Shown here one piece after another: positions 1 to 64,000 of a DNA stretch of 64,000 bases (positions are counted from its first letter, which is position 1; each line of letters begins with the position of its first letter). Under the pieces are notes generated by a model. The model did no database searches. It saw only the letters and a list, made by a program, of their open reading frames with translations, and was not told the origin of the DNA. This stretch comes from a virus. The DNA lies in IMG/VR virus record IMGVR_UViG_3300036770_008702, positions 19,952 to 83,951 of that record; one strand, written 5' to 3'. A program made the translations under genes and the position numbers.

Positions 1-2783
1 TTGGCGGGTCTTAGGTTGGCAGCAGCATCGAAAAGGGTCCCGGCGAGTTGACCTCCTGGCTCGTTCAGCGCAGCATTGCCGACATCATCGTCGGAAGTAA
101 CGACATTCAGGTCTTCCGGAGGTGCTCGATAGGCTAAGGAGGCCAGCCGATCCCAGATCTGAATAAACGCGCTTGATGCATGGGCGGTTGCGTCTAATTT
201 CTCACGCATTCTTTGGAGCCAGGACGTAGCTGCCGGCAAGAACGATAGAAGAACCTCTTCAGGAATGCGCATCAGATTCGCAGCGATCCGCTGCGAAAGA
301 AAGTCAACATCCGCCCCTGTGGCTTCCCAGAAAAACTCCTTCCAACGCTCTGGGTCCCAATGATGCTCCGCGGCGGAAGCCTCGAGTCCATTCAACGCGC
401 GTGCCGGGTCCGATGCGCATAGGGCGCGCCAGATGTCACTGCTTTCAAATGGATGCTCCCTCTGGAGTCGCCCCGCGACAGAAACTAGTTCAGGTTCTGA
501 GACCCCAGAAAGGACTGAAGGATCGCCTCGCAATCCCCAACTGCTAGTCATCCAATAGCTGAAGTCGTCACGATCACCCGCCCCGGCGATCCAGTCCGGA
601 TGTCGTTGCTTTATTTTCTCGAGCGCCTCCCGGCCGTTTCCATCCAAAATGCCACCAGCACCCTTGATGCGCGCAAGTCGCTTGAATGTGGCTCTGTCCC
701 GTACTGCTTGCCATTCGTCTGGATCAGCGATCGCCTCCTCTCGATACATCGCACTTGGAGGCCCATCAACGAGCCGCAGTACTAAGTTCACGTGCGCCGT
801 GGTTGAAAATTGATTCCACCGCTCCGCCATCAAACGCATCGTTTCGCGGCGAAGGCTGAGTGACCAAAACTCGGTATCTTTGAGGTCAAGAAGTCCATCC
901 GCTGCCTCATCGGCTGTATATGCGACGTGATTGACCAAGGCATGGAGGTGCAGGCGCTGGAACAGTGCGTACTTCGACGAGCTCCATTGTTGAGCATGAG
1001 ATCGCGCGTCTGTCGGTGCTAGCGCAACAAGTCGCGTCCAAACCTCGGCAATCAGCCGCACCAAGGGAAGAAAGCCCCCGCGATGCCGGTTTTGATCGTG
1101 CTCGGCAATTGACGGTACATCACCTGACGATCTGTCATACGGTTCAACAAAGCCAGCGTCTCGAGCCTGATCGAGCGCTGCATCCAAACTCCGACATAGC
1201 GTTCGCAACAGACCCTCGACTAATTCTGCGTCCTCCGGCAGAACATCGATGACTTCTTGCATTCTTGGTGGGTGTGAGACTTCGAAATCCACCTCGATCA
1301 GCGATCGCGCGGTGACTGTGTCCGCTTCGCGTTGCTCAGTGTACGGCCATTTGACAGGGCGGCGAACATGCAGCATCGGCCGGAAGAGTTCGGCTACAGC
1401 GGATCGAAACCCGAACTCGTCTTCGACAGCAGTTGATTTATTCAGCAAAAGAATTGAGCGGTGTCGCCAGGAGGGTTGTTGGTTCCGCCGCGCCCAGATG
1501 ATCCATCGCCATGCTGTCCTGTATTCCGCAGGTGGGAGGTGTTCCTTTCGACCCAGCGCCCACTCGACTGTCTCCCAAGTTTGCTCGCTTACGGGCTCTG
1601 ATGCGCAGTTCCGGACCATCTCGGGATCGCCGAGGCGACTTACAATCCAACTACTTGCTGTGATTCTCCCATCAGCAAAAACGCCGCGTTCTCGGAGTTT
1701 GGGCAGCCATTGTGCGGACGGTGAAATTACACCGAGGAGCCGGTCGGCGTCTCCGTGCCTCAGGAGAGCTACGATTTCCCCGAGATCGAACTCGCTGACC
1801 GATGCCGGATCGGAGGATAGGAAGGCGGTCAGGCGCTCCTTTCGCCAGGAGGTCGGATCCTCGGCGTAGCGGGCCCACTCGCGGATCGTCCGATACAACG
1901 GAAGATGACTGCCCTGCGCATCCTTTTGGTACAGGACCGGTTCAATACCCTTGGCACGCCAAAGCGCTTCTTCATGAAGACCCTTGGCCGCATCTCCCGC
2001 TGCGAAGGCGTATACGGGTTTCAAGTCGGGAAAGCGCTCACGATCGGCCTCAAGGGCCTCAAGCAGATATCGCATCGGCGGGTCGTCAGCCGAGTACCCG
2101 ACAAGAACTAGGGTATGAGTTCTGAAGACATCATAGAGGTAACGCGACGCCCATCCGCTGCGAAGATAAGCGTCACCGAACTCGGCGCTCGTCAATACAA
2201 GGTCAGTGTCGTCTAGATCGAGTGTTGTGTCCGCAAGGCGACCATGCAGATGCAGAACGCCATTGAACCGTCCATCCTTAGGCTGAGGCATTGCTTGACA
2301 TGCATGAGAAGCGATTGAAGTCGTCTTGGCGAATTTCCATGCGCGTTCAAACAGCGTGTCGAAATTGGTGGTGAGTATCCGATTACGGTGTTCGGCGTCC
2401 CTTGATAGCTCAAGAAGCATGAGGTGGTCAGTCAGATCCGCATCATTTTTGGGCGCCAAACTGTTTCGTACTGCGTCTCGAATACGCCCGCGCCAGGACT
2501 GAGAGCTTCGGCTACCTTGGCCAACGAGACGACGTTCCAGCGCGCGCAGTAGTCTGTCGTATTGCCCGCTAAGGCTACCTCCATCGCGCATAATCTCGTT
2601 CTCAGCCGGGTGTACCTCCCAGCGCTCCCCGAGGTGCTGGTAGATCCGTTCAACTAGACCACGGAAAAGCGGCAGCCCGGCATTAAGTGAAACGCCTGCG
2701 CCACACACGAACAGCACTTCTCCCCGTTCCTGAGCTCGAACCAGTTCGTCCGGGAGGTTGGGGCCATCATCAACTAGGCGCAT
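1..2783 (-). CDS. SIR2-domain defence-type protein, C-terminus cut by window edge
   Basis: The minus-strand frame is open without a stop from 2783 to the left edge (927 codons), so the gene continues outside the window. The N-terminal ~270 residues are a SIR2-like NAD-binding domain: FVCGAGVSLNAGLP (residues 25-38), TTNFD (N140), HLHG (H180) and a VLVGYSADD segment. These hold the glycine-rich loop and the Asn/His pair that catalyse NAD hydrolysis in defence sirtuins. The long remainder has no motif I can name; size and layout suit the SIR2/DUF4020 or DSR class. Start 2783 has AAGG at about -11; in-frame ATGs at 2798, 2819 and 2867 are alternatives. It is divergent from a type I R-M operon, which suggests NAD-depleting abortive infection. 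That role is inferred. Confidence 0.85.
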   Translation of the reverse strand, partial: MRLVDDGPNLPDELVRAQERGEVLFVCGAGVSLNAGLPLFRGLVERIYQHLGERWEVHPAENEIMRDGGSLSGQYDRLLRALERRLVGQGSRSSQSWRGRIRDAVRNSLAPKNDADLTDHLMLLELSRDAEHRNRILTTNFDTLFERAWKFAKTTSIASHACQAMPQPKDGRFNGVLHLHGRLADTTLDLDDTDLVLTSAEFGDAYLRSGWASRYLYDVFRTHTLVLVGYSADDPPMRYLLEALEADRERFPDLKPVYAFAAGDAAKGLHEEALWRAKGIEPVLYQKDAQGSHLPLYRTIREWARYAEDPTSWRKERLTAFLSSDPASVSEFDLGEIVALLRHGDADRLLGVISPSAQWLPKLRERGVFADGRITASSWIVSRLGDPEMVRNCASEPVSEQTWETVEWALGRKEHLPPAEYRTAWRWIIWARRNQQPSWRHRSILLLNKSTAVEDEFGFRSAVAELFRPMLHVRRPVKWPYTEQREADTVTARSLIEVDFEVSHPPRMQEVIDVLPEDAELVEGLLRTLCRSLDAALDQARDAGFVEPYDRSSGDVPSIAEHDQNRHRGGFLPLVRLIAEVWTRLVALAPTDARSHAQQWSSSKYALFQRLHLHALVNHVAYTADEAADGLLDLKDTEFWSLSLRRETMRLMAERWNQFSTTAHVNLVLRLVDGPPSAMYREEAIADPDEWQAVRDRATFKRLARIKGAGGILDGNGREALEKIKQRHPDWIAGAGDRDDFSYWMTSSWGLRGDPSVLSGVSEPELVSVAGRLQREHPFESSDIWRALCASDPARALNGLEASAAEHHWDPERWKEFFWEATGADVDFLSQRIAANLMRIPEEVLLSFLPAATSWLQRMREKLDATAHASSAFIQIWDRLASLAYRAPPEDLNVVTSDDDVGNAALNEPGGQLAGTLFDAAANLRPA

Positions 2784-3055
2784 TGCCTTACCTTGCATCA
2801 GTGGCCGGGCGGGGATCATTGTCGCCAGCGACTGTGGATTACGACACTGGCATGGTGAAGTCGACATTGCTGATGACTTTCTAACATGCAGTGCCGCGCG
2901 GAACGCGTCCGAACCGCCAAGCCGCCTCGCAACCTCATGCACATGGATGAGCGCAGCCTTGTGCCAACACGTCGGTTCGGCAACCATGCTCGCGTCCAGA
3001 GATGGCCCGCAGAAGCTGAGCCTCTCCCCAGATTGCTACAAGGAATCCGCCTTTT
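2784..3055. promoter_or_regulatory. Divergent intergenic region between SIR2 gene and hsdM
   Basis: This 272-base gap separates two outward-facing defence genes, so it should carry both promoters. The SIR2 frame stays open some way into it, so part may be coding if a more upstream ATG is used. An AAGGA element lies about 12 bases before hsdM. I see no clear operator or -35/-10 pair. Confidence 0.4.
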
Positions 3056-4858
<1,803 letters not shown>

Positions 4859-4940
4859 GTATACCCATCCGTCACAGGTGCCACGCTCAATTCGCTTTGC
4901 TTCGCGCGAGGAGAACTATCGTCCTCGAAGGGGCGCGGTG

Positions 4941-6110
4941 ATGTCTGTCTACCCGATCAGACCTCTTGGCGAGATCGTCGAGAACCTCGACGCGCAACGC
5001 CGGCCGGTCAAGAGTTCAGAGCGAAGGCCAGGCCCATATCCCTATTTCGGCGCGCAAGGCATTGTGGACCATGTAGATGGTTTCCTTTTCGATGGGGAGT
5101 TCGTCCTGGTTGCCGAAGACGGTGAAAATCTGCGATCGCGCAACCAGCCCATCGCGTTGATGGCGCGTGGCCGCTTCTGGGTGAACAACCACGCTCATAT
5201 CCTGCGCGGCACTTGGTCTGCGAATACCCGCTTTTTGTTCTATGCCCTCAACCACGCTGACATTTCAGGCTATGTAACAGGCTCGACCATACCGAAGCTT
5301 TCCCAGGGCAACCTGAACCGCATACTGGTTCCCTGTCCGTCAATCGACGAGCAGCGCGCAATCGTCGCTATCCTCGGCGCACTCGACGACAAGATCGACC
5401 TGAACCGCCGGATGAACCAGACGCTGGAGGCGATGGCCCGCGCCATCTTCCAGGACTGGTTCGTCACCTTCGGCCCCACCCGCGCCAAGCAGGAAGGCCG
5501 CCCCCCCTACCTCGCCCCCGACCTCTGGTCCCTCTTCCCCAACCGCCTCGACGACGACGGCAAGCCGGCGGGGTGGCAGGTCCGAAAGGTGGTGGATGTT
5601 CTCGATCTCGCCTATGGCAAGGCGTTACCATCCCCGGATCGCACACCCGGCCCTATTCCTGTCTACGGATCAGGCGGCATTACAGGACACCACGATACGG
5701 CATTGGTTGATGGACCTGGTGTGATCGTTGGCCGCAAAGGCACAGTTGGCAGTTTGTATTGGGAAGACCATCCATTTTATCCGATTGATACGGTGTTCTA
5801 TGTTGTCCCCCGAACCTCGATGGCATTCTGTTTCTACTTACTGCGAACACTCGGGCTCGAAGGCATGAACACCGATGCGGCCGTCCCTGGCCTCAACAGG
5901 AACAACGTGTATCGGCTGCCGGTTCCGTGGGCGCCGGAGGAGGTGCGGCAGGTATTTGACTCGGTCGTGATGCCGCTCCGCGCAAAGATTTCAGCGAATG
6001 ACGCAGAGGCCCGCACCCTCGCCGCCACCCGCGACCTCCTGTTGCCAAAACTCATGTCCGGCGAACTCCGCGTGAAGGAGGCCGAGCGTCTGGCGGAGGC
6101 GGCCCTGTGA
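4941..6110 (+). CDS. hsdS: Type I restriction-modification specificity subunit HsdS
   Basis: DNA-recognition subunit that directs HsdM and HsdR to a bipartite target. Two target-recognition domains are visible (about residues 1-165 and 205-375). Each is followed by a conserved helical spacer: DEQRAIVAILGALDDKIDLNRRMNQ-like after the first and a shorter one after the second. I chose the ATG at 4941 because GAAGGGG lies 8-14 bases upstream. An in-frame ATG at 4878 would add 21 residues without similarity to the family. The gene lies 82 bases after hsdM and its stop overlaps the GTG of the next gene. The target sequence cannot be predicted from the protein. Confidence 0.93.
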   Translation: MSVYPIRPLGEIVENLDAQRRPVKSSERRPGPYPYFGAQGIVDHVDGFLFDGEFVLVAEDGENLRSRNQPIALMARGRFWVNNHAHILRGTWSANTRFLFYALNHADISGYVTGSTIPKLSQGNLNRILVPCPSIDEQRAIVAILGALDDKIDLNRRMNQTLEAMARAIFQDWFVTFGPTRAKQEGRPPYLAPDLWSLFPNRLDDDGKPAGWQVRKVVDVLDLAYGKALPSPDRTPGPIPVYGSGGITGHHDTALVDGPGVIVGRKGTVGSLYWEDHPFYPIDTVFYVVPRTSMAFCFYLLRTLGLEGMNTDAAVPGLNRNNVYRLPVPWAPEEVRQVFDSVVMPLRAKISANDAEARTLAATRDLLLPKLMSGELRVKEAERLAEAAL

Positions 6111-7135
6111 GCTACTCACCGAAGGGCGAACTCATTCTTTACCGCACCGAGGACGGCCGAACCACGATCCAGCTTCGCGCGGTCGATGGCACCGCCTGGT
6201 TGACACAGGCGGACATCGCCGCCCTGTTCGACACCACCAAGCAGAATGTCAGCCTGCACCTTAAAAACATCTTTTCCGACAAAGAGTTGGACCCTACCGC
6301 AGTTGTCAAGGAATCCTTGACAACTGCCGCCGACGGCAAGGCCTACCCGACCCAGCACTACAACCTCGACGCCATCCTCGCGGTTGGCTACCGCGTGCGC
6401 TCGCCCCGCGGCAGCCAGTTTCGCCGCTGGGCGACCACCGTGCTGCGCGAATACCTGGTGAAGGGCTTCTCCCTCAACGACGAGCGACTCAAGGACCCCG
6501 CCGCCACGGACTACTTCGACGAGCTGCTGGCGCGCATCCGCGATATCCGCGCCTCGGAGAAGCGTTTCTACCAGAAGGTCCGCGACCTCTTCAAAGCCAC
6601 CAGCGTGGACTACGACGGCACCGACGACGCCGCCAAAACGTTCTTCGCCACCATCCAGAACAAGCTCGTCTTCGCCGTCACCGGCCGGACCGCGGCGGAG
6701 CTGATCGTGGAGCGGGCCGATCCGACCAAACCCAACATGGCGCTCACCAGTTGGAAAGGGCCGACGGTCCGCAAAGGCGATGTCACCATCTCGAAGAACT
6801 ATCTCAACGCCGAGGAGATCGAATCCCTCAACCGCCTGACCACGATGTTTCTGGACTTCGCCGACGAGCGCGCCCGCCGTCGGCGTGAAACCCGCATGGC
6901 CGACTGGCTGGCCCAGACCGATCGCTTCCTCGCATTCAACGAACGTGACGTCCTGCGCAACGCCGGCAGCATCTCGCATGATCGGATGGAAGCAATTGCC
7001 CATGGCCGCTTCGAAACCTTCGACGCCAACCGCCGCGCCTCCGAACTGGCCGCCGCGGAAGAGGAAGCCGCGGCCGAGATGAACCAACTGGAGCAGGAGG
7101 CGCAGCGACTTCGGCGCCCGCGCAAGCCAAAGTGA
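6107..7135 (+). CDS. RhuM-family protein encoded inside the hsd operon
   Basis: Member of the RhuM (virulence protein RhuM) family, with the N-terminal signature [25 protein letters not shown] and a [16 protein letters not shown] block. The first ~110 residues form a KilA-N/Bro-like DNA-binding region. The C-terminal half is mostly helical and ends in a charged coiled-coil-like stretch ([16 protein letters not shown]). It starts with GTG overlapping the hsdS stop by 4 bases and overlaps hsdR the same way, so translation is probably coupled. RhuM genes recur in type I R-M loci, but their job there is not established. A regulatory or accessory defence role is inferred. Confidence 0.9.
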
Positions 7136-10100
7136 CCGGTATCGCGGAAAGTCATGTGGAGGAAGCGGCGCTGCATTGGCTCGCCGAGCTTGGCTACGCC
7201 GTCGCCGCTGGCCCCGACATCGGCCCGGACGGCGCGCGGCCCGAGCGAGCTACCCATGGCGACACTCTCCTCCTCGGTCGCCTGCGCGCCGCCATCGCCC
7301 GGCTGAACCCCGGACTTGCGCCGGAGGTCCGGGCGGCCGTGCTGGCGAAGGTCACCCAAACGGAAACCCCGTCGCTGATCGAAGAGAACCGCCGCCTCCA
7401 TCGCTATCTGGTGGAAGGCGTGCCGGTGGAGGTGCGCCGGCCGGACGGCAGCATCGGGGGCGAACTCGCCCGCCTGATCGACCTCACCGACGTCGCGGCC
7501 AACGACTGGCTGGCGGTGAACCAGTTCACGGTCATCGAGAACAAGGCCAACCGTCGGCCCGATGTGGTGGTACTGGTCAACGGTTTGCCGCTCGGCGTGA
7601 TCGAGTTGAAGAACCCCGGCGAACAGAACGCCACCCTCGACGGTGCCTTCAACCAGTTGCAGACCTACAAGGCCCAGATCACCTCCCTTTTCCGCGCCAA
7701 CGTCGCCCTGGTGATCTCCGACGGCATCGCCGCCCGCATCGGCTCGCTCACCGCGGACCGAGAACGCTTCATGCCCTGGCGCACCATCACCGGCGACGAC
7801 CTGGCGCCCAAGAGCGCGCCGGAACTGGAGACCCTGCTGAAGGGCGTCTTCGACCGGCAACGCCTGCTGGACCTGATCCGCGACTTCCTCGTCTTCGGCG
7901 GCTCCGGCAGTGACACGGTGAAGATCCTGGCCGGCTACCACCAGTTCCACGCCGTGCGCCACGCCGTCGCCCGCACCCTCGCCGCCACCGCCCCGGGGGG
8001 AGACCGCAAGGTGGGGGTCATCTGGCACACCCAGGGCTCCGGCAAGAGCCTGCTGATGGCGTTCTACGCCGGCCAGGTCATCAAGCACCCAGAGATGCAA
8101 AACCCCACGGTCGTGGTGCTGACCGACCGCAACGACCTCGACGAGCAGCTCTTCGGCACCTTCTGCCTGTGCCAGGACCTGCTGCGCCAGTCCCCGCAGC
8201 AGGCTGAGGACCGCGACCACCTGCGCAAGCTGCTCGATCGCCCCTCCGGTGGCGTGATCTTCACCACCCTGCAGAAATTCTCGCCCGAGAGCGGCTCCAC
8301 CGACTACCCGGTGCTGACCGACCGCCGCAACGTGGTGGTGATCGCCGATGAGGCGCACCGCAGCCAATACGGCTTCCGCGCGAAGGTCGCCGCCAGGACG
8401 GGCGAGATTTCCTACGGCTTCGCCAAGTACCTCCGCGACGGGCTGCCCAACGCCTCCTTCATAGGCTTCACCGGCACGCCGATCGAGAAGGACGACGTGA
8501 ACACGCCGGCGGTGTTCGGCAACTACATCGACATCTACGACATCGCCCGCGCCGTGGAGGACGGGGCGACGGTTCCCATATACTACGAGAGCCGCCTGGC
8601 GAGGATCGAACTGGACGAGGACGAGAAGCCGAAGCTCGATGCCGAGATCGAGGACCTGACCGAGGACGAAGCCGAGACCGAGCAAGAACGCCTGAAGCGC
8701 AAATGGGCCAGCGTCGAGGCCCTGGTCGGCGCCGAGAAGCGCCTCGCCCTGGTGGCCGAGGACTTGGTACGCCATTTCGAGGCCCGCATCGCGGCGCTGG
8801 ACGGCAAGGCGATGGTGGTGTGCATGAGCCGCCGCATCTGCGTCGCCCTCTACGACGAAATCATCCGGCTCCGGCCCGCATGGCACAGCGACGATGACGA
8901 TGCGGGCATGGTGAAGGTCGTGATGACCGGAGCGGCTTCCGACCCGCCCTCCTGGCAACCGCATATTGGCAAGCGGCCGAAAGCCCGCCGTGAGGCATTG
9001 GCCAAGCGAGCCAAGAAGGCCTCCGATCCGCTTAAGCTCGTCATCGTCCGCGACATGTGGCTGACGGGTTTCGACGCCCCGAGCATGCATACGATGTATG
9101 TGGACAAGCCGATGAAGGGCCACGGCCTGATGCAGGCCATCGCCCGCGTGAACCGGGTGTTCAAGGACAAGCCGGCCGGCCTGGTGGTGGACTACATCGG
9201 CGTTGCGCAGAACCTGAAGAGCGCCCTGGGGCAGTATTCCGGCGGCGACCGCGACCAGACGGGCATCGATGAGGCCGAAGCGATCCGTGTCCTGGAGGAG
9301 CACTACGAGATCGTCCACGCCATGTTCCGCCCCGACATGGCCGGCGGCTTTGATTACCGGCCCGCCTTGGAGCCTGGGGCGAGCGCACCCGTCCGCCTGG
9401 GCATCATGGCCGGCGCCATCGACTGGGTGCTGACCATGCAGCAGAATGACGCTGCCAAGGAGATCACCGAGGAGGGCAAGAAACGTGCCCATCGTCGGTA
9501 TGCCGACGCGGTGGCGGCCCTCTCCAAGGCATTCGCGCTCGCCTCCGCCAGTGACGAAGCGCGGGCCATCCGCGAGGAGGTGGGGTTCTTCCAGGCGATC
9601 CGGGTCGCCCTGGCCAAGAGCGCGCCTGGCGACGGCAAGAAGAGCACCGCGGAACGCGAGTTCGCCATCCAGCAGCTTGTCAGCCGCGCCGTGGTGTCCA
9701 CCGAGATCGTCGACATCATGAAGGCCGCGGGCCTGGACAGCCCGGACATCTCCATTCTCTCCGACGAATTCCTGGCTGAAGTGCGCGAGATGGAGAAGCG
9801 GAACCTCGCGATCGAGGCACTGAAAAAGCTGATTGCCGGCACCGTGCGTGCCCAGGCCCAGCGCAACGTGACCCAGGCCAAGGGCTTCACCGAACGCCTG
9901 GAAGCCGCGATCGCCCGCTACCACACCAACGCCATCACCACGGCCCAGGTGCTCGAAGAGCTCATCCAGATCGCCAAGGACATCCGCGCCGCCCGTGCCC
10001 GCGGTGAAGAAACCGGACTGTCGGACGAGGAGGTCGCCTTCTACGACGCCTTGGCCGAGAACGAGAGCGCCCGCCAGATGATGGGCGAGCCCGCTCTTCG

Positions 10101-10302
10101 CCTGATCGCCCATGAGCTTGTCACGATCATCAGGGGCAATATGACCGTCGACTGGATGCACCGCGACTCAGCGCGCGCCAACATCCGGCGCCTCGTGAAG
10201 CGCCTGCTGCGCAAGTACGGCTATCCTCCCGACCTCCAAGACGCTGCGGTGCAGAATGTCCTGCAACAGGCCGAGGCGCTGTCGGCAGAGTGGGCGGCAT
10301 GA
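7132..10302 (+). CDS. hsdR: Type I restriction endonuclease subunit HsdR
   Basis: ATP-dependent translocase/nuclease subunit of the type I enzyme. The nuclease core has VIELKNPG (E158, K160 of the D-ExK site). Walker A is QGSGKS (K305), the DEAD-box motif II is DEAH (D406-H409), and [10 protein letters not shown] supplies motif III. The SF2 C-terminal motifs include [15 protein letters not shown] and QAIARVNR. The last ~250 residues are a helical domain that contacts HsdM in this family. At 1056 residues the length is normal. The GTG start overlaps the RhuM gene by 4 bases. All catalytic residues appear intact, so the operon is likely functional. Confidence 0.95.
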
Positions 10303-10335
10303 TGTCGGCGTTCCGCGCGCACTGGAAAGAGTGGG

Positions 10336-10632
10336 CTTTTCGCTCCCAGTCACCAATGCCCACCCGATCGAGTTTCGAACTTACGGTTTGGAGTCGCATC
10401 ATTAAAGCGCGCGACTTCAATAGGATACAACTCGGGCCCAAAACCCCCACAGCCCCAAGTCGCGGAGAAAATTGGCCCTTCGGAGAGAGATTCGGGCGTT
10501 CGTTCCGCTCGCGGAGCCCCGAGTCCACCCGGCAACCCCACGGAAAACTTGGGGTTTTCCGGGCCGTCTCACCAGCGGAGAGCGGTTCACCCCTAGGGTG
10601 GTGGCGTAGGATAGGGAACTGGGAGCGAAAAG
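10336..10632. repeat. 15-base inverted repeat, arms 268 bases apart
   Basis: CTTTTCGCTCCCAGT at 10336-10350 is perfectly matched by ACTGGGAGCGAAAAG at 10618-10632. The arms sit in a non-coding stretch between the hsd operon and csp and could be two oppositely oriented copies of a short extragenic repeat. No transposase lies between them. Confidence 0.6.
10541..10561. terminator. Hairpin downstream of hsdR, possible terminator
   Basis: CGGAAAAC and GTTTTCCG form an 8-base stem with a TTGGG loop. No T-run follows on the plus strand, so use as a factor-independent terminator for the hsd operon is weakly supported. Confidence 0.3.
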
Positions 10633-10992
10633 TCTCTGTGCGCCGGCGGTCGCCGCCCAACGACGGTGAGCGGCTTCCTGGCGGGTATATTCAGCGAGCC
10701 TGCGTCGTAGCCTTTGCCAAGGCATTCTGAACACCGCTATCGTCTCGATCGTAGGTTTTGCTCCATCAGCGCCCGCAAACCCTGGGGCCAATCGCTGCTG
10801 AATTGTTGTTGCTGTTAAGCGGCGAATCTCTTGTGTTGGGCGCATTGAAGTGGCGTGCCTGCGAGAACAATATCGTTTGCCAGCTCCGAACGTTTGCCGC
10901 TCAGCCGACCCGAAGGTGAAGGCCCGACAGTCAGCTCCGCCGGAATCTTGTCTGGGGCCCGGGGAGCGGCAGGTCACAAGAAGGGACGGAAG

Positions 10993-11202
10993 ATGATGGC
11001 TACGGGTACGGTGAAGTGGTTCAACACGACCAAAGGGTATGGCTTTATCGGCCTCGACACGGGGGGCAAGGACGTATTCGTGCACGTCAGCGCAGTTCAG
11101 AAAGCTGGGCTGCGCACCCTGAACGAGGGTCAGAGGGTCAGCTTTGACGTCGAGCAACAGCCTAACGGCCGATTAGCGGCCGTGAATCTGGGCGCCGAAT
11201 GA
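10993..11202 (+). CDS. Cold-shock (CspA-family) protein
   Basis: A 69-residue single OB-fold nucleic-acid-binding protein. RNP1 (KGYGFIGL) and RNP2 (DVFVHVSAV) are both intact, and the length is the standard CspA size. The start [11 protein letters not shown] is the family N-terminus; a second ATG three bases later is equally possible. AAGGGACGGAAG precedes it. It stands alone after a long leader, as is usual for csp genes whose mRNA folding is temperature-sensitive. Its role as RNA chaperone is inferred from the family. Confidence 0.95.
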
Positions 11203-11321
11203 CCAGCATGGTTGACGCAGGCGTGCAGCAAGGCCGGGAGGATGTGTGCCTTGCGACGGCGCCACAGTACAATAACACAAGGAGACTCGCGCTATACTAT
11301 TTATCAATATAATTCAGATTG

Positions 11322-13430
11322 CTAGGATTTATCAGATATTTTGTGACCAATTCTGCTTTTCAGCGTTACGATAAACGTGGCTCCGTTTTCGTCGTTGGCT
11401 GCCCTGATTTCTCCTCCCATTTCCCAGATCAGCCGTCGTGTGATGGCGAGTCCTAGGCCGGTACCTTCTGTTGCAGACTTGGTTGTCACGAATGGTTCGA
11501 ACAAGCGTGTTAGGACCGTTTCTGGAATCCCGCCACCGTTATCAGAAAAATTGATTTGCACGTCAGCGTTGGATAATCGAGAGACGGATATGCGAATCTG
11601 CCGTTTTGGTCCATATGGTTGTTTGGCAAGTGCATCACGTGAATTCATCAAAATATTAATGAGGGCCTGCTCTAGAGGTAATTTTCGGCCGCGTACAAAA
11701 ATGGCTTCATTGCAGACCTGAAGATCTACATAGATTTGATCTTGTTGGAACGTGTGCTCAAGAATTTCAAGAGAGTCTTGCGATACGAGATTGAGATCAA
11801 TATCTTCAAGTGACAAATCACTATCCGGTGTTCGCGAGAGTTGCCTTAGATTATCAATCAAACGAGCGGCGCGATTCGTCTGATGTTCTATTCTTTGCAG
11901 CCGATGCCTCGCGCTCTCGACATCGCCGTCATCGAGAGCAGCAAGAGCATTGCTTGCTGCGAGCCCGATTGTACCTAATGGCTGTCGTAGTTCATGCACT
12001 AGCCCCGCAGCCATCTCGCCAAGGGATGCGAGTCTCGCGGACGTCAGTGCACGAGCTTCGGCGTCACGACGAGCTGTCACGTCGATGGTATAGCCTACAA
12101 TTTCTGCGCCACCGTCAGGCCAGAGCGTCAATACACGAGCGTAGGTATGCAGTATCCCCCAACTGCCAGAGGGTTGCCGTATGCGCGTTTCGAACGCTAC
12201 CCGTCCTGAGGAAAGAAGCTCGTGGTTATACTCGTCTGGCTTTGGGTCATCCGGATGAACCAGGTCTGTTAGGGAAGAGAGTCTTTCGAGATCACTCGAG
12301 GGCCATCCGAACACACCCTCTATATCACCTCCGCGATATACGCTTCGGACGGTCGTGCCATCTGGCGCAACTTCTCGCAGGAAGATGACCGCGGGCAATC
12401 CATCAAGCAGGCGTTCAACGTCTTTCTGTCCCTCCAACAGCGCTGTCACCTCTCGCCGGGCGTGCCGAACATCTTCACGGCGAAGGATCCAGGCTACCGA
12501 CGCCAGCGTGACGCCAAGCGCAGTGCTGGCCAGTAACAACCACTGGACAGCCTTCCACGCAGCGCCTTGCAAGGACGCCTGGGCCTCGGCGACGGTCACG
12601 GTCCAGCCAGTTGCGACTGACAGACGTTCGACGGCGTAGACATTGTCATTTCCGCTCCAGCCGGGCCCGACGACCAGTGTGCTCTGTCTGTTTCCAATGG
12701 CCTTTCCCACCCACTCTGGCGCTCTGGCGCCAACTCGGCGTCCTGTCGGATCGAAGCTGTGCGCCAGGATCCGGAACTGGCTATCGGCGATCGCGGCGAA
12801 TGTGCCGGGTGGAAGGTTCTGGCTTAGAAGTAGTTCCCTCATTGCAGTCGGTTTCAGTGCCAGCGCCAGCGCTCGGCGGGTTTGACCTGGTCGCTCAACG
12901 GGAACGAGCGCTGCCAACACGAGCCGGTCCGCAACAGCACCAGGAAACAGATCTGAAATCGCCGGACGTGAATGTTGGAATACTTCATCAAGAGCAGGCA
13001 GCAGAGCCTGCTCGTGACCCTTTGGCAAAGCGGAGGGCAGGGGCGTTCCCGGCACGCGGAGGGAGTTAGCTCTCATCATGTAGTCGGGCGGGGGACCGAT
13101 GAGAACGATCCAGCCTCCGAGGCGAGCACCGACGGTGCGTGCACGTTCTTCAAACGCCCCGGCAGCAGCCCCAGAATCGAGCAAATTAGACGTCGCAAGT
13201 GTTTCCAGGGCGCTGACATAACGTCCCAGCTGCGCGTCCACCGCGGAAGCGAGGGCTCGCGCTGTCGACTGCAAGCGCGCTTCATCATTCGATCGGTAAA
13301 GGGTGAGGGTTGTGGAAAGTGAAAGAATTACAAACAAAATGGCTGGAAAGATGGCAAAAGCGCCAACGATTAACCGAAAAATACCAGGGCGCTTAGTTCG
13401 AAATACGGTCACTGCCTCCGCGATCTTCAT
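11322..13430 (-). CDS. Membrane-bound sensor histidine kinase with PAS domain
   Basis: 702 residues. TM1 lies near residues 19-44 (FRLIVGAFAIFPAILFVILS). A periplasmic sensing domain of dCache type follows to about residue 280. TM2 is WLLLASTALGVTLASVAWIL, followed by a cytoplasmic PAS domain. The HisKA region carries the phospho-acceptor in HELRQPLG (H479). The HATPase domain has an N-box (NILMNSRDAL), FSDNGGGI and GTGLGLAI. It should autophosphorylate in response to an extracellular ligand. No response regulator gene is adjacent, so the partner is unknown. The downstream 119 bases (11203-11321) contain no gene. Confidence 0.92.
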   Translation of the reverse strand: MKIAEAVTVFRTKRPGIFRLIVGAFAIFPAILFVILSLSTTLTLYRSNDEARLQSTARALASAVDAQLGRYVSALETLATSNLLDSGAAAGAFEERARTVGARLGGWIVLIGPPPDYMMRANSLRVPGTPLPSALPKGHEQALLPALDEVFQHSRPAISDLFPGAVADRLVLAALVPVERPGQTRRALALALKPTAMRELLLSQNLPPGTFAAIADSQFRILAHSFDPTGRRVGARAPEWVGKAIGNRQSTLVVGPGWSGNDNVYAVERLSVATGWTVTVAEAQASLQGAAWKAVQWLLLASTALGVTLASVAWILRREDVRHARREVTALLEGQKDVERLLDGLPAVIFLREVAPDGTTVRSVYRGGDIEGVFGWPSSDLERLSSLTDLVHPDDPKPDEYNHELLSSGRVAFETRIRQPSGSWGILHTYARVLTLWPDGGAEIVGYTIDVTARRDAEARALTSARLASLGEMAAGLVHELRQPLGTIGLAASNALAALDDGDVESARHRLQRIEHQTNRAARLIDNLRQLSRTPDSDLSLEDIDLNLVSQDSLEILEHTFQQDQIYVDLQVCNEAIFVRGRKLPLEQALINILMNSRDALAKQPYGPKRQIRISVSRLSNADVQINFSDNGGGIPETVLTRLFEPFVTTKSATEGTGLGLAITRRLIWEMGGEIRAANDENGATFIVTLKSRIGHKISDKS

Positions 13431-13494
13431 GGGGCTGAGATGATCCTGGCTGCCTATGGTTTCTTTATAGAGAGTGCAGAATATAAAGGAAACC

Positions 13495-13519
13495 GCATAT
13501 TATATCGTGTGTTATATGC
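13495..13519. promoter_or_regulatory. AT-rich dyad upstream of the histidine kinase
   Basis: GCATAT and ATATGC form the arms of an imperfect 25-base dyad, about 65 bases upstream of the kinase start in an AT-rich patch. It is a possible operator or promoter element. I have no regulator to assign to it. Confidence 0.3.
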
Positions 13520-13700
13520 GTTCCTTGCGTAGTACGCACTCCCGGCATGAAGCACTCAGCATGGTCCGAGGAGATCGGACTTCGGTCGCAACCCGGCAGC
13601 CAAGGCCCAGGCAGCGAAGTCTGCATCGCCTGCTCGGACCGCGGTTGGACCGGTCATCGAGGTTCCGATGGCGACGGCGAGGACGGCCCAGTGCATGGGT

Positions 13701-14774
13701 TCAGGCCGCTTCGGTGCGGTCGGACGCCGCGACGGGGGTCGCGCGGGCGGCGCGGCTGCGGTGGATGCTGCGGACGGTGCCCTGGGGCTTGCCGTTGGCG
13801 GAGAGGAAGGTTCGGCCGATGTATTCGCCCATGACGCCGAGGATCGTCGACTGGATGCCGGTGAGCAGGAGGATGACCGTCATGGTCGAGGCCCAGCCGG
13901 AGGGGCTTTCGCTGCCGAACAGGGCCTCGAAGATGGTGAAGGCGGCGCCGGCCAGGCCGAGGGTTGCCATGGCGATGCCGGCGAGGATGGCTATGCGCAG
14001 GGGGGCGAGCGAGAAAGAGGTGGCGAGGTTCAGCCAGAGGCGGATGAGGCGCTTGACGGTGTAGTTGCTGCGGCCTTCGGCGCGGGGGAGGTGGCGGACC
14101 TCGATGCTGTCGATGCGCTGGGTGACCTCCATGATGAGGCCGTCGATATAGGGGTAGGGGCCGCGGTAGCGGGTGACGCTGCGTACGACGAGGGCGGACA
14201 TGCAGCGGAAGGAGGAGAGGTAGAGGCCCTTCGGCTTGTCGAGCAGCCAGTCGGCGACCTTGTTGGCGAACTGGCTGCCGAGATTGCGCCAGGGGGCGTG
14301 CTTCTTGCTGGCGTAGCGGGTGTAGACGACATCCCAGGTGCCGAGGCGGGCGTGGTCGTAGAGCTTGGTGACTTCCTCGGGCGGGTTCTGCAGGTCGTCG
14401 TCCATGGTGATGACGAAGCGGCCGCGGGCGTGGCGCAGGCCGGTCATGACGGCGTTGTGCTCGCCGTAGTTGCGGGCGTGCTCGATGGCGACGACGGGGA
14501 GCTTGCGGTCGGTGCCGGCGATGGTGGGCGGGTTGGTGGCGAGCGCGCGGCAGACCTCGCCGGAATTGTCGGGGCTGCCGTCGTTGACGAGGATCACCTC
14601 CATGCCGCCCTCGGGACGCAGGGCGGCGAGGGCTGCAACGAGTGTGCCGATGGTCGCCGCGCCGCGATAGACGGGCACGACGACCGATAGGCCGATAAAC
14701 GGGGCGCGAACACGCTCACGAGCGCGGCCTTCGCGACTTAGCGCCTCGGCGGCAGTGAATCCTGCGAGGATCAT
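13701..14774 (-). CDS. Family 2 glycosyltransferase, polyprenyl-phosphate type
   Basis: GT-A glycosyltransferase of the ArnC/DPM1-like group. These transfer a sugar from a nucleotide donor to undecaprenyl phosphate at the inner membrane. Motifs are LSVVVPVYRGA, LVNDGSPDNS, the metal-binding MDDDLQNPPEE, and a C-terminal pair of membrane helices (IAILAGIAMATLGLAGAAF and a second near residues 297-320). The 357-residue length is slightly long because of an N-terminal tail of ~28 residues. The start has no clear ribosome-binding site and the true start may lie closer to LSVVVPV. The sugar and pathway (O-antigen, lipid A or exopolysaccharide) cannot be told from this gene alone. Confidence 0.9.
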   Translation of the reverse strand: MILAGFTAAEALSREGRARERVRAPFIGLSVVVPVYRGAATIGTLVAALAALRPEGGMEVILVNDGSPDNSGEVCRALATNPPTIAGTDRKLPVVAIEHARNYGEHNAVMTGLRHARGRFVITMDDDLQNPPEEVTKLYDHARLGTWDVVYTRYASKKHAPWRNLGSQFANKVADWLLDKPKGLYLSSFRCMSALVVRSVTRYRGPYPYIDGLIMEVTQRIDSIEVRHLPRAEGRSNYTVKRLIRLWLNLATSFSLAPLRIAILAGIAMATLGLAGAAFTIFEALFGSESPSGWASTMTVILLLTGIQSTILGVMGEYIGRTFLSANGKPQGTVRSIHRSRAARATPVAASDRTEAA

Positions 14775-15068
14775 AATGCCAGGGTTTCTGGAAACGCGAT
14801 TACACCACTCCTCGAAGCTGAGTTTGGTAATGCGGTGGTTGCGCGAGTATCGACGTGGCTAGACTGAAGTTCTTCTCGAACTGCAAGTACATTATGGCCA
14901 ACATCGGATCTGAATCACTGCGGCATCGCGGATCATCTGGTCGACAGTTGAGTCACCATGTCCAAAGCACGAATCAGGAAGCCAGCGCGCTACAGCCGAC
15001 ACCGGAAACTTGGTTGGATAGAATCGGCAGCCCTTCACCAAAGGGGTCGCAGGTAGTGCGCCCACGAA
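14775..15068. other. Non-coding stretch upstream of the glycosyltransferase
   Basis: About 290 bases with only short open frames on either strand. I see no recognisable gene, repeat or RNA. It marks the start of the decayed region between host genes and the prophage. Confidence 0.4.
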
Positions 15069-15419
15069 TTAGGTGGCCCCCGGGGCTGAGCAATCCCTGG
15101 ATGAGCCCCGCAGCGTAGGAGGTGACGTCAACCCTAGGGGGCGGACTTCGCTGTCGCGGCGATGTGAAATGCAGATCTGACCCAATCGGGGGAGTCCCCC
15201 GTCGATGACGTTGTCGCATTCTTCGAAGGAACTGTCCTCCACGAGGACCATGCCTATCGGCCGTAAGCCGCAGCGTTCGCAGCACATCCTCTCGACAAAA
15301 CTCCCAACTATCGCTGAGGGAGCAATAGAAGCAAGTCGGGACAAATGCATCTGGACGGTCATCCGGCAGTCCAAACATCGCCCCACTACGCGACAGCTAC
15401 TCAATTCCGCCAAAGGCAT
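15069..15419 (-). CDS. Possible small zinc-ribbon protein, unknown function
   Basis: The product (starting MPLAELSSCRVV) has a CLDC pair near residue 15 and a CERCG pair near residue 48. The intervening residues are helical. This spacing matches small zinc-ribbon hypothetical proteins common in alphaproteobacteria. The part after residue ~65 has poor coding character, and a perfect GC-rich palindrome at 15187-15203 falls there, so the gene may be truncated or read through. An in-frame ATG lies upstream at 15452. I do not recognise a specific family. Confidence 0.35.
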   Translation of the reverse strand: MPLAELSSCRVVGRCLDCRMTVQMHLSRLASIAPSAIVGSFVERMCCERCGLRPIGMVLVEDSSFEECDNVIDGGLPRLGQICISHRRDSEVRPLGLTSPPTLRGSSRDCSAPGAT

Positions 15420-15693
15420 GAGGAGCGTCGTAGAGCGGATTTCGGTTAGCAATTCAACCTCGACTGACTGATATCACTTCCCGGCCAGCAACAACTATTT
15501 CGTCACGGACGCGAATTGAGGCGCTCACGATTTACGAGCTACTCCAATATGCTGCATCGCTCCGCGTATTCATAATCGTAAAAAATATCGAATAAACTCA
15601 AAAATTTTGCGATATTGAGATTAATTTCGAGAAGTGATGTATATTTCTTTCGCCACATCCAGTTTTGTGGGCACGCGATTGATTTGTATCGCC

Positions 15694-15801
15694 GCGCCTC
15701 AGGCTGGTGTCGAGGCGAGCGGCGCGAGAAACGAGCGGGGCGGGGTAACGTTTCTTCTCGATCAGTGACCGGGCCTTGTAGCGGATTGAGAAGTCACGCG
15801 C
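15694..15801 (-). pseudogene. Remnant of an IS transposase C-terminus
   Basis: The minus strand reads RDFSIRYKARSLIEKKRY and continues with PAPLVSRAARLDTSLRR. This closely parallels RAFAARYNAKCLIEKNGY and its continuation at the right end of the window (63788-64000). That pattern is the C-terminal tail of an IS3/rve-type integrase. Only about 36 residues survive, with no start or catalytic residues. The fragment lies next to a tail-gene fragment, so the stretch is a scar of repeated insertions. Confidence 0.6.
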
Positions 15802-15844
15802 CGCCCCTTTTCGTTCACACCAACACACACTTCGGTACGCGGCC

Positions 15845-16057
15845 TCAGCTTTGTATGGCATCCGCCGATCGAAACAGCGCGTCAACCTGCTCGACGTTCA
15901 GCCCGAGGTCCGCGGCCAACGACATGAGGAACTCGCTGTCCCGGCTCCACTCGGACGCGCCGACCCACGCGTCCTGAACCCGGCTGTCCGATGCCGCGAC
16001 GGCCGCCTCAACGTCATCCAGCAACCCAGCTTCCCGCAGCGCCGCCTTGCCCTTTCA
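15845..16057 (-). pseudogene. Truncated duplicate of a phage tail-gene C-terminus
   Basis: The last ~70 codons of the tail gene at 18489-19046 are repeated here with about 75-80% residue identity. GKAALREAGLLD, then VQDAWxGASEWSRDS and LNVEQVDALFRS are shared, and both end in AIQS-stop. A Trp codon (TGG) of the parent has become TGA at 16055-16057, which cuts the frame from any upstream part. It is therefore a remnant and not a gene. It points to an earlier, related prophage at this locus or to a local duplication. Confidence 0.8.
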
Positions 16058-16245
16058 GGCGTGGACGCCTTCATGGCCGGATCTCTGCCGCTTGGATGAC
16101 CCGCTTCCGCCGCCTCGTGCGAGACTTCGAGCAACGCATCGACGTCTCGAAGGCCATGATCTACGTGGCCATGGGATGCGTGCTGCTCCGCAGACTCCAT
16201 GAATGAGAGTTTTCAAACGGGCTCTGAGCAGTTACGATTATTGCA

Positions 16246-16488
16246 TTAATTAGCTAGCTTGTTTGCAGGAATAATTGATCGTATCTGCCTATTCATCTCA
16301 ATCTGCTTTGTGAGATTGGATAATCCATTTACAAAATTTGGCAATTGTGCAACAGGGATGCAGATCATGCCGCATGGTATATTATGACCATCTTTGCCGG
16401 TCATCACGAGCGTGATCCGCGCCACTCCATTCGCAACCTGTGCTTCCGTAACGCCGTCGATGAATATGATGGGGCAGCAATCAGACAT
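16246..16488 (-). CDS. Small hypothetical protein, AT-rich
   Basis: 80 residues starting MSDCCPIIFIDG with GAGG about 12 bases upstream; a TTG at 16557 would extend it by 23 residues. The product contains VANGVARITLVMTGKDG and PCGMICIPVAQLPNFVNGL. Alternating hydrophobic residues suggest a compact beta-rich domain followed by a helix. Codon use is clearly more AT-rich than the neighbours, which suggests transfer from another source. No function is known to me. It lies in the junk region left of the prophage, near a second orphan of similar composition (16819-17106). Confidence 0.55.
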   Translation of the reverse strand: MSDCCPIIFIDGVTEAQVANGVARITLVMTGKDGHNIPCGMICIPVAQLPNFVNGLSNLTKQIEMNRQIRSIIPANKLAN

Positions 16489-16818
16489 TAGAATGCCCGA
16501 TCCTCGTTGCAGAAAAAATGTTGGTAACACGCCGCGTTTCGGGAGAATTAAATTCAATAAAAAGGCTTTGTGGTGTCGAGATAAAGCTCGGTTCGTAGTT
16601 TAGTGCGGCACTATCCACGGAGATTACCTTAATTAGAGTGGTGGCCTTATGAAAACCATTTACCGGATCATTCTTTCTGATCGGCGACTGACAAGTGCGT
16701 CCGGGGCGTTCGGATAACGAAGAGAAGGCAGACCTAGTCCATGGCTCTGATCCCTACATCTGGAGCCACGAACATCGGGGTCGAGGTCGCTGAAAACCAA
16801 ATCTTATCATGGAATTTC
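16489..16818. other. Non-coding AT-rich stretch
   Basis: About 330 bases between two small minus-strand genes. A 22-codon plus-strand frame beginning at 16649 is present but too short to support. The stretch probably includes the promoter of the gene at 16246-16488. I see nothing else. Confidence 0.4.
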
Positions 16819-17106
16819 TTAAATATCATCTGTGCGTATCTTGAATTGGGAAAGTTCAAGATCGCTATCAACAAAAAATTGCGCAAATGCCAAAAAATTT
16901 TTCAGGTTATGGCGATTTTGACATCTCACGATCGAGATGCCGGGTGATGCCGGCTCAATTTTAACAATCGGCGCATCGCCATATGCCTTTTTGACCAAAC
17001 GCAATAGAAGCGCTAAGCTTATTGGCAACTCCACCGACGCTTGCAGCGTGACTGAATCTTGAGACTGCATAGATTGCGGTTTTGACCGGATTCCGAATGA
17101 GGACAC
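16819..17106 (-). CDS. Small hypothetical protein, AT-rich
   Basis: Up to 95 residues from a GTG at 17106; an internal ATG at 17070 (MQSQDSVTLQ) is an alternative start. The centre reads VELPISLALLLRLVKKAY and PASPGISIVRCQNRH, which looks like genuine protein, with a helix followed by a beta strand. Its GC content is far below the flanking phage genes. It lies 330 bases upstream of a similar orphan and might share a transcript with it. I recognise no family. Confidence 0.5.
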   Translation of the reverse strand: MSSFGIRSKPQSMQSQDSVTLQASVELPISLALLLRLVKKAYGDAPIVKIEPASPGISIVRCQNRHNLKNFLAFAQFFVDSDLELSQFKIRTDDI

Positions 17107-17401
17107 TCAAGCGACTATAACCGAGAATCATTCCTGAAAATTCTTTTATAAGTAATTATATAACGTAATTTTAATTGAAACCTCTCTTAAAATCGAAAAT
17201 AATTAAATTATATAAAATTCTACTCATGGCTGCGATGTAGGTGCCCATGCGGCCACTTCAGGTTCCAGGAATGATGGATCGATTGCATTAGCTGCTGCGG
17301 CCCGTGAACGCACCGGCGAGCCTTCGCAGCCCAACCTGATTCAACTCGCAGCGATGACACAGATCGCCCTCAAAACAGCACGCGAAGTTCCCGCGACAAC
17401 C
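17107..17401. other. AT-rich non-coding stretch
   Basis: Nearly 300 bases. Positions 17130-17220 are among the most AT-rich of the window and hold no open frame of note. They may contain the promoter for the small gene at 16819-17106. A change back to high GC at about 17240 marks the likely left limit of prophage sequence. Confidence 0.4.
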
Positions 17402-17776
17402 TCACGGCCGGATCTCTGCCGCTTGTCGGAACAGCGCCTCTGCCTCCTCGTCGGTCACCTCGAGCAGGCGCATCAGCTCGGTGGCCAGCGAGGAATGGCG
17501 CTCGATGCGGTCGCCATACTCGAACAGCTCGGCGGCCAGGAGCGCCTGCGGCGTGGCAAGCTGGCCCAGCGCGTGCTGCACCAAATCGAACTGCCCGGCG
17601 AGCTTCAGCGCGGCTCGGAACTGCCACAGCGCGACATCGTGCGGCACGGGGGGTGCGGCCGGCGCCGGAGCTGGCTGCTGCTGCCAGGTCTGCCACCACA
17701 GCCCGTCGCGGAAGCAGGGCGGGCCCTCGACCACGACCATCCCCTCCGCGGCGGGCGGGCACGGCATGGGGCGCAC
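17402..17776 (-). CDS. Phage tail-associated protein, paralogue of downstream tail gene
   Basis: 124 residues from a GTG at 17776. The N-terminal part has the tail-protein pattern EGMVVVEGPPCFRDGLWW and QTWQQQPAPAP. The C-terminal ~75 residues (VALWQFRAALKLAGQFD, then LLEVTDEEAEALFRQAAEI) match the pattern of the C-terminus of the gene at 18489-19046. The coding pattern extends upstream of the GTG for about 20 codons (TQYLTQPDGSLPAHIDADAL) without an ATG, just after a TGA. The gene may therefore be a truncated copy or use a non-standard start. It probably belongs to the tail-tip module. Confidence 0.55.
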   Translation of the reverse strand: MRPMPCPPAAEGMVVVEGPPCFRDGLWWQTWQQQPAPAPAAPPVPHDVALWQFRAALKLAGQFDLVQHALGQLATPQALLAAELFEYGDRIERHSSLATELMRLLEVTDEEAEALFRQAAEIRP

Positions 17777-18075
17777 GAGCCGGATCCCGGCGGCGATCAG
17801 CGCGTCAGCGTCGATGTGGGCCGGGAGACTGCCGTCCGGTTGGGTCAGGTACTGCGTGGGTGTGCCTCAGAGGTAGGTGGTGATGCGCGCGTAGCATCGG
17901 CCTTCGCGAGGGCCAAAGAGCGGCCTGCGTACGCCAGACACTCGACGGTCACTCCGAAAAGCCACTCAGTGGCCCCCCTACACGACTACTGGGGACACCA
18001 CCCATCCGCGTCGACAAACTCGACGAAAGCTACCTCAGGCCCGTCAAACTCGCTGCTGCCAAGATCTGGAGCAGA
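17777..18075. other. Stretch with degraded tail-gene sequence
   Basis: About 300 bases with no intact gene. On the minus strand the first ~70 bases keep the coding pattern of the neighbouring tail gene (17402-17776) without a start. A frame ending in ITTYL-stop lies just beyond. The stretch looks like eroded coding DNA. Confidence 0.4.
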
Positions 18076-18303
18076 TTATGAGTCAGTGCCCCATGGCCTG
18101 CAGAAAATTCTACCACATGGGCCAAAGCCGTGCAGTAAACCCAAGTGTGTTAGGCAATCTTTAAGAATTTCACGATTTACATGACGAATTGCGGTAAAAT
18201 TTCCAGATTTTCTGACAAAAACTACATCTTCGTATTCGTACATCTCAGTTTTATTTTGGTCAATATCGTTGAAATTTACGGGAATTATGGCAGAGTACGT
18301 CAT
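18076..18303 (-). CDS. Small hypothetical protein, AT-rich
   Basis: 75 residues beginning MTYSAIIPVNFNDI. CCAGGAG sits about 7 bases before the ATG, a strong ribosome-binding site that supports expression. The product is acidic and tyrosine-rich in the middle (MYEYEDVVFVRKSG) and contains two cysteines near the C-terminus. Its base composition is much more AT-rich than the phage tail genes on either side, as for the orphans at 16246 and 16819. Function is unknown; a phage-carried accessory gene is the simplest reading. Confidence 0.55.
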   Translation of the reverse strand: MTYSAIIPVNFNDIDQNKTEMYEYEDVVFVRKSGNFTAIRHVNREILKDCLTHLGLLHGFGPCGRIFCRPWGTDS

Positions 18304-18488
18304 CTCGAACTCCTGGTTGGTAACTGTGCACCCGTAGCGACGGCCATGGCGTGAGGCGGTGAGCGCGTTGGGCCTATAGAAAGGAGCTTACACGACCACG
18401 GGTGCCTCAATTCAAGATGGTCGTGAGCCCCGCGATCAACCTCGCCGCAATAGCCTAAACTCGCCCCAATCGGCGTCGCCACACATCC

Positions 18489-19046
18489 TCAGCTCTGTAT
18501 CGCCCCCGCCGATCGAAACAGCGCGTCAACCTGCTCGACATTCAGCCCGAGGCCCGCGGCCAGATCAGACAGAAACGAGCTGTCCCGACTCCACTCCGAT
18601 GCGCCGGCCCAGGCGTCCTGAACACGACCACCTGCAGCCGCGACTGCGACTTCAACGGCATCCAGCAGCCCAGCCTCTCGCAAAGCGGCCTTGCCCTTCC
18701 AGGCCGGGACGACCGGCGGAACGGGCGGCTGGGATGCCGGAGGAAGGGCGACGTCCCACCCGCGGGACGGCGTCGCCGGCACGACCAGGGATACCTGGAA
18801 AGCTTCCTCGGGCTCGCGGCCATGCCAAGCCAGGTTGACGTGATACCGCGGGTCGATGACGTCACCGGCGATCGGCACACCGCCTTCGCCGACCTGCGCA
18901 GGGGCGACGATCGGCCCCACGATATCGACCGCCACACCCTGCGGCAGATCGGGATCCTGGCCCGGCGGACAGGTCCACCCCGCAGCCTGGCACGCCGCGA
19001 GGAATTCCGCCCGGCTGGTGAACCGGTGACAGGTCGTGATCCACAT
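18489..19046 (-). CDS. Phage tail protein, tail-tip end of module
   Basis: 185 residues from an ATG preceded by TAGGAG, which overlaps the stop of the upstream fibre gene. The N-terminal half starts MWITTCHRFTSRAEFLAACQAAGW and holds short beta-rich segments. A proline-rich linker (PPASQPPVPPVVP) leads to a C-terminal helical domain of ~75 residues (KGKAALREAGLLDAVEVAV, ending LGLNVEQVDALFRSAG). That C-terminal domain recurs twice more nearby: in 17402-17776 and as a remnant at 15845-16057. Its position after the fibre genes suggests a role in fibre assembly or at the tail tip. I know no specific family name. Confidence 0.7.
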   Translation of the reverse strand: MWITTCHRFTSRAEFLAACQAAGWTCPPGQDPDLPQGVAVDIVGPIVAPAQVGEGGVPIAGDVIDPRYHVNLAWHGREPEEAFQVSLVVPATPSRGWDVALPPASQPPVPPVVPAWKGKAALREAGLLDAVEVAVAAAGGRVQDAWAGASEWSRDSSFLSDLAAGLGLNVEQVDALFRSAGAIQS

Positions 19047-19057
19047 GGCGTTGGCTC

Positions 19058-20305
19058 CTAGGGCGCCGTCAGCGTCTGCAGCAGGGCGTTGGACAGCCGG
19101 CGAGGGAAGTACTGGAACGCCCGGCAGGTGGCGTTGGCGAGGGAGGATGCCGAGGGCTCCGACCAAGGGGCCGCGCCGATCGCGATGCGGGCCGGGGTCG
19201 CCGGCAGAGGGCAAAGGGCGTGGCTGCTGACGGTGCCACCATCCAGGCAGAACGCTGCGTCGAAGTTGGCCCAGGCCATCGCCATCCGGAAGGTCACCGC
19301 ATTGGCGAAGCTGAACGGCCGGGTCAGCGCCGCATAGCCAGCGCCACCCGCGCGCGTGTTCAGCACCAGCTGTCCGGTGGTGAAGCGTGACAGGTAGAAG
19401 GTGTCGTTGAAGGTCAGGCCGAAGCCGCCATAGACCAGGGCACTGCCACCGGTCTGCGCCGGCACGATCCGGTTCACATACTCGAAGATCATCGTTCCCT
19501 CGCTGGGGTTGAACCAGCGCGTGTCGACGTCGAGGTAGAGGTTGTCGGCCCCGCGGGTGACCGAGGCGGTCGTAGTCGGGATGTAGCTCGTCGGGTTGGT
19601 CAGCGTGGCCTCCGCCTCGAGCTGTGCACCCCAGGCATAGATGCTGTTGGTGCTGGCGGGCGGGGTGTTGTCGGCCGCGGCGGGTCCGATCGACGCGGCG
19701 ATGGCGGTCACCGTGGTGCTGGTGGCCTCGATCGCGCAGCGATACCAGCCGGCGCCGTGCGCCTCGATGGTCTTGGCGCTGTAGAGCAAGGTACCGGCGC
19801 CGGCGGTGTGGGTCCCGACCGCGCCGCTGACCAGGTTGAACCAGACCTGGATGGTATTGCTGCCGTCGCTCAGTTCCAGCACCGCGAAGCCACTGGCGGC
19901 GGCCTTGAGGAACACCACGAAGGCGATGCCGCGCCCGGCGGTGATGGTGACGGCCTGCGTCAGCTTGCCGCCGCTGGCGGCCGCGGTGAGGGTGTCCGCC
20001 GTCGTGGTGCCATCCGGGGCCATGGTGGCATTCGGCGTGACGGTGAGGTTCGCCGCGGACCAGGGCGCGGTGTCCAGTTCCTCGCTGCGCAACAGCAGGT
20101 TGGTGCGCTGGGGCTCGATCAGCAGCCCCTCGCAGACGCCCGTGACCGGGTGGTGCTGCCAACGCCCGGTGTTGGCCGGCACGGCCCGAATGAGGCCTGT
20201 GCGCCCGACATTGCGGGCGGCCCCGGTGCGGGTGAAGCGGGCGCGCGGGTCGATCAACCCGGGGGCCTTGTGGAACTGCCAGTTGATGGCGGGCTCGACG
20301 GACAT
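19058..20305 (-). CDS. Phage tail fibre / spike-type protein
   Basis: 415 residues beginning MSVEPAINWQFHKAPG. Residues ~50-65 hold GLLIEPQRTNLLL, the segment typical of phage head-spike/fibre domains. It is followed by a galactose-binding-like beta domain and then a concanavalin/LamG-like C-terminal domain with RIAIGAAPWSE. Such proteins bind surface carbohydrate. The gene begins 2 bases after the stop of the preceding tail gene and ends just before the next start, so it is cotranscribed with the tail module. It is probably the receptor-binding fibre. The family call is good; the ligand is unknown. Confidence 0.75.
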   Translation of the reverse strand: MSVEPAINWQFHKAPGLIDPRARFTRTGAARNVGRTGLIRAVPANTGRWQHHPVTGVCEGLLIEPQRTNLLLRSEELDTAPWSAANLTVTPNATMAPDGTTTADTLTAAASGGKLTQAVTITAGRGIAFVVFLKAAASGFAVLELSDGSNTIQVWFNLVSGAVGTHTAGAGTLLYSAKTIEAHGAGWYRCAIEATSTTVTAIAASIGPAAADNTPPASTNSIYAWGAQLEAEATLTNPTSYIPTTTASVTRGADNLYLDVDTRWFNPSEGTMIFEYVNRIVPAQTGGSALVYGGFGLTFNDTFYLSRFTTGQLVLNTRAGGAGYAALTRPFSFANAVTFRMAMAWANFDAAFCLDGGTVSSHALCPLPATPARIAIGAAPWSEPSASSLANATCRAFQYFPRRLSNALLQTLTAP

Positions 20306-20307
20306 GG

Positions 20308-20889
20308 CTATGCCACCTCGAAGGATGTGCTGCCGGTGCAGACCAGGGTGAGGATCGCGGAGCCGGTGGTCACCGTGATGCCCACCCCGGCGGTGCCGCC
20401 GTTGATGGCGTCGGTGGCGGCGCCGGTGTTCAGGGTCAGGGTGGCGCCGCTGCGGTTGCGCAGCCGGCAGGTCCAGCCGGGCCAAACGTCGATGGCCACC
20501 GGCAGGATCCAGGTGCGGGTGCCGTTGGTGCAGAGCAGCAGCTTGCCGGCGTCGTGCGGGGTGATCTGGTAGGTGGCGTTCTGCGTGTTGGGATAGAGTG
20601 ACAGCGCCATGTCCCAGGGCCGGAAGCCGCCGCTGTCCAGATAGGCCAGGCGCGGCAGGTCCATCGGCTCGTTGCCGACGCCGTTGGCCGGCGTGCCGAG
20701 GGCCAACTGGGTGGCCAGGCTGCCCGAGGCGGCGGTGGCCGATGCCTGGGCCTGACCGGTCAGGTAGGCGACATCCTGCGCAGTGCGGCCGATCGCGTTG
20801 AGCGAGGGGCGGAAATAGATGCGGAACAGCCCGTTGGGGAAGTCGGCGTCGCTGCGGGCGGCGAGATAGGTCCAGTCCTCCTCACTCAT
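20308..20889 (-). CDS. Phage tail protein, fibre base
   Basis: 193 residues from the ATG at 20889, which overlaps the upstream stop by 4 bases (ATGA) with GGAGG about 12 bases before. The N-terminus MSEEDWTYLAARSDADFP and a central Ala/Gln/Thr-rich helix (YLTGQAQASATAASG) suggest attachment to the tail and an oligomeric stalk. The C-terminal half is beta-rich with glycine and threonine repeats (LTLNTGAATDAINGG), as in fibre trimerisation domains. It is part of the tail-tip operon. I do not recognise a named family. Confidence 0.7.
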   Translation of the reverse strand: MSEEDWTYLAARSDADFPNGLFRIYFRPSLNAIGRTAQDVAYLTGQAQASATAASGSLATQLALGTPANGVGNEPMDLPRLAYLDSGGFRPWDMALSLYPNTQNATYQITPHDAGKLLLCTNGTRTWILPVAIDVWPGWTCRLRNRSGATLTLNTGAATDAINGGTAGVGITVTTGSAILTLVCTGSTSFEVA

Positions 20890-21749
20890 AGCCATTCCTC
20901 CAGTTCCAGGACGGTCTCGTGCACGTTGTGGAAGGCCTGGGTGATCGGATCGAGCTTGCGGAACCGCACCAGGCAATCGCGCTTGAACCGCCGCGCGGTG
21001 TCATCGGGGCTGGGCACGACCCAGAACGGGGTGTGGGTGCCGAGCAGGCGCTGGGCATCGAGCAGGGCGCCGAACGCCTCGACCCGGGTGATGCCCTTGA
21101 GCGCCAGGCGCAGCACCCGGGCCGGCGGTCGCGTCTCGCTGTAGAGCACGCCGCCGAGCGATGTGGCGCTGACGCTGCGGTCCTCCCAGGCCAGCTGCGC
21201 GCCGGGGGCGAGGTTGCGCTCCGGCGACCAGATCGTGCCCAGGCGCAGGTGGGCGAGCTCGACATAACCATCGGGGTTGGCGGTGTCGTTGATCTCGATG
21301 GCCCAGTAGCGCGCCCGGATGTTCACCAGCGCGTCGTGCATGCCGTGGCTGGGATAGCCCACGATCTCCTCGTCCGAGAGCTGCCCGGTCCAGAAATTGT
21401 CGTCCTCCCATTCGAGGTCCTCGGGGAGGTAGACGGCCGGCCAGACCGGGATCCAACCGGCGCTGTAGAGATCCGTCCCGCCTGGCGTGGCGCCGGCGGT
21501 GATCCGCACCAGGGCATCGCGGGTCAGGTTGTGCCGCGCAACGCCGATCATGCGCACCGGGATGTTGCTGGCGCCGAGATCGACGTTGAACTTGGTCGAG
21601 GCCAGCAGCAGGTTGCTGGACCGCGCGCGCAGGCTGAGGAGCGGTGGATCGAGCAGCAGGTTGGCCAGCGGCGCGCCGGCTTGCCAGGCGCCGCCCGAGA
21701 GCGTTGCCACGGGCGCCTTGCTGTAGAATTGGAACTGGATGTTCGTCAC
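20886..21749 (-). CDS. Phage tail protein (distal tail / tip component)
   Basis: 287 residues from a GTG at 21749 whose GTGA overlaps the stop of a 29-codon frame. Features include SSNLLLASTKFNVDLGASN near residue 44, a central beta-rich domain and a C-terminal FRKLDPITQAFHNVHETVLELEE that recalls tail hub accessory proteins. It lies between the hub gene and the fibre genes and is translationally coupled to both neighbours. A structural role at the distal tail is inferred from position and fold-like composition. Confidence 0.7.
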   Translation of the reverse strand: MTNIQFQFYSKAPVATLSGGAWQAGAPLANLLLDPPLLSLRARSSNLLLASTKFNVDLGASNIPVRMIGVARHNLTRDALVRITAGATPGGTDLYSAGWIPVWPAVYLPEDLEWEDDNFWTGQLSDEEIVGYPSHGMHDALVNIRARYWAIEINDTANPDGYVELAHLRLGTIWSPERNLAPGAQLAWEDRSVSATSLGGVLYSETRPPARVLRLALKGITRVEAFGALLDAQRLLGTHTPFWVVPSPDDTARRFKRDCLVRFRKLDPITQAFHNVHETVLELEEWL

Positions 21750-21835
21750 GACCGTGACGCTCCTGAGCGTTGCGACGCGCGCGGCAGCGGCGTCGCGTGC
21801 GCCGCGAGAGCGCGCGCCGCTGACAGGTTGAGCAT
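21746..21835 (-). CDS. 29-residue translationally coupled small ORF
   Basis: ATG at 21835 has AGGAA about 8-12 bases upstream. The 29-codon frame ends in TGA that overlaps the GTG of the next tail gene. The peptide is Ala/Arg/Ser rich. It could be a true mini-protein, or a leader whose translation delivers ribosomes to the weak GTG start downstream. It fills the gap between hub and distal tail genes. Confidence 0.45.
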   Translation of the reverse strand: MLNLSAARALAAHATPLPRASQRSGASRS

Positions 21836-21842
21836 GGTGTTC

Positions 21843-23423
21843 CTAGCCCCAGAGATCGAGGGTGAGCTGCGAGCGCGGGCCGCCGGGGGTCTGGGCCCCG
21901 TCGACGTCGATGCCGACGACGCGAAAATCGCGGCCGGCACCGTAACCGAGCCGGCTGGTGACCAGACGCACCGCGCTGCCAAGATCGATCGCGGCTCGCG
22001 CCTGGGTGAGCCAGACGCCGACCTGAGTGAAGTCGCGCCGCAGCTTGTGCAGCGCGAGCACCCGGCTGGCCTCGGTTGCCATGTCCGCGGCCTGCTGCAG
22101 GCAGGTGTCGCGCAGCATCTCGGGGGCGAGGAGATGGGCGGTCTGCACCGCGGTGTCGCTGGCGATGGCCTCGCGCCAGGGTTGCAGCAACTCGGCACGA
22201 CGGGCCTCGGTCAGTGACGGGCCAACGGCGACCAGGTCGTTGGCGCTGGTCTCGGCATAGGGCCGGCCGCGCAACCGGACCCGCCACACCGGGATCCCGG
22301 CATCGGCATCGCGGGTGGCCAGGGTGTCCAAGGCTTCGATCTCGACGTCGGTGAAGGTGAAGGCCGGGCTGCCGGTCGGCGCCAGCAGCTGGCCGACCTG
22401 CCACAGCCCGGTGCGGGTGGGGGCGAGCCAGCCGCCGCAGCCGCTGAGGACCTGGTCGATCGCCTGCTGCCGGGTTACCTCGCCGGTGAGGTGGACGCCG
22501 CACTCGCCCGTGGCGGCGGCGTTGAGGGTGGTGAAGGACCCGGCATCCAGATCCCCGACGGCCACGCCGCAGCGCTGCGTCAGCAGGCGCTGGACGATCT
22601 CGCCGGCCTTGGCGACATAACCGCCGGCGGCATCGCCCTGCGCATCCATGGTGATGCGGCCGACGGCCGACGCGCCGAGGCGGACCAGGCCGAGGGCGAG
22701 GCAGGTGTCGAACTGGCCGGCGGCGACCGTCGCGCCTTCGAGGGCTGCCAGGCTGGCGCGGTTGTTGCCGGAGAAGGTCAGCGCCACGCCCTGGTCGTAG
22801 ACGGCGTCGACGGCCTGGGCCTGGCCGTCATGGAACTGGTAGATCAGCCGGGCGGTGTTCACCAGGATGGGGACCAGCTGGTAGCGCCGCCCGAACAGCA
22901 GCGGTTTGCGGCGTCCCTTGATGTCGTCGGCACTGCCCTCGGCGCCTGCAGGGAGGGCATTGTTGCCAGCGTAGAGATTGGCCTGGAGCGGCAGCGCCAG
23001 CATCTGCAGCTTGTCACGCAGGCGGATGGTCACGGTGCGGGCGCCGACCTCGACCTGCTCGGCGGTGCCGGTCAGGAAGGTAGTGGTGCCGCCGGGATAG
23101 GGCGCGTTTTGCGGCCCCACACGCACCACCACCTCACGCCCGTCGATACCGAGGTCGCGGAGATAGGCAAGGCCCTGGTCCAGGTTGTTGAGCACGATGT
23201 CGCCGACACCGACCGTGCTGCCGCCGCCGAGGCGGGCGGCCGAGAACATGGTGCGCTTGAAGCGGATCGGCTGCTGCAGGCGCGGGGCGAAGTGGACGTT
23301 CGGGGGCACCTCCGTCGGCCGGGTCATGGTGCCGAGGCCGGAGGTGAAGCGCAGCACTCGGGTGCCGGGGATGGCCGGGTCGTAGGCGGTGACCTCGACC
23401 AGAGTGATCAAACCGTCAGGCAT
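21843..23423 (-). CDS. Phage tail hub / baseplate-like protein
   Basis: 526 residues. The N-terminus is MPDGLITLVEVTAYDPAIPGT. FGRRYQLVPILVNTARLIYQ near residue 175 and a repeated beta-domain layout fit the central tail-hub proteins of siphoviruses of alphaproteobacteria. The ATG shares one base with the tape-measure stop (TGATG), so the two are translationally coupled. It probably forms the tail tip beneath the tape measure. I see no lysozyme or peptidase motif. The assignment rests on position, size and composition. Confidence 0.7.
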   Translation of the reverse strand: MPDGLITLVEVTAYDPAIPGTRVLRFTSGLGTMTRPTEVPPNVHFAPRLQQPIRFKRTMFSAARLGGGSTVGVGDIVLNNLDQGLAYLRDLGIDGREVVVRVGPQNAPYPGGTTTFLTGTAEQVEVGARTVTIRLRDKLQMLALPLQANLYAGNNALPAGAEGSADDIKGRRKPLLFGRRYQLVPILVNTARLIYQFHDGQAQAVDAVYDQGVALTFSGNNRASLAALEGATVAAGQFDTCLALGLVRLGASAVGRITMDAQGDAAGGYVAKAGEIVQRLLTQRCGVAVGDLDAGSFTTLNAAATGECGVHLTGEVTRQQAIDQVLSGCGGWLAPTRTGLWQVGQLLAPTGSPAFTFTDVEIEALDTLATRDADAGIPVWRVRLRGRPYAETSANDLVAVGPSLTEARRAELLQPWREAIASDTAVQTAHLLAPEMLRDTCLQQAADMATEASRVLALHKLRRDFTQVGVWLTQARAAIDLGSAVRLVTSRLGYGAGRDFRVVGIDVDGAQTPGGPRSQLTLDLWG

Positions 23424-26400
23424 CAGGCGACATCCCGGACGGTGTTGCGCAGCTTCTGCACGGCCTCGGTGGTGCCACTGGTGCCGGCACGCACCTCGCC
23501 AGCGATCAGGACCGCCGCCTCGCGCAGCACCTGGCGCAAGTCGGCAACCTCCTGGCGCAGCGCCTGGAGATCGGCGCGCAGGCTGTCGGACGCCGCAGGC
23601 ATGGTGGCGCGGACGCCGAGGGAGCCATCGCCACGGCGGGCCAAGGGCATGATCGCCTCGGGCCCGGCCTCGCCGAACAGCGCCATCGGCGCCAGGGTGG
23701 GACGACCGACGAGGTCGGGGATGCCGCCGCGCGCGAAAGGGATGACGTTGCCGCCGGTGAACACGCCGCCGAGGGCAAAGGCGCCGCCTTCGCCGGCGTT
23801 GCCGCCACGGGCGTCGTCGATCAGCGTCTGGGTGTTCTGCACGACCTGGCTGGTGAAGCCGCGTGTCGCGGCAATGTCATCGCGCATGGTGGCGAGGATG
23901 GCGTTGGCCGCGGTGAGCAGCCCGGACAGCTTGTCGTCGATGGAGCGGCTGATCTGGATGGTCTCGGTGGTCTCGACCGCCTGGCGGATGATGCGGGTGA
24001 TACTCTCGTCGGTCAGCAGCGTCGCCCCGGTGGCGGCGAGCACCTGCTGGAAGATGCCGCGCAGCACCGCCTCGCTCTCCGGCACGACGATGGTGCCGGT
24101 CGGCGCGAAGATGGTCTGGTTGATGCCGCGGGTGACGATGGCGCTCTCGATGACCAGGGCCCGCTCGGCGTCCGTCAGAACCCGACCCAGCTGCTGCTCG
24201 ACGGTGCGGACGACGCTGGCGGCCTGGATCAGTCCGGCGCGCTCCTCGGCGGTGAGGTCCCGGCCGATGGCTTGGCCGATGGTTCGTTCGATCGCCGCGC
24301 CCTGCACCAGGCTATCGCGCTCGGCATCGGACAGGGTGCGCCCGATTGTCTGCTCGATACTGCGCAGGATGCTGCCGCCCTGCACCAGGCCGGCGCGCTC
24401 CGCGTCGGTGAGATCGCGGCCGATGGCTTGCTCGACGATGCGGGCGATGCTAGCGCCCTGCACCAGGCTATCGCGCTCGGCATCGGAGAGGTTGCGGCCG
24501 ATCGCCTGTTCAATGCTGCGCAGGATGCCGCCGCCCTGGACCAGGCCAGCACGCTCGGCGTCGGTGAGGTCTCGCCCCATCGCCTGCTGGATGGCGCGGG
24601 TGATATCGGCGTCATAGACGAGCCCGGCGCGTTCGGCGGGCGACAGGTCACGCCCGATAGCCTGCTGGATGGCCCGCGTGATGTCGGCAGCCTGCACCAG
24701 GCCGGCGCGCTCGGCGACGGAGAGATCGCGGCCCATGGCCTGCTGGATCGCGCGGGTGATGTCGGCACCATAGACGAGCCCGGCGCGCTCGGCCGGCGAC
24801 AGGTCACGTGCCATCCCCTGTTGGATGGCACGGGTGACATCGGCGGCCTGAACGAGCCCGGCACGCTCGGCGACGGACAGGTCGCGCTGCATCGACTGCT
24901 CGATGTCGCGGCGCACGACAGCGCCCTGCACCAGGGCGTCGATCTCACCATCGGTCAGCAGTCGGCCAAGCCGTTCCTCAACCGTGCGCAGCACCGTAGC
25001 GGTCTGCACCAACCGCGCCCGGTCGGCGTCCGGTAGCGCGTTCAACGCCTCGGTGATGACGCGCACTATCTCGACACCGACCTGGACGTTCACCGAGCCG
25101 CCCAGCTGCTGAAGCGCGGCCAGGATCTGCGCGTCGTAGGACTGGGTGGCCGGCAGGTTCTCCAGGCTGGAGATGATGAACTGGCGCAGCGCCTGGAAGT
25201 CGGTGCCTGAGGCATACATGCCACGCCCGGCGGCCAGCAGCGTGTCGGCGGTCTGAGTGATGCGGGACAGAGCATCGCCGTCGCCGCCACGCGCCAGGGC
25301 CAGGTCCCGCCCGAAGGCGTTCTGGGCTTCGGTGAGCCGGTCGGTGGGCGAGGCGCCGCCGGAAGCTCCGGCGCGCAGTCCATCTATATAAGTACGGATC
25401 GCACCACCGGTGCGCAGCAACGCGTCGCGCGCCTGCTCGGCATAGCGGGCGATGATGGCGGCCCGCTCGGCCGCCTGCGTCTCCTCCAACGCCACCAGCA
25501 GCCGCGACTTCTCGGCCGCGGCGGTTGCCAGCGCCTCCAGTTGCTCGGTGAAGGCCCGTGTCTCCTGCCGCGCCGCCTCGGTCTGGCGGGCTAGTTCGGC
25601 CGCCTCGGTGTTGCCAGCTGCGGTGAGCCGCCGCACCACCAGCGCCACCTCGCCCTGGCGCAGCGTCTCGGTGCGTTGCACCTCCAAGGCCGCGATCTGC
25701 CGGGCACGCTCGGTGGCAAGCTTCTCCTCGGCGAGCCCGTACGTACGGGCCGTCTCGGTTGCCTTGTCGAAGGCGGCGTTGATGGCGTCGATCTGCTGCG
25801 CGAAGGCCGCCAGCGGCGCCGTGCCGAGCTTGTCGATCTCGGCCTGGGCGGCCAGGAAGCCATCGACCCATTGCGCCAGCTTGTCCACGCCGGAGAAGGT
25901 CTTGCCCTCCAGCGAGCGGGTGAGGTCAGCGTTGTCCCGCGAGGCAAAGCGCAGTCGGGTGTACGCCTCTTCGACCGAGCCGGCATCGGCCCAAGAATAG
26001 TCGGCGCCGTTCTTGTTCCCGCCGATGACGCTGACGCCACCCACCTGCAGGCCCCGCTGGGCCAGATAGGCGTTGGTGGCGGCGACAACCTGCTCGGCCT
26101 GGGCGAAGACCGCCTTGCCGCTGTCGTTGTAGAAACGGTAGTCAATCGGCATCAGCTGGTCGGCCATCGCGTTTGACGGCGCCGCGTCAGGCCCCCAGCC
26201 GGCGCTCTGCAACCGCAGGCCGAAGCCGCGCACGCTCTCGCCGGGGCCGAACAGGCCGCCCAGCCCCCCACCGGCTGCCCCGCCGAGCAGGCCGCCGATG
26301 AGGGTGCCGATGCCGGGGATGATCGAGCCCAGTGCCGCCCCGGCCAGGGCCCCGGCGCCGGAGCCGACCATGCCGCCGGTCTGGTTGCCGCCGAGGAGCG

Positions 26401-28759
26401 AGTTGAGCAGCATGCCCGCGCCGAAGCCGGCTCCGGCACCGCCCAGCAGCGAGCCGAACGTCGCGCCGGTGCCGCCGAAAAGCCCGCCACCACCGAAGGC
26501 TTGCAACTGGGCGAGCGAGGCCGGGCCGTAGGCCCCGCCCATCGCGCCCAGCGCGGCACTGGTTGAGGTGCCCCAGCCGGTGATGGCCGTGGCACCCAGC
26601 AATCCACCCGCGCCGGTCAGGCCGAGGCCGGAGCCGATGCTGGAAAGCAGCCCGCCGGGTCCGGTCAGACCCAGCGTCTCGCCGATATTGCCGAGCCCGA
26701 GTAGGCTCGCGAGCGAGCCACCGCCCGAGGCCGCACCACCGACGCCACCGATCCCACCGCCACCGAAGATGCCCTGGACGATGGGGGTGACGATCGGGCG
26801 GATCACCGCCTCGGCGGCGATGCGCGCGAAGGTCGCGCGCGCCAGGCGGTAGAAATCGTCCATCAACCCGGCCCAACCACGGCCCGTGGTGCTGAACAGG
26901 TCGGCGAAGCGGTCGCCGGCATAGCGCACCACGTCGTCGGTGGTAGACTGGATCTGGCGCTCCTGTTCCTTGCGGGCGTCGTCGAGCTTCTTCTGGTCGT
27001 CCTGGGCCGACTTGTAGGCCGCCCGCTGCGCCTCGATCTGGCGCACCGTGGCCTCGATCGCCTCGGCCTCACGCTGCTGAGCGGCGGTGCGCTTCTCGAT
27101 GGCGGGGATGCCGGCTTCGCGCAGCTGCTTCTCTATCTCCAGCGCGACGTTCAATGCTGCCACCGCATTGCTGCCCTGGCGTTGCGCCTCGGTCAGGCGG
27201 GTCTGGCGGTCGAGCTCGACGGCCAGCGCCTCGGAGACCTTGGCCACCTTGGCGGCCTGGTCGTCGGCCAGCTTGGCGGCCTTCTGGCCCTCCTCATTGG
27301 CCTTGGCCAGCTTGTCCTGATACTCGCGCAGCGCATCCGCCCGCGCCCTGGTGGCATCGAAGACCGCCCCGCCCGGAAGGGTGGTGACCCCGGCCGCCTC
27401 GGCGCGGGTGATCTTTGCCAGCTGCTCCTGATACTCGCGGGTGGCCTTGAGCTTCTTGTCGTTGGCCTCGACGACCTCGCGCACTTCCTGAGCGGTACGG
27501 GTGCGGGCGGCCTCGGCAGCCTTGGCCTGGGCGGTGACGTATTCGCCGAAGCGCTGCTGCCCGGCATCGCGCTCGATCTCGGCCAGACGGTCATTGGCGG
27601 TGCGGTAGTCGCTCTCGGCCTGGCGCAGGGCCGACTGCCGGGCGGTGGCTGCCGCCTGCAATTGGGCGCGCTGGATGGCGGAGTAGCCCCGCGCCGGGTC
27701 CGAGCCGTCATCCATCGCCGGACCGGCGCGCAGGGCTTCCAGACGAGCGCGGCTGCGGGCGACGTCGTTCTCTGCGGCCTGACGGTCGGTTGGCGCGACA
27801 TACCGCTGCACCGCATTAACCGCGGCGGCCGCGTCCATCGCCGCCTTGGCGATCGCCTGGGAGAGGCCGAGCGCCTTGTCGAGTTGGCTGGCGAAGTTGT
27901 CCATCGCCGCACCCAGCACGCCGAAGGCGCGGCCCATGGTCGGCGGCAGCTTGTCGAACTCGGCGGCCAGCTTCTCACCGGCGGCAATCAGGGCGGGGAG
28001 GACCCGATCGGCGGTGAGCTTGCCCTCGCTGCCCATCTGGCGCAGCTGGCCGATGCCGACACCCAGCTCCTTGGCCAGCGCCTGTGCCAGCTGCGGCATG
28101 TTCTCCAGCAGCGAGCGCAACTCGTCGCCCTGCAGCACGCCGGAGGCCAGGGCCTGGCCCAGCTGCTGCACCGCCGCGCCAATCTCCTGCGTGGCGCCAC
28201 CCGAGACAATGCCGGCCTTCTGGACGCCGACCACCAGCCGCATCACCTGGTCGTTGGTGGCTCCCACCTCCTTGGCGGCGACGGCGAAGCGATTGAACGC
28301 CCCGGCAGATTCCGCCACGGCGATGCCGGTCTGCTGCGACAGGCGGAACAACCCCTCGAAGGCATGTTCGGCCGCAGCGGCGGAGCCGGTGGCACTGACC
28401 AGGCGGGCCAGCACCGCGGTGGCGGTATCGCCGGCCTGGGCAATTCGCGTCCCTGCGGCCACGGCAGCCGCGCCTATCGCCGCGAAGCCTGCGGCCAGCC
28501 CGCCGGCCGCGACAGACACGCCGCCGAAGGTGCGGCCAACGGTGCCGAGGCTGCCACCCATGCCCTGGAAGGCGCGGGTGGCGACATCGGAGGCGCCGGC
28601 CAGGCGCTGCAACCCAGGCGATGCCGCGGTGCTCGCCACCTCCACCCGACGCAGGGCCGCCTCGCCCGCCACGCCGAACTGCTCCAACTCGCGACGGGCA
28701 CGGTCCGCCCCCTCGGTGGAGACGCGGATACCGACGGTGCGGGCGGTGGCACCACTCAT
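23423..28759 (-). CDS. Phage tail tape measure protein
   Basis: 1778 residues from the ATG at 28759, which overlaps the upstream stop (ATGA). The N-terminal region (MSGATARTVGIRVSTEGADRA) leads into the conserved tape-measure domain with FNRFAVAAKEVGATNDQVMRLV and GDELRSLLENMPQLAQAL near residues 170-250. Long coiled-coil helices follow. The middle has a glycine/alanine-rich hydrophobic stretch (residues ~700-900) that probably spans the membrane during DNA entry. An 11-unit tandem 26-residue repeat lies toward the C-terminus. It sets tail length and threads the tail tube. The size predicts a tail of roughly 250 nm if about 1.5 angstrom per residue holds. Confidence 0.95.
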   Translation of the reverse strand: MSGATARTVGIRVSTEGADRARRELEQFGVAGEAALRRVEVASTAASPGLQRLAGASDVATRAFQGMGGSLGTVGRTFGGVSVAAGGLAAGFAAIGAAAVAAGTRIAQAGDTATAVLARLVSATGSAAAAEHAFEGLFRLSQQTGIAVAESAGAFNRFAVAAKEVGATNDQVMRLVVGVQKAGIVSGGATQEIGAAVQQLGQALASGVLQGDELRSLLENMPQLAQALAKELGVGIGQLRQMGSEGKLTADRVLPALIAAGEKLAAEFDKLPPTMGRAFGVLGAAMDNFASQLDKALGLSQAIAKAAMDAAAAVNAVQRYVAPTDRQAAENDVARSRARLEALRAGPAMDDGSDPARGYSAIQRAQLQAAATARQSALRQAESDYRTANDRLAEIERDAGQQRFGEYVTAQAKAAEAARTRTAQEVREVVEANDKKLKATREYQEQLAKITRAEAAGVTTLPGGAVFDATRARADALREYQDKLAKANEEGQKAAKLADDQAAKVAKVSEALAVELDRQTRLTEAQRQGSNAVAALNVALEIEKQLREAGIPAIEKRTAAQQREAEAIEATVRQIEAQRAAYKSAQDDQKKLDDARKEQERQIQSTTDDVVRYAGDRFADLFSTTGRGWAGLMDDFYRLARATFARIAAEAVIRPIVTPIVQGIFGGGGIGGVGGAASGGGSLASLLGLGNIGETLGLTGPGGLLSSIGSGLGLTGAGGLLGATAITGWGTSTSAALGAMGGAYGPASLAQLQAFGGGGLFGGTGATFGSLLGGAGAGFGAGMLLNSLLGGNQTGGMVGSGAGALAGAALGSIIPGIGTLIGGLLGGAAGGGLGGLFGPGESVRGFGLRLQSAGWGPDAAPSNAMADQLMPIDYRFYNDSGKAVFAQAEQVVAATNAYLAQRGLQVGGVSVIGGNKNGADYSWADAGSVEEAYTRLRFASRDNADLTRSLEGKTFSGVDKLAQWVDGFLAAQAEIDKLGTAPLAAFAQQIDAINAAFDKATETARTYGLAEEKLATERARQIAALEVQRTETLRQGEVALVVRRLTAAGNTEAAELARQTEAARQETRAFTEQLEALATAAAEKSRLLVALEETQAAERAAIIARYAEQARDALLRTGGAIRTYIDGLRAGASGGASPTDRLTEAQNAFGRDLALARGGDGDALSRITQTADTLLAAGRGMYASGTDFQALRQFIISSLENLPATQSYDAQILAALQQLGGSVNVQVGVEIVRVITEALNALPDADRARLVQTATVLRTVEERLGRLLTDGEIDALVQGAVVRRDIEQSMQRDLSVAERAGLVQAADVTRAIQQGMARDLSPAERAGLVYGADITRAIQQAMGRDLSVAERAGLVQAADITRAIQQAIGRDLSPAERAGLVYDADITRAIQQAMGRDLTDAERAGLVQGGGILRSIEQAIGRNLSDAERDSLVQGASIARIVEQAIGRDLTDAERAGLVQGGSILRSIEQTIGRTLSDAERDSLVQGAAIERTIGQAIGRDLTAEERAGLIQAASVVRTVEQQLGRVLTDAERALVIESAIVTRGINQTIFAPTGTIVVPESEAVLRGIFQQVLAATGATLLTDESITRIIRQAVETTETIQISRSIDDKLSGLLTAANAILATMRDDIAATRGFTSQVVQNTQTLIDDARGGNAGEGGAFALGGVFTGGNVIPFARGGIPDLVGRPTLAPMALFGEAGPEAIMPLARRGDGSLGVRATMPAASDSLRADLQALRQEVADLRQVLREAAVLIAGEVRAGTSGTTEAVQKLRNTVRDVA
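24130..24990 (-). repeat. 78-base tandem repeat, about 11 units, within tape measure gene
   Basis: The protein repeats a 26-residue unit of the form AIQQAMGRDLSVAERAGLVQ plus AADITR. About 11 consecutive units are visible; the first and last are most diverged. Unit variants alternate (AERAGLVQ or AERAGLVY versus AERDSLVQ), so higher-order duplication of two-unit blocks is visible. The unit length is a constant 26 residues with no indels, so the repeat can change copy number without breaking the frame. Confidence 0.9.
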
Positions 28760-29499
28760 GATTTGACCCCCCGCAGTTCGGCGATGGCGTTGCGCGCAAA
28801 CCAACCCGGCACTCGCGAGCGCACGCTGGCCACATCGAGCCGCTTGCGCAGGGTGACGCGGCGCAGCAGCAGGAACATCGGCACGAACCCCTGGGCCAGG
28901 ACGTCCCGCCGGCGCTGCGCCTGGCTCTTGCGATGGCCGGTCAGCACCTCGGTGCCGCTGCCGACGAACAGTCGCAGCCGGTTGCGCGTGCGGCGGCTGG
29001 TCCCGGTGGCTGCGGCCACCCGCAGGCACCAGAGTGCGGTGCCGGGCCGCGATCGGCTGGGCAGCACGAAGGCCTCGCCACGCCGCCCGGCCTGGATCAT
29101 CTGCGCCGGGGTGATGCGCAATCCGCCACGCCGGCCCGACCTACGGCCGCCAATCGAATTGTAGCCGGTGGGGATGGCCATGTAGGTGCGGCCGCGCGCG
29201 ACGATGGTGGCGCCGCGGTCAAAGGCGGTGACGACGGTCGGCATGCGCGACCAGATCAGGGCTGCTGGCTTGAAGGTGGTCGGTGCCGTCCCTGCGGCCG
29301 GATACAGGTTTAGGCGCCAGGCATTGGCGATGCTGCGGCCGCCGTCCTTGAAGCCAGCCGACCGGGCCTGGGCGCGCAACTCTGACTGCACCTCGCGGCC
29401 GGTTGCGGCGACGGCGCGGCGCAGTCCGCCTGCGACGGCGCGCACCTCGGTCTGCATGGCCTCACGCAGGCGGCCGAACACGGCGGCGCGGACGAACAT
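28756..29499 (-). CDS. Phage minor tail protein (DUF6441-like)
   Basis: 247 residues from the ATG at 29499 (MFVRAAVFGRL), with AGGAA about 13 bases upstream. It is basic, beginning with an amphipathic helix (VRAVAGGLRRAVAATGREVQSEL) and containing FKDGGRSIANAWRLNLYP, the signature I associate with DUF6441. It sits directly before the tape measure with a 4-base overlap. This position is typical for head-proximal tail or completion proteins. The molecular role is not known. Confidence 0.7.
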   Translation of the reverse strand: MFVRAAVFGRLREAMQTEVRAVAGGLRRAVAATGREVQSELRAQARSAGFKDGGRSIANAWRLNLYPAAGTAPTTFKPAALIWSRMPTVVTAFDRGATIVARGRTYMAIPTGYNSIGGRRSGRRGGLRITPAQMIQAGRRGEAFVLPSRSRPGTALWCLRVAAATGTSRRTRNRLRLFVGSGTEVLTGHRKSQAQRRRDVLAQGFVPMFLLLRRVTLRKRLDVASVRSRVPGWFARNAIAELRGVKS

Positions 29500-29629
29500 G
29501 GGCTGGTTCCTGCGGGTGTGCCGACGCTTGCGCTGGCCCATGCCACGGTTGCGTGGCTACGCTGCGTCCAGGCGGCTCGGATCGTCGAAATTCCGGTCAC
29601 CGCGTGGCAGCGATCTGGGGAGTGGGTAG

Positions 29630-30523
29630 ATGAGCAAGGTGCGTGTTGGCTTGGTCCAGATGGCGCTGAAGGCACCGACCTCGGCGCCGGTCGCAGAGAT
29701 TCGCGACGCGATGAATGCCGCCCATGCCGAGCAGGTGCGCCAGGCGGCGGAGCAGGGCGTGCAGGTGATCTGCTTCCAGGAGGTGTTCAACGCCCCGTAC
29801 TTCTGCCCGGTGGCGGAACCGCGCTGGCTGGAAGCCGCGGAGCGCGTGCCGGAAGGACCAACGACGCAGCTGATGTGCCAGGTCGCCCGCAAGCACAGCA
29901 TGGTGATCGTGGTGCCGCTCTACCGGCGCCACGACGATGGCCGGAAGACCAACACCGCGGTGGTGATCGACGCTGATGGCTCGGTCCTGGGTACCTACGA
30001 GAAGACGCACATCCCGACCATTGGGGCGCACCTGCATACGATGATCGGCAACGAGGAGCGCGGCACCGAGCGCTACTGGTTCGAGCCAGGGACCACGGGG
30101 TTCCCGGTGTTCCAGACACGCTACCTGAAGCTGGGGGTCTACATCTGCTACGACCGGCACTTCCCCGAAGGCTGGCGTGCCCTCGGTCTGGCCGGCGCCG
30201 AGTATGTCGTGAACCCCTCGGCGACCTGGAAGGGGTTGAGTCAGCACCTCTGGACGCTGGAGCAACCGGCGGCCGCGGTGGCGAACGGTTTCTATGTCGG
30301 TGCCATCAACCGCGTCGGTGTCGAGGAACCCTGGGCGATCGGCGAGTTCTACGGCTCCAGCTATGTGGCTGATCCGCGTGGCCGCATCCTGGCCCAAGGG
30401 CCCGACGATCGCGATGCGCTGGTGGTGGCCGATATCGACCTCGATGTCGTCCGCGAGGTGAAGGCGACGTGGAAGTTCGACGAGCATCGCCGTCCCGAGA
30501 CCTACGGCGCCCTCACGCGCTGA
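29630..30523 (+). CDS. Nitrilase-superfamily amidohydrolase inside the tail module
   Basis: 297-residue carbon-nitrogen hydrolase. The catalytic triad is complete: E51 (CFQEVF), K125 (YEKTHIP) and C173 (YICYDRHFPE). NPSATWKGLSQHLW and the closing region fit the beta-ureidopropionase / N-carbamoyl-amidohydrolase branch, so a likely reaction is hydrolysis of an N-carbamoyl compound to amine, CO2 and ammonia. It is on the opposite strand to every surrounding tail gene, starts after a GGAG element, and its 3' end overlaps the convergent chaperone gene by 11 bases. GC and codon use match the phage. It looks like a metabolic accessory gene; the substrate is unproven. Confidence 0.9.
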   Translation: MSKVRVGLVQMALKAPTSAPVAEIRDAMNAAHAEQVRQAAEQGVQVICFQEVFNAPYFCPVAEPRWLEAAERVPEGPTTQLMCQVARKHSMVIVVPLYRRHDDGRKTNTAVVIDADGSVLGTYEKTHIPTIGAHLHTMIGNEERGTERYWFEPGTTGFPVFQTRYLKLGVYICYDRHFPEGWRALGLAGAEYVVNPSATWKGLSQHLWTLEQPAAAVANGFYVGAINRVGVEEPWAIGEFYGSSYVADPRGRILAQGPDDRDALVVADIDLDVVREVKATWKFDEHRRPETYGALTR

Positions 30524-31426
30524 CCGACTGGCCGCGGAGCCGCGCCTCGCTCTCGACCATCTTGGCGTAGATCGTGCCGAGGGTGGCAAAGGCATCAACC
30601 AGCCAGGCTGCCTGGTCTCCGACGCCGCCGGCATCGGGCCAGTGCGCGACACCACCTTTTGGATCCCGGCATGCGGCCCAAAGGCGGACGACCTCATGCC
30701 AGGCTGGCGCAATTGCCAGCCGCGGGTTGTCGCCCTTCCACGGCTCGCCTGCGACCAGCCAGTCCGAGCCATCCTCCGGCCTCAGCCCTCCGGCGAAGGC
30801 GTCGGGGTCCCTGGCGACGGCAAGGGCGCCACGGAGTTTCCCTCCGCACTCCGGTCCAGCGACACCAGCAGGAAGGCCCGCCAGCCCACGGCAGTGACCT
30901 CGCTCGCCGGCAGCACGTCGAGCAGGTCCTCCGGCACCAGTCCCTTGTCCCGCCGGAAGACCGGCAGCCCGGGACCATCCCAGCCGCGGAGTGCATGCCG
31001 GCACGCCACCCAGGGTGCCATGCCAGTCCAGCGCTCGCCGGCCACGCGCAGTTCCGCATAGACGGGCACGTCCATGCAGGCGGTGATGATCACCGCGAGC
31101 CGCGCCTGCGCCTCTGCCAGCTTGGCCTTGAGCGTCGTGTCGTCCGGTGCAGCATCCACCGCGTCGCGTGCGGCATCGGCGTCGTCGACAACGGCGAGGG
31201 CCTCGTCCAGGTTGGCGGGCGCGATCTCGCGCAACGCGGCGCGCAGGCCGTTGCTGACATCCTGCGGCGACGGGCGCATGCCGGCCTCGCGCGCGAGTGC
31301 CGTTCGGAAGGCAATGCGTTCGCGATAGGTCAGTGGCGCCAGACGGTAGGTCCGCGGGCTGCCCGGCGGGGTGAAAGCCACGAGGTCGTGCGCCGAGAAC
31401 ACCGGCGGGGCGGTCATGCCATCCAT
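30513..31426 (-). CDS. Predicted -1 frameshift product of tail assembly chaperone (GT-like)
   Basis: If ribosomes slip -1 at GGGAAAC (30836-30842), the first 197 residues of the upstream chaperone are joined to a 107-residue extension (LRGALAVARDPDAFAGGLRP onward), giving 304 residues. The extension frame has clear coding character and no start codon of its own in the right place. Siphophages almost always make such a pair (lambda G and GT) just before the tape measure, with the long form recruiting the tape measure. The extension ends 11 bases inside the convergent nitrilase gene. The frameshift is a strong inference from sequence. Confidence 0.8.
30782..31426 (-). CDS. Phage tail assembly chaperone (G-like)
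   Basis: 214 residues from an ATG with AGGAG about 13 bases upstream. The N-terminus includes FTPPGSPRTYRLAPLTYRER and the rest is largely helical. It terminates in a proline/serine-rich tail only when no frameshift occurs. It lies directly after the tail-tube gene and before the tape-measure region, the invariant place of the tail chaperone. It should coat the tape measure before tube polymerisation. An in-frame ATG at 31417 is an alternative start. Confidence 0.8.
   Translation of the reverse strand: MDGMTAPPVFSAHDLVAFTPPGSPRTYRLAPLTYRERIAFRTALAREAGMRPSPQDVSNGLRAALREIAPANLDEALAVVDDADAARDAVDAAPDDTTLKAKLAEAQARLAVIITACMDVPVYAELRVAGERWTGMAPWVACRHALRGWDGPGLPVFRRDKGLVPEDLLDVLPASEVTAVGWRAFLLVSLDRSAEGNSVAPLPSPGTPTPSPEG
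30836..30842 (-). other. GGGAAAC slippery heptamer (-1 programmed frameshift site)
   Basis: On the minus strand the chaperone frame reads G GGA AAC, the canonical X XXY YYZ pattern. Slippage shifts reading to GGG AAA in the frame that stays open to 30513. Lambda uses the closely related GGGAAAG. Confidence 0.85.
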
Positions 31427-31449
31427 GAGGGGACTCCTGGGGGAAAGGT

Positions 31450-32616
31450 TCAGAACTGGGCGAGATAGAAGGCGCTGTCGGCGCCATCGCCCTGGAAGCT
31501 GATGCCATGCTGGCCGAGGCCATCGCGCTGGCCAGGGTCCATGGCGATCGCCTTGGCGTTCGGCACGATCGCCACGAAGCGGTTGCCCGGGGTGCTGCCG
31601 ATGATCGCCATCAGCGACATCGGCGTGCCCGCCCGGAAGGCGTTGAACAGCGCCACCGAGTTCGTGGTGTTCATGTAGGGATCAAGGTTCCCCGCCACGT
31701 CGCGCTCGATCGGCAGGGCGGCGCCATAGCCCTCCGCACTCTCCGGGTCGTCGGGCAGGATGACGTTGACCCCGGCATTGATGGTCAGCGTCCGGACCTG
31801 GGCCAGCGCCTTGTTGAGCTGGCACTTGCCGCCGACAAAGCGCGGGGGCGTCGGCCGCAGCACCGCGGCGGCACCTGCCGGCACGGCGGTCGCAGACTTG
31901 CTGGCGAACTGGGCGCGCATCTCGAAGCTGACGAAGCCGATGCCGCCGGTGGTGAGCTCCAGGGTGGGCGTTCCCAGCGCGCCGGTGAAGGTCCAGAGCA
32001 GACCATCGGCGTAGAAGTAGATCGTCGCGGTCTTGTAGACGCTCTCGTCTGAGGTCGGGCTGTAGAGCACGTTGATCGGGATCTGCAGCAGGCTGCCCGT
32101 GGTGTAGGCCGTGCCGGCGGTATCGCCCGTGGTGATCACCCGCGCCGCGGTGTAGTCGACGATCCCGGTTGTGCCTGCAGCGATGCCGGTGACGATCAGC
32201 GGCATGCCGCGATACTGCTGCGCGGTGGTGCCGAACGGAGTGGCTGCGGTCACCGTGGTGGTGGTGCCGGCGGTGGCGGCGGTCGGGGCGCCGATGGCGG
32301 CGGCAGTGACCAGTTCGGCGAAGGTGCTGCAGCGCATCAGCTTGCCGAAGTCCGGCGCGGTGCCGGCAGTGCCGGAACCGCGCAGGGGCATGCGCAGCCG
32401 CAGTCGTGGCTTGAGGCCACCGACGACCGAGGATGCCTTGTCGAGCGAGCCGGTGAGTTCGGGCAGTTCGATGATGGTGGGGTCGAACTGCACCTCCATC
32501 TCCGACGCGATCCAATCACCTGCCGCCGGCGTGCCGCCGATGGAGTCTACCCCGGGGGTGACTTCGATCTTGGCCGCGACGGCGGCGAACTTCATGCGTA
32601 CGAGATTCACACTCAT
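31450..32616 (-). CDS. Phage major tail tube protein
   Basis: 388 residues starting MSVNLVRMKFAAVAAKIEVTPG. The opening, the early WIASEMEVQFDPTIIELPELTGS and the repeated threonine/glycine-rich beta domains fit tail-tube proteins of siphoviruses. An extra Ig-like insertion in the middle (residues ~110-190) would explain the length above the usual ~250. It sits just upstream of the chaperone pair. AAAGG lies about 14 bases before the ATG. A tube role is inferred from order and composition. Confidence 0.75.
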   Translation of the reverse strand: MSVNLVRMKFAAVAAKIEVTPGVDSIGGTPAAGDWIASEMEVQFDPTIIELPELTGSLDKASSVVGGLKPRLRLRMPLRGSGTAGTAPDFGKLMRCSTFAELVTAAAIGAPTAATAGTTTTVTAATPFGTTAQQYRGMPLIVTGIAAGTTGIVDYTAARVITTGDTAGTAYTTGSLLQIPINVLYSPTSDESVYKTATIYFYADGLLWTFTGALGTPTLELTTGGIGFVSFEMRAQFASKSATAVPAGAAAVLRPTPPRFVGGKCQLNKALAQVRTLTINAGVNVILPDDPESAEGYGAALPIERDVAGNLDPYMNTTNSVALFNAFRAGTPMSLMAIIGSTPGNRFVAIVPNAKAIAMDPGQRDGLGQHGISFQGDGADSAFYLAQF

Positions 32617-32653
32617 GGGCTGGACCTTTCAGATTGTGCGGGTGAGCCGCAGG

Positions 32654-33106
32654 TCAGGGCAGGTAGGGGGACCCGAGCGGCGCGATAGCCAGCATCGAGA
32701 AGCGGGCCAGGAATTCACCGGCCGGCTTGGCGCTCTCGTCGGTGTCGTAGAGCCGGAACTCGGCGCCCTGTTCGGTGGCCTCGCCGAGCCCATCGACGGT
32801 GGGCGTCCAACCGGCGAGGGCCGCCACCACCGAGGCATGCAGATCCGAAAGCCCCTGCTCGACACCCAGGTCGGTGGTGTCCCGTATGTAGCCGGCGACC
32901 ACGAAACCCATCGTGTAGTGGGTGCTGCCCGGCTCGGCCGTCTCGTCGGCCTCCCAGTCGGTGCCGGTCAGCACGAGGCGTGGCAGAGGCTCCTTGTCGA
33001 TGTCGACCAGTGCGCGGCGCGCGCGCTCCAGGACGGTGCCCGGCAGTTCGGTTGTCAGGCGGTCGGCGATCGCGGCCAGTGCTGCCTCGCGGATCGGTGT
33101 CGACAT
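32654..33106 (-). CDS. Phage tail completion / terminator-like protein
   Basis: 150 residues from the ATG at 33106 (MSTPIREAALAAIADRLTTE). The pattern of an N-terminal helix, then ERARRALVDIDKEPLPRLVLT and a beta-rich remainder ending GEFLARFSMLAIAPLG, is that of tail terminator proteins (lambda gpU-like). It follows the connector gene by 2 bases and precedes the tube gene. It should cap the growing tail at the head-proximal end. Assignment is by order and size. Confidence 0.65.
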   Translation of the reverse strand: MSTPIREAALAAIADRLTTELPGTVLERARRALVDIDKEPLPRLVLTGTDWEADETAEPGSTHYTMGFVVAGYIRDTTDLGVEQGLSDLHASVVAALAGWTPTVDGLGEATEQGAEFRLYDTDESAKPAGEFLARFSMLAIAPLGSPYLP

Positions 33107-33108
33107 GT

Positions 33109-33426
33109 TCAGCCCTCCGCCAGGACGAGGCGCCAGGAGAGGTCGAGCGGATCGCGCTCGGCGTCCTCGACGCGGTGCACCGCGGTGCCAATCCGCACCT
33201 CGTCGCCACGTTGCGGTTCCAGTGAGGCGATGTCGCCCGCGAGGATGGTGGCGGACAGACTGCCGGCGCGGGTGCCGATGCCGCCCAGCCCACCGATGGT
33301 GTCGGTGGGTCGCGACAGCACGACACGGGCCGGCACCCAGGGGCCGGGCGGATGGCGGAAGTCGGCCGGGGTGCCGATGTTGCTGTCGGCGTGCGCCGCC
33401 GCCAACATGGAGGCGAAGGCCGACAT
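33109..33426 (-). CDS. Head-tail connector / adaptor-like protein
   Basis: 105 residues (MSAFASMLAAAHADSN) starting one base inside the stop of the endolysin gene (TGATG). A conserved-looking beta-rich C-terminal half (GDEVRIGTAVHRVEDAERDPL and DLSWRLVLAE) resembles head-tail joining proteins found between capsid and tail genes. It overlaps or abuts both neighbours, so it is made from the same message. The specific family is not certain. Confidence 0.6.
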   Translation of the reverse strand: MSAFASMLAAAHADSNIGTPADFRHPPGPWVPARVVLSRPTDTIGGLGGIGTRAGSLSATILAGDIASLEPQRGDEVRIGTAVHRVEDAERDPLDLSWRLVLAEG

Positions 33427-33806
33427 CAGCCCCTCCCCGCCGGATAGGCATCGCGGTTGAGCTCGAAGTGCGGGCCATCGCGGAAGCGCGGCCAGTCGCC
33501 ACCCCACACGATGGCGACACCGCGGGCCTGCGCGGCATCCTTTACGGCCTTGGCCATTGGGAAAAAAAGCGGCCAGTCCCAGCGGACCTTGCCCGCCACC
33601 GTCGGGGCGAGATCGACGGCGTGGCCAGTGAGGTGCCGGCTGTCCATGGTGCGGCTGGCGCCGGCCTTTACCAGCTGCGCCTGACGCTCGCGTGTGCGCA
33701 TGCCCTCCACCACGATGAAGGGCAGAATCTGGCGCGCCGCCTCGACGACGGCAACCAGGTCGGGATGCACGCCCGTGAGCCGGGCCTTGTCGCGGACCGT
33801 CATCAT
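33426..33806 (-). CDS. Peptidase M15-type endolysin
   Basis: 126 residues. SRHLTGHAVDLAP supplies the His and Asp zinc ligands and WGGDWPRFRDGPHFEL the distal His of the M15 (D-alanyl-D-alanine/L-Ala-D-Glu peptidase) site. YAGRG-type cell-wall-binding domains are absent, so it is a single-domain enzyme. It cuts the stem peptide of peptidoglycan for host lysis. The start codon overlaps the preceding small membrane-protein gene by 4 bases, and the pair is a likely lysis cassette placed unusually within the head-tail genes. Confidence 0.85.
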   Translation of the reverse strand: MMTVRDKARLTGVHPDLVAVVEAARQILPFIVVEGMRTRERQAQLVKAGASRTMDSRHLTGHAVDLAPTVAGKVRWDWPLFFPMAKAVKDAAQARGVAIVWGGDWPRFRDGPHFELNRDAYPAGRG

Positions 33807-33979
33807 GCGCTGGCACCCCGGTCACGGAGCAGGATGCCGAGCAGGCCGGCGATGCCGGTGCCGATCAGGGTGATGTTCTGCATCACGCCGGGATCGAGAT
33901 GCAGGCCGAGCGCGGCGAAGACGCCGGTGAGCGCACCATAGGTGCTGGCCTCGCGGAAGCGGGCGATCAGGTAGGTCAT
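33803..33979 (-). CDS. Small membrane protein, possible holin
   Basis: 58 residues (MTYLIARFREASTYGALTGV). One or two hydrophobic helices span residues ~15-50 and the C-terminus is charged (LLRDRGASA). CCAGGAG lies about 8 bases before the ATG. It overlaps the endolysin start by 4 bases. Size, topology and coupling suggest a holin, but small phage membrane proteins are hard to tell apart. Confidence 0.6.
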   Translation of the reverse strand: MTYLIARFREASTYGALTGVFAALGLHLDPGVMQNITLIGTGIAGLLGILLRDRGASA

Positions 33980-34007
33980 GATGTGTCTCCTGGGGGAGAG
34001 GGCGGCG

Positions 34008-34349
34008 TCAGGTCCCCGCCGGGGTGGACCCGGACAGCCGCACCCGCACCGTGGTGTCGGCGGAGGCCGCGGCCGCGACGGCATGGCCGATGGCGGTGTT
34101 GGAAGTTGCCGTGGTGGTGACCCGCCTGTTGGTGTTGTCCCAGAAGACCCGGGCACCAACGGCGATCACCAGCGGCGCCTCCTTGGTGATGTCGAAGACG
34201 CCATTCACCGCCACCTCGGCAGTGACGCCGGTGAGCGCATCGACAGCGACGACGCCGAAAAGCGCGCCGACCAAGACGCCCTGGCCGGAGGTGCGGTCGT
34301 AGGGCATGGGCAGCGGGACCGAGAGGCCCGGCTGGACGAAATTCTTCAT
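34008..34349 (-). CDS. Capsid decoration / DUF2190-like protein
   Basis: 113 residues (MKNFVQPGLSVPLPMPYDRT). SGQGVLVGALFGVVAVDALTG and the alternating strands (VFDITKEAPLVIAVGARVFW) match DUF2190, a capsid-associated fold with a C-terminal beta domain. It normally follows the major capsid gene. Here it is separated from it by the IS1182-type element. Removing the element restores a ~60-base intergenic hairpin region upstream of this start. Expression may now depend on a new promoter. Confidence 0.8.
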   Translation of the reverse strand: MKNFVQPGLSVPLPMPYDRTSGQGVLVGALFGVVAVDALTGVTAEVAVNGVFDITKEAPLVIAVGARVFWDNTNRRVTTTATSNTAIGHAVAAAASADTTVRVRLSGSTPAGT

Positions 34350-34455
34350 GATGGAGACGCTCCAGAAACGCGAAGGGCGACCCGAAGGAGGCCGTGTGAG
34401 AATTAGCGCCGGAACTCAGGTAGAATCGCCGCATCGGTAACGGTGCGGCGATTCC

Positions 34456-35868
34456 ATGAGATACGTGCGCGGCGAAGACCGGAACCAGGCGAACCTGCTT
34501 CCGGCTGTTCTGGATGATTACGTTGGACCCGAAGCGGCGGTGCGTGTCGTGGACGTCTTCGTAGATGGCCTCGACATGGCGGGACTTGGTTTTGGTCGAG
34601 CTGCTCCAGCCGCATTGGGACGTCCCGGTTACGATCCTCGCGACCTGCTGAAGCTCTACATCTACGGCTACCTGAACGAAGTCCGCTCGTCGCGTCGCCT
34701 GGAACGAGAGTGCGGGCGCAATCTCGAGGTGATGTGGCTGGTTCGGCGCCTTGCTCCGGACTTCAAGACGATTGCGGATTTCAGACGTGACAATACGGAA
34801 GCGATCGTCGGCACAGCCCGCGCCTTTGTGCTGTTCTGCCGTGATCAAGGCCTTTTCGCAGCGCGGCTGGTTGCCCTGGATGGTTCAAAGTTTCGGGCAG
34901 CTGCGAGCGCCAAGCGGATCATGGGACGGCGCGAAATTTCGGAAGAGGTGGCGCGCGTCGACCGGGCTATTGCAGGCTATCTTGGTCGCCTTGACGCAGC
35001 GGACGCAGATGAGCCGGCCGATAGCGATACATCGACTACTTCTGGTTCGGTGGAGGCGGCTATTGCAACGCTCCAAGAGCGGCGTGCCGAACTTGATCGG
35101 CTAGCCGCGTATCTGGAAGCCGAAGGACGCACCACCATTGTCGAGGGCGAGCCGGATGCGCGACCGATGCGATCGGGCGCTGGACGCAAGCCACCGAGCT
35201 ACAATGTCCAAACGGCTGTCGATGCTGAGACCGGCCTCATTGTTCACCACGAGGTCACGACCGAACCGACTGACAACCGGCTGCTCTATACCATGGCAAG
35301 TGCCACCAAGGCTTCGCTCGATCGCGAAACGCTCACGGTGGTCGCGGATAAGGGCTACTCAAATGGGGCCGATGCCAGCGCCTGCGAAGCGGGTGGCATT
35401 ACGCCATGCGTGCCTGCCAACCGATCGAGCAACAACCAAGGTGATGGCACGTTGTTCACGCGGTCGGTCTTCACGTACGAGCCGGAGGGCGATCGATATC
35501 GCTGCCCAGCAGGTCGCCTCCTCGTTCGCAGGCAAGTTATCCGTCGAGACGCCACCATCCTCTATGCCGCTCGCGACTGCAGCGGCTGTGACCTGAAGCC
35601 CCGCTGCACCCAAACCAACCGGCGCCTCATCACCCGCCACCTGCATGAGGACGCGCTGGTGCGCATGCAGGCTCGTATCGACGCGGATTCGACTCTGATG
35701 GTCAAACGACGCTGTGCCGCCGAGCATCCGTTTGGAACGATCAAACGAATGAGCCAGGGACGGTTCCTGACCAGAGGCCTAAAGGGGACCAGAGGAGAGT
35801 TTGCCCTTTCGGTTCTCGCCTACAACATCCTCCGCAGCACCAATATCGCCAGGTCCGCAACATCCTAA
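34456..35868 (+). CDS. IS1182-family transposase
   Basis: 470-residue DDE transposase. The N-terminus has the family pattern AALGRPGYDPRDLLKLYIYG and VRSSRRLERECGRNLEVMWL. The core carries VALDGSKFRAAAS (first Asp), VVADKGYSNGADA (second Asp) and RRCAAEHPFGTIKRMSQGRF (Glu). A zinc-ribbon-like CSGCDLKPRCTQT lies near residue 376. It starts 67 bases inside the element and ends before an internal terminator. No frameshift or stop is present, so it is probably active. Confidence 0.92.
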   Translation: MRYVRGEDRNQANLLPAVLDDYVGPEAAVRVVDVFVDGLDMAGLGFGRAAPAALGRPGYDPRDLLKLYIYGYLNEVRSSRRLERECGRNLEVMWLVRRLAPDFKTIADFRRDNTEAIVGTARAFVLFCRDQGLFAARLVALDGSKFRAAASAKRIMGRREISEEVARVDRAIAGYLGRLDAADADEPADSDTSTTSGSVEAAIATLQERRAELDRLAAYLEAEGRTTIVEGEPDARPMRSGAGRKPPSYNVQTAVDAETGLIVHHEVTTEPTDNRLLYTMASATKASLDRETLTVVADKGYSNGADASACEAGGITPCVPANRSSNNQGDGTLFTRSVFTYEPEGDRYRCPAGRLLVRRQVIRRDATILYAARDCSGCDLKPRCTQTNRRLITRHLHEDALVRMQARIDADSTLMVKRRCAAEHPFGTIKRMSQGRFLTRGLKGTRGEFALSVLAYNILRSTNIARSATS

Positions 35869-35909
35869 TGCGCCGCCGTCGGTTCGGCGTCTCAGCATAA
35901 GTAAGAAAG

Positions 35910-35931
35910 GAGGCCTCCAGTTGGAGGCCTC
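35910..35931 (+). terminator. Terminator at the 3' end of the IS
   Basis: GAGGCCTCCA and TGGAGGCCTC form a perfect 10-base stem separated by GT, followed by TTCGTTTT on the plus strand. It lies 41 bases after the transposase stop and inside the right inverted-repeat end, so it should stop transposase transcripts from reading antisense into the capsid gene. Confidence 0.75.
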
Positions 35932-36019
35932 TTCGTTTTCACACGGCCTCCCGAAGGCCGCCCGTTCGCGAGACGATGAGGATGGAGAGGAAGGCCGGGC
36001 GGGCTCGATCAGCCCGGCA

Positions 36020-38116
36020 TCAGGTTCCCGGGTTGAACCAGGCACCACGCCAGTCGATGGCGCCGACGCCGAAGTCGAAGATCACCGACACCTCGACGCC
36101 GTCGACGCCGGAGACCGGACCGGTGGTCACCTGCGGGCCCTCGGCGCCGTTGAGATAGCCGTAGACGTAGACCGGCGCCGACACCGCATCGGAGAACAGA
36201 TACCAGCGGTTGGCCGGGATCAGCGGCTCGACCAGGGGCTGGATGAAGCCAGCGTAGATGTTGACGTTGCTGGTCTGGTTGGCCTGCACCGATACGGTCA
36301 GCTGCCTGGCAGCCAGTTCCTGGTTCGGACCCACCACCAGCTGCATGCTGGAGCCGACCGAAATTGGCAGCCCATCCAGCGTCTTCTGCTTCATCACCGC
36401 CGCCCGGCCGGCGGCAAGGTTGGTCAGGTCGAGTGCCGTGCCGGAAGCCGCCTTGTTGGCCCGTGCGGCGCCGGTGGCGAACACCGCCGTGGCCCCGGTG
36501 GTCAGCGTCGGGCCATCGCCGTTGGCGGTATTGAGCAGGCCATAGGCGGTTACATTCTCGAAGTCCGCCACGCGCCGCCCGATCATGGCGGCGAAGTCGG
36601 TGAAGGCGCCGAGATCGTCATTGACCAGCATCGGCCGGGTGACGCGGATGCGCCGGGCGAAGGTGGTCAGCGCCACCAGTTCCTGGCTCTCGGACATGGT
36701 GCCGGCCTGGATCTCGCCGCTCTCGGACAGCGGCACCAGGTTGGGGAAGTCCCCGACGCGCAGGTGGCGGTGCGGCTTGAAGTCGCGGAAGTCGCGCCGC
36801 AGGAAGATCTGGCGGTAGGTGGGGTTTGCCGGCGCGTAGGCGGCGAGCAGCATCTTGTTGGCGGCGGCCGAGAGCAGCAGCGGGAAGTCGCTGGTGGTCT
36901 GGAAGGCGCGCTCAGCCAGCTTGGCGGTGTCGCGCGGGATGTTCTTCTCCCCGCGGGCGCGCATCAACTCGGCGACCATCTCGGACGGACGCCAGCCGAG
37001 GAACTCGGCATGCCGGCCAGAGGTGGGCGCCTGGTAGCCGGGCATGGCGCGCACAGCCAGCGCCTCGGCCATGGCGTCGCGGATGACCTCGGGATCCTGC
37101 GACGCCGGACCAGCGGTCGGGTTGGCGGGCAGCGTGGGTGCCGCGGCGCGGCCGCGCTGGGCGAAGGCGTCCCACAGCCGGCCGCGCAGCACGTCGGCCG
37201 ACACCCGCTCGCGGACGGCGGCCTGACGCTGGGCGTCGATCTGGTCGTCGGGCAGCAGGCCACGGGCGGCGGCGAGCACCGGATCGTAGCTGGCGATGCG
37301 CTCGGTCGCGGCGCGATCGGCCTCGGCACGAATGGCGTCGAGGTCCGGTGCAGGGGGCGGCGTCGTTGCTGGGGCCGCGGGTGCAGTCGCGGGGTTGGTG
37401 GTCATGGTCGGATTGGCCTCCTGGCCCGTGGCGGTGGTGGTCGTCGCGGCGTCTGCCGGGTCCGGCATGATGGTCTCCTGGGTGGGGATGGGATCGGGAT
37501 CGGGGATGGCCGGCTCGATGGCCGGCATGGGCGGAGTGTCACTGGCGCCGCGCACAGCGGCGGCCGGATCGACCGGCAGCGGGACGACAGAAATCTCGTA
37601 GGGCTCCCAATCGACAGCCCGGTGGACGGTGCCGGCGACGGGATCCGGGATCGGCTCGTAGCGGTGCACGCGGTATCCGACGCTGACGCTGCGCAGGGTG
37701 CCGTCGGCGATGCGTTGCCAGAGCGGTTCGACATCGGCCGCGGACGAGAACTGCAGCGTGGCGATACCGCGACCGCCCTCGAGGCGGGCGGAGATCACGC
37801 GACCCACGACGTCACGGGCATCACCACTGCGGTGGGTGTTGAGCACCGGGGCGGCGCCATCCCGGAGCCCCTGCATGCGCACCGCGTTCGGCGACATGTC
37901 GAGCTCCTCGGTGATCAGGCCGAGGGGTGGGACGAAGTTGCGGGCGCGGGCACCGGTGGACCACAACACCTCGACCGTGCGCGCAGCGCGGTTGACGGTC
38001 GCCGGTGCGGCAAGAGCACGGGCAGCGACGATCGACTGCCCATCGGTGGGAAGTCGATCGGCATGCATCGGCGCCGGCGCGGGATCGCTCCCGCCCGGAT
38101 CGATGGGTTCGGTCAT
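36020..38116 (-). CDS. Fused prohead protease / major capsid protein
   Basis: 698 residues. The N-terminal ~195 residues are an HK97-type (U35) prohead protease with VLNTHRSGDARDVVGRVISA (catalytic His) and GTLRSVSVGYRV (catalytic Ser). A proline/alanine-rich linker (TTPPPAPDLDAIRAEADRAA) follows. The C-terminal ~400 residues are a major capsid domain (FLRRDFRDFKPHRHLRVGD, ITRPML-like RIRVTRPMLVNDD, and IFDFGVGAIDWRGAW at the end). The fusion is a recognised arrangement in some phages and needs self-cleavage to release the capsid. It lies upstream of the IS. Confidence 0.88.
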   Translation of the reverse strand: MTEPIDPGGSDPAPAPMHADRLPTDGQSIVAARALAAPATVNRAARTVEVLWSTGARARNFVPPLGLITEELDMSPNAVRMQGLRDGAAPVLNTHRSGDARDVVGRVISARLEGGRGIATLQFSSAADVEPLWQRIADGTLRSVSVGYRVHRYEPIPDPVAGTVHRAVDWEPYEISVVPLPVDPAAAVRGASDTPPMPAIEPAIPDPDPIPTQETIMPDPADAATTTTATGQEANPTMTTNPATAPAAPATTPPPAPDLDAIRAEADRAATERIASYDPVLAAARGLLPDDQIDAQRQAAVRERVSADVLRGRLWDAFAQRGRAAAPTLPANPTAGPASQDPEVIRDAMAEALAVRAMPGYQAPTSGRHAEFLGWRPSEMVAELMRARGEKNIPRDTAKLAERAFQTTSDFPLLLSAAANKMLLAAYAPANPTYRQIFLRRDFRDFKPHRHLRVGDFPNLVPLSESGEIQAGTMSESQELVALTTFARRIRVTRPMLVNDDLGAFTDFAAMIGRRVADFENVTAYGLLNTANGDGPTLTTGATAVFATGAARANKAASGTALDLTNLAAGRAAVMKQKTLDGLPISVGSSMQLVVGPNQELAARQLTVSVQANQTSNVNIYAGFIQPLVEPLIPANRWYLFSDAVSAPVYVYGYLNGAEGPQVTTGPVSGVDGVEVSVIFDFGVGAIDWRGAWFNPGT

Positions 38117-38302
38117 GATGTCAGCCTTGCTGGGGTGCTTTGCTAGAAGGCGGATGTGCTGTTGGCCGTCTTCCGCGGGGAACTGCGGCGGGCACAGCCC
38201 TCGCCTCTATGGTTCCTAAAGTTGCCACACCGAATAGTTGTGGCCTGCGCACGGTCCGCGTGACGTGTAGACGTGGCCGCGAACTGATGGCCAAATCAGA
38301 AT

Positions 38303-39013
38303 ATGTCAATTCCGAGTGACCGTCAGCGCCTTCGCCAGTTCGCGGCCGAATACGAGTTTCGGCTTTTTCAGGAAGACGCCAAGTATCTAATTGAAAAAAC
38401 GGCCTGCGGTAACCCGCGATTCGAGGATTGGAGAAAATACTCTAACTTTTATATTTCTAATTGTGGCAACCCGTTAAATCGAGAAATGGCAACGGTAACC
38501 GCTTTTTTTGGGAAGAGGCCAATTGGTTACATGATGAGTGGTGGAGGTCTTCTGATGGAAGATGGGGCCAGTCTTCATTACTCCTTTGGATTTTCAGGCG
38601 CTGTGGTCATCAGCCTCTATCCAGCACATTCCGAATTTATGCGTCCTCGGGAGAAAATGATCCACCTCCACATCGGTCAGCTCACCGCACACCAGATTGG
38701 CAAACGAGTTCAATCAGATGTGACGAATTTGATAGCGTACGCCCACGTAACATCCATAGACGGCAACCCCACGCTACGTGAGAAGGCGCGCATTTGGCTT
38801 CTGCGTAAATCAAAACCGACGCAAACCGACGATGGATTTCAAGATGCACTTTTGAGAAAATACATAAGAATTGGCACGGCTTACCTGCCGAAAGCTATCA
38901 TCACTTCCTTCCTAGGCGAAACCTTCAAGGTTATTGCCATTGCACTTGCCGTAGTGGTCCTAGTGCGCTTGGGTTTCCCTGAATGGGCCGAGCGCTTTCT
39001 GCCTCGCAAGTAA
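38303..39013 (+). CDS. AT-rich accessory membrane-anchored protein, unknown function
   Basis: 236 residues on the strand opposite to the head genes around it. The N-terminal two-thirds is soluble, with several Cys and aromatic residues (YSNFYISNCGNP). A single hydrophobic helix near the C-terminus (ITSFLGETFKVIAIALAVVVLVRLGF) is followed by a basic tail, as in tail-anchored proteins. Base composition is clearly lower in GC than the flanking phage genes. No clear Shine-Dalgarno is seen. Orientation, composition and place between portal and capsid mark it as a moron; superinfection exclusion or defence would fit. I do not recognise the family. Confidence 0.7.
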   Translation: MSIPSDRQRLRQFAAEYEFRLFQEDAKYLIEKTACGNPRFEDWRKYSNFYISNCGNPLNREMATVTAFFGKRPIGYMMSGGGLLMEDGASLHYSFGFSGAVVISLYPAHSEFMRPREKMIHLHIGQLTAHQIGKRVQSDVTNLIAYAHVTSIDGNPTLREKARIWLLRKSKPTQTDDGFQDALLRKYIRIGTAYLPKAIITSFLGETFKVIAIALAVVVLVRLGFPEWAERFLPRK

Positions 39014-39120
39014 CGCTGTCGCCTGTAGAACGGCGAGGCCGAAAGCTCCAAATTAAAGAAGTCACTGGCTGCCTACGACGCACCTTGCTGGATATGGCTC
39101 ATTTCACCTCGACCGCGCTA

Positions 39121-40572
39121 CTACGGCAATGCTGCACCCGTCGCGGCAATCTCCATAGCCGCCATTTGTGCCGCGTCCTGCGCGCCTCCGCTCTTGGCCA
39201 CCCGTCGCGGATCGCTGTCGAGCGAGATTCCCGCGTCATCGAGCAGCGCGTTGGCGGCGCGGATCATCTCCACCGCCTGACGGAAATCGTAGCCGAACGA
39301 GCCCACTGCCTCGGGCTGTGGCACAAAGCCCGCGCGCACCTGTGCGATCAACGCCGTAGTATCCTTCAGTGGATCGATCATCTCGTGCGCCGGAGGGACG
39401 TGCGCCACGTCGTCCGGAATCTCCGCTCCCCACAGGCCGAGCAATGCCCCCTGCTGGTAAAAGCGGTCGGCGATGGGCCGCACCAGCATCGGAATCAGCA
39501 TGCCGTACTGCACCTGCTCACACAGCCGGCGGAACTCGATCTTGCCCGCCCGCAAGCTGGAGTAGTTCGCCTGGGTCAGATCGCCGGAAACCTGGTCATA
39601 AGTGAGGCCCGCGCCGACGGACGCTGCTTCCAGCGCGCGCCGAGCGAAGGCGGTGTGACTGCCACCGCCGGAGGGGTTCACCACTTCCACCGAACCGCTA
39701 CCGCGCCGGTAGAGGATCATCCCCGGCTCGAAGGCTTCCACCGGCCGGCCCTGGGCATCCCGCAGCAGACCTGCGGCTGGCCCAGTCAGCACTTCGTCAC
39801 CCTCCTCGGTGACGACCGCGGCAAGGCATGCCTCGATCTTGGCTTTCATCAGCAGGGCCGCCTCGTAGTCGCCGAGGTCGCGTAGCCGTAGCAGGATCGG
39901 CGCCAGCCAGGACACGTCGCGCAGCTGGCCGGGCCGGCGCTTGCGGTAGATGTGCAGCACCTCCGAGGTTGGGACTGGCATGCTGCTCTGGCTCGTCCCC
40001 GGCAGATACCACGACGCCCCAGGATGCTGCGGGAACAACCAGTAGGCCGCGGGTGCACCGGTAGCATCGAGCGTGATGCCCTGCACCGTGATTGCGCCAC
40101 CAATCGTGCCGGTGCGGCTGGCGTCGAGGTGGTCGCTCTCCAGCACCTGCAGGCGCAGGCCGATGGGGTTGGCGGGCGTCGGTTCGCTGGTGAGCAGCCG
40201 CACCAGGCACTCCCCGCTCTCGACGACCGAGCGCATGACCAGTGCCTGCAACCCATAGAGATCGAGCCGCCCCTCGGCATCGCAGGCGGTGCTCTCAGCC
40301 CAGCGCCGCCAGGTATCGGCGTGCTTCTTGTCCGGCCAGCGGGTGGTGATGCCGGCGCCGACGGCGTTGCCGGTCCAGAGGTCGACGATGCGGGCGGCAT
40401 AGGGATCGTTGCGGACGGCATCGCGGGCGCGGCGCGTGATGGTGCTCGACGCGCTGGCCACTTCACTGTTGGCGCTGCCGCCCGAGGCCGCCCAGGTGGA
40501 CGCGCGGGCGTCCTGGGCCGCCGCATAGCCGCGCAGGGCGCGCCATGCGTTTCGGAAGCGGGTGGCGATCAT
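39121..40572 (-). CDS. Phage portal protein (lambda family)
   Basis: 483 residues. Early helices contain TITRRARDAVRNDPYAARIVD, followed by the portal core (ESGECLVRLLTSEPT and LQVLESDHLDASRTG). GLTYDQVSGDLTQANYSSLRA near residue 325 is a hallmark of lambda B-like portals, which form the dodecameric DNA gate at one capsid vertex. It lies directly after the gene for a small membrane protein and before the inserted plus-strand gene, and normally would be followed by the capsid protease. Length is typical. Confidence 0.92.
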   Translation of the reverse strand: MIATRFRNAWRALRGYAAAQDARASTWAASGGSANSEVASASSTITRRARDAVRNDPYAARIVDLWTGNAVGAGITTRWPDKKHADTWRRWAESTACDAEGRLDLYGLQALVMRSVVESGECLVRLLTSEPTPANPIGLRLQVLESDHLDASRTGTIGGAITVQGITLDATGAPAAYWLFPQHPGASWYLPGTSQSSMPVPTSEVLHIYRKRRPGQLRDVSWLAPILLRLRDLGDYEAALLMKAKIEACLAAVVTEEGDEVLTGPAAGLLRDAQGRPVEAFEPGMILYRRGSGSVEVVNPSGGGSHTAFARRALEAASVGAGLTYDQVSGDLTQANYSSLRAGKIEFRRLCEQVQYGMLIPMLVRPIADRFYQQGALLGLWGAEIPDDVAHVPPAHEMIDPLKDTTALIAQVRAGFVPQPEAVGSFGYDFRQAVEMIRAANALLDDAGISLDSDPRRVAKSGGAQDAAQMAAMEIAATGAALP

Positions 40573-40578
40573 CGGCTG

Positions 40579-40758
40579 CTACTTCACCACCAGCCGCTTC
40601 ACGACCTCGACGACGGTGCCCTCGCCAAACAGCAGCAGAAGCACGATCGCCACCAGGACGAGTTCGATGCGTTTCAGCCTGGCGTCCGTCTGCTTCCAGC
40701 GTTCGGCGCATACCGCCTCGTGGACGGCGAGCTTCTGCGCGACGTCATCCTCGGACAT
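40579..40758 (-). CDS. Small phage membrane protein
   Basis: 59 residues from ATG 40758 (MSEDDVAQKLAVHEAVCAER) with GGAG about 12 bases upstream. A charged N-terminal helix of ~30 residues is followed by one transmembrane helix (IELVLVAIVLLLLFGEG). It lies between the head-tail joining and portal genes. Similar one-helix proteins occur at this place in other prophages, sometimes called holin-like. The function is unproven. Confidence 0.6.
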   Translation of the reverse strand: MSEDDVAQKLAVHEAVCAERWKQTDARLKRIELVLVAIVLLLLFGEGTVVEVVKRLVVK

Positions 40759-40772
40759 GGGGTGGTCTCCAG

Positions 40773-41006
40773 TCAGCCGGCGTCGCGGGTGAAGCGAGCC
40801 AGGGTGATGCAAGGTCGCCGCTGGGCCGGGTTCTCGGCGGCGTAGCCGGCGGCGAGCGCCTGCCCGATCTCGGAAAGCGACCGGTATTCGACGGTGCGGC
40901 CTTCAAAGGTCACCCGCGTGGTCCCGCCGGTGTAGGCATCGGCGAGGCCGCGCCAGCGGTTGCCTGTCGGTTGCGCCAGGGCCCAGGTCAGAGCGTCAGG
41001 ATTCAT
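40773..41006 (-). CDS. Head-tail joining protein, gpW-like
   Basis: 77 residues (MNPDALTWALAQPTGNRWRG). RVTFEGRTVEYRSLSEIGQAL and the total length match gpW of lambda, which completes the head neck. It sits 11 bases after the large-terminase stop and before the portal, the same order as in lambda (A-W-B). GAGGAA lies about 14 bases upstream of the ATG. Confidence 0.8.
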   Translation of the reverse strand: MNPDALTWALAQPTGNRWRGLADAYTGGTTRVTFEGRTVEYRSLSEIGQALAAGYAAENPAQRRPCITLARFTRDAG

Positions 41007-41017
41007 GATGGCGTTCC

Positions 41018-42949
41018 TCAGCGCAGCCAGCCGGAGCGGGTGCCCAGCCATGTCCGCGGCCGCATCGCCGGAGAGTTGCCGAGCGCCTGCAGGGCGGGTG
41101 CAGGTTGTGCCTGGTCCATGGTTGCTGACGTCGCGCTGCTGGTGGATGTCGGCGCCGTGGTAATTGGCGCGTCCGCCAGTTCCTCGCGCAACCTCTGCCA
41201 GAACCGCTCGCCGTAGCGATCGGCGCCTAGCAACCACAGCGCGGCGCGCGCCAGCACGGCGCAATCCAGTGCCTCGTTGCGCTCCCTGAGCTTCGACCAT
41301 TCCTGCCGTGCGAAGCCTCGCCGGTCCTTGGTCGTCCGCAACTGCTCGGCGACCAGCTGCTTCACCCATTCCACTTCGATGGCCCGCGGCAGATGCACCC
41401 ACCCCTGGGGGAACTCCTCCGCCTCACCTCGGCCGAGCCACAGCCGGCGATACAGGTCCGCCTTCCAGGTCGAGACCGACACCGTCCACAGCTTCAGCCC
41501 GCGCCGCAGCTTCTGGCCGTTGACCAAGGCATCGACCAGTGTCGGCCCCTGAACCGGCTGTGCTCGGTTCCAGCCCTCCACGCCCTTGGTCGGCGCGATC
41601 CGCGGATCCCGCAGATGCCGGAGGTGGCCGTAGACCGAAGCCGTGTCCCGGCCGCCGGTGTCCACGCATACCTTGGCGATGCGCATCGCGCCGGCAGTAC
41701 CGGTGCTACGCGGCCAGTCCCTCGCCAGCAGCTTCGCCAGCTCATCCCACGGCGCCCGCTCCCGCGGACTGCCGGCGATCACGACGTGGTCGATTAGCCA
41801 AGAGGTGTAGCCCTCGGCCCAACCCCAGACATCGACTTCGATGCGATCGTCCTGCACGTCGACCCCGGCGGTGAGCACCAGGGCGCCCGGAGGCACGATG
41901 CTGAGGGCGAAGTCCTCGCGCCGCTCGACCAGCCGCTCCCAATCCGGCGCCTCGCCATGCTCCTGCCACGTCTCGCCCAGCACGGTGTTGCGGAAGGTCT
42001 TGAGGTCTTCCGCCTTGCCCTGCGCTGCCTCCCAGTCCCGCGCGATCTGCTCCCACGACAGCCACCCCACCGGCGAGTAGAGGGCCGAGATGTGGTAGCC
42101 AACCGTGTGCGGGTCCGACGCCTCGGCCGTGGCCCGCCACTCGCCCCCGGCCAGCATCGCCGTCTTGTGGTGCTCGCCGATCGGCTGGTCGCATGCCTCG
42201 CAGTGATAGGCGGCGCTGATAGGGTTGCCTCGCTCCCAGACCAGCCGCTCAAAGCGCAGCCACTGCATCGCCAGGCAGTGCGGGCACGGCACGAAGAACC
42301 GCCGCTGGTCGCTGGAAAGGTATTCCCGCTCGATCCGGCTGCGCCCGGCAATGGTTGGCGTCGAGACCAGATACGCCTTGCGCCGCCAGCCGAAGGTCCG
42401 CGCCCGCGCCTCGGCCAGTGCGATCGGATCTCCCTCGCCCTCGACGTCACCGGGATAGGCATCGACCTCGTCCAGGAACAGGAACCGCGCCGTCATCGAG
42501 CGCAGCCCGACCGCCGAGTTGGCCCCGGTCAGCACCAAGATGCCGCCAGGAAACTCTTTCGACAGCATGGTGTTGCCGCTGTCCCTGGCCCGGGCCGGTG
42601 CCACCCGTTCCCTCAGCGCGGGCGTCTCCTCCAGCAGGGGATCGATCCTCTGCCGGCTGAAGCGCTTGGCCAGTTCCACCGTCGGCTGAACCGCCAGCAC
42701 CGGCGCCGGCACGTGGTGCATGATGTAACCCAGCCAGCAATTGCCCCCCTCGCTCGCGCCGACCTGAGCGCCCTTCATGAACACCACGCGGCGGGCCGGA
42801 TGCACGGCCGACAGCGCGTCCATGATGTCGCGCAGATACGGGGTGCGGGCCGTGCGCCACGGCCCCGGTTCCGACGAGGCTCGCGTACTCAGCACTCGGT
42901 GCCGCTCGGCCCATTGGCTGACCGTAAGCTGCGGCGGCGGGCGCAGCAT
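41018..42949 (-). CDS. Large terminase subunit (GpA family)
   Basis: 643 residues. The N-terminal ATPase contains VVFMKGAQVGASEGGNCWLG (Walker A-like) and RFLFLDEVDAYPGDVEGEGD (Walker B). A zinc-ribbon (CPHCLAMQ and CEACDQPIG) lies near residues 220-260. The C-terminal nuclease has LTAGVDVQDDRIEVDVWGW and CVDTGGRDTASVYGHLR. It packages DNA into the procapsid and is of the lambda A type, usually with cohesive-end cutting. It lies immediately after the small subunit gene. All motifs appear intact. Confidence 0.93.
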   Translation of the reverse strand: MLRPPPQLTVSQWAERHRVLSTRASSEPGPWRTARTPYLRDIMDALSAVHPARRVVFMKGAQVGASEGGNCWLGYIMHHVPAPVLAVQPTVELAKRFSRQRIDPLLEETPALRERVAPARARDSGNTMLSKEFPGGILVLTGANSAVGLRSMTARFLFLDEVDAYPGDVEGEGDPIALAEARARTFGWRRKAYLVSTPTIAGRSRIEREYLSSDQRRFFVPCPHCLAMQWLRFERLVWERGNPISAAYHCEACDQPIGEHHKTAMLAGGEWRATAEASDPHTVGYHISALYSPVGWLSWEQIARDWEAAQGKAEDLKTFRNTVLGETWQEHGEAPDWERLVERREDFALSIVPPGALVLTAGVDVQDDRIEVDVWGWAEGYTSWLIDHVVIAGSPRERAPWDELAKLLARDWPRSTGTAGAMRIAKVCVDTGGRDTASVYGHLRHLRDPRIAPTKGVEGWNRAQPVQGPTLVDALVNGQKLRRGLKLWTVSVSTWKADLYRRLWLGRGEAEEFPQGWVHLPRAIEVEWVKQLVAEQLRTTKDRRGFARQEWSKLRERNEALDCAVLARAALWLLGADRYGERFWQRLREELADAPITTAPTSTSSATSATMDQAQPAPALQALGNSPAMRPRTWLGTRSGWLR

Positions 42950-42983
42950 GGAGCCCGCACGCCGGCGGACATGTTCCGCCGTC

Positions 42984-43514
42984 CTAGCTGCGGTCTCCGA
43001 GGCCTGGGGGATCGAAGCGATCTGCGGCCTCCGTCAGTAGATCGGTGACGTGCTGCTGCAGCACGGTCTGCACCAGGTGGGGCTCCACCCCGAGATCGGC
43101 GGCGATCATGCCGGACACCCGGGCGGGCCAATTCAGCAGCGCGTCGCGCATGGCACCGGCGATCTCGTCGATCGCGGCATTGGCGGTCACGGCGTCCAGC
43201 AGCCGGCCCTTGTCCTCGTCCAGCGCCATGCGCTGGGCTTCGACCTTGAGCGCCAGCTGGGCGACACGGAGCCTGGCGTAGGGCGTAGCATCGCCCGACA
43301 ACCCCGCCTGCGTGGTGCCCGCGCCCACAGCACCCGCCAGCGGCGATCGCACCGGGTCCGCCGTCTCGATCATGCGGCGCCGCGACTTCTCCACGTCCCA
43401 CTGGCCATCCGGCTCGCGCTCGATGCGGCCCTTGGCTTCCGCCTTGCGCAGGGCCGTCTCGGTGACGCCGATGCGTCGGGCCAGTTCGCGGGTGGACGGT
43501 GTCAGCTCCGACAT
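42984..43514 (-). CDS. Small terminase subunit / DNA-binding packaging protein
   Basis: 176 residues from ATG 43514 (MSELTPSTRELARRIGVTET) with GGGAGG about 14 bases upstream. The N-terminus is a helix-turn-helix (ARRIGVTETALRKAEAKGRI), as in Nu1-like/DUF1441 terminase small subunits. The C-terminal half is helical with an AMRDALLNWPARVSGMIAADLG segment. It lies 35 bases ahead of the large subunit. It should recognise the packaging site, which would normally be close by, possibly in the divergent gap at 43515-43639. Confidence 0.85.
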   Translation of the reverse strand: MSELTPSTRELARRIGVTETALRKAEAKGRIEREPDGQWDVEKSRRRMIETADPVRSPLAGAVGAGTTQAGLSGDATPYARLRVAQLALKVEAQRMALDEDKGRLLDAVTANAAIDEIAGAMRDALLNWPARVSGMIAADLGVEPHLVQTVLQQHVTDLLTEAADRFDPPGLGDRS

Positions 43515-43639
43515 GGCGGCGACCTCCCGCCGCACGTGGCGCTCATTCTGCGCTCAATCCGACTTGGCTGTGCCGCGCTCCAGCGCGAAGTGTCCATCAC
43601 GCGCAGGGGACCAGACCCCGCCAGCCAGGAGCAGCACAG

Positions 43640-44008
43640 ATGGCAAACACCAGCATTCCGCAGACCCAGAACCGCGAATGGGGGTTCTTCGGGACCATCT
43701 CCCACCACGCCGACCCGGAACGCGCCTGGGACATTGCCCTGGCCTTCATCGCCGGCACCACCGGGTGCAGCCCCGAAGCCACGCGCGCCTTCCTCGACAG
43801 TCGCTACGGACGCCACTTCGCGGACGAGGTCAGCAACCACCTGGCGGCGGGCCAGGGACTGGCCAGCGCCATCAACGCCGCCGCGACCACCTGGATGGGT
43901 TGGCGGATCAGCGCCCGCACCGCCCACGAGACCGGCATCCCCCGCGGGCTCCCCTACCTGACCGGCTACGTCCTGCACGCCGAGATCGAGGCCGACACCA
44001 CCGACTGA
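43640..44008 (+). CDS. Conserved phage/plasmid hypothetical protein
   Basis: 122 residues starting MANTSIPQTQNREWGFFGTI. The family signature is visible in TTWMGWRISARTAHETGIPRG, ending LPYLTGYVLHAEI. It is divergent from the terminase genes and heads a short plus-strand group of three genes. Similar proteins are widespread in mobile elements of alphaproteobacteria. No function is established; I can see no catalytic motif. Confidence 0.75.
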   Translation: MANTSIPQTQNREWGFFGTISHHADPERAWDIALAFIAGTTGCSPEATRAFLDSRYGRHFADEVSNHLAAGQGLASAINAAATTWMGWRISARTAHETGIPRGLPYLTGYVLHAEIEADTTD

Positions 44009-44107
44009 CGCGCCGCCCTCCGCCACCGCCCCGACCGGGTTCCGCCCGGCGGGGCTCCAGGCAGTAGCAGCCCCTGGTGGTCAGGGGCGCGAGAGGGAGA
44101 TGCCCCG

Positions 44108-44911
44108 ATGGCCAAACTTTCCGACACCGCCCTGGTCCTGCTCAACAAGGCCGCCACCCGCGACGACCGCCTCGCCGAGCCGCCGAACCACCTGCCCGCT
44201 GCCGCTCGCAACGCGGTGGTGCGCAGCCTGCTGAAGCAGGGGCTGCTGATCGAGGACGCGGTGGCACTCAACCACCCCATGGCCTGGCGGACGGACGAGA
44301 GCGAAGCGGACCTGCGCTGCAGCATCGCGCTCCGCATCACCGACGCCGGTTTCCGCGCCCTGAACCTCGACCCGCCGGGCAACGAGCCGGAGGCCGGCAC
44401 TTCCGCCACAGAGGCGCCCACAGCGCCCGACGCGGCGGTGGTGCAGGCGGAGGCCATGGCCGTCGCAGACGCCCTGGAAGCCGCCCAGGGCGCGCCCGTG
44501 GCCGCGCCCCGCGCTAGCCTGCGCGACGCCGCTGCGACGGTGGTGGCCGCCTGGATGGACGAGACTAACCGCGAGACCGACATCATTGCGGCCCTCGAGG
44601 CCCCGATGGATGCCCTGCGCACCGCCCTGGCGGCGAAGCCCGGCCGCCCCGCACGCGAGCGCGGCGCGCCGCGCAAGCCGCGCGAGGGCACCAAGCAGGA
44701 GACGGTGCTGACAATGCTGCGCCGCGACGAGGGCGCCACGGTGGCCCAGATCGCCGAAGTTACGGGGTGGGTCTCCAACACTGTCCGCGGCTTTCTGGCG
44801 GGCCTGAAGAAGAAGGGCATCGAGATCGCCACGCTGGATCGAGTCCGGATGGTCGGGCCGAACAAGGACGGGTCCCGCGGGTCCTTCACCATCTACCACG
44901 TGGCCACCTGA
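44108..44911 (+). CDS. DUF3489-type winged-helix protein
   Basis: 267 residues. The N-terminus (MAKLSDTALVLLNKAATRDD) and the central Ala-rich linker are followed by the DUF3489 domain near residues 195-260, with GTKQETVLTMLRRDEGATVA and ITGW-type EVTGWVSNTVRGFLAG, ending in YHVAT. The domain is a small winged helix likely to bind DNA. GGGAG lies about 12 bases upstream of the ATG. It belongs to the plus-strand accessory group beside the terminase. A regulatory function is inferred. Confidence 0.85.
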   Translation: MAKLSDTALVLLNKAATRDDRLAEPPNHLPAAARNAVVRSLLKQGLLIEDAVALNHPMAWRTDESEADLRCSIALRITDAGFRALNLDPPGNEPEAGTSATEAPTAPDAAVVQAEAMAVADALEAAQGAPVAAPRASLRDAAATVVAAWMDETNRETDIIAALEAPMDALRTALAAKPGRPARERGAPRKPREGTKQETVLTMLRRDEGATVAQIAEVTGWVSNTVRGFLAGLKKKGIEIATLDRVRMVGPNKDGSRGSFTIYHVAT

Positions 44912-44921
44912 GGATACGGTG

Positions 44922-45278
44922 ATGCCTCGCGAGCGACGCTGGATCATCCTGGCTGCAGATGGCCGGCACTCAACCCTGGGGCGCAGCGCCCCACCAGGCG
45001 GGGAGGAGGTGGCGAAAGCCGCCTCCGCCCTCGCGGCGGTTGGGCTTGCCGGCTGGCTGGTGAGCCTCGAGAGCGACTACTGGTTGCGCCGGAAGCCGGT
45101 GGTGCTCACCATGATCCAGCCCCTGGCTCACGCCGCGGACGCCGACTGGCCCGCCGCGGCGGCGGCGTTTGAGGCCATGCGCATGGCCGCGACGTCGTCG
45201 AAGGTCCGGTCCTCGCCCTCCAGGATGGCGGGCTCGCCGGTGAAGGCCTGCCAACGCAGCAGCGCGACGTCGCAGTAG
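44922..45278 (+). CDS. Small phage hypothetical protein, overlaps convergent methyltransferase gene
   Basis: 118 residues from ATG 44922 (MPRERRWIILAADGRHSTLG), with GAGG about 12 bases upstream. The first ~75 residues have good coding character (EVAKAASALAAVGLAGWLVSLES). The last ~50 codons overlap the 3' end of the minus-strand methyltransferase by 151 bases and are read antisense to it. Related proteins end shortly after FEAMRMAATS. The function is unknown. It is the third gene of the plus-strand group. Confidence 0.6.
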   Translation: MPRERRWIILAADGRHSTLGRSAPPGGEEVAKAASALAAVGLAGWLVSLESDYWLRRKPVVLTMIQPLAHAADADWPAAAAAFEAMRMAATSSKVRSSPSRMAGSPVKACQRSSATSQ

Positions 45279-46429
45279 TCTGGGCTGATCTCCATCGCCA
45301 TGCACACACGCCCCGCCGTCTCGGCGGCGATGATCGTGGTGCCGCTGCCGCAGAACGGTTCATAGACACCGTCGCCAGCGATGCTGTTGTTCAGCATCGG
45401 CCGGCGCATTACCTCCACCGGCTTCTGCGTGCCGTGCACCGTGGCCGCGTCCTCGTCGCCGCTGGCTGTAGCCACGGACCACAAGGTGGTCTGGTCCCGC
45501 GCCCCCTGCCAATGGCCGGTCTTGCCGTCGCGCACAGCGTAGAAGCACGGCTCGTGCTGCCAGTGGTAGTCGCCGCGCCCAAGCACCAGCCGGGACTTCG
45601 CCCAGATGATCTGCGAGCGGATGCCGAACCCGGCGGCCTCGAGGCTCTCCGCGACGACGCGGGCGTTGCGCCCGGCATGCCAGATGTAGGCCACGTCGCC
45701 TGGGAACAGCGCCCAGGCCTCGCGCCAGTCGGCGCGGTGATCGTTCGGCACTCGGCCGACGCGGGCGGTGGCCGAAACGCCGGCCTCGTTGCGCCAGGTC
45801 GGGTCGTAGTCCACCCCGTACGGGGGATCGCTGACGAGCAGGTGGGGCTTGGTGCCGGCCAGCAGTCGCTGCACGTCCGCGGCGGCCGTTGCGTCGCCGC
45901 AGAGCAGCCGATGCCGCCCCAGGCGCCACAACTCACCCGACCGCGTTACCGGCACAGGGGGCGGTTCCGGTGCCGGCGCGTCCTCATCGGCTCCGCCGCC
46001 CGTGCCTCCATCCAGCCCTGCATCGGCCAGCAACGCATCGAGTGCCGCCTGGTCGAAGCCCAACAGCGCCAAGTCGAAGCCATCATCTCGGATCCGCGCG
46101 AGTTCGGCGGCCAGCAGCGCCTCGTCCCAGCCCGAGTTCAGGGCGATCTGGTTGTCGGCCAAACGCAGGGCCCGCGCCTGTGCCTCGGTCAGGTGCGCCA
46201 GACGGATTGCCGGCACCGATGCCAGGCCCAGGCGCTTCGCTGCCAGCACGCGGCCATGCCCAGCCACCAGCACGCCAGCCGCGTCGACCAACACCGGGTT
46301 CACGAAGCCGAACTCGGCGATGGAGGCGGCGATCTGCGCCACCTGCGCGTCAGAATGGGTGCGAGCGTTGGCGGCATACGGCACCAGCGACGCCACCGGT
46401 ACCGCCACCACGGCGAGATCAGCCTGCAT
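45128..46429 (-). CDS. ParB-like / DNA methyltransferase fusion, copy 1
   Basis: 433 residues. The N-terminal ~110 residues form a ParB/Srx-type domain with VNPVLVDAAGVLVAGHGRVLAA. A helical linker leads to a class beta DNA methyltransferase: catalytic DPPYGVDYD and SAM-binding PFCGSGTTIIAAETAGR. It transfers a methyl group to adenine N6 or cytosine N4. No cognate restriction gene is adjacent, so it is probably a phage anti-restriction or epigenetic enzyme. Its start overlaps the stop of the second, related gene. Target unknown. Confidence 0.92.
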   Translation of the reverse strand: MQADLAVVAVPVASLVPYAANARTHSDAQVAQIAASIAEFGFVNPVLVDAAGVLVAGHGRVLAAKRLGLASVPAIRLAHLTEAQARALRLADNQIALNSGWDEALLAAELARIRDDGFDLALLGFDQAALDALLADAGLDGGTGGGADEDAPAPEPPPVPVTRSGELWRLGRHRLLCGDATAAADVQRLLAGTKPHLLVSDPPYGVDYDPTWRNEAGVSATARVGRVPNDHRADWREAWALFPGDVAYIWHAGRNARVVAESLEAAGFGIRSQIIWAKSRLVLGRGDYHWQHEPCFYAVRDGKTGHWQGARDQTTLWSVATASGDEDAATVHGTQKPVEVMRRPMLNNSIAGDGVYEPFCGSGTTIIAAETAGRVCMAMEISPDYCDVALLRWQAFTGEPAILEGEDRTFDDVAAMRMASNAAAAAGQSASAA

Positions 46430-47900
46430 CAGCGGCCTCCATCACCTGAGTGCGTTCCGCGCTCACGGCGTCGTAGTCCCGGCCGTCGCCATCGAGGGTG
46501 ACCGGCAGATCGGGATGGTTTTGCCGCCAGCGCGCGATCGCCAGGTCGACATAGGCCGCCGCCAGTTCGATCGCCCGCACGCGCCGCCCGGTGCGTTGCC
46601 CTGCCAGCAACGTCGTGCCGGAGCCGCAGAACGGCTCGAACACCAGATCGCCGGCATTGGCGTAGGTTTCCATCAGGAACGCCGGCAGCTTCACCGGGAA
46701 CACCGCGGGGTGCTCGGTCTCGATGCCGCGCTCCTTGTGCCGCGTGATGCGCACCACGTTGTCCGGGATCCGGAAGTCCTGGATCGGCCGGCCTTCGTGC
46801 GAGTTGCCGCTCATCGTGCCGTCCGCCCGACGCAGGCCCGACATCAGCAGCGGATCGCCCGCCCATTTGCAGGGCACGATCTTGTTCGCCTGCCGCGCCT
46901 GCCGGTTGAAGTGGAACAGGAACTCGAAGCTCGGCGCGAGGCGGCCATTCCAGTCGCCGGGCAGGCCAGGGCCTTGGTCCCAGACATACCAGCCGAACCG
47001 GCGCCAGCCGGCCGTGCGCATCCACTCGATCCAACCCTGCCAGTAGGGGTGCCACTCGTTGTCACGATGGGTGAGGCCGAGGTTCACCAGGATCTGGCCG
47101 TCATGGGCGAGGGCGTCGCCTGCGTGCTGGAACACGCCGCGCATCAGCGCATCCCAGTCGCCGATGCCGCCGGTGGTGTAGTTGCGCTGGCTGCCATACG
47201 GCGGCGAGGTGAACAGCAGGGCCGCGCGTTCCCCGGCCATGATGCGCGCGACGGTGGTCGGGTCGGTGCTGTCGCCGCAGGCGAGGCGATGGTCACCGAG
47301 GCACCAGACATCGCCAACGCGGGCGACAGCGACGCGCGGCGGTTCAGCCGCTGCATCGGCGGGATCGTCGTCCTCAACACCGCCATCGGCGGCCACGGCC
47401 GCGCCATGGCCTTCGGCGTCGGAGCCGTCCGGCTCATCTCGCGCGTCGCCATCCGTGACGGCATCGTCCGCGGCGGCCAGGATCGCGCCGATCTCCTCTT
47501 GCGAAAAGCCGATGGCCAAGAGATCGACCTCGCCCGCCTGCTGCAGTCCGGCCAGTGCATCGCGCAGCAGCGCCTGGTCCCAGGTGGCGTTCTCGGCGAT
47601 GCGGTTGTCGGCCAGCCGCAGCGCCTCCTTCTGTGCCGGCGACAGGTGCTTCAGCACGATGACCGGCACCTTGGTGACGCCCAGGGCCTGCGCCGCGTCC
47701 AGTCGGCCGTGGCCGGCGATCAGCACGCCGCCCTCATCGACCAGCAGCGGGTTGGTGAAGCCGAACGCCAGCATGCTGGCCTTGATCTGCTCGATCTGCT
47801 CGGCCGAGTGCAACCGGGCATTGCCGGCGTGCGCGCGCAGCTCGCCCACCGGACGCAGCACGATCTTCGCGGCCATCCAGGGGAGGGTCATCGGCGGCAT
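46419..47900 (-). CDS. ParB-like / DNA methyltransferase fusion, copy 2
   Basis: About 493 residues from ATG 47900; ATGs at 47891 and 47876 are alternatives and none has a clear ribosome site. An open frame extends to 47987. The N-terminal ParB domain has TNPLLVDEGGVLIAGHGRLD. The methyltransferase has the catalytic SPPYGSQRN, and PFCGSGTTLLAGQRTGRRVR for SAM. A long insertion (residues ~330-420) with GWYVWDQGPGLPGDWNGRLA lies between. The two fusions share layout but differ in catalytic motif (DPPY versus SPPY), so their targets may differ. The gene overlaps copy 1 by 11 bases. Confidence 0.9.
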   Translation of the reverse strand: MPPMTLPWMAAKIVLRPVGELRAHAGNARLHSAEQIEQIKASMLAFGFTNPLLVDEGGVLIAGHGRLDAAQALGVTKVPVIVLKHLSPAQKEALRLADNRIAENATWDQALLRDALAGLQQAGEVDLLAIGFSQEEIGAILAAADDAVTDGDARDEPDGSDAEGHGAAVAADGGVEDDDPADAAAEPPRVAVARVGDVWCLGDHRLACGDSTDPTTVARIMAGERAALLFTSPPYGSQRNYTTGGIGDWDALMRGVFQHAGDALAHDGQILVNLGLTHRDNEWHPYWQGWIEWMRTAGWRRFGWYVWDQGPGLPGDWNGRLAPSFEFLFHFNRQARQANKIVPCKWAGDPLLMSGLRRADGTMSGNSHEGRPIQDFRIPDNVVRITRHKERGIETEHPAVFPVKLPAFLMETYANAGDLVFEPFCGSGTTLLAGQRTGRRVRAIELAAAYVDLAIARWRQNHPDLPVTLDGDGRDYDAVSAERTQVMEAADAG

Positions 47901-48235
47901 CCGGATTGTGGAAAGTGCGAACTGCGGGGGAAACGGCGCGGCCAGAAGTGGCGGAGTTCCGCGGGCTGGTGGGCGGTGCCTGCGCACCGCGCACCAAAAT
48001 TGAGACCTGGCGCTAGGGGTCTATCGCGCGCCGTCCCCCCGCATCGATCCGGCCCAGGAAGGAACCCTCGGATCGACGCTGGTGGGGTGGGCCGTTCGGT
48101 CCGCCCAGGGCTGAGCGGACCTTTTTACAGTAGACAGATAATAGCCTTGCGGATTTGGGCTGTGCAACACGACATTCTTTCGCATTTCTACGCGCAACTA
48201 CGCTGTCCGCATTTTTCTTTGCCCGCACAAGCCAC
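47901..48235. other. 335-base gap between methyltransferase and DUF6456-type genes
   Basis: The left part (to 47987) is an open extension of the methyltransferase frame. The rest has no gene on either strand. It contains a plus-strand hairpin with T-run (48098-48126) and an AT-richer segment from 48120 to 48230. The AT-rich part could hold a promoter for the methyltransferase pair. Confidence 0.4.
48098..48126 (+). terminator. Factor-independent terminator, plus strand
   Basis: GGTCCGC and GCGGACC form a perfect 7-base stem around a CCAGGGCTGA loop, followed by TTTTT. No plus-strand gene ends here: the nearest plus gene stops at 45278. It may stop antisense transcription or end a small RNA starting somewhere upstream. 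Confidence 0.65.
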
Positions 48236-48793
48236 TCATGCCGCTCGCCGGCGTGTCAGCAGGCCGAAGTGAACCGCCAGCACACCCAAGGCCGCGGCCA
48301 GCATGCCCTGCGCGTTCTGCGGCGCGATCGGCCGACCTGACCAGCCCTGCCGCAATGCCCATTCCCGCACCGATGCCTCACAGCCGAGGACGTGCCAGGC
48401 GCAGGAGCCGACCGCCGTGTCATGGCCACCGAGCACATCCATGGCGTCGGCAATCTTGATCCTGGCGTGCACGTTGGTTTCCGACAGGTGATCCACCCGC
48501 TGTCCCGGCATCCGCAGGAAGGACGTCGTCATCACGCGATCGATCGCCGCCTTGCGGAACAGGGCCCGGAACAGCAAGCCGGTGTCATAGAGCTCCTGAC
48601 TGATCGTGCCGTTTCGCAGCATCATCCCGAGCGTGTCGACCGCCCGGTGGTGCGTGACCACACGACCAGTATCCGGGTCGGCGTCGTAGCTGGGCGGCTC
48701 GAACGCGGAATGCTGCTGTCGCCACTGCGACGGCTTCGAGAGGTCCTCCAGCACGGGCAGTGCGATCTTGAACCGACGCTTCCTAGCGGCCAT
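48236..48793 (-). CDS. DUF6456-like phage protein
   Basis: 185 residues (MAARKRRFKIALPVLEDLSK). VVTHHRAVDTLGMMLRNGTI and, near the C-terminus, SCAWHVLGCEASVREWALRQ resemble DUF6456. This domain is found in alphaproteobacterial phage and phage-like regulators. It overlaps the upstream small gene by 11 bases. The C-terminal hydrophobic run (GMLAAALGVLAVHFGLL) looks like a helix buried in the domain. No biochemical role is known. Confidence 0.7.
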   Translation of the reverse strand: MAARKRRFKIALPVLEDLSKPSQWRQQHSAFEPPSYDADPDTGRVVTHHRAVDTLGMMLRNGTISQELYDTGLLFRALFRKAAIDRVMTTSFLRMPGQRVDHLSETNVHARIKIADAMDVLGGHDTAVGSCAWHVLGCEASVREWALRQGWSGRPIAPQNAQGMLAAALGVLAVHFGLLTRRRAA

Positions 48794-49010
48794 GGCCGTG
48801 TCCTCCGTTGCGGCGTCCCCACCGTCGGGTGGCTTCGTTGGCGATCGCCTGGCGCAGCCAAGGATCGGTGATCTCGGAGATGTTCAGCGCGGCCACGCCG
48901 TGCTGGTGCCACGCCTGCCGGCGCATGGCGTCGAGCCTGGTGGCGTCGGTCGGCGTGCGGGCCCGATCCAGGCAGGAGCGCGGCGCCCGTGGTGCACCGG
49001 GCAGGCTCAT
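48783..49010 (-). CDS. Small phage hypothetical protein
   Basis: 75 residues from ATG 49010 (MSLPGAPRAPRSCLDRARTP), which overlaps the stop of the nuclease gene by 4 bases. It contains AALNISEITDPWLRQAIANE, a likely helix, and ends with a Gly/His/Arg tail. It overlaps the following DUF6456-like gene by 11 bases. The tight packing supports it as a real gene of the replication operon. The family is unknown to me. Confidence 0.6.
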   Translation of the reverse strand: MSLPGAPRAPRSCLDRARTPTDATRLDAMRRQAWHQHGVAALNISEITDPWLRQAIANEATRRWGRRNGGHGHGR

Positions 49011-49621
49011 GCCATGCCTCCCGTGCCGGTGGTGGCCCAGAGCAGCAGGGCCAGTGCATCGGCTTCGTTGTCGTCGACCGGCTCGAAGCCGCGAGCCTGC
49101 ATGGCCGCGATCACGGCTGCCTTGTCGGCGTTGCCGCGGCCGGTTGCGAAGCGCTTGATCGTGCCCACCGGGACGCCCTGGTAGGGGACGCCGGCCTGCT
49201 CGCACCAGGCGCTCAGATGCGCCAGGAAGCCGCCATAGACGTGGGCCGCAGTGGTGCCGGCATGGCGACGCACCTCCTCGAACACGATGCTGCCGAACGG
49301 CCCTGCGGTCGTGGCCATGCCGTCGAGCCAGCGGCGGAAGCGCAGCCACGCCATGCCACCGCCCTCGAACCGGCTTGGCCGGAAGGTCGCGGTGCCCGAG
49401 GTGATGCTGCGGTCGGTCAGCTGGACGGCCCAGCCGAGCGTGCTGCCGAGGTCCAGGCTGAGCAGGCTGGCAGGCGGATTATTCGTTTCGATGACGGATG
49501 TGACGGGTGTTCCGGAAACACCCGTTACGCGCGTGCGCATGCGCGCGCGAACGGGTATTTGGGGGCAATCCGTCACATCCGTCATCGCAACATTACGAAG
49601 GGCGCGCAAAGTGGCGTTCAT
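49007..49621 (-). CDS. RuvC-like (RNase H fold) nuclease
   Basis: 204 residues. From residue ~52 it has the RuvC-like pattern: first acidic strand LLSLDLGSTLGWAVQ, second FGSIVFEEVRRH, and C-terminal DDNEADALALLLWA with the last catalytic acids. Proteins of this kind resolve Holliday junctions or branched DNA during phage replication. The ATG at 49621 has GAGG about 10 bases upstream. The non-conserved first ~50 residues are encoded over a large inverted repeat, so a shorter form starting later is possible. It lies 15 bases after the primase-helicase gene. Confidence 0.82.
   Translation of the reverse strand: MNATLRALRNVAMTDVTDCPQIPVRARMRTRVTGVSGTPVTSVIETNNPPASLLSLDLGSTLGWAVQLTDRSITSGTATFRPSRFEGGGMAWLRFRRWLDGMATTAGPFGSIVFEEVRRHAGTTAAHVYGGFLAHLSAWCEQAGVPYQGVPVGTIKRFATGRGNADKAAVIAAMQARGFEPVDDNEADALALLLWATTGTGGMA
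49489..49587. repeat. 18-base perfect inverted repeat with nested hairpins
   Basis: CGATGACGGATGTGACGG at 49489-49506 is perfectly inverted at 49570-49587. Between the arms lie a GGGTGTT/AACACCC hairpin (49505-49523) and a GCGCATGCGC-centred palindrome (near 49536). All are in the 5' coding part of the RuvC-like gene and downstream of the primase. The arrangement looks like a replication origin or an operator. Confidence 0.7.
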
Positions 49622-49636
49622 TGCTGTTGTCCTCGA

Positions 49637-52036
49637 TCAGAACTGCATGGGTCCGGTGGGGGGGAGGGGCTCGCGCAGGCGCAGCCCGCGGAAGCGGCGT
49701 GCACCGCCATCGCGCTGGGGCTGGAAGCCGCGATTGATCAGGGCGTCGGAGAAGCGCTTGCTGGAGCCGACGTACTCGCCACCCGCCTCGGCCCAGGATT
49801 TCCAGCTGGCAAAGAGCTGACCGGTGATCTCGATGTGGCGGGTGCCGGTTTCGCAGCATTCGTCGAGCCAGCGTCCGATGGCGTCCTCGGCCTCGAAATA
49901 CTCGTCCGTGGCGGCGAGCACGGTGGCGGGGGGACGCAGGCCAAGCCGCTGCCATTCGAGGCAGCCCTGCAGCGCCCAGGCGAGGATGCCGTCGCGCTCG
50001 GCCAGCAGGCGCTCCGGCAGCCGCTTGTCGCGCCGGGCCGGCGGGATGGTGACGGTGAACGGTACCATGTGCAGCCGGCGGCGCATCGCCTCGTCGACGT
50101 TGCGGATCGACGGCTTGTGGTTGCCGGCGACCAGGAGCTTGAACTGGGGGGTGAACTCGAAGAAGTCCTGCCGCATGAAGCGGGCGGTGATGCGGTCGCC
50201 GCCGGTCAGCGCCTTGAGCTTGTTCTCGGCCCAGCGGCTGCCCTGCTCGGTCTCGATGGAGGTGACGATGCGGGCGCCGCGCAGCCCCGCCATGTCGGTG
50301 GGGTGGCGGTCGCCGTGGGTGGCCATGAACATGTCCATCGGCGCCACGGTGGCGTAGTCCCCGAGGATCTCGGTCAGGGTGTTCACGAACACCGATTTGC
50401 CATTGGCGCCGGTGCCGTAGAGGAAGAACAGCGCGTGCTCGGTTGTCACCCCCGTGAGGCCGTAGCCGACGACGCGCTGGAGATAGGCTTGCAGGTCGGT
50501 GTCCCCGCCGGTGACCTGCGCCAGGAACGCCAGCCAGGCCGGACAGCCGCCCTGCGGCGTGGCGGTGGCGATCTTGGTCATGCACAGGGCGCGATCGTGC
50601 GGCGCGGTGGCGCCGGTGCGGAGATCGACGATGCCGGCCGGCGTGTTCAGCAGCCACGGGTCGCGATCCCATATCTCGGCTGTGGTGGCATGCCGGCGAT
50701 CGGCCCGGGCGAGCCGCTCGACCGCGGCCACGGTGGACGCCTGGGACAGCCTGGTGCGGACCTTGGCGCTGTTCGCCCGGTTGGCGGCGGCGCGGCAGAC
50801 GCGGCGTGCCAAGTCGAACGCGCGCAGCGTGCCCTCGCGCTCCCAGCGTCCGCCCGTCCAGGTCAGCCAGGCGCCCCAGATGGCGACGTGGCGCCAGTCG
50901 TCCCCGTGCTGGGTACTGAACTCGGCGGCGAGCGCGTCCTCGGTGAACCCCACCGGCAACGGCTCGTCGTTGGCGGCCGCGCCGGCAGCGTCGGGGGCGC
51001 CATCGGCACCGTCGGCTCCGTCGGCACCGGCGTGGGCCGCACCGTCGCGGCGCCACAGCCGCTCGGCCTCCTGGCGCAACCGGTCCTCCGGCCAGGGCGG
51101 GTCGATGCGCGCGGCGTTGTAGTCGCAGATCTCCTGCCAGGCCTGAACCGGCGTGGCATGGCCCTCGCGGCAGCGGCGGATCCAGTAGCCGATGATGCGG
51201 GACAGCGCCTCGAAGCGGGTGACGCCGTCAGCGCCGCCCTCGCGGATGCGCTGGCCGAACAATTCGGCGACCTCGCCGCGCGCGGTGGCCGCACCGTTGA
51301 AGTCCAGCGGATCGGCACCGGGGTCCATCGCGACATCGCTGCCGACGCCGGGCAGGGGCGGCATGGCCATCACCGCCTCGGCGAATTCGGCGAGATCGCG
51401 GTCGTGGCCCTCGGACGGCGCAATGGCTACGAGACGCCGGGTGGCGGCCTTGGCGTGGAGGGAGCCAGCCACGCGGATCGGCTGATGCGCGGAGCGGAAC
51501 GCCGGGTCTCCACCCACCTTGACCGCGATGGCATGGCGCAACCGGCAGACCGTGGCGAGGTCGGTGTCGACGGCCGGCTCGGTGAGCCGCCAGTAGAGAT
51601 GCAACTTGGCCTGGCCCTCGGGGGTGACGCCGCCGGAGGCCACCTCGAGGCCAGGAGCGCCGAGGTGGTGCACCAGGTGCGCCCGCTTGGCCGAGATGTC
51701 GCCCTGGTCGAGGTCGACCAGGATCACCTGCATCTGCGCGACATGCTCGGCGCTGGCGAGCCCGCTGGCGCTGACGGTGCCGGGGATGACGTACAACGCC
51801 ATGCCGGCGTCAGCGGCCCATTGCGCCTGGACGGCCAGCTTGGCCGGCAGGTCGGTGTCGGCTGGCAGGAAGGGCGTGTGCGGCGGCCGGTCGGGCCCGC
51901 CCTTCTCGGCGAGCGCCCGCACCGCCACCCAGCCATCGCACCAGCCGAACACGAACTCGGCGTAGGCGGCGACCATAACGGGATCGATGGCAATTGCGGC
52001 GGTGGCGCCGGGCGGATCGTTCAGCATCGCGCTCAC
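49637..52036 (-). CDS. Phage primase - SF3 (D5-type) helicase
   Basis: 799 residues from GTG 52036 (overlaps the upstream stop by 4 bases); ATG 52027 is an alternative. The N-terminal third is a primase-polymerase-like domain, with MQVILVDLDQGDI and LHLYWRLTEPA, similar to RepB/AEP-type bifunctional primases. An Ala/Gly/Asp linker (AHAGADGADGADGAPDAAG) precedes a D5_N region and the SF3 helicase: Walker A LYGTGANGKS (K547) and GLRGARIVTSIETEQG. It primes and unwinds DNA for phage replication. Length and motif order are normal. Confidence 0.9.
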   Translation of the reverse strand: MSAMLNDPPGATAAIAIDPVMVAAYAEFVFGWCDGWVAVRALAEKGGPDRPPHTPFLPADTDLPAKLAVQAQWAADAGMALYVIPGTVSASGLASAEHVAQMQVILVDLDQGDISAKRAHLVHHLGAPGLEVASGGVTPEGQAKLHLYWRLTEPAVDTDLATVCRLRHAIAVKVGGDPAFRSAHQPIRVAGSLHAKAATRRLVAIAPSEGHDRDLAEFAEAVMAMPPLPGVGSDVAMDPGADPLDFNGAATARGEVAELFGQRIREGGADGVTRFEALSRIIGYWIRRCREGHATPVQAWQEICDYNAARIDPPWPEDRLRQEAERLWRRDGAAHAGADGADGADGAPDAAGAAANDEPLPVGFTEDALAAEFSTQHGDDWRHVAIWGAWLTWTGGRWEREGTLRAFDLARRVCRAAANRANSAKVRTRLSQASTVAAVERLARADRRHATTAEIWDRDPWLLNTPAGIVDLRTGATAPHDRALCMTKIATATPQGGCPAWLAFLAQVTGGDTDLQAYLQRVVGYGLTGVTTEHALFFLYGTGANGKSVFVNTLTEILGDYATVAPMDMFMATHGDRHPTDMAGLRGARIVTSIETEQGSRWAENKLKALTGGDRITARFMRQDFFEFTPQFKLLVAGNHKPSIRNVDEAMRRRLHMVPFTVTIPPARRDKRLPERLLAERDGILAWALQGCLEWQRLGLRPPATVLAATDEYFEAEDAIGRWLDECCETGTRHIEITGQLFASWKSWAEAGGEYVGSSKRFSDALINRGFQPQRDGGARRFRGLRLREPLPPTGPMQF

Positions 52037-52794
52037 GCCCAGCACCGGCTGCGCCAGGGGCAGCGGGCGCATTCCATATGGTCGGAACTGATGGCGACAC
52101 GCGGCAGCCACTCGCCGGCATCGCAGGCCTGCAGCACCCGGACCGCCTTGTCGCTGGTCGCCTGGGCCAGCGCGCCATCGAAGGGGACCATCTCGTGGTG
52201 GAGTTCGCTGGTGTCCTTGTTCACCACCGTGAACAGCGCCGGCGTCTCGGCGAGGCCCATGTAGGCTTGGTAGAGGGCGACCTGCGCCGCGTAGACCGGC
52301 TTGGCCGCGGCGACGCCGCGCCGGACGATCTCCTTCCAGTTGCGTGCGTTGGCCGACTTGCACTCCCACAGCGCCGGCACGGCGACGTGGTGGGCGGCAG
52401 CATCGGGTGCGGTCACCACCACGCCATCGATGTGCCCCTGGACCCGTCCGCCCGCCACGGAGAAGCCGAACTGCTCGCCGGCGCGGTTGCGGGTGCGGAT
52501 GTCGAAGCCGGCGCGGCGCAGCCAGCCGATCGCCAGGTCCTCGAAGACATGGCCGACGGCGAAGATCCGCAGCGTCTGCGCGCTGAAGGCGGTGCCGGGA
52601 TCGCGCGGCAGGTCGAGATGCTCGTATTGCAGCCGCCGCGCACAGGGATCGCCGAGGCGAGAGCCGCCGAGGTAGTCGCGCCGCGGCCGCGTGCCAGTCT
52701 CCGCGACAATGGCGGCATCGATGGCAGCGTTGATCGCCTCCACCGCGCCAGGCGGCTTGGCGCGGTGGTTGAAGTCGAAGGGGGTGTCCGTCAT
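52033..52794 (-). CDS. RecB/Cas4-like PD-(D/E)XK nuclease
   Basis: 253 residues. Nuclease core: GHVFEDLAIGWL, then VQGHIDGVVV (Asp) and ALWECKSANA (E-x-K). A cysteine near residue 52 (DPCARRLQYEH) together with C-terminal CARCPWRSRC form the four-cysteine pattern of Fe-S-cluster Cas4/AddB-type nucleases. It probably resects DNA ends for the Sak4-type annealing system encoded upstream. The ATG shares one base with the DUF6511-like stop and the end overlaps the primase start. Confidence 0.85.
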   Translation of the reverse strand: MTDTPFDFNHRAKPPGAVEAINAAIDAAIVAETGTRPRRDYLGGSRLGDPCARRLQYEHLDLPRDPGTAFSAQTLRIFAVGHVFEDLAIGWLRRAGFDIRTRNRAGEQFGFSVAGGRVQGHIDGVVVTAPDAAAHHVAVPALWECKSANARNWKEIVRRGVAAAKPVYAAQVALYQAYMGLAETPALFTVVNKDTSELHHEMVPFDGALAQATSDKAVRVLQACDAGEWLPRVAISSDHMECARCPWRSRCWA

Positions 52795-53168
52795 CAGAAA
52801 GGCACCTCCATCGGGTCGATGCGCGTGGTGGCCCGCATCGCGTCCTGGAAGCCGCCCACGGCCACCTCGATCAGCGTCAGCACCTGCGCCTCGGTCAGCG
52901 CGTTGAGTGGGGTGGTCCAGCCGATCTCGGCCATGATCTCGGCGACCGGCCGCATGGCGGCGCGCATGGCCGCCTTCTCCTGTTCACTGAGGTCAACCAT
53001 GGCGAAAGACCTCCCAGCCAGGCGCGACCAGAAACGCTGGCAGGTGATGGAGCAGAAGGAGGCCGAACGCGGCGGCTGCCTCGGCCGTGTCGGGGCGGAC
53101 CAGCCAAAGCCACGCTCCCGGCGTCGGCAGACGGCACACAGGCTGGACGGTGCAGGGGCAAGGGACAT
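52794..53168 (-). CDS. DUF6511-like zinc-binding phage protein
   Basis: 124 residues (MSLAPAPSSLCAVCRRRERG). CAVC and FCSITCQRF provide a likely zinc site in the first 55 residues. LSEQEKAAMRAAMRPVAEIM and the helical remainder complete the pattern I associate with DUF6511. It lies 3 bases after the helicase stop and overlaps the nuclease start by one base, in the replication/recombination operon. The role is unknown. Confidence 0.72.
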   Translation of the reverse strand: MSLAPAPSSLCAVCRRRERGFGWSAPTRPRQPPRSASFCSITCQRFWSRLAGRSFAMVDLSEQEKAAMRAAMRPVAEIMAEIGWTTPLNALTEAQVLTLIEVAVGGFQDAMRATTRIDPMEVPF

Positions 53169-53171
53169 GGA

Positions 53172-54857
53172 TCACGCCGCCCTCCCCATCCCCTGCGGGA
53201 ACACCGCGGCGATGATCTGCGGCCGGTGCCAGAGGAAGTTCAGCCGGCAGTTCGCGGCATACTTCGACAGGCCGAAGTCCAGGGTGGGATTGCTGTCGCC
53301 GGCGCCGAGAAGAAGTTCCCGCTGGCGGGCTGTCGCCGGGTGGTTGAGCCAGAGCCGCGACTTGCTGGCGGCCGCCCCGGTCTCGGTCTGGCGCAGGAAG
53401 TCGTCGGCGGCCGCCAGCACCTGGATGCGCTCGCCGACGGCCAGCTGGCGCAGCCTGGCCGGCTTGGCGCGCCCCATCGCGTGCCAGTGGGTGCCGTCGA
53501 AAAACACCCCGGCCCAGGCATCGAAGCCCGAGGCGATCATCGCATGGCCGTCGCCATGCATGTCCCACCACCGGAAGGGCGACCGGTCGAGCAGGTCGAT
53601 CTCGGTGAGGTCGAACGCCTCAAGCACGCGCTTGTCGCGGAGCTTGCGCTGCCAGACATGGCCGCAGAACGGGCAGGCCACCGTGCCCAGCGGCACCTCG
53701 GCGTCGCAGCCGGGGCAGATCTTGTAGGGGGCCTTGCCGGTGTCCTCGTCCTCTTCCTCGGCGAGGGTGCCGTCATGCTCGATCGAACCGTGGCGCAGCG
53801 CGGCCCCGGCGAAGTCCAGCACCAGGCAGTCGGTCTTGACCACGCCGGGGAAGCGCTCGGGGTCGACCTTGCGCAATCCGCGTCCGATCGCCTGCACGAA
53901 GGTGCCACGATGCAGCATGGGGCGCAGCACGATGATGCAGCCGACCGGCTGGCTGTCGAAGCCTTCGGTGAGCACCATGCAGTTGGTGATTACCTGGACC
54001 TCGCCGCGGTCGAACTGCGCCAGCAGCGCGGTGCGTTCGCGGGCAGGCATCTCGCCGGTGACGGTGGCCGCCGTCACCCCCGTCGCGCGGAAGGCGGCCG
54101 CGACCGCCTCGGCGTGGGCCACGGTGGCGCAGAAGGCGATGGTGCGCCGGTCGGGGGCACGCTCCTGCCAGTGGGCGACCACCGCCTCGTTGAGCACCGC
54201 CCGGTTCAGGACCTTGGCGGCCGCATCCATGTCGTAGTCGCCGGCGGTGGCGCCGACCTGGTCGAGGTCGTCGGAGATGCCGAGGTCGATGGTGAAGGTG
54301 CGCGGCGGCACCAGGATGCCCTGGGCGATCAGGGTGGCGATCGGCAGGTGGAAGGCGATGTTGGAGAAGGTCTTGCGCAGGCTGCGCCCGTCGCCGCGCT
54401 CGGGGGTGGCGGACAGGCCCAGCAGCTTCACCGCGGGGTTGGCGGCGCGGGCGTCGGCGATGATCGACTGATAGCTGTCGGCGGCGGCGCGGTGGCACTC
54501 GTCGATGACGAGGTGCGAGAGCCGCGGCATGCGCATCCGGCGCGCGGCGCGGGCCAGGGTCTGCACGCTGCCGAACACGATGCGGCCGGACCAGTCGTCA
54601 CGCTCGGCCTTGACGATCGAGGCGGGCAGGCCGGTAACCGCGCCGATGGTGCGGCGGTTCTGCTCGATCAGCTCGTCGGTGTGCTGCAGCACCAGGAAGC
54701 TGGCGGTCGGGTCCTGCTCCGACTCCTCGCCGATGTAGAAGCCGGCCACGGCGGTCTTGCCGGCGCCCACCGGGAGGGCGACAAGCGTGTTGCCGTGGCT
54801 GGCGATCCTGCTGCGGGCGGCGGCAACCGCCGCCCGCTGGTAGTCGCGAGGGATCAT
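53172..54857 (-). CDS. SF2 DEAD/DEAH-type helicase with zinc ribbon
   Basis: 561 residues. Motifs: MIPRDYQRAAV (Q-like), ALPVGAGKTAV (Walker A), VIDECHRAAA (motif II DECH), GLSATPERGDGR (III), QVITNCMVLTEGFD (V) and FVQAIGRGLRKV (VI). A zinc ribbon ICPGCDAEVPLGTVACPFCG follows near residue 395. The last ~150 residues are a domain seen in phage helicases of this group. It probably unwinds or remodels DNA during phage recombination. It is part of the same operon as the nuclease. Confidence 0.92.
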   Translation of the reverse strand: MIPRDYQRAAVAAARSRIASHGNTLVALPVGAGKTAVAGFYIGEESEQDPTASFLVLQHTDELIEQNRRTIGAVTGLPASIVKAERDDWSGRIVFGSVQTLARAARRMRMPRLSHLVIDECHRAAADSYQSIIADARAANPAVKLLGLSATPERGDGRSLRKTFSNIAFHLPIATLIAQGILVPPRTFTIDLGISDDLDQVGATAGDYDMDAAAKVLNRAVLNEAVVAHWQERAPDRRTIAFCATVAHAEAVAAAFRATGVTAATVTGEMPARERTALLAQFDRGEVQVITNCMVLTEGFDSQPVGCIIVLRPMLHRGTFVQAIGRGLRKVDPERFPGVVKTDCLVLDFAGAALRHGSIEHDGTLAEEEDEDTGKAPYKICPGCDAEVPLGTVACPFCGHVWQRKLRDKRVLEAFDLTEIDLLDRSPFRWWDMHGDGHAMIASGFDAWAGVFFDGTHWHAMGRAKPARLRQLAVGERIQVLAAADDFLRQTETGAAASKSRLWLNHPATARQRELLLGAGDSNPTLDFGLSKYAANCRLNFLWHRPQIIAAVFPQGMGRAA

Positions 54858-54872
54858 TGTCCGGGTCCCTCC

Positions 54873-55574
54873 TCAGCGTGCCCAGAACGGTGCGGCGCTT
54901 GCCGGGTCCGACGCCGGAGCGGCGTGCGCGGTCGGTGCGGTGGGTGCAGCCGGGGCGGCCCAGGGCAACGCGTTGCCGTTCGGTGGCATGACGGCCATCG
55001 GAGCGCCGGGCGGCGGGGCCGCCATGCCGGCGTGGTGCGACGGCGCCATGACCGGCACCGCGCCCATGACCCGCGCATAGTCCGGGTGGTCGGGGCCCAG
55101 CGCGGCGGCGATCGAATTGCGCCCGTCCTCGGTGGGGGCGGACTTGTCCTTGTCGATGCCGATGCGGCCGACAAACTCGAGGCCGTTCAGGTCGCCGTAG
55201 CCGTGGATGACACGGGCGGCACGCGCCCGGTCGGAGCTGTCCTTGCTGGCGATGCCGCGGGCGCTCTCCAGGATGCCGCGGATGAGCGACCGGCCGCGGT
55301 TGCCGTAGGAGTCGTCGGCCCCGGCACCGCCTTTGCCGCGCAGCCCGATGCGCGTGTAGATGCGCCGCCGGGCATGCGGGCCGTCCAGCACCACCGCCTC
55401 GGTGTTGAGGTACTGCGCCTCGCTGGTCTTGCTCTGGGTCACCCAGCCCTCGGGGCCGACTCCGCCGGGGCGGATGGTGAGCCGGACCTTGACCAGCGTG
55501 CCCGCGGGGATCAGATCGAAGGCGTTCTGCTGCGCGTCAGCGCCGTTGAAGTCGTGCGTGAAGCTGCCGGACAT
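54873..55574 (-). CDS. Phage single-stranded DNA-binding-like protein
   Basis: 233 residues (MSGSFTHDFNGADAQQNAFD). The N-terminal ~130 residues contain FDLIPAGTLVKVRLTIRPGG and LNTEAVVLDGPHARRRIYTR, an OB-like beta pattern related to DUF669-type phage proteins. The C-terminal tail is disordered, Ala/Pro-rich. It lies between the helicase and the Sak4-like gene, the usual neighbourhood of ssDNA-binding proteins that pair with Sak4 annealases. The assignment is an inference from position and pattern. Confidence 0.65.
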   Translation of the reverse strand: MSGSFTHDFNGADAQQNAFDLIPAGTLVKVRLTIRPGGVGPEGWVTQSKTSEAQYLNTEAVVLDGPHARRRIYTRIGLRGKGGAGADDSYGNRGRSLIRGILESARGIASKDSSDRARAARVIHGYGDLNGLEFVGRIGIDKDKSAPTEDGRNSIAAALGPDHPDYARVMGAVPVMAPSHHAGMAAPPPGAPMAVMPPNGNALPWAAPAAPTAPTAHAAPASDPASAAPFWAR

Positions 55575-55577
55575 GGC

Positions 55578-56504
55578 TCAGCCCTCCTGCGTCGTCGTGG
55601 GAGTGGGGGTGGGGGCGCCGGACGGTGTCGGGGTGTCGGGCGGCAGCGCGATCTGGAAATGCGCCGTGGGCGGCGCGGTGAGCGGGCGCCGGATCTTGGC
55701 CATCAGCCGGCCGAGATGGGCTTCCTCGATCGTCGCCAGGCGGCCGGACCGGTCCTTCGCCGGGACGCCCAGCGGGTTGAGCGTCGTGCAGATGAACGCG
55801 CGATACGGCATGTCGTCGGGGCCGCGCAGCTCGGCCAGCGTGATCAGTTCGTCGACCACGCCGGGCAATTCCAACCCGGTCTTGGTGCCTTCGACCTGGA
55901 GTGCGAAGTAGGGCCGATTGAAGTCATCGACCTTCTTGTCGAGAATTGCCGCGAGCCAAACGTTCTTGTTCGGCACGTGCTGCAAGTGCGTGATCCAGGA
56001 AATCATCTCCTGGCCGAGCAGACCGTAGGCGGCGCGGAGGTCCGGCTTGCCGCTGCGATCCGACTGCGCCTGCGGCTGACCCTTGGACCACTGCAGACAC
56101 AGCCTGGACGCGACAGTGACCGAGTCGACGAAAATCGTTTCGTATTTGGCCAGAACATGGGGATCGCCGAAGGCGGCACAGACGCGGGCGTAGTGCGTGC
56201 TGTCGTAGGGCTGGTCGGCGCGCATGGCGGGGTTGGGGCCGCCGATCCAGCAGGCGATGTCGCGCGCCAGTTCCCAGTCGCGGACCCGCACCTCGTCGCC
56301 CGGCCAGCCCTGGACGGCCAGTTCGCCGGCCTCCAGGTTCACGAACAGCGTCGTGGCCGGGTCGAGCGACCACAGCTGCGAGGTCTTGCCGATGCCCGAG
56401 GCGCCGGCGAGCACGCCCTTGATGCCGCGCCGCTCGGCCATGCGCTCGTCGGCGCTGATGATCCGGAAGCCGCTCGCCGGCGCCGGGGGGAACGGGGCGC
56501 TCAC
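55578..56504 (-). CDS. Sak4-like RecA-fold ATPase (AAA_24)
   Basis: 308 residues from GTG 56504, overlapping the upstream stop by 4 bases. Walker A is VLAGASGIGKTS (K40). KYETIFVDSVTVASRLCLQW carries Walker B. The family of phage nucleotide-binding AAA_24 proteins includes Sak4 single-strand annealases. It should load on ssDNA and pair homologous strands. The surrounding SSB-like, helicase and nuclease genes fit a complete phage recombination set. The C-terminus is proline-rich. Confidence 0.85.
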   Translation of the reverse strand: MSAPFPPAPASGFRIISADERMAERRGIKGVLAGASGIGKTSQLWSLDPATTLFVNLEAGELAVQGWPGDEVRVRDWELARDIACWIGGPNPAMRADQPYDSTHYARVCAAFGDPHVLAKYETIFVDSVTVASRLCLQWSKGQPQAQSDRSGKPDLRAAYGLLGQEMISWITHLQHVPNKNVWLAAILDKKVDDFNRPYFALQVEGTKTGLELPGVVDELITLAELRGPDDMPYRAFICTTLNPLGVPAKDRSGRLATIEEAHLGRLMAKIRRPLTAPPTAHFQIALPPDTPTPSGAPTPTPTTTQEG

Positions 56505-56935
56505 TTCAGCCCCCGCACGGTCTGCACCGCGGCGTCCGCCGCATTGGCCGAGCCCACGGCGCCTGCCTCGCGCGCCAGATCGTGCAGGCGCTGGAGGTCA
56601 TCGACCACGCGCAGGATGGCGCGGGCGCTGCGGTTCATCTGGCTGGCAGCGAAAGCGATATCGTCGACCGACGCCTCAGCCACACGCTTGGTGACCACCG
56701 TGTTGGGGTTGCCCGCCACGGGCACCGTGATGGTCTCGGGCAAGTTCTTGAGCCAATGGGTCTCGCGCAAGGCCTCGATGGCGGACTTGGGCTGCTTCAC
56801 CGCGCCCGCCGTGGCGGCCGACGGCTTGGCGGGATCGGCGGCCAAGCCGGGCTTCGAGAAGGAAAAGAGGGCGACGAGGCCGGTGAGCAGCGCGAGCGCG
56901 CGGCGACCCGGCGGATGGTGGGGGGAGAGAGTCAT
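56501..56935 (-). CDS. Hypothetical phage protein with hydrophobic N-terminus
   Basis: 144 residues from ATG 56935 (MTLSPHHPPGRRALALLTGL). The first 32 residues look like a signal peptide (LALLTGLVALFSFSKPGLAA), odd for a gene in a recombination operon. The rest contains ASVDDIAFAASQMNRSARAI and LRVVDDLQRLHDLAREAG, a helical domain. If translation starts later, the hydrophobic part would not be made, but I see no better start. It overlaps the Sak4-like start by 4 bases. Function is unknown. Confidence 0.55.
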   Translation of the reverse strand: MTLSPHHPPGRRALALLTGLVALFSFSKPGLAADPAKPSAATAGAVKQPKSAIEALRETHWLKNLPETITVPVAGNPNTVVTKRVAEASVDDIAFAASQMNRSARAILRVVDDLQRLHDLAREAGAVGSANAADAAVQTVRGLK

Positions 56936-57078
56936 TGGGGGGAGCTCCGTTCTGTCGGTGCTCCGTTCGTCGAATGGGAGACTGCCGGGCCCCGACGCGG
57001 TGGAGCAGACCGTCCTGGTATTTCCGCGTCGCCGCGGTGTTGCATTTCCAGGAAGACCCGGCAGCGAACCGGGTGGGA

Positions 57079-57306
57079 TCAGGCGGCGCTCATCTCCTTG
57101 CGCTGCGCTTCCTCGAAGCTTTCGATATCGGAAAGGACGTAGGTCACGTGACCGCCGAGTTTGAAATACGGCGGCCCCTTTCCCTCGGAGCGCCACCGCT
57201 CCAGCGTGCGCACCGACACGTCCCAGCGCGTCGCCAGCTGGCGCTGGTTGATGTGCCGCACCGCAGTGCCGTCACACCGGCCGGCCAAGTAATGATGCTT
57301 GCTCAT
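57079..57306 (-). CDS. Small helix-turn-helix (excisionase-like) protein
   Basis: 75 residues from ATG 57306, which overlaps the upstream stop by 4 bases. INQRQLATRWDVSVRTLERWRS is a MerR/AlpA-type helix-turn-helix, followed by a wing (GKGPPYFKLGGHVTY). Such proteins act as excisionases or small regulators of lysogeny. It sits at the head of the recombination operon and could control it or help excision with the serine recombinase. The exact role is inferred. Confidence 0.78.
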   Translation of the reverse strand: MSKHHYLAGRCDGTAVRHINQRQLATRWDVSVRTLERWRSEGKGPPYFKLGGHVTYVLSDIESFEEAQRKEMSAA

Positions 57307-57602
57307 GCCGGGCACCTACCGGCGCGGCTTCCGAAGTGTCGGGGTGCCGAGTTGTACCCCCTGAACCCTGCCGCTTCTCCATGAGATGAGATGATCGAGG
57401 ATGTGCATCGCGCTGCCTCGCGGACGTCGGGCGCGGGCTCGCTGACGTAGATCGCCAGCAGCGGCGTCCCATCGGCATGGGTGCCAGCGTCCTCGATTTG
57501 GTAGTTGCAGTTGGGCTCGCAGACCTCGGTCAGTTCCCAGCGGCGATAGAGTCCTGGAAGACGCCTGAAATCCGCGAGCGACAGATCGGCAGTGCGGTTC
57601 AT
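57303..57602 (-). CDS. Small phage hypothetical protein
   Basis: 99 residues (MNRTADLSLADFRRLPGLYR). The first ~65 residues (including CEPNCNYQIEDAGTHADGTP) have good coding character with two close cysteines. The C-terminal ~30 residues are less convincing. It overlaps the HTH gene by 4 bases and starts about 85 bases after the sigma-like gene. No family is known to me. Confidence 0.55.
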   Translation of the reverse strand: MNRTADLSLADFRRLPGLYRRWELTEVCEPNCNYQIEDAGTHADGTPLLAIYVSEPAPDVREAARCTSSIISSHGEAAGFRGYNSAPRHFGSRAGRCPA

Positions 57603-57686
57603 GCTTGCCTGCTTTCGGCTGAAGGGACGGCGCTCGGAGCGCTCGAACGGGAAAAGCCATCGGCGAAGGCAGATCGGGACATCGGC

Positions 57687-58409
57687 TCAGGGGATTTCCG
57701 CCAGGGCGTCGCGCAGCTTGGGCATCGCGCGCTGGTAGCGCTTGCGGGCGGCGGCCTCGGTCAGGCCCATCTCGACGGCGACCTCGGCCTGCGAGAAACC
57801 CTCGATCGCCACGCGGATCACCAGAAGGGCGTCCGCGCCGATCAGCTTGTGCAGGTCGTCCTGCAGGTGCGCATCTTCCGCCCCGGGCTGTCGCCCCGCC
57901 TGATCGGCGGGCACGTCGTTGATCTCGATATCGCTGGCCAGATCTTCGCAGGCTGCTTCGCGCTTGCGCGCGCGAATCATGTCGCGCTCGACGTTCCGCA
58001 GGACTGAGGCTGCGATCCAGTTGACGCGCCCCAGGTCGAGGCCGCGGACTGCCTCAGTGGTGCGCGCCAGCACGTCGGACGTCATCTCGTTGGCTGTGCC
58101 GATCCTGCGCCAGATCGAGCGGCGCCGGATGGCGTCGAGGCCGGGCCAGAGCGCCAGCAACAGCAGCGTCAGGGCGCAGTCGGACGCGGGTCCGTCGCCC
58201 TGCGCAGCTACGACCAGCGCGGAAAGAATCACGTTCTTCCGGGCCGGATCGCCGGTCGTACGATGCAGCCCGTCAAGAAGGGCCGCTGGATCGCGGAACG
58301 GCGCGAGGGCGGCCTGCGTGCGCCGGACGGCGTCGAAACTACGCTGGAAGTGAAGGCTCGTGGAGGAATGCATGAGGTGATCACGGATCTCGTGCCACGC
58401 GAAGGACAT
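57687..58409 (-). CDS. Sigma-70-like regulatory factor
   Basis: 240 residues (MSFAWHEIRDHLMHSSTSLH). The middle region has RVNWIAASVLRNVERDMIRA, compatible with a sigma region-2-like helix. The C-terminus carries a region-4-type helix-turn-helix: GFSQAEVAVEMGLTEAAARK, then RYQRAMPKLRDAL. It resembles ECF-type sigma factors, although region 2 is weak. In a prophage it may drive late or early transcription. A DNA-binding regulator that is not a true sigma factor remains possible. Confidence 0.72.
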   Translation of the reverse strand: MSFAWHEIRDHLMHSSTSLHFQRSFDAVRRTQAALAPFRDPAALLDGLHRTTGDPARKNVILSALVVAAQGDGPASDCALTLLLLALWPGLDAIRRRSIWRRIGTANEMTSDVLARTTEAVRGLDLGRVNWIAASVLRNVERDMIRARKREAACEDLASDIEINDVPADQAGRQPGAEDAHLQDDLHKLIGADALLVIRVAIEGFSQAEVAVEMGLTEAAARKRYQRAMPKLRDALAEIP

Positions 58410-58505
58410 CGGACGCCTGCCTTGCGGCCAGGCGTCCGGCGCCTTGTCGTGGCCAGGTCAGGACGTCGCGCGTCTCTGCGATTTCAGGGGGGGTAACTGT
58501 GCGCG

Positions 58506-58751
58506 TCAGCGCGCGGGCGCGGTCGCGTTGTTCAGCGTGCTGCAGCCACGGCAGGTGGCCTGAACCGGAAAGCCCACGAGATACTCGTGCCCCCGCGCGA
58601 AGCGCAGGTGCATCCGGCCGTCCCGGCAGACTCCGAGCAGCTTGTCACAGCGCGTGCAGCGCCATTCCGCGTTCAGGGTGGTGGGCTTGGTCGTCGCGGC
58701 GCCGGTCCAGCTCGTCGGGGCTGCCTGGCGCGAGGGGAAGGGAGTCGGCAT
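58506..58751 (-). CDS. Com-like zinc-ribbon protein
   Basis: 81 residues (MPTPFPSRQAAPTSWTGAAT). WRCTRCDKLLGV and ATCRGCSTLNNAT supply two CxxC pairs about 37 residues apart, as in the Com family of Mu, which activates translation of the mom modification gene. No mom gene is visible here. It may regulate another phage gene, and the adjacent 749-residue gene is the closest candidate. Family similarity is good; the role is inferred. Confidence 0.65.
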   Translation of the reverse strand: MPTPFPSRQAAPTSWTGAATTKPTTLNAEWRCTRCDKLLGVCRDGRMHLRFARGHEYLVGFPVQATCRGCSTLNNATAPAR

Positions 58752-58829
58752 GGGAGTGCTCCTCTATGTGGAGCCCCTCCAGTAATCAGCGGTTCGTTAG
58801 ACCGTCTCCCGCTTCATTTTAGACGGCCT

Positions 58830-61079
58830 TTAGACGACGGCCTCGACGGGCGCTTCGACCGGTTCGGGTGCTGGCCGCGGCGCGACGATCAGGCGCCAGT
58901 AGCCGCGCTTCGCCCCCTTTGCGATGTAGAAATCTATGATGTCCTGCCACATCTCCTTGCGGAACGCCTGCTGGGGACTCTTTGCCGAGAAACCCTTCAT
59001 CAGGTCGCCGACGTAAACGTCCGCGGTGCCCGTTGCATACGCGGCGACAAGGCGTTCGAAGATCGTAAGTTGTTCATTTCCAGCGAGGTACAGCGGCTCA
59101 CGGCCGGGAATGTAGAGCGTCCCGGATTGCGTGCTGCTGCGGTCGACACGCGGCGACCCGCCGCCGTGCGCGAGCGAGTGGCTGCTCCGATATGCGAGTT
59201 CCAGGCCGTCGCGGGAGAAGAGCATCTCGTCGTCAGCGGGTGATAGATGTAACAGAAGCGGTACGACCACGTTCGACCCGAGATGCGATGGCATTTCTTC
59301 GCTTGCCGCCAGGATGATCCCGACGCCAGATGTATTCCGGGCTCGCAACATCAAATCCAGCCGCTGTGCAGTTCTTGGGTCATTGATGCGCCTGGCAAAA
59401 TAGACGAGAACGTCGGCATCATCGATCCGCATTGCACCCAGAAGATTCAGGTCCCGGTCGAGGATCTGGGCTGCCCGCTTGTTCAAGATCGGTTTCATCA
59501 GCCGCATGAGCGTCTCTTGAAGCCACTGGCCGTTGATGGCAAACATCTTGATATCCGATACAGGTCGCCTGCCTGCGTCCTGGCCGAACGGCCCCTCCGT
59601 GCGGACCATGCCTGCTGTCGCCGAGGGCTTGATGGTGCCTTCCCCGTCGATGTCGTCGTCCTCGATGAGGACCACATCCTGCCGATCACGGCGCTCGAGC
59701 AGCCCGCCTTCGATAAGACGGCTGGCGTCGAGCCCCAGTTCCAGAAGATACGCGCCGCTGACCTCGTCCTCGACCCGGTCGTAGAGTTGAACTAGCTGGG
59801 GGAATATCGCGCGCAGGTCGTCGGGTGCGATCTGCCGGAATGCGCTGAGAATCCCCCATTCCTTCAGGAGCGCAAAGCCAAGGCTGCGCTCTTCCGGATC
59901 CATCTTACTCTGTAGATTGCAGCTCTTCGTGCCGGCGATCGTGATGTTGATCGTCCGCTCCTTCTCGTCGCCGACGCGATTGTAGGCGACCGCGATCCCG
60001 ATCCGGCTGAACGCCTCGGCGCGCCGAAAGATGTTTCCGGCCCCAAGATACTGGTCCGCCACTTCCTCGATATCGTCGTCAACGGTGACCTTCAGCTGCA
60101 GCTTACGGCGCCAAGTGCCTAGCCGAACCTCGGCTTCCAGAACGCGCGCAAACGCGAGCTGGTAGCCCTCGATCTCGGGAGGCTTCAGAAGGAGCGAAGT
60201 ACGGAACCGGGATAGGTTGTAACGCTTCCAGGTCAATGGCTTCTGAGAGATGTCGTGCCCGAGGGCGATTTCGGCGAACGCGTCGCTGACCGTCTGGCGG
60301 ACCACCGGGCTGTCGGCGCAGACCTCGATCTGGCGCAGCGATGGCGTGTAAATCAGCGTCGCCTCGTTCGGCGGGCGATAGTAGATGGTGTCCCTGCGTC
60401 CGTCATGCCGGTGGTCGTGGACGCTCGATAGCGGCCCGCCATGCCGGACGATTAGCATGATCGATGCAGGGTGCGAGTCGGTGGCCGGCAGATTGAGAGC
60501 CTTCACCTCGCATGAAATCTCCGGTTTCAGCTCAAGCATGTCCTTGATCTTTGTGGCCAGCGCCGCCTCGTCGATTGCCGCAGCATCGAGCGCCATGTGG
60601 TTCTCGAGTTCGACCTCGAAGGCGTCATAGAGCTTGCCATGGTCACGGAACTGCCGGGCGAAATGGAAGCTCTCTGCATCCGCGAAAGTCTTGTACGCGT
60701 TCAAGTAGACCCATATGCTTCTGCATAGCTGATCGGGCTGGCGCTCGAATTGTTCCGATTGGCCGCCATCGAGCCGCTGCTCGACGATCGTCGTAAGGGA
60801 GGTGACGCCTTTGCCGTCCGCGAGAGACCGGATCCTTCGTGCTCGCTGCTCTGCTGGCTGCAGTTCGTCCTGATCGAATTCTGACAGCGTCTGGATGAGT
60901 CTTTGCCTGAACATCTCGACCGCTTTTTTGTCAGAGTGATCAGGCAGGTCCTCGGGCAACTTGAAGTCTGGCTCGTTATCGCCCTCCCGAAAAGCAAGGG
61001 CTGCACGGGCGAGGTCGACGCGCGCATCTTCGATCAGCCTCAGGACATGGGGACCGATCCGATTTGCTTTACGCGCCAT
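58830..61079 (-). CDS. Large protein of unknown family
   Basis: 749 residues (MARKANRIGPHVLRLIEDAR). The first ~160 residues are charged and helical. A beta-rich middle (TIYYRPPNEATLIYTPSLRQ) continues to ~450. The acidic EDDDIDGEGTIKP near 500 is followed by DADVLVYFARRINDPRTAQR and GVGIILAASEEM, which look like a Rossmann-type strand-helix core. The C-terminus (MKGFSAKSPQQAFRKEMWQD) may be a winged helix. I recognise no family, and no signal peptide or membrane helix is seen. GC is slightly lower than in the recombination genes. It lies alone between phage regulators and the recombinase cassette, a place where accessory and defence genes often sit. Confidence 0.8.
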   Translation of the reverse strand: MARKANRIGPHVLRLIEDARVDLARAALAFREGDNEPDFKLPEDLPDHSDKKAVEMFRQRLIQTLSEFDQDELQPAEQRARRIRSLADGKGVTSLTTIVEQRLDGGQSEQFERQPDQLCRSIWVYLNAYKTFADAESFHFARQFRDHGKLYDAFEVELENHMALDAAAIDEAALATKIKDMLELKPEISCEVKALNLPATDSHPASIMLIVRHGGPLSSVHDHRHDGRRDTIYYRPPNEATLIYTPSLRQIEVCADSPVVRQTVSDAFAEIALGHDISQKPLTWKRYNLSRFRTSLLLKPPEIEGYQLAFARVLEAEVRLGTWRRKLQLKVTVDDDIEEVADQYLGAGNIFRRAEAFSRIGIAVAYNRVGDEKERTINITIAGTKSCNLQSKMDPEERSLGFALLKEWGILSAFRQIAPDDLRAIFPQLVQLYDRVEDEVSGAYLLELGLDASRLIEGGLLERRDRQDVVLIEDDDIDGEGTIKPSATAGMVRTEGPFGQDAGRRPVSDIKMFAINGQWLQETLMRLMKPILNKRAAQILDRDLNLLGAMRIDDADVLVYFARRINDPRTAQRLDLMLRARNTSGVGIILAASEEMPSHLGSNVVVPLLLHLSPADDEMLFSRDGLELAYRSSHSLAHGGGSPRVDRSSTQSGTLYIPGREPLYLAGNEQLTIFERLVAAYATGTADVYVGDLMKGFSAKSPQQAFRKEMWQDIIDFYIAKGAKRGYWRLIVAPRPAPEPVEAPVEAVV

Positions 61080-61271
61080 TGATTCACCGCAACGAACAAC
61101 TGATCAGGATTGATTCAACCCAAAATAATCATGGACGATGGGATTCGGTGCAAGATCGGATTTTCTGCCCTCGTTCGCAATTTAGAGAGTCGCCGTCGTT
61201 GGATGTCCCGTCTCAAGCCCCTGGGTGGCTTTTGATCGGTAACGACATCACCGAACACGCCCAACCGAGCC

Positions 61272-61490
61272 ATGAATCGCTCCAGCCCGCCCACCACCGG
61301 TCCCCATCTCCCACCGCACCTCCGCGAGGTCTGCGCCATCCTGGCCGCCGGCCTGCTGCGGCTGCGCAGCCGCAGCGCCGAGGAATGTGCCCGTGACGCC
61401 GCGGAGACCGGGGACCACGGAGAGTTTCGCCTACACTACGTGCCCCACCAGCGCGGTCATGCAACCCGGACCAACCGGAGAGACGCATGA
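61272..61490 (+). CDS. Small conserved protein at head of recombinase cassette
   Basis: 72 residues (MNRSSPPTTGPHLPPHLREV). LREVCAILAAGLLRLRSRSA is a conserved helix found in small proteins that precede DUF2924 genes. The stop overlaps the DUF2924 start by 4 bases (ATGA). It opens a cassette of four overlapping plus-strand genes. The 192-base gap before it is the likely promoter region. Function is unknown. Confidence 0.7.
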   Translation: MNRSSPPTTGPHLPPHLREVCAILAAGLLRLRSRSAEECARDAAETGDHGEFRLHYVPHQRGHATRTNRRDA

Positions 61491-61999
61491 CCAGACTGGC
61501 CAAACCCAAGGGCGCCGCGGCCACCGCCGCGCCCACCACGTTCCCCGCCATCCCGCCTGCCGACGTGCTGGGGCGCCTGGCGGCCCTGAAGACCGCGCCC
61601 GCCGCCGAGTTGCAGGCGCAGTGGCGAGAGCTCTTCGGCAAGGAGGCACCGCCGCACAACCGGACCTTCCTGCAGAGTCGACTGGCATACCGGGTGCAGG
61701 AGCTCGCTTACGGCGGGTTGAAGCCCGAGACGCTGCGGCGGCTCGAGGCGTTGGGCGAGCAGCTGGATGGCGGTAACCCGGTGCTGCGGCGGATCCGGGT
61801 CGACGACAAGCCGGTCACCGGCACGAAGCTGGTGCGGAACCACCAGGGGGTCGAGCACACCGTGACCGTGCTGGTCGACGGGTATTCCTGGGAAGGCCGC
61901 CCCTACAAGTCGCTGTCGGCCATCGCGCGCGCCATCACCGGCACGCGCTGGAATGGCTGGACGTTTTTCGGGATTGCGAACCGGCGGGGGTCAGCATGA
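61487..61999 (+). CDS. DUF2924 protein
   Basis: 170 residues (MTRLAKPKGAAATAAPTTFP). Residues ~25-165 form DUF2924, with LQSRLAYRVQELAYGGLKPE, then KLVRNHQGVEHTVTVLVDGY and the terminal ITGTRWNGWTFFGI. In alphaproteobacteria this family sits immediately upstream of large serine recombinase genes, as here, with 4-base overlaps on both sides. It may be a recombination directionality or accessory factor. That role is a guess from its linkage. Confidence 0.9.
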   Translation: MTRLAKPKGAAATAAPTTFPAIPPADVLGRLAALKTAPAAELQAQWRELFGKEAPPHNRTFLQSRLAYRVQELAYGGLKPETLRRLEALGEQLDGGNPVLRRIRVDDKPVTGTKLVRNHQGVEHTVTVLVDGYSWEGRPYKSLSAIARAITGTRWNGWTFFGIANRRGSA

Positions 62000-63345
62000 G
62001 CCGGAAATCTGGACTTCCCGCCGGTGGGAAGTCGACGGCAGCACCGCCTGTCCGTAAGGTCCGCTGCGCCGTCTACACCCGAAAATCCACAGACGAGGGG
62101 CTGGAGAAGGAATTCAACAGCCTGGACGCCCAGCGCGAGTCATGTGAGGCGTACATCGCCAGTCAGCGCACGGAGGGCTGGGTGCTGGTGCCCGACTACT
62201 ACGACGATGGCGGCATCTCCGGTGGCACGCTGGAGCGCCCGGCCCTGCAGCGCCTGCTGCGAGACATCGAGGCCGGCTTGGTCGACGTCGTGGCTGTCAA
62301 CAAGATTGACAGGCTGTCGCGTTCGCTGATGGATTTCGCCAAGCTGGTCGAGACCTTCGACGCCCACAACGTCACCTTCGTTTCGGTCACGCAGTCTTTC
62401 AACACGACGACCAGCATGGGCCGGTTGACGCTGAACATCCTGCTCAGCTTTGCTCAGTACGAACGCGAGATTATTGGCGAGCGGGTGCGCGACAAGATTG
62501 CGGCGTCCAAGGCGCGGGGCATGTGGATGGGTGGGCCAGTCCCGCTTGGCTACGACGTCCGCGACCGCAAGCTGGTAGTGAACGAGGTGGAAGCCGCGAC
62601 GGTGCGGCGCGTGTTCGATGCCTTCGCCACGATCGGTTCCGCCACGCAGCTAGTGCCGGCGCTGCGTGCCGAGGGCCTGCTGACCAAGATGGGGCGGCCG
62701 TTCGACAAGGGGGCGATCTACAAGACGCTGAGCCTTCGTACCTATCTCGGCGTCGTGACGCACCAGGGGAAGGTCTACCCTGGCGAGCACCAGGCGATCG
62801 TGCCGCAGGACCTGTGGGACCGGGCGCACGACATCATGCGGGAGAGCCCGCGCGTCCGCGCCAACGAGGCCCGCCGCCAGACACCGGCGCTGCTCCGCGG
62901 ATTGATCTTCGGGCCGGACGGCAGGGCGCTGTCGCCAACGCACACCCGTCGCAGGGGCAAGCTCTACACCTACTATGTGAGCCAGGCCGTGCTGAAGGGC
63001 ACCGACGACGGCGGTACGGTCCGCCGCATCTCGGCGGGCGAGATCGAGGCCGCAGTGATGGACCAGGTGCGGGCGCTGCTCTGCCAACCGGAGGTGGTGA
63101 TCGGCACGTGGCGCGCCGCGCAGGCCGAGGCGCCAGACCTGACCGCGGCTGAGACGCGCGTGGCACTGGAGCAGCTTGACCCGCTGTGGGACGAGTTGTT
63201 CCCCGCCGAGCAGGCGCGGATCGTGCGGAGCCTGGTCGAGCGTGTGGACATCAGCCCCGCGGGCGCCGACATTCGGTTACGGCTGGATGGCCTGGCCGGC
63301 TTGGTGCGCGATCTGCGGGCATCCCCCGTGCGCGAGGCCGCCTGA
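61996..63345 (+). CDS. Large serine recombinase
   Basis: 449 residues. Catalytic domain: VYTRKSTDEG with nucleophile S31, then LDAQRESCEAYIASQ and NKIDRLSRSLMDFAKLVETF. The recombinase domain follows (GPVPLGYDVRDRKLVVNEVE and FDKGAIYKTLSLRTYLG), then a zinc-ribbon-like and coiled-coil C-terminal region. It catalyses site-specific integration or excision through a Ser-DNA link. The start overlaps the DUF2924 stop by 4 bases. It is the only complete recombinase near the prophage, so it may be the integrase, but the cassette also occurs apart from phages. Confidence 0.93.
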   Translation: MSRKSGLPAGGKSTAAPPVRKVRCAVYTRKSTDEGLEKEFNSLDAQRESCEAYIASQRTEGWVLVPDYYDDGGISGGTLERPALQRLLRDIEAGLVDVVAVNKIDRLSRSLMDFAKLVETFDAHNVTFVSVTQSFNTTTSMGRLTLNILLSFAQYEREIIGERVRDKIAASKARGMWMGGPVPLGYDVRDRKLVVNEVEAATVRRVFDAFATIGSATQLVPALRAEGLLTKMGRPFDKGAIYKTLSLRTYLGVVTHQGKVYPGEHQAIVPQDLWDRAHDIMRESPRVRANEARRQTPALLRGLIFGPDGRALSPTHTRRRGKLYTYYVSQAVLKGTDDGGTVRRISAGEIEAAVMDQVRALLCQPEVVIGTWRAAQAEAPDLTAAETRVALEQLDPLWDELFPAEQARIVRSLVERVDISPAGADIRLRLDGLAGLVRDLRASPVREAA

Positions 63346-63722
63346 TGTCCGTCAGCATCACGGTGCGGGTGCCGGTCACCATCAGGAAGCGCGGCGGGCG
63401 GCGGCTGGTCGTGGCGCCCGATGGCGCACCCTGGTCGGCGCCGCGTGCACGAATCGACAACACGCTGGTCAAGGCATTGGCACGCGCCCACCGGTGGAAG
63501 AAGATGCTGGACGACGGCCGCTACGGGACGGTCACGGAACTGGCGGCGGGGGAGAAGCTGGATCGCGGCTACCTCGGCAAGATCCTGATGCTGACGCTGC
63601 TGGCGCCGGACATCGTGGAGGCGATCCTGGACGGGAGGCAGCCGGCCGAACTCGGGGTCCATGTGCTTCGGGAGGGGTTTCCGGTGGAATGGGGGGAGCA
63701 GAGGGCCAATCTGGTCGCCTGA
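63345..63722 (+). CDS. Helix-turn-helix-type protein after the recombinase
   Basis: 125 residues from ATG 63345 (MSVSITVRVPVTIRKRGGRR), overlapping the recombinase stop by one base. The C-terminal half, VTELAAGEKLDRGYLGKILM and LTLLAPDIVEAILDGRQP, is a helix-turn-helix seen in proteins encoded next to such recombinases. The N-terminal half is basic with strand-like segments. It probably binds DNA and assists the recombinase. The four-gene order matches a conserved cassette. Confidence 0.8.
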   Translation: MSVSITVRVPVTIRKRGGRRLVVAPDGAPWSAPRARIDNTLVKALARAHRWKKMLDDGRYGTVTELAAGEKLDRGYLGKILMLTLLAPDIVEAILDGRQPAELGVHVLREGFPVEWGEQRANLVA

Positions 63723-63787
63723 CGATATGTTGGATGGCGATAGGCATTGGGGGCGCTGCAATCTGCCCCGGGCGGGTAGGGCCAGTC

Positions 63788-64000
63788 GAGACGAATGGCG
63801 TCATAGAGAGGTTCTTCCGGACGATGAAGGAGCAGGCCATCCACGGCCGCGTCTTCCAGACCATCGACGAGGTCCGCGACGCTGTCCGCGCCTTCGCGGC
63901 CCGCTACAACGCCAAGTGCCTGATCGAGAAGAACGGCTACCTCAGCCCACTCGCCGCTCGCGCCGGTCGCATCGACACGACCCGACGGCACGCTGCATAG
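63788..64000 (+). pseudogene. 3' fragment of an IS3/rve-type transposase
   Basis: About 70 codons ending at the last base of the window: ETNGVIERFFRTMKEQAIHG, a DEVRDAVRAFAARYNAKCLI stretch and the tail. This is the C-terminal end of an IS3/rve-type integrase, including the final catalytic Glu region (NGVIERFFRTMKE). No start, N-terminal domain or first catalytic residues precede it. It begins 65 bases after the recombinase cassette. A degenerate copy of the same tail occurs at 15694-15801. Confidence 0.75.

Follow-up and report, generated by a model that had tools for sequence, protein, structure and literature searches.

A complete, divergent Dsr1-family gene on a prophage contig, and relatives probably encoded by two or three genes

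The dsr1-like gene and its surroundings

The DNA analyzed here (the window, 64,000 nucleotides) corresponds to positions 19952 to 83951 of the 83,951-base virus record IMGVR_UViG_3300036770_008702 (C1). At its left edge, on the minus strand, positions 3 to 2783 encode residues 1 to 927 of a 1,223-residue dsr1-like product, recognized from the open frame and by the PADLOC and NCBIfam Dsr1 profiles. An earlier sequence-only reading had described a frame of at least 927 codons with no stop in the window, and the frame is indeed uninterrupted from 3 to 2783 and runs past the left edge. Extension of the contig to the left, as that reading proposed, gave a clean end: the remaining 296 codons, with the stop, occupy C1:19063-19953 (minus strand), the stop ending at C1:19063, 889 bases outside the window, and neither of the defects it had named as possible objections, a stop or a frameshift just beyond the edge, is present. 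The gene is intact, and its complete product, read from the window part plus the bases to the left of it in C1, has 1,223 amino acids. The longest mechanical ORF extends to 2987; the ATG at 2783 was chosen as the start because relatives begin at the residue encoded there. AAGGTAAGGCA, with a ribosome-binding-like AAGG, lies upstream of this ATG.

Three modules can be delimited in the product, all on the minus strand. The SIR2 NADase module (residues 1 to 325; positions 1809 to 2783) is supported by the SIR2_2 match, the predicted model, and Foldseek, its edge being taken from the split relatives described below. It is followed by a middle helical region without a Pfam domain (residues 326 to 890; positions 114 to 1808), seen in the model and forming its own gene in split relatives. 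The C-terminal helical module, defined from models and split relatives, starts in the window with residues 891 to 927 (positions 3 to 113) and continues outside it to residue 1223; in the predicted structure, residues 892 to 895 form a low-confidence linker at its start.

A 272-base intergenic region (positions 2784 to 3055) separates dsr1 from a type I restriction-modification (R-M) operon identified by profile searches. It comprises, on the plus strand, hsdM (methyltransferase; 3056 to 4858), hsdS (specificity subunit; 4878 to 6110), a RhuM-family gene (PADLOC candidate PDC-S05; 6107 to 7135) that overlaps the genes on both sides by a few bases, and hsdR (restriction subunit; 7132 to 10302). 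We treat these genes as neighbors and not as part of the Dsr1 system. Since the operon runs on the plus strand from 3056, it is divergent from dsr1; the sequence-only reading was thus right about the adjacency but not about the two facing each other.

C1 carries two related prophages whose serine-recombinase integrase ends (C1:14855-17252 and C1:81254-83651, the latter at window positions 61303 to 63700) are 89% identical. A third, truncated copy of the integrase-linked small ORF (phrog_14161) lies at C1:18725-18951, between an IS1380 remnant and dsr1 and 112 bases from the dsr1 stop. The IS1380 transposase remnant itself (C1:17413-18840) is broken by an unrelated 221-aa minus-strand ORF (17786-18451). 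A phrog_14161-type ORF also lies 149 to 188 bases from dsr1 in Neoroseomonas (L019), Mesorhizobium (L073), and Pseudaminobacter (L075), whose dsr1 genes belong to three different branches of the tree. We surveyed viral contigs (loci L154 to L233) for what flanks the phrog_14161 ORF, taking 69 ORFs on each side. On the outer side, hits were obtained to 244 PADLOC models, among them type I and III R-M, versus 32 on the phage side, none of those listed being matched there by more than one ORF, a difference that the model counts overstate because R-M genes match many models at once; Pfam added BrxA and GmrSD to the outer side. Overall, the integrase end of serine-recombinase prophages is likely a defense hotspot. 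At 57% G+C (51% in its C-terminal part), dsr1 falls below both the prophage (65%) and hsdM (69%), as would fit a recent arrival.

Family assignment, active site, and predicted fold

In the full protein, Pfam detects only SIR2_2 (residues 135 to 282, E 4e-22). The other roughly 900 residues have no Pfam match, in keeping with the earlier remark that the long C-terminal part lacks nameable motifs; it corresponds to a Dsr1-type helical region. The HMM check suggested by that reading was borne out for SIR2_2, found at E 3e-22 in the truncated window part alone (PADLOC Dsr1, E 2e-113), and not for DUF4020, which is absent from the full product by Pfam search. PADLOC assigned the full protein to Dsr1 through PDLC02183 (4e-136) and PDLC04167 (5e-126; protein residues 452 to 1217 on model positions 472 to 1238 of 1248). 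The NCBIfam Dsr1 model NF041818 matched at 3e-170 and 568 bits over residues 1 to 318 and 413 to 1219. This score misses the 1,400-bit equivalog cut-off of NF041818, under which a typical Dsr1 used as a control (L103) reaches 2,051 bits; being so far below the threshold, the protein is therefore a divergent Dsr1-family member outside the narrow equivalog, as judged from the profiles. A whole-length profile match and a SIR2 domain with the catalytic Asn and His, two features expected of the broad Dsr1 family, are both found. No PADLOC Dsr2 model was matched, and a PDB sequence search found DSR2 only at E 0.58. The proposal that this is a SIR2-domain defense protein is accordingly supported by full-length homology to Dsr1 and not to deacylase sirtuins, and the non-defense SIR2 homology that could have told against it did not emerge.

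The motifs noted earlier are present at exactly the residue numbers given: GAGVS, the NAD-binding loop (residues 28 to 32; positions 2688 to 2702), TTNFD with N140 (codon at 2364 to 2366), and HLHG with H180 (codon at 2244 to 2246), all on the minus strand. N140 and H180 are invariant and are the motif equivalents of DSR2 N133 and H171; in the alignment with KomC, H180 corresponds to H146, which carries the mutation in PDB entry 9xvc. All 61 aligned sequences keep the GxGxS and TTNF motifs and, residue by residue, N140, H180, G28, G30, S32, T138-F141, G229, Y230, and D234. In DSR2, NADase activity is lost in the N133A and H171A mutants, and conservation of both residues in DSR1 has been reported (PMC11087589). 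Identity to the nearest relative is 71% in the SIR2 part versus 42% in the C-terminal module, as expected of an effector compared with a sensor.

The AlphaFold model of residues 1 to 927 has a mean pLDDT of 89.9, mostly above 90 in the SIR2 part, and that of residues 1 to 1200 of a relative has a pLDDT of 90.2; in both, the SIR2 domain leads into a nearly all-helical solenoid. Structural comparison with DSR1 and DSR2, also proposed in the sequence-only reading, could be followed through for DSR2, the best whole-length solved match in Foldseek (E 6e-11 for the window model and 1e-9 for the relative's), while for Dsr1 neither sequence nor fold search found a solved structure. TM-scores to DSR2 over the whole chain are low (0.23 to 0.25) because the long solenoid bends differently and cannot be superposed as a single unit, so that the match rests on the order of local structure and on the SIR2 domain. 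For the SIR2 module, Foldseek returned DSR2, KomC, and ThsA, with a TM-score of 0.72 to KomC normalized by the length of the target (KomC) chain. Foldseek against viral structures gave no match below E 0.005.

Against known systems, the protein shares with Dsr1 (NF041818, PDLC02183/PDLC04167) a single-gene organization, an N-terminal SIR2 NADase domain, a helical sensor region of about 900 residues, and its length (1,223 versus about 1,270 aa), the two being alignable end to end; it differs from the gammaproteobacterial type in overall identity (25 to 27%) and in falling in a separate clade of the tree. With DSR2 of Bacillus subtilis (PDB 8WKX, 8WKS, and others) it has in common the catalytic Asn and His motifs and the SIR2, middle, and C-terminal helical parts in the same order on one chain, but sequence identity is about 10%. 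ThsA of Thoeris and KomC share the SIR2 fold and active-site motifs, whereas the C-terminal part of the window protein is another, helical region, and no Thoeris TIR partner was seen beside dsr1.

Relatives and split forms of Dsr1

Searches of plasmid records gave 73 matches, all below 60% identity and mostly annotated "SIR2 family protein"; annotated phage records contained no relative. A single-protein query returned nothing from genome contigs or viral contigs. With an alignment as query, at least 567 matching stretches were found in one-per-species genomes, the best 80 of which were taken as loci, together with 30 loci on viral contigs. The closest relative among the matches listed is from Neoroseomonas alba (52% identity over the whole length), and the window protein pairs with it in the tree (support 99), within a clade of 11 rows that comprises Alphaproteobacteria, Lysobacteraceae, and one myxobacterium. 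As the tree was built with FastTree and has local support only, its deep placements are provisional. The relatives are carried by plasmids and prophages, and some adjoin TIR, AbiJ, VapBC, or restriction genes. In the Neoroseomonas family group, three loci (L150, L152, and L153) encode shorter proteins, with open frames of 592 to 705 aa, whose similarity to Dsr1 is confined to roughly its first 360 residues; they may combine this SIR2 effector with a different sensor.

Several relatives seemed to end at about residue 310, and inspection revealed an organized split into separate genes. Three-gene loci were found in Bradyrhizobium elkanii WSM2783 (L068, 8001-11615), Bradyrhizobium sp. DOA9 (L069), B. 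genosp. SA-3 (L072), Hyphomicrobium CS1BSMeth3 (L077), Tardiphaga P9-11 (L079), Bradyrhizobium LY.8 (L084), and genome G042 (L134). Their genes A (about 310 aa, SIR2), B (about 577 aa, middle), and C (about 318 aa, C-terminal) correspond to positions 1-300, 473-930, and 956-1261 of the Dsr1 model and to residues 1-330, 326-890, and 900-1218 of the window protein, placing the split points at about residues 325 and 895. Genes A and B mostly overlap by ATGA or GTGA, and B and C commonly by 8 bases. A two-gene form (L032 and L034) encodes 305 aa (SIR2) and then the remaining 888 aa, the two being separated by an in-frame TGA; L095/L135 resembles it but has a frameshift in gene A. In the tree, the split rows group together in a single clade (support 100), next to rhizobial Dsr1 of the fused type. 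Within the family to which this clade belongs, a separate middle gene region occurs in 5 of 392 genomes, one of the five being of the frameshifted type.

Assembly error as the cause of the split was considered and rejected, given the seven three-gene loci plus the two-gene loci, the overlapping starts, the long independent frames, and dN/dS values of 0.10 to 0.28 for each of A, B, and C (among L068, L069, and L072). DSR1 has been called a single-gene system (PMC10973363), and no paper on a split or operon-encoded defense-associated sirtuin was found in the openly accessible literature surveyed. Taken together, the data indicate that Dsr1 is probably not always one gene: the sister clade of fused rhizobial Dsr1 appears to encode it as two or three genes with mostly 4- or 8-base stop/start overlaps. 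Should these function as operons, effector and sensor would be separable chains that come together upon infection, and the cut points would serve as working module boundaries for the window protein.

Proposed mechanism and its alternatives

Computation establishes the intact gene, its family, the catalytic residues, the fold class, and the module boundaries. Beyond this, we hold with good confidence that the gene encodes a complete, divergent Dsr1 whose SIR2 NADase would be restrained until the helical solenoid binds a phage component, with NAD+ collapse to follow. The N-terminal SIR2 domain (residues 1 to 325) would be the NADase, using N140 and H180, a very probable role that is well supported by homology. 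The all-helical solenoid, in two modules (residues 326 to 890 and 900 to 1223), would hold the NADase inactive and support oligomerization; binding of a phage component made during infection would switch the enzyme on, and the resulting loss of NAD+ would stop phage replication. Phage sensing is only putatively assigned to the C-terminal part, and NAD+ hydrolysis, a tetrameric state, and activation by a phage structural protein are extrapolated from work on DSR2 and Dsr1. DSR1 and DSR2 are NADase effectors (PMC10952713), and DSR2 is reported to be activated by phage tail tube protein (PMC11087589); the Dsr1 trigger is not named in the openly accessible literature surveyed. Since no Dsr1 structure was found, likeness of the sensor to that of DSR2 points only weakly to a tail-tube trigger.

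The protein could instead be a SIR2 enzyme joined to a helical scaffold and working outside defense, for example in protein deacylation or ADP-ribosyl transfer; both chemistries occur among SIR2 folds, and the classic SIR2 profile does match the window protein, weakly (E 0.36). The Pfam model that matches is nevertheless SIR2_2, the Dsr1 profiles cover the whole length, the deacylase subfamily model gives only 11 bits where its cut-off is 243, and relatives lie on mobile elements, some in defense neighborhoods, all of which makes this a very improbable reading. Somewhat less remote, though still unlikely, is that dsr1 is intact yet silent or non-functional in its present host, a leftover of prophage traffic, as its position next to the IS1380 remnant and the truncated integrase-associated ORF and its low G+C for the contig might suggest. 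Against this, the product is 52% identical to its nearest relative and yet retains its full length and every catalytic residue, which implies prolonged purifying selection.

The adjoining R-M operon raises the further question of a single coupled defense system, since the two are adjacent and divergent and the 272 bases between them possibly form one promoter region. Of about 120 dsr1 loci, however, only 4 have homologs of hsdM, RhuM, or hsdR within the flanking sequence retrieved, never in the same arrangement, and the disparity in G+C between dsr1 and hsdM indicates that the two were probably acquired apart. As the pairing does not recur beside relatives, we rejected this coupling, which we consider highly unlikely, and treat the operon as a separate system.

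Read as a complete, divergent Dsr1, the gene adds to the family a full-length member, with a confident model, of a branch that the NCBI equivalog cut-off leaves out. The split relatives, for their part, allow effector and sensor to be expressed and purified on their own and then combined, something difficult to achieve with a single chain of 1,200 residues.

Follow-up and report, generated by a model that had tools for sequence, protein, structure and literature searches.

A core gene of a serine-integrase temperate phage lineage exchanged together with type-specific repeat arrays: a candidate early-gene control protein setting the immunity type

The 749-aa gene at positions 58830–61079 of the analyzed stretch of DNA (hereinafter, the window, which is the last 64 kb of the virus record G000, 83,951 bases) represents a family that is a core gene of a serine-integrase temperate phage lineage. 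The family is divided into discrete types, which are exchanged as cassettes and are accompanied by type-specific arrays of direct repeats confined to the gap between the family gene and the com gene. In addition, the N-terminal half of the protein resembles a known fold, and split two-gene relatives are located beside classical lysogeny regulators. That each type has its own matched repeat sites suggests that these are phage on/off-switch proteins of a kind not recognised before. Based on sequence comparisons, the family protein most likely controls the early genes via its own array and would thus set the immunity type of the phage.

The gene was described as intact and well formed in the first-pass annotation, and this was confirmed: it is encoded on the minus strand, starts with ATG and specifies 749 aa. 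Its annotated location, between the cassette of the DUF2924 protein, serine recombinase and small protein and the early genes, was confirmed as well. The features considered below are as follows (window coordinates).

58830–61079, minus strand: 749-aa gene, family type T1 (open reading frame list; ATG start, intact, 749 codons)
59841–61079, minus strand: N-half, residues 1–413 (AlphaFold2 model; a gene of its own in split relatives; profile match 99.9%)
58830–59840, minus strand: C-half, residues 414–749 (model; a gene of its own in split relatives; profile match 99.8%)
59640–59840, minus strand: first winged-helix-like region, residues ~414–480 (weak VIA match to the MarR-family SarS, Z 6.5, 74 residues aligned)
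58884–59084, minus strand: C-terminal winged-helix-like domain, residues ~666–732 (weak VIA match to the APC2 winged helix, Z 5.3)
58828–58835, minus strand: operator-like copy 1 (GTCTAAAG), overlapping the stop codon of the 749-aa gene
58817–58824, minus strand: operator-like copy 2 (GTCTAAAA), 11 bp beyond copy 1
58795–58802, minus strand: operator-like copy 3 (GTCTAACG), 22 bp beyond copy 2
58752–58829, minus strand: gap between the 749-aa gene and com, with type-specific sequence
58506–58751, minus strand: Com-like 81-aa gene, directly downstream of the 749-aa gene (open reading frame list; conserved across types)
57687–58409, minus strand: sigma-70 region 4-like 240-aa gene (family searches in Pfam and PHROGs)
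57079–57315, minus strand: HTH_17 gene, with which the common early genes begin (family searches)
61080–61271, no strand assigned: upstream leader, which in some types (T4) belongs to the exchanged cassette; common to T1 and T6
61487–61999, plus strand: DUF2924 protein of the recombinase cassette (Pfam)
61996–63345, plus strand: large serine recombinase (family searches)
63345–63722, plus strand: small recombinase-associated protein (family searches)

To the left of the 749-aa gene, on the same strand, com, the sigma-like gene, a 99-aa gene and the HTH_17 gene are followed by genes of an AAA_24 ATPase, a helicase and a D5-type primase. To the right, on the plus strand, the DUF2924, large serine recombinase and small protein genes are located. 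The GC content of the 749-aa gene is below that of much of the phage. The name of the Com-like gene originates from the first-pass annotation, and no family match supporting it was found in Pfam and PHROGs.

Several other elements were noted in this region. A block CAAAAGCCAC..GGGACA (on the strand of the gene; window 61200–61245) is conserved across types upstream of the family gene and adjoins a small gp5-like ORF of the opposite strand; it is perhaps the promoter of the recombinase operon. A sigma-70 promoter was not found. A short inverted repeat GGCTCC..GGAGC (window 58752–58790) overlaps, by eye, the likely com ribosome site in most gaps. The translation of positions 63750–64000 resembles the C-terminal portion of IS3-type transposases, and the recombinase cassette may therefore adjoin an insertion sequence.

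Searches of Pfam, NCBIfam, PADLOC and PDB sequences gave no name for the 749-aa protein. PHROGs gave only phrog_37634 (function unknown), matching residues 57–411, and the BFVD match W6AT81 (E 2e-4) carries no name. Four further family members and a fused fragment had no useful Pfam match, except for peptidase M15 in the fragment. In the Roseicitreum antarcticum plasmid pRA01 (L014, 11992–13254), T1 residues 1–267 continue into a peptidase M15-like stretch, representing a truncated or fused copy. In the literature outside subscription journals, searched by title and start of the abstract, neither the family nor the arrays are described. Among isolated phages (tblastn, 50,697 records), AcaML1 alone has a relative (gp6, 25% identity, three records). 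Full-length relatives with identity of up to 85% were found in other viral contigs and bacterial genomes; together with the 241 typed members, they indicate that the gene is conserved far beyond chance.

The occupancy of the locus was assessed in a sample searched with the sigma-like and Com-like genes and, therefore, not picked by the family gene. All 65 distinct com loci that extend 2.7 kb upstream have the family gene directly before com, and this slot is never vacant and never taken by another kind of gene. A family member is also held by 178 of 178 loci with both flanks, a count that includes repeated contigs and gene-chosen loci. Its presence in every distinct com locus makes the family gene a core gene of the lineage and not optional cargo. 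The first-pass annotation would have been contradicted by homologues that are mainly core phage genes of known function in replication or packaging; the gene is indeed core, and no such known role was found in these searches.

Typing of the 241 full-length members (134 distinct proteins) by single linkage at 60% yielded nine types, where the counts refer to loci, some of them sharing a contig: T1 (107, including the window), T2 (51, including AcaML1), T3 (33), T4 (17), T5 (15), T6 (11), T7 (4), T8 (2), and T9 (1). Mean identity is 79–100% within types and 23–45% between types, the exception being the T1–T9 pair (mean 54%, maximum 58%). Between the main types, the identity of the flanking genes rises to 93–100%. 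In the best cross-type pairs, it is 100% for com, the sigma-like gene, the 99-aa gene and DUF2924, and 98% for the recombinase; for T1 and T3–T6, the best pairs show 96–100% in com, 94–100% in the sigma-like gene and 93–98% in the recombinase. The small types T7–T9 have lower flank identity with some partners.

The borders of the exchanged cassette can be seen at the nucleotide level. Homology of at least 700 bp at 93% on both sides of the cassette was found in 104 cross-type locus pairs (93–95% identical flanks). The flanks of L021 (T1) and L249 (T4) are ~94% identical; the homology ends 190 bp short of the family gene's start and resumes 65 bp past its stop. In the T3 locus L184, homology with T1 persists for 77 bp into the T1 gene, after which its own gene begins; in T3 loci, this relic still reads, by eye, like the T1 N-terminus. 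The upstream leaders of T1 and T6 are 93–96% identical and, since the leader is common to both types, a type-specific operator in it is not supported.

Type-specific sequences are present at the other end of the gene. The gap between the family gene and com is 67–122 bp long, with length and sequence typical of the type. In 96 distinct protein/gap sets, which were also used for motif counts, the gaps (minus their final 30 bp) share 82.7% identity when of one type and 53.3% when of different types, and 0 of 2000 label shuffles were as extreme. The com–sigma gap does not co-vary with type, its identity being 89.9% within and 91.4% across types. At least two copies of the T1 motif CGGTCTAACA were found in 43 of 50 T1 gaps and 0 of 46 others, of the T3 motif GGCTCCGAT in 18 of 19 T3 gaps and 0 of 77 others, and of the T5 motif GTCGATGATT in 7 of 7 T5 gaps and 0 of 89 others; the motifs of T4 (TCTCC) and T6 (TCTAG) are shorter.

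The typical array consists of three direct copies with spacings of 11 and 22–23 bp. With motif cores selected from the gaps themselves, spacing 11+22 was observed in 36 of 45 T1 gaps, and 11+23 in 14 of 17 T3, 7 of 8 T4 and 5 of 5 T5 gaps. A separate spacing test against shuffles and other spacings, which tried all of 9–15 and 17–28 bp, gave 11 with 22 or 23 as the best spacing in 43/45 T1, 17/17 T3, 7/8 T4 and 5/5 T5 gaps, and also in T7 and T8. By the triple test alone, the T6 and T9 arrays are not significant (p 0.1 and 0.09, respectively); T6 gaps contain two copies of their own motif and one T1 copy.

The arrays are confined to this location. In the 64 kb of the window, only three GTCTAAMR matches exist, at 58828, 58817 and 58795 (GTCTAA; 58795–58835), and the triple array has p 0.0006 by shuffling. 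Of the 47 triple arrays present in 84 loci (1098 kb), 46 fall in the gene–com gap. By type, 42 of 51 T1 cases have the T1 triple where the gene ends, compared with 0 of 45 cases of other types. Scanning of all viral contigs with the T1-triple pattern found 110 stretches; among the 80 listed, 38 are at the end of a family gene, 2 at com with the family gene undetected at the array, and 40 elsewhere, while all 35 listed stretches with a readable adjacent family gene adjoin T1. The 40 listed triples away from the family are, by eye, mostly unbroken 11-bp tandem repeats of other phages; unbroken 11-bp GTCTAA tandem repeats of this kind were seen in L382, L386, L400 and other viral contigs without the family.

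Type T2, comprising 51 of the 241 members, differs from this pattern. A clear array is absent from the two regions tested in eight loci, with isolated low p values (0.007 in L103; 0.03–0.06 after the gene in five loci), and the locus scan detected no array near the module. Given this and the opposite gene orientation in T2, the array scheme is not universal in the family. In L013 (6799–7837) and other T2 loci, AcaML1-type modules start with an HTH_17 gene, weakly matched by PADLOC mad1, and a gene for a PIN_3 protein; this pair before the T2 family gene is possibly a toxin–antitoxin pair.

Thus, type-specific operator-like sites at the early genes, as expected for an immunity repressor, are present in the fused types except T2, those of T6 and T9 being weak. 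Since com, the sigma-like gene and other neighbours do not vary with the motif and the family gene is the only gene in the exchanged cassette, its product is the natural candidate for the reader of the type's motif. The gap could have travelled with the gene through physical linkage alone, which leaves the repeats unexplained.

The AlphaFold2 model of the 749-aa protein (45 alignment rows, mean pLDDT 82.9) shows a helical N-terminus (residues 10–147), a beta-rich middle (151–382) and a winged-helix-like end (668–730). These three elements agree with the domain layout proposed in the first-pass annotation. The Rossmann-like core proposed there around GVGIILAASEEM did not stand: this sequence lies in a small alpha/beta region of the model, and neither Foldseek nor VIA pointed to a Rossmann fold.

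The N-half (residues ~75–413) is modelled like CENP-N/CENP-L and RdgC. In the PDB, Foldseek ranked Chl4/CENP-N and RdgC highest, with no match below E 0.001. VIA gave CENP-N with Z 9.1 (177–181 residues, rmsd 4.7–5.1), RdgC (2owy) with Z 8.4 (211 residues aligned, rmsd 8.9), CENP-L/Iml3 with Z about 7 and RnlA with Z about 6, where Z near 8 can reflect a common arrangement. In favour of the match, CENP-N, CENP-L and RdgC share one fold (excerpt of PMC4080450), and lambda RexA has this RdgC/CENP-N-type fold as well (RdgC, IML3/CHL4; excerpt of PMC11077077). RexA is absent among the 50 structural matches listed for the N-half by Foldseek and VIA. At the sequence level, RdgC (PF04381) gave no Pfam match to the 749-aa protein and an hhalign probability of 0.1%, and the hhalign probability against three RexA sequences was also 0.1%. 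The net charge of the N-half is not positive.

As for the C-half, its model (pLDDT 82.0) matched winged helices weakly at each end (SarS, Z 6.5, and APC2, Z 5.3), and Foldseek gave no matches. Pfam detected no PF00486 match at the C-terminus of the 749-aa protein itself. A nuclease assignment of the C-half was rejected, as the VIA match to Can2 (Z 5.9 over 156 residues) is too weak to propose it.

A search for split relatives covered 398 genomes of one phylum, 27 of which had a match. Many matches consist of two adjacent genes encoding ~390–415 aa and ~310–340 aa, which show profile matches of 99.9% and 99.8% to the N- and C-halves of the fused protein, respectively; the split N and C proteins are unrelated to each other (hhalign 0.2%). 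The recombinase cassette is present in the fetched stretch of 13 of 15 split loci. A lysogeny-type regulator adjoins the split module in 12 of the 15 loci: XRE and/or ImmA/IrrE in L323, L324, L326, L327, L328, L332 and L333, LexA/S24 in L329, L330 and L335, and WYL in L325 and L334, none being seen beside the module in L331, L336 and L337. In L330 and L335, LexA/S24 is upstream of the N gene, giving the order repressor-N-C, with LexA and the N-gene start overlapping in L330. A GGDEF/EAL/PAS signalling protein (11178–14240) is encoded between the WYL regulator and the split module of L325.

Phased repeats of 11–12 bp between the module and the next gene were detected in six of the 15 split loci (L324, L326, L328, L330, L332, L337; p below 1/300), and the test gave p 0.023 for L335. 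L326 and L327 contain up to 12 copies each at 12-bp steps, those of L327 being located beside its ImmA gene. The second split gene of L336 ends in PF00486 (Trans_reg_C, the OmpR/PhoB winged helix). With a separate regulator present in the split types, the module cannot act as their sole repressor.

Classical repressors were also searched for in 22 fused-form records (42–84 kb; 19 of T1 and T3–T8, three of T2) using the HTH_3, S24, M78 and WYL families. In these records, which are perhaps fragments, HTH_3 was found in 2 of 22, WYL in 2 of 22, and S24 and M78 in 0 of 22 each; 18 of 22 have none of the four families. The record of the window has no HTH_3 and no S24 match, and Pfam detected no CI, LexA, XRE, ImmA or WYL domain in the 749-aa protein.

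Taken together, these data make it reasonably probable that the family protein is a sequence-specific DNA-binding protein that controls lysogeny or the early operon through cognate operators and sets the immunity type; we infer the binding, the direction of regulation and the immunity. The winged-helix-like parts of the C-half would bind the type-specific direct-repeat array, the copies of which are separated by approximately one and two helical turns (11 and 22–23 bp), between the gene's own stop codon and com, the head of the com–sigma–early genes. The N-half, with the RexA/RdgC/CENP-N fold, may keep the subunits together on DNA, and the bound protein would switch the early genes off or on. 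A phage that acquires a different gene and array together, as a single cassette, would thereby switch its immunity (compatibility) type. According to an excerpt of PMC4832192, OmpR/PhoB-family proteins bind 7-bp direct repeats with a 4-bp spacer (11-bp period) as tandem dimers, and also three or four in a row; this was counted in favour of a control protein because the period is the same and the split relative L336 ends in PF00486.

A more far-reaching version, which we offer tentatively, is that the lineage may have replaced a CI/LexA/XRE repressor with a fused master switch combining the RexA/RdgC/CENP-N fold and winged helices on a phased three-site array, forming mutually exclusive protein/operator immunity groups that move as cassettes, with an ancestral two-gene form still working beside a classical repressor.

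Other roles of the protein were also considered. It seems unlikely that it is a replication initiator, in which case the arrays would be phage-origin iterons and the types would resemble plasmid incompatibility groups or lambdoid O/ori types. In line with this role, direct iterated sites adjoin the gene for the presumed binder, with up to a dozen copies in L326 and L327, the downstream operon is a replication/recombination module, and two winged-helix-like regions are present in the family protein, as two winged-helix regions are in plasmid Rep proteins. However, the fused types have just three copies, close before com, no AT-rich element was found within 600 bp (median lowest 50-bp GC 0.46–0.48 vs. 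locus GC 0.61–0.66), and no Rep or O family match was obtained. Even less likely is a RexA-like exclusion or switch-biasing protein, in which the RdgC-type fold binds DNA non-specifically and the C-half is a fused partner in RexB's place. The resemblance of the N-half to the fold shared with RexA and the repressor-N-C order in L330 and L335, similar to cI-rexA-rexB, speak for it, whereas type-linked arrays are unexpected for a non-specific binder, the profile match to RexA or RdgC is absent, and RexA is not among the structural matches listed. In addition, rex is dispensable in lambda, whereas the family slot is never without its gene.

An accessory anti-phage defence protein diversified through an arms race, close to the single-gene defence system proposed in the first-pass annotation, appears highly improbable: discrete alleles exchanged at a fixed slot and the lowered GC content would fit it, but PADLOC-DB 2.0.0 gave no match for the 749-aa protein, three other types and the split halves, the gene is never replaced in the distinct com loci, unlike accessory defence cargo, and the arrays would be left unexplained. 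We likewise give very little credence to a role in the serine-integrase prophage as recombination directionality factor or in partition. The gene adjoins the recombinase cassette in the fused types, the cassette accompanies most split loci, and a CENP-N-like fold with iterated sites recalls a centromere; however, no partition gene was seen among the named neighbours, and the family gene does not track the recombinase, since the recombinases of different types can be as much as 98% identical. Of the two roles proposed in the first-pass annotation, lysogenic control is supported by the position in the lysogeny region, the type-specific operator-like sites and the split relatives beside classical regulators, and holds up better than defence, which is not supported.

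If the proposed control role is correct, it would provide a testable mechanism for a widespread unannotated family (phrog_37634 and relatives) and natural matched sets of proteins and DNA sites for studying the evolution of immunity specificity. It would also tie the RexA/RdgC/kinetochore fold to sequence-specific control, and the cross-immunity of these prophages would be predictable from DNA alone.

In comparison with known systems, gp6 of Acidithiobacillus phage AcaML1 (annotated only as hypothetical) is 25% identical, belongs to type T2 and lies beside the same recombinase cassette; it differs in its opposite orientation to the recombinase, in its HTH_17 and PIN_3 neighbours and in having no clear array. 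The inner kinetochore proteins CENP-N/Chl4 and CENP-L/Iml3 are the best structural matches of the N-half, but they are eukaryotic, no PDB sequence match exists, and a common fold shows no function. RdgC (PF04381) resembles the N-half in fold, whereas the family gene is a phage gene with an extra C-half and no profile match to RdgC. Lambda RexA is similar in the apparent fold class of the N-half, in its position in the lysogeny region and in the repressor-N-C order of some split loci; the family differs from it in having no sequence-profile similarity, a winged-helix-like C-half instead of RexA's membrane partner, and type-specific arrays. The 11-bp direct-repeat period and PF00486 in L336 are shared with OmpR/PhoB winged-helix proteins (excerpt of PMC4832192), although a receiver domain was not seen in the family. 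In excerpts of PMC6550527 and PMC9283540, Cluster A mycobacteriophages are described as having repressors with stoperators and specificity types among related phages, and one phage immunity repressor as employing two DNA-binding domains. Unlike the Cluster A stoperators, the sites of the family are direct repeats at a single place, and repression is here a proposal. The family protein further differs from phage immunity repressors in its length of 749 aa, in the RdgC/CENP-N-like N-half and in having no CI/LexA/XRE match; like them, it forms specificity types among related phages, each with its own DNA sites.
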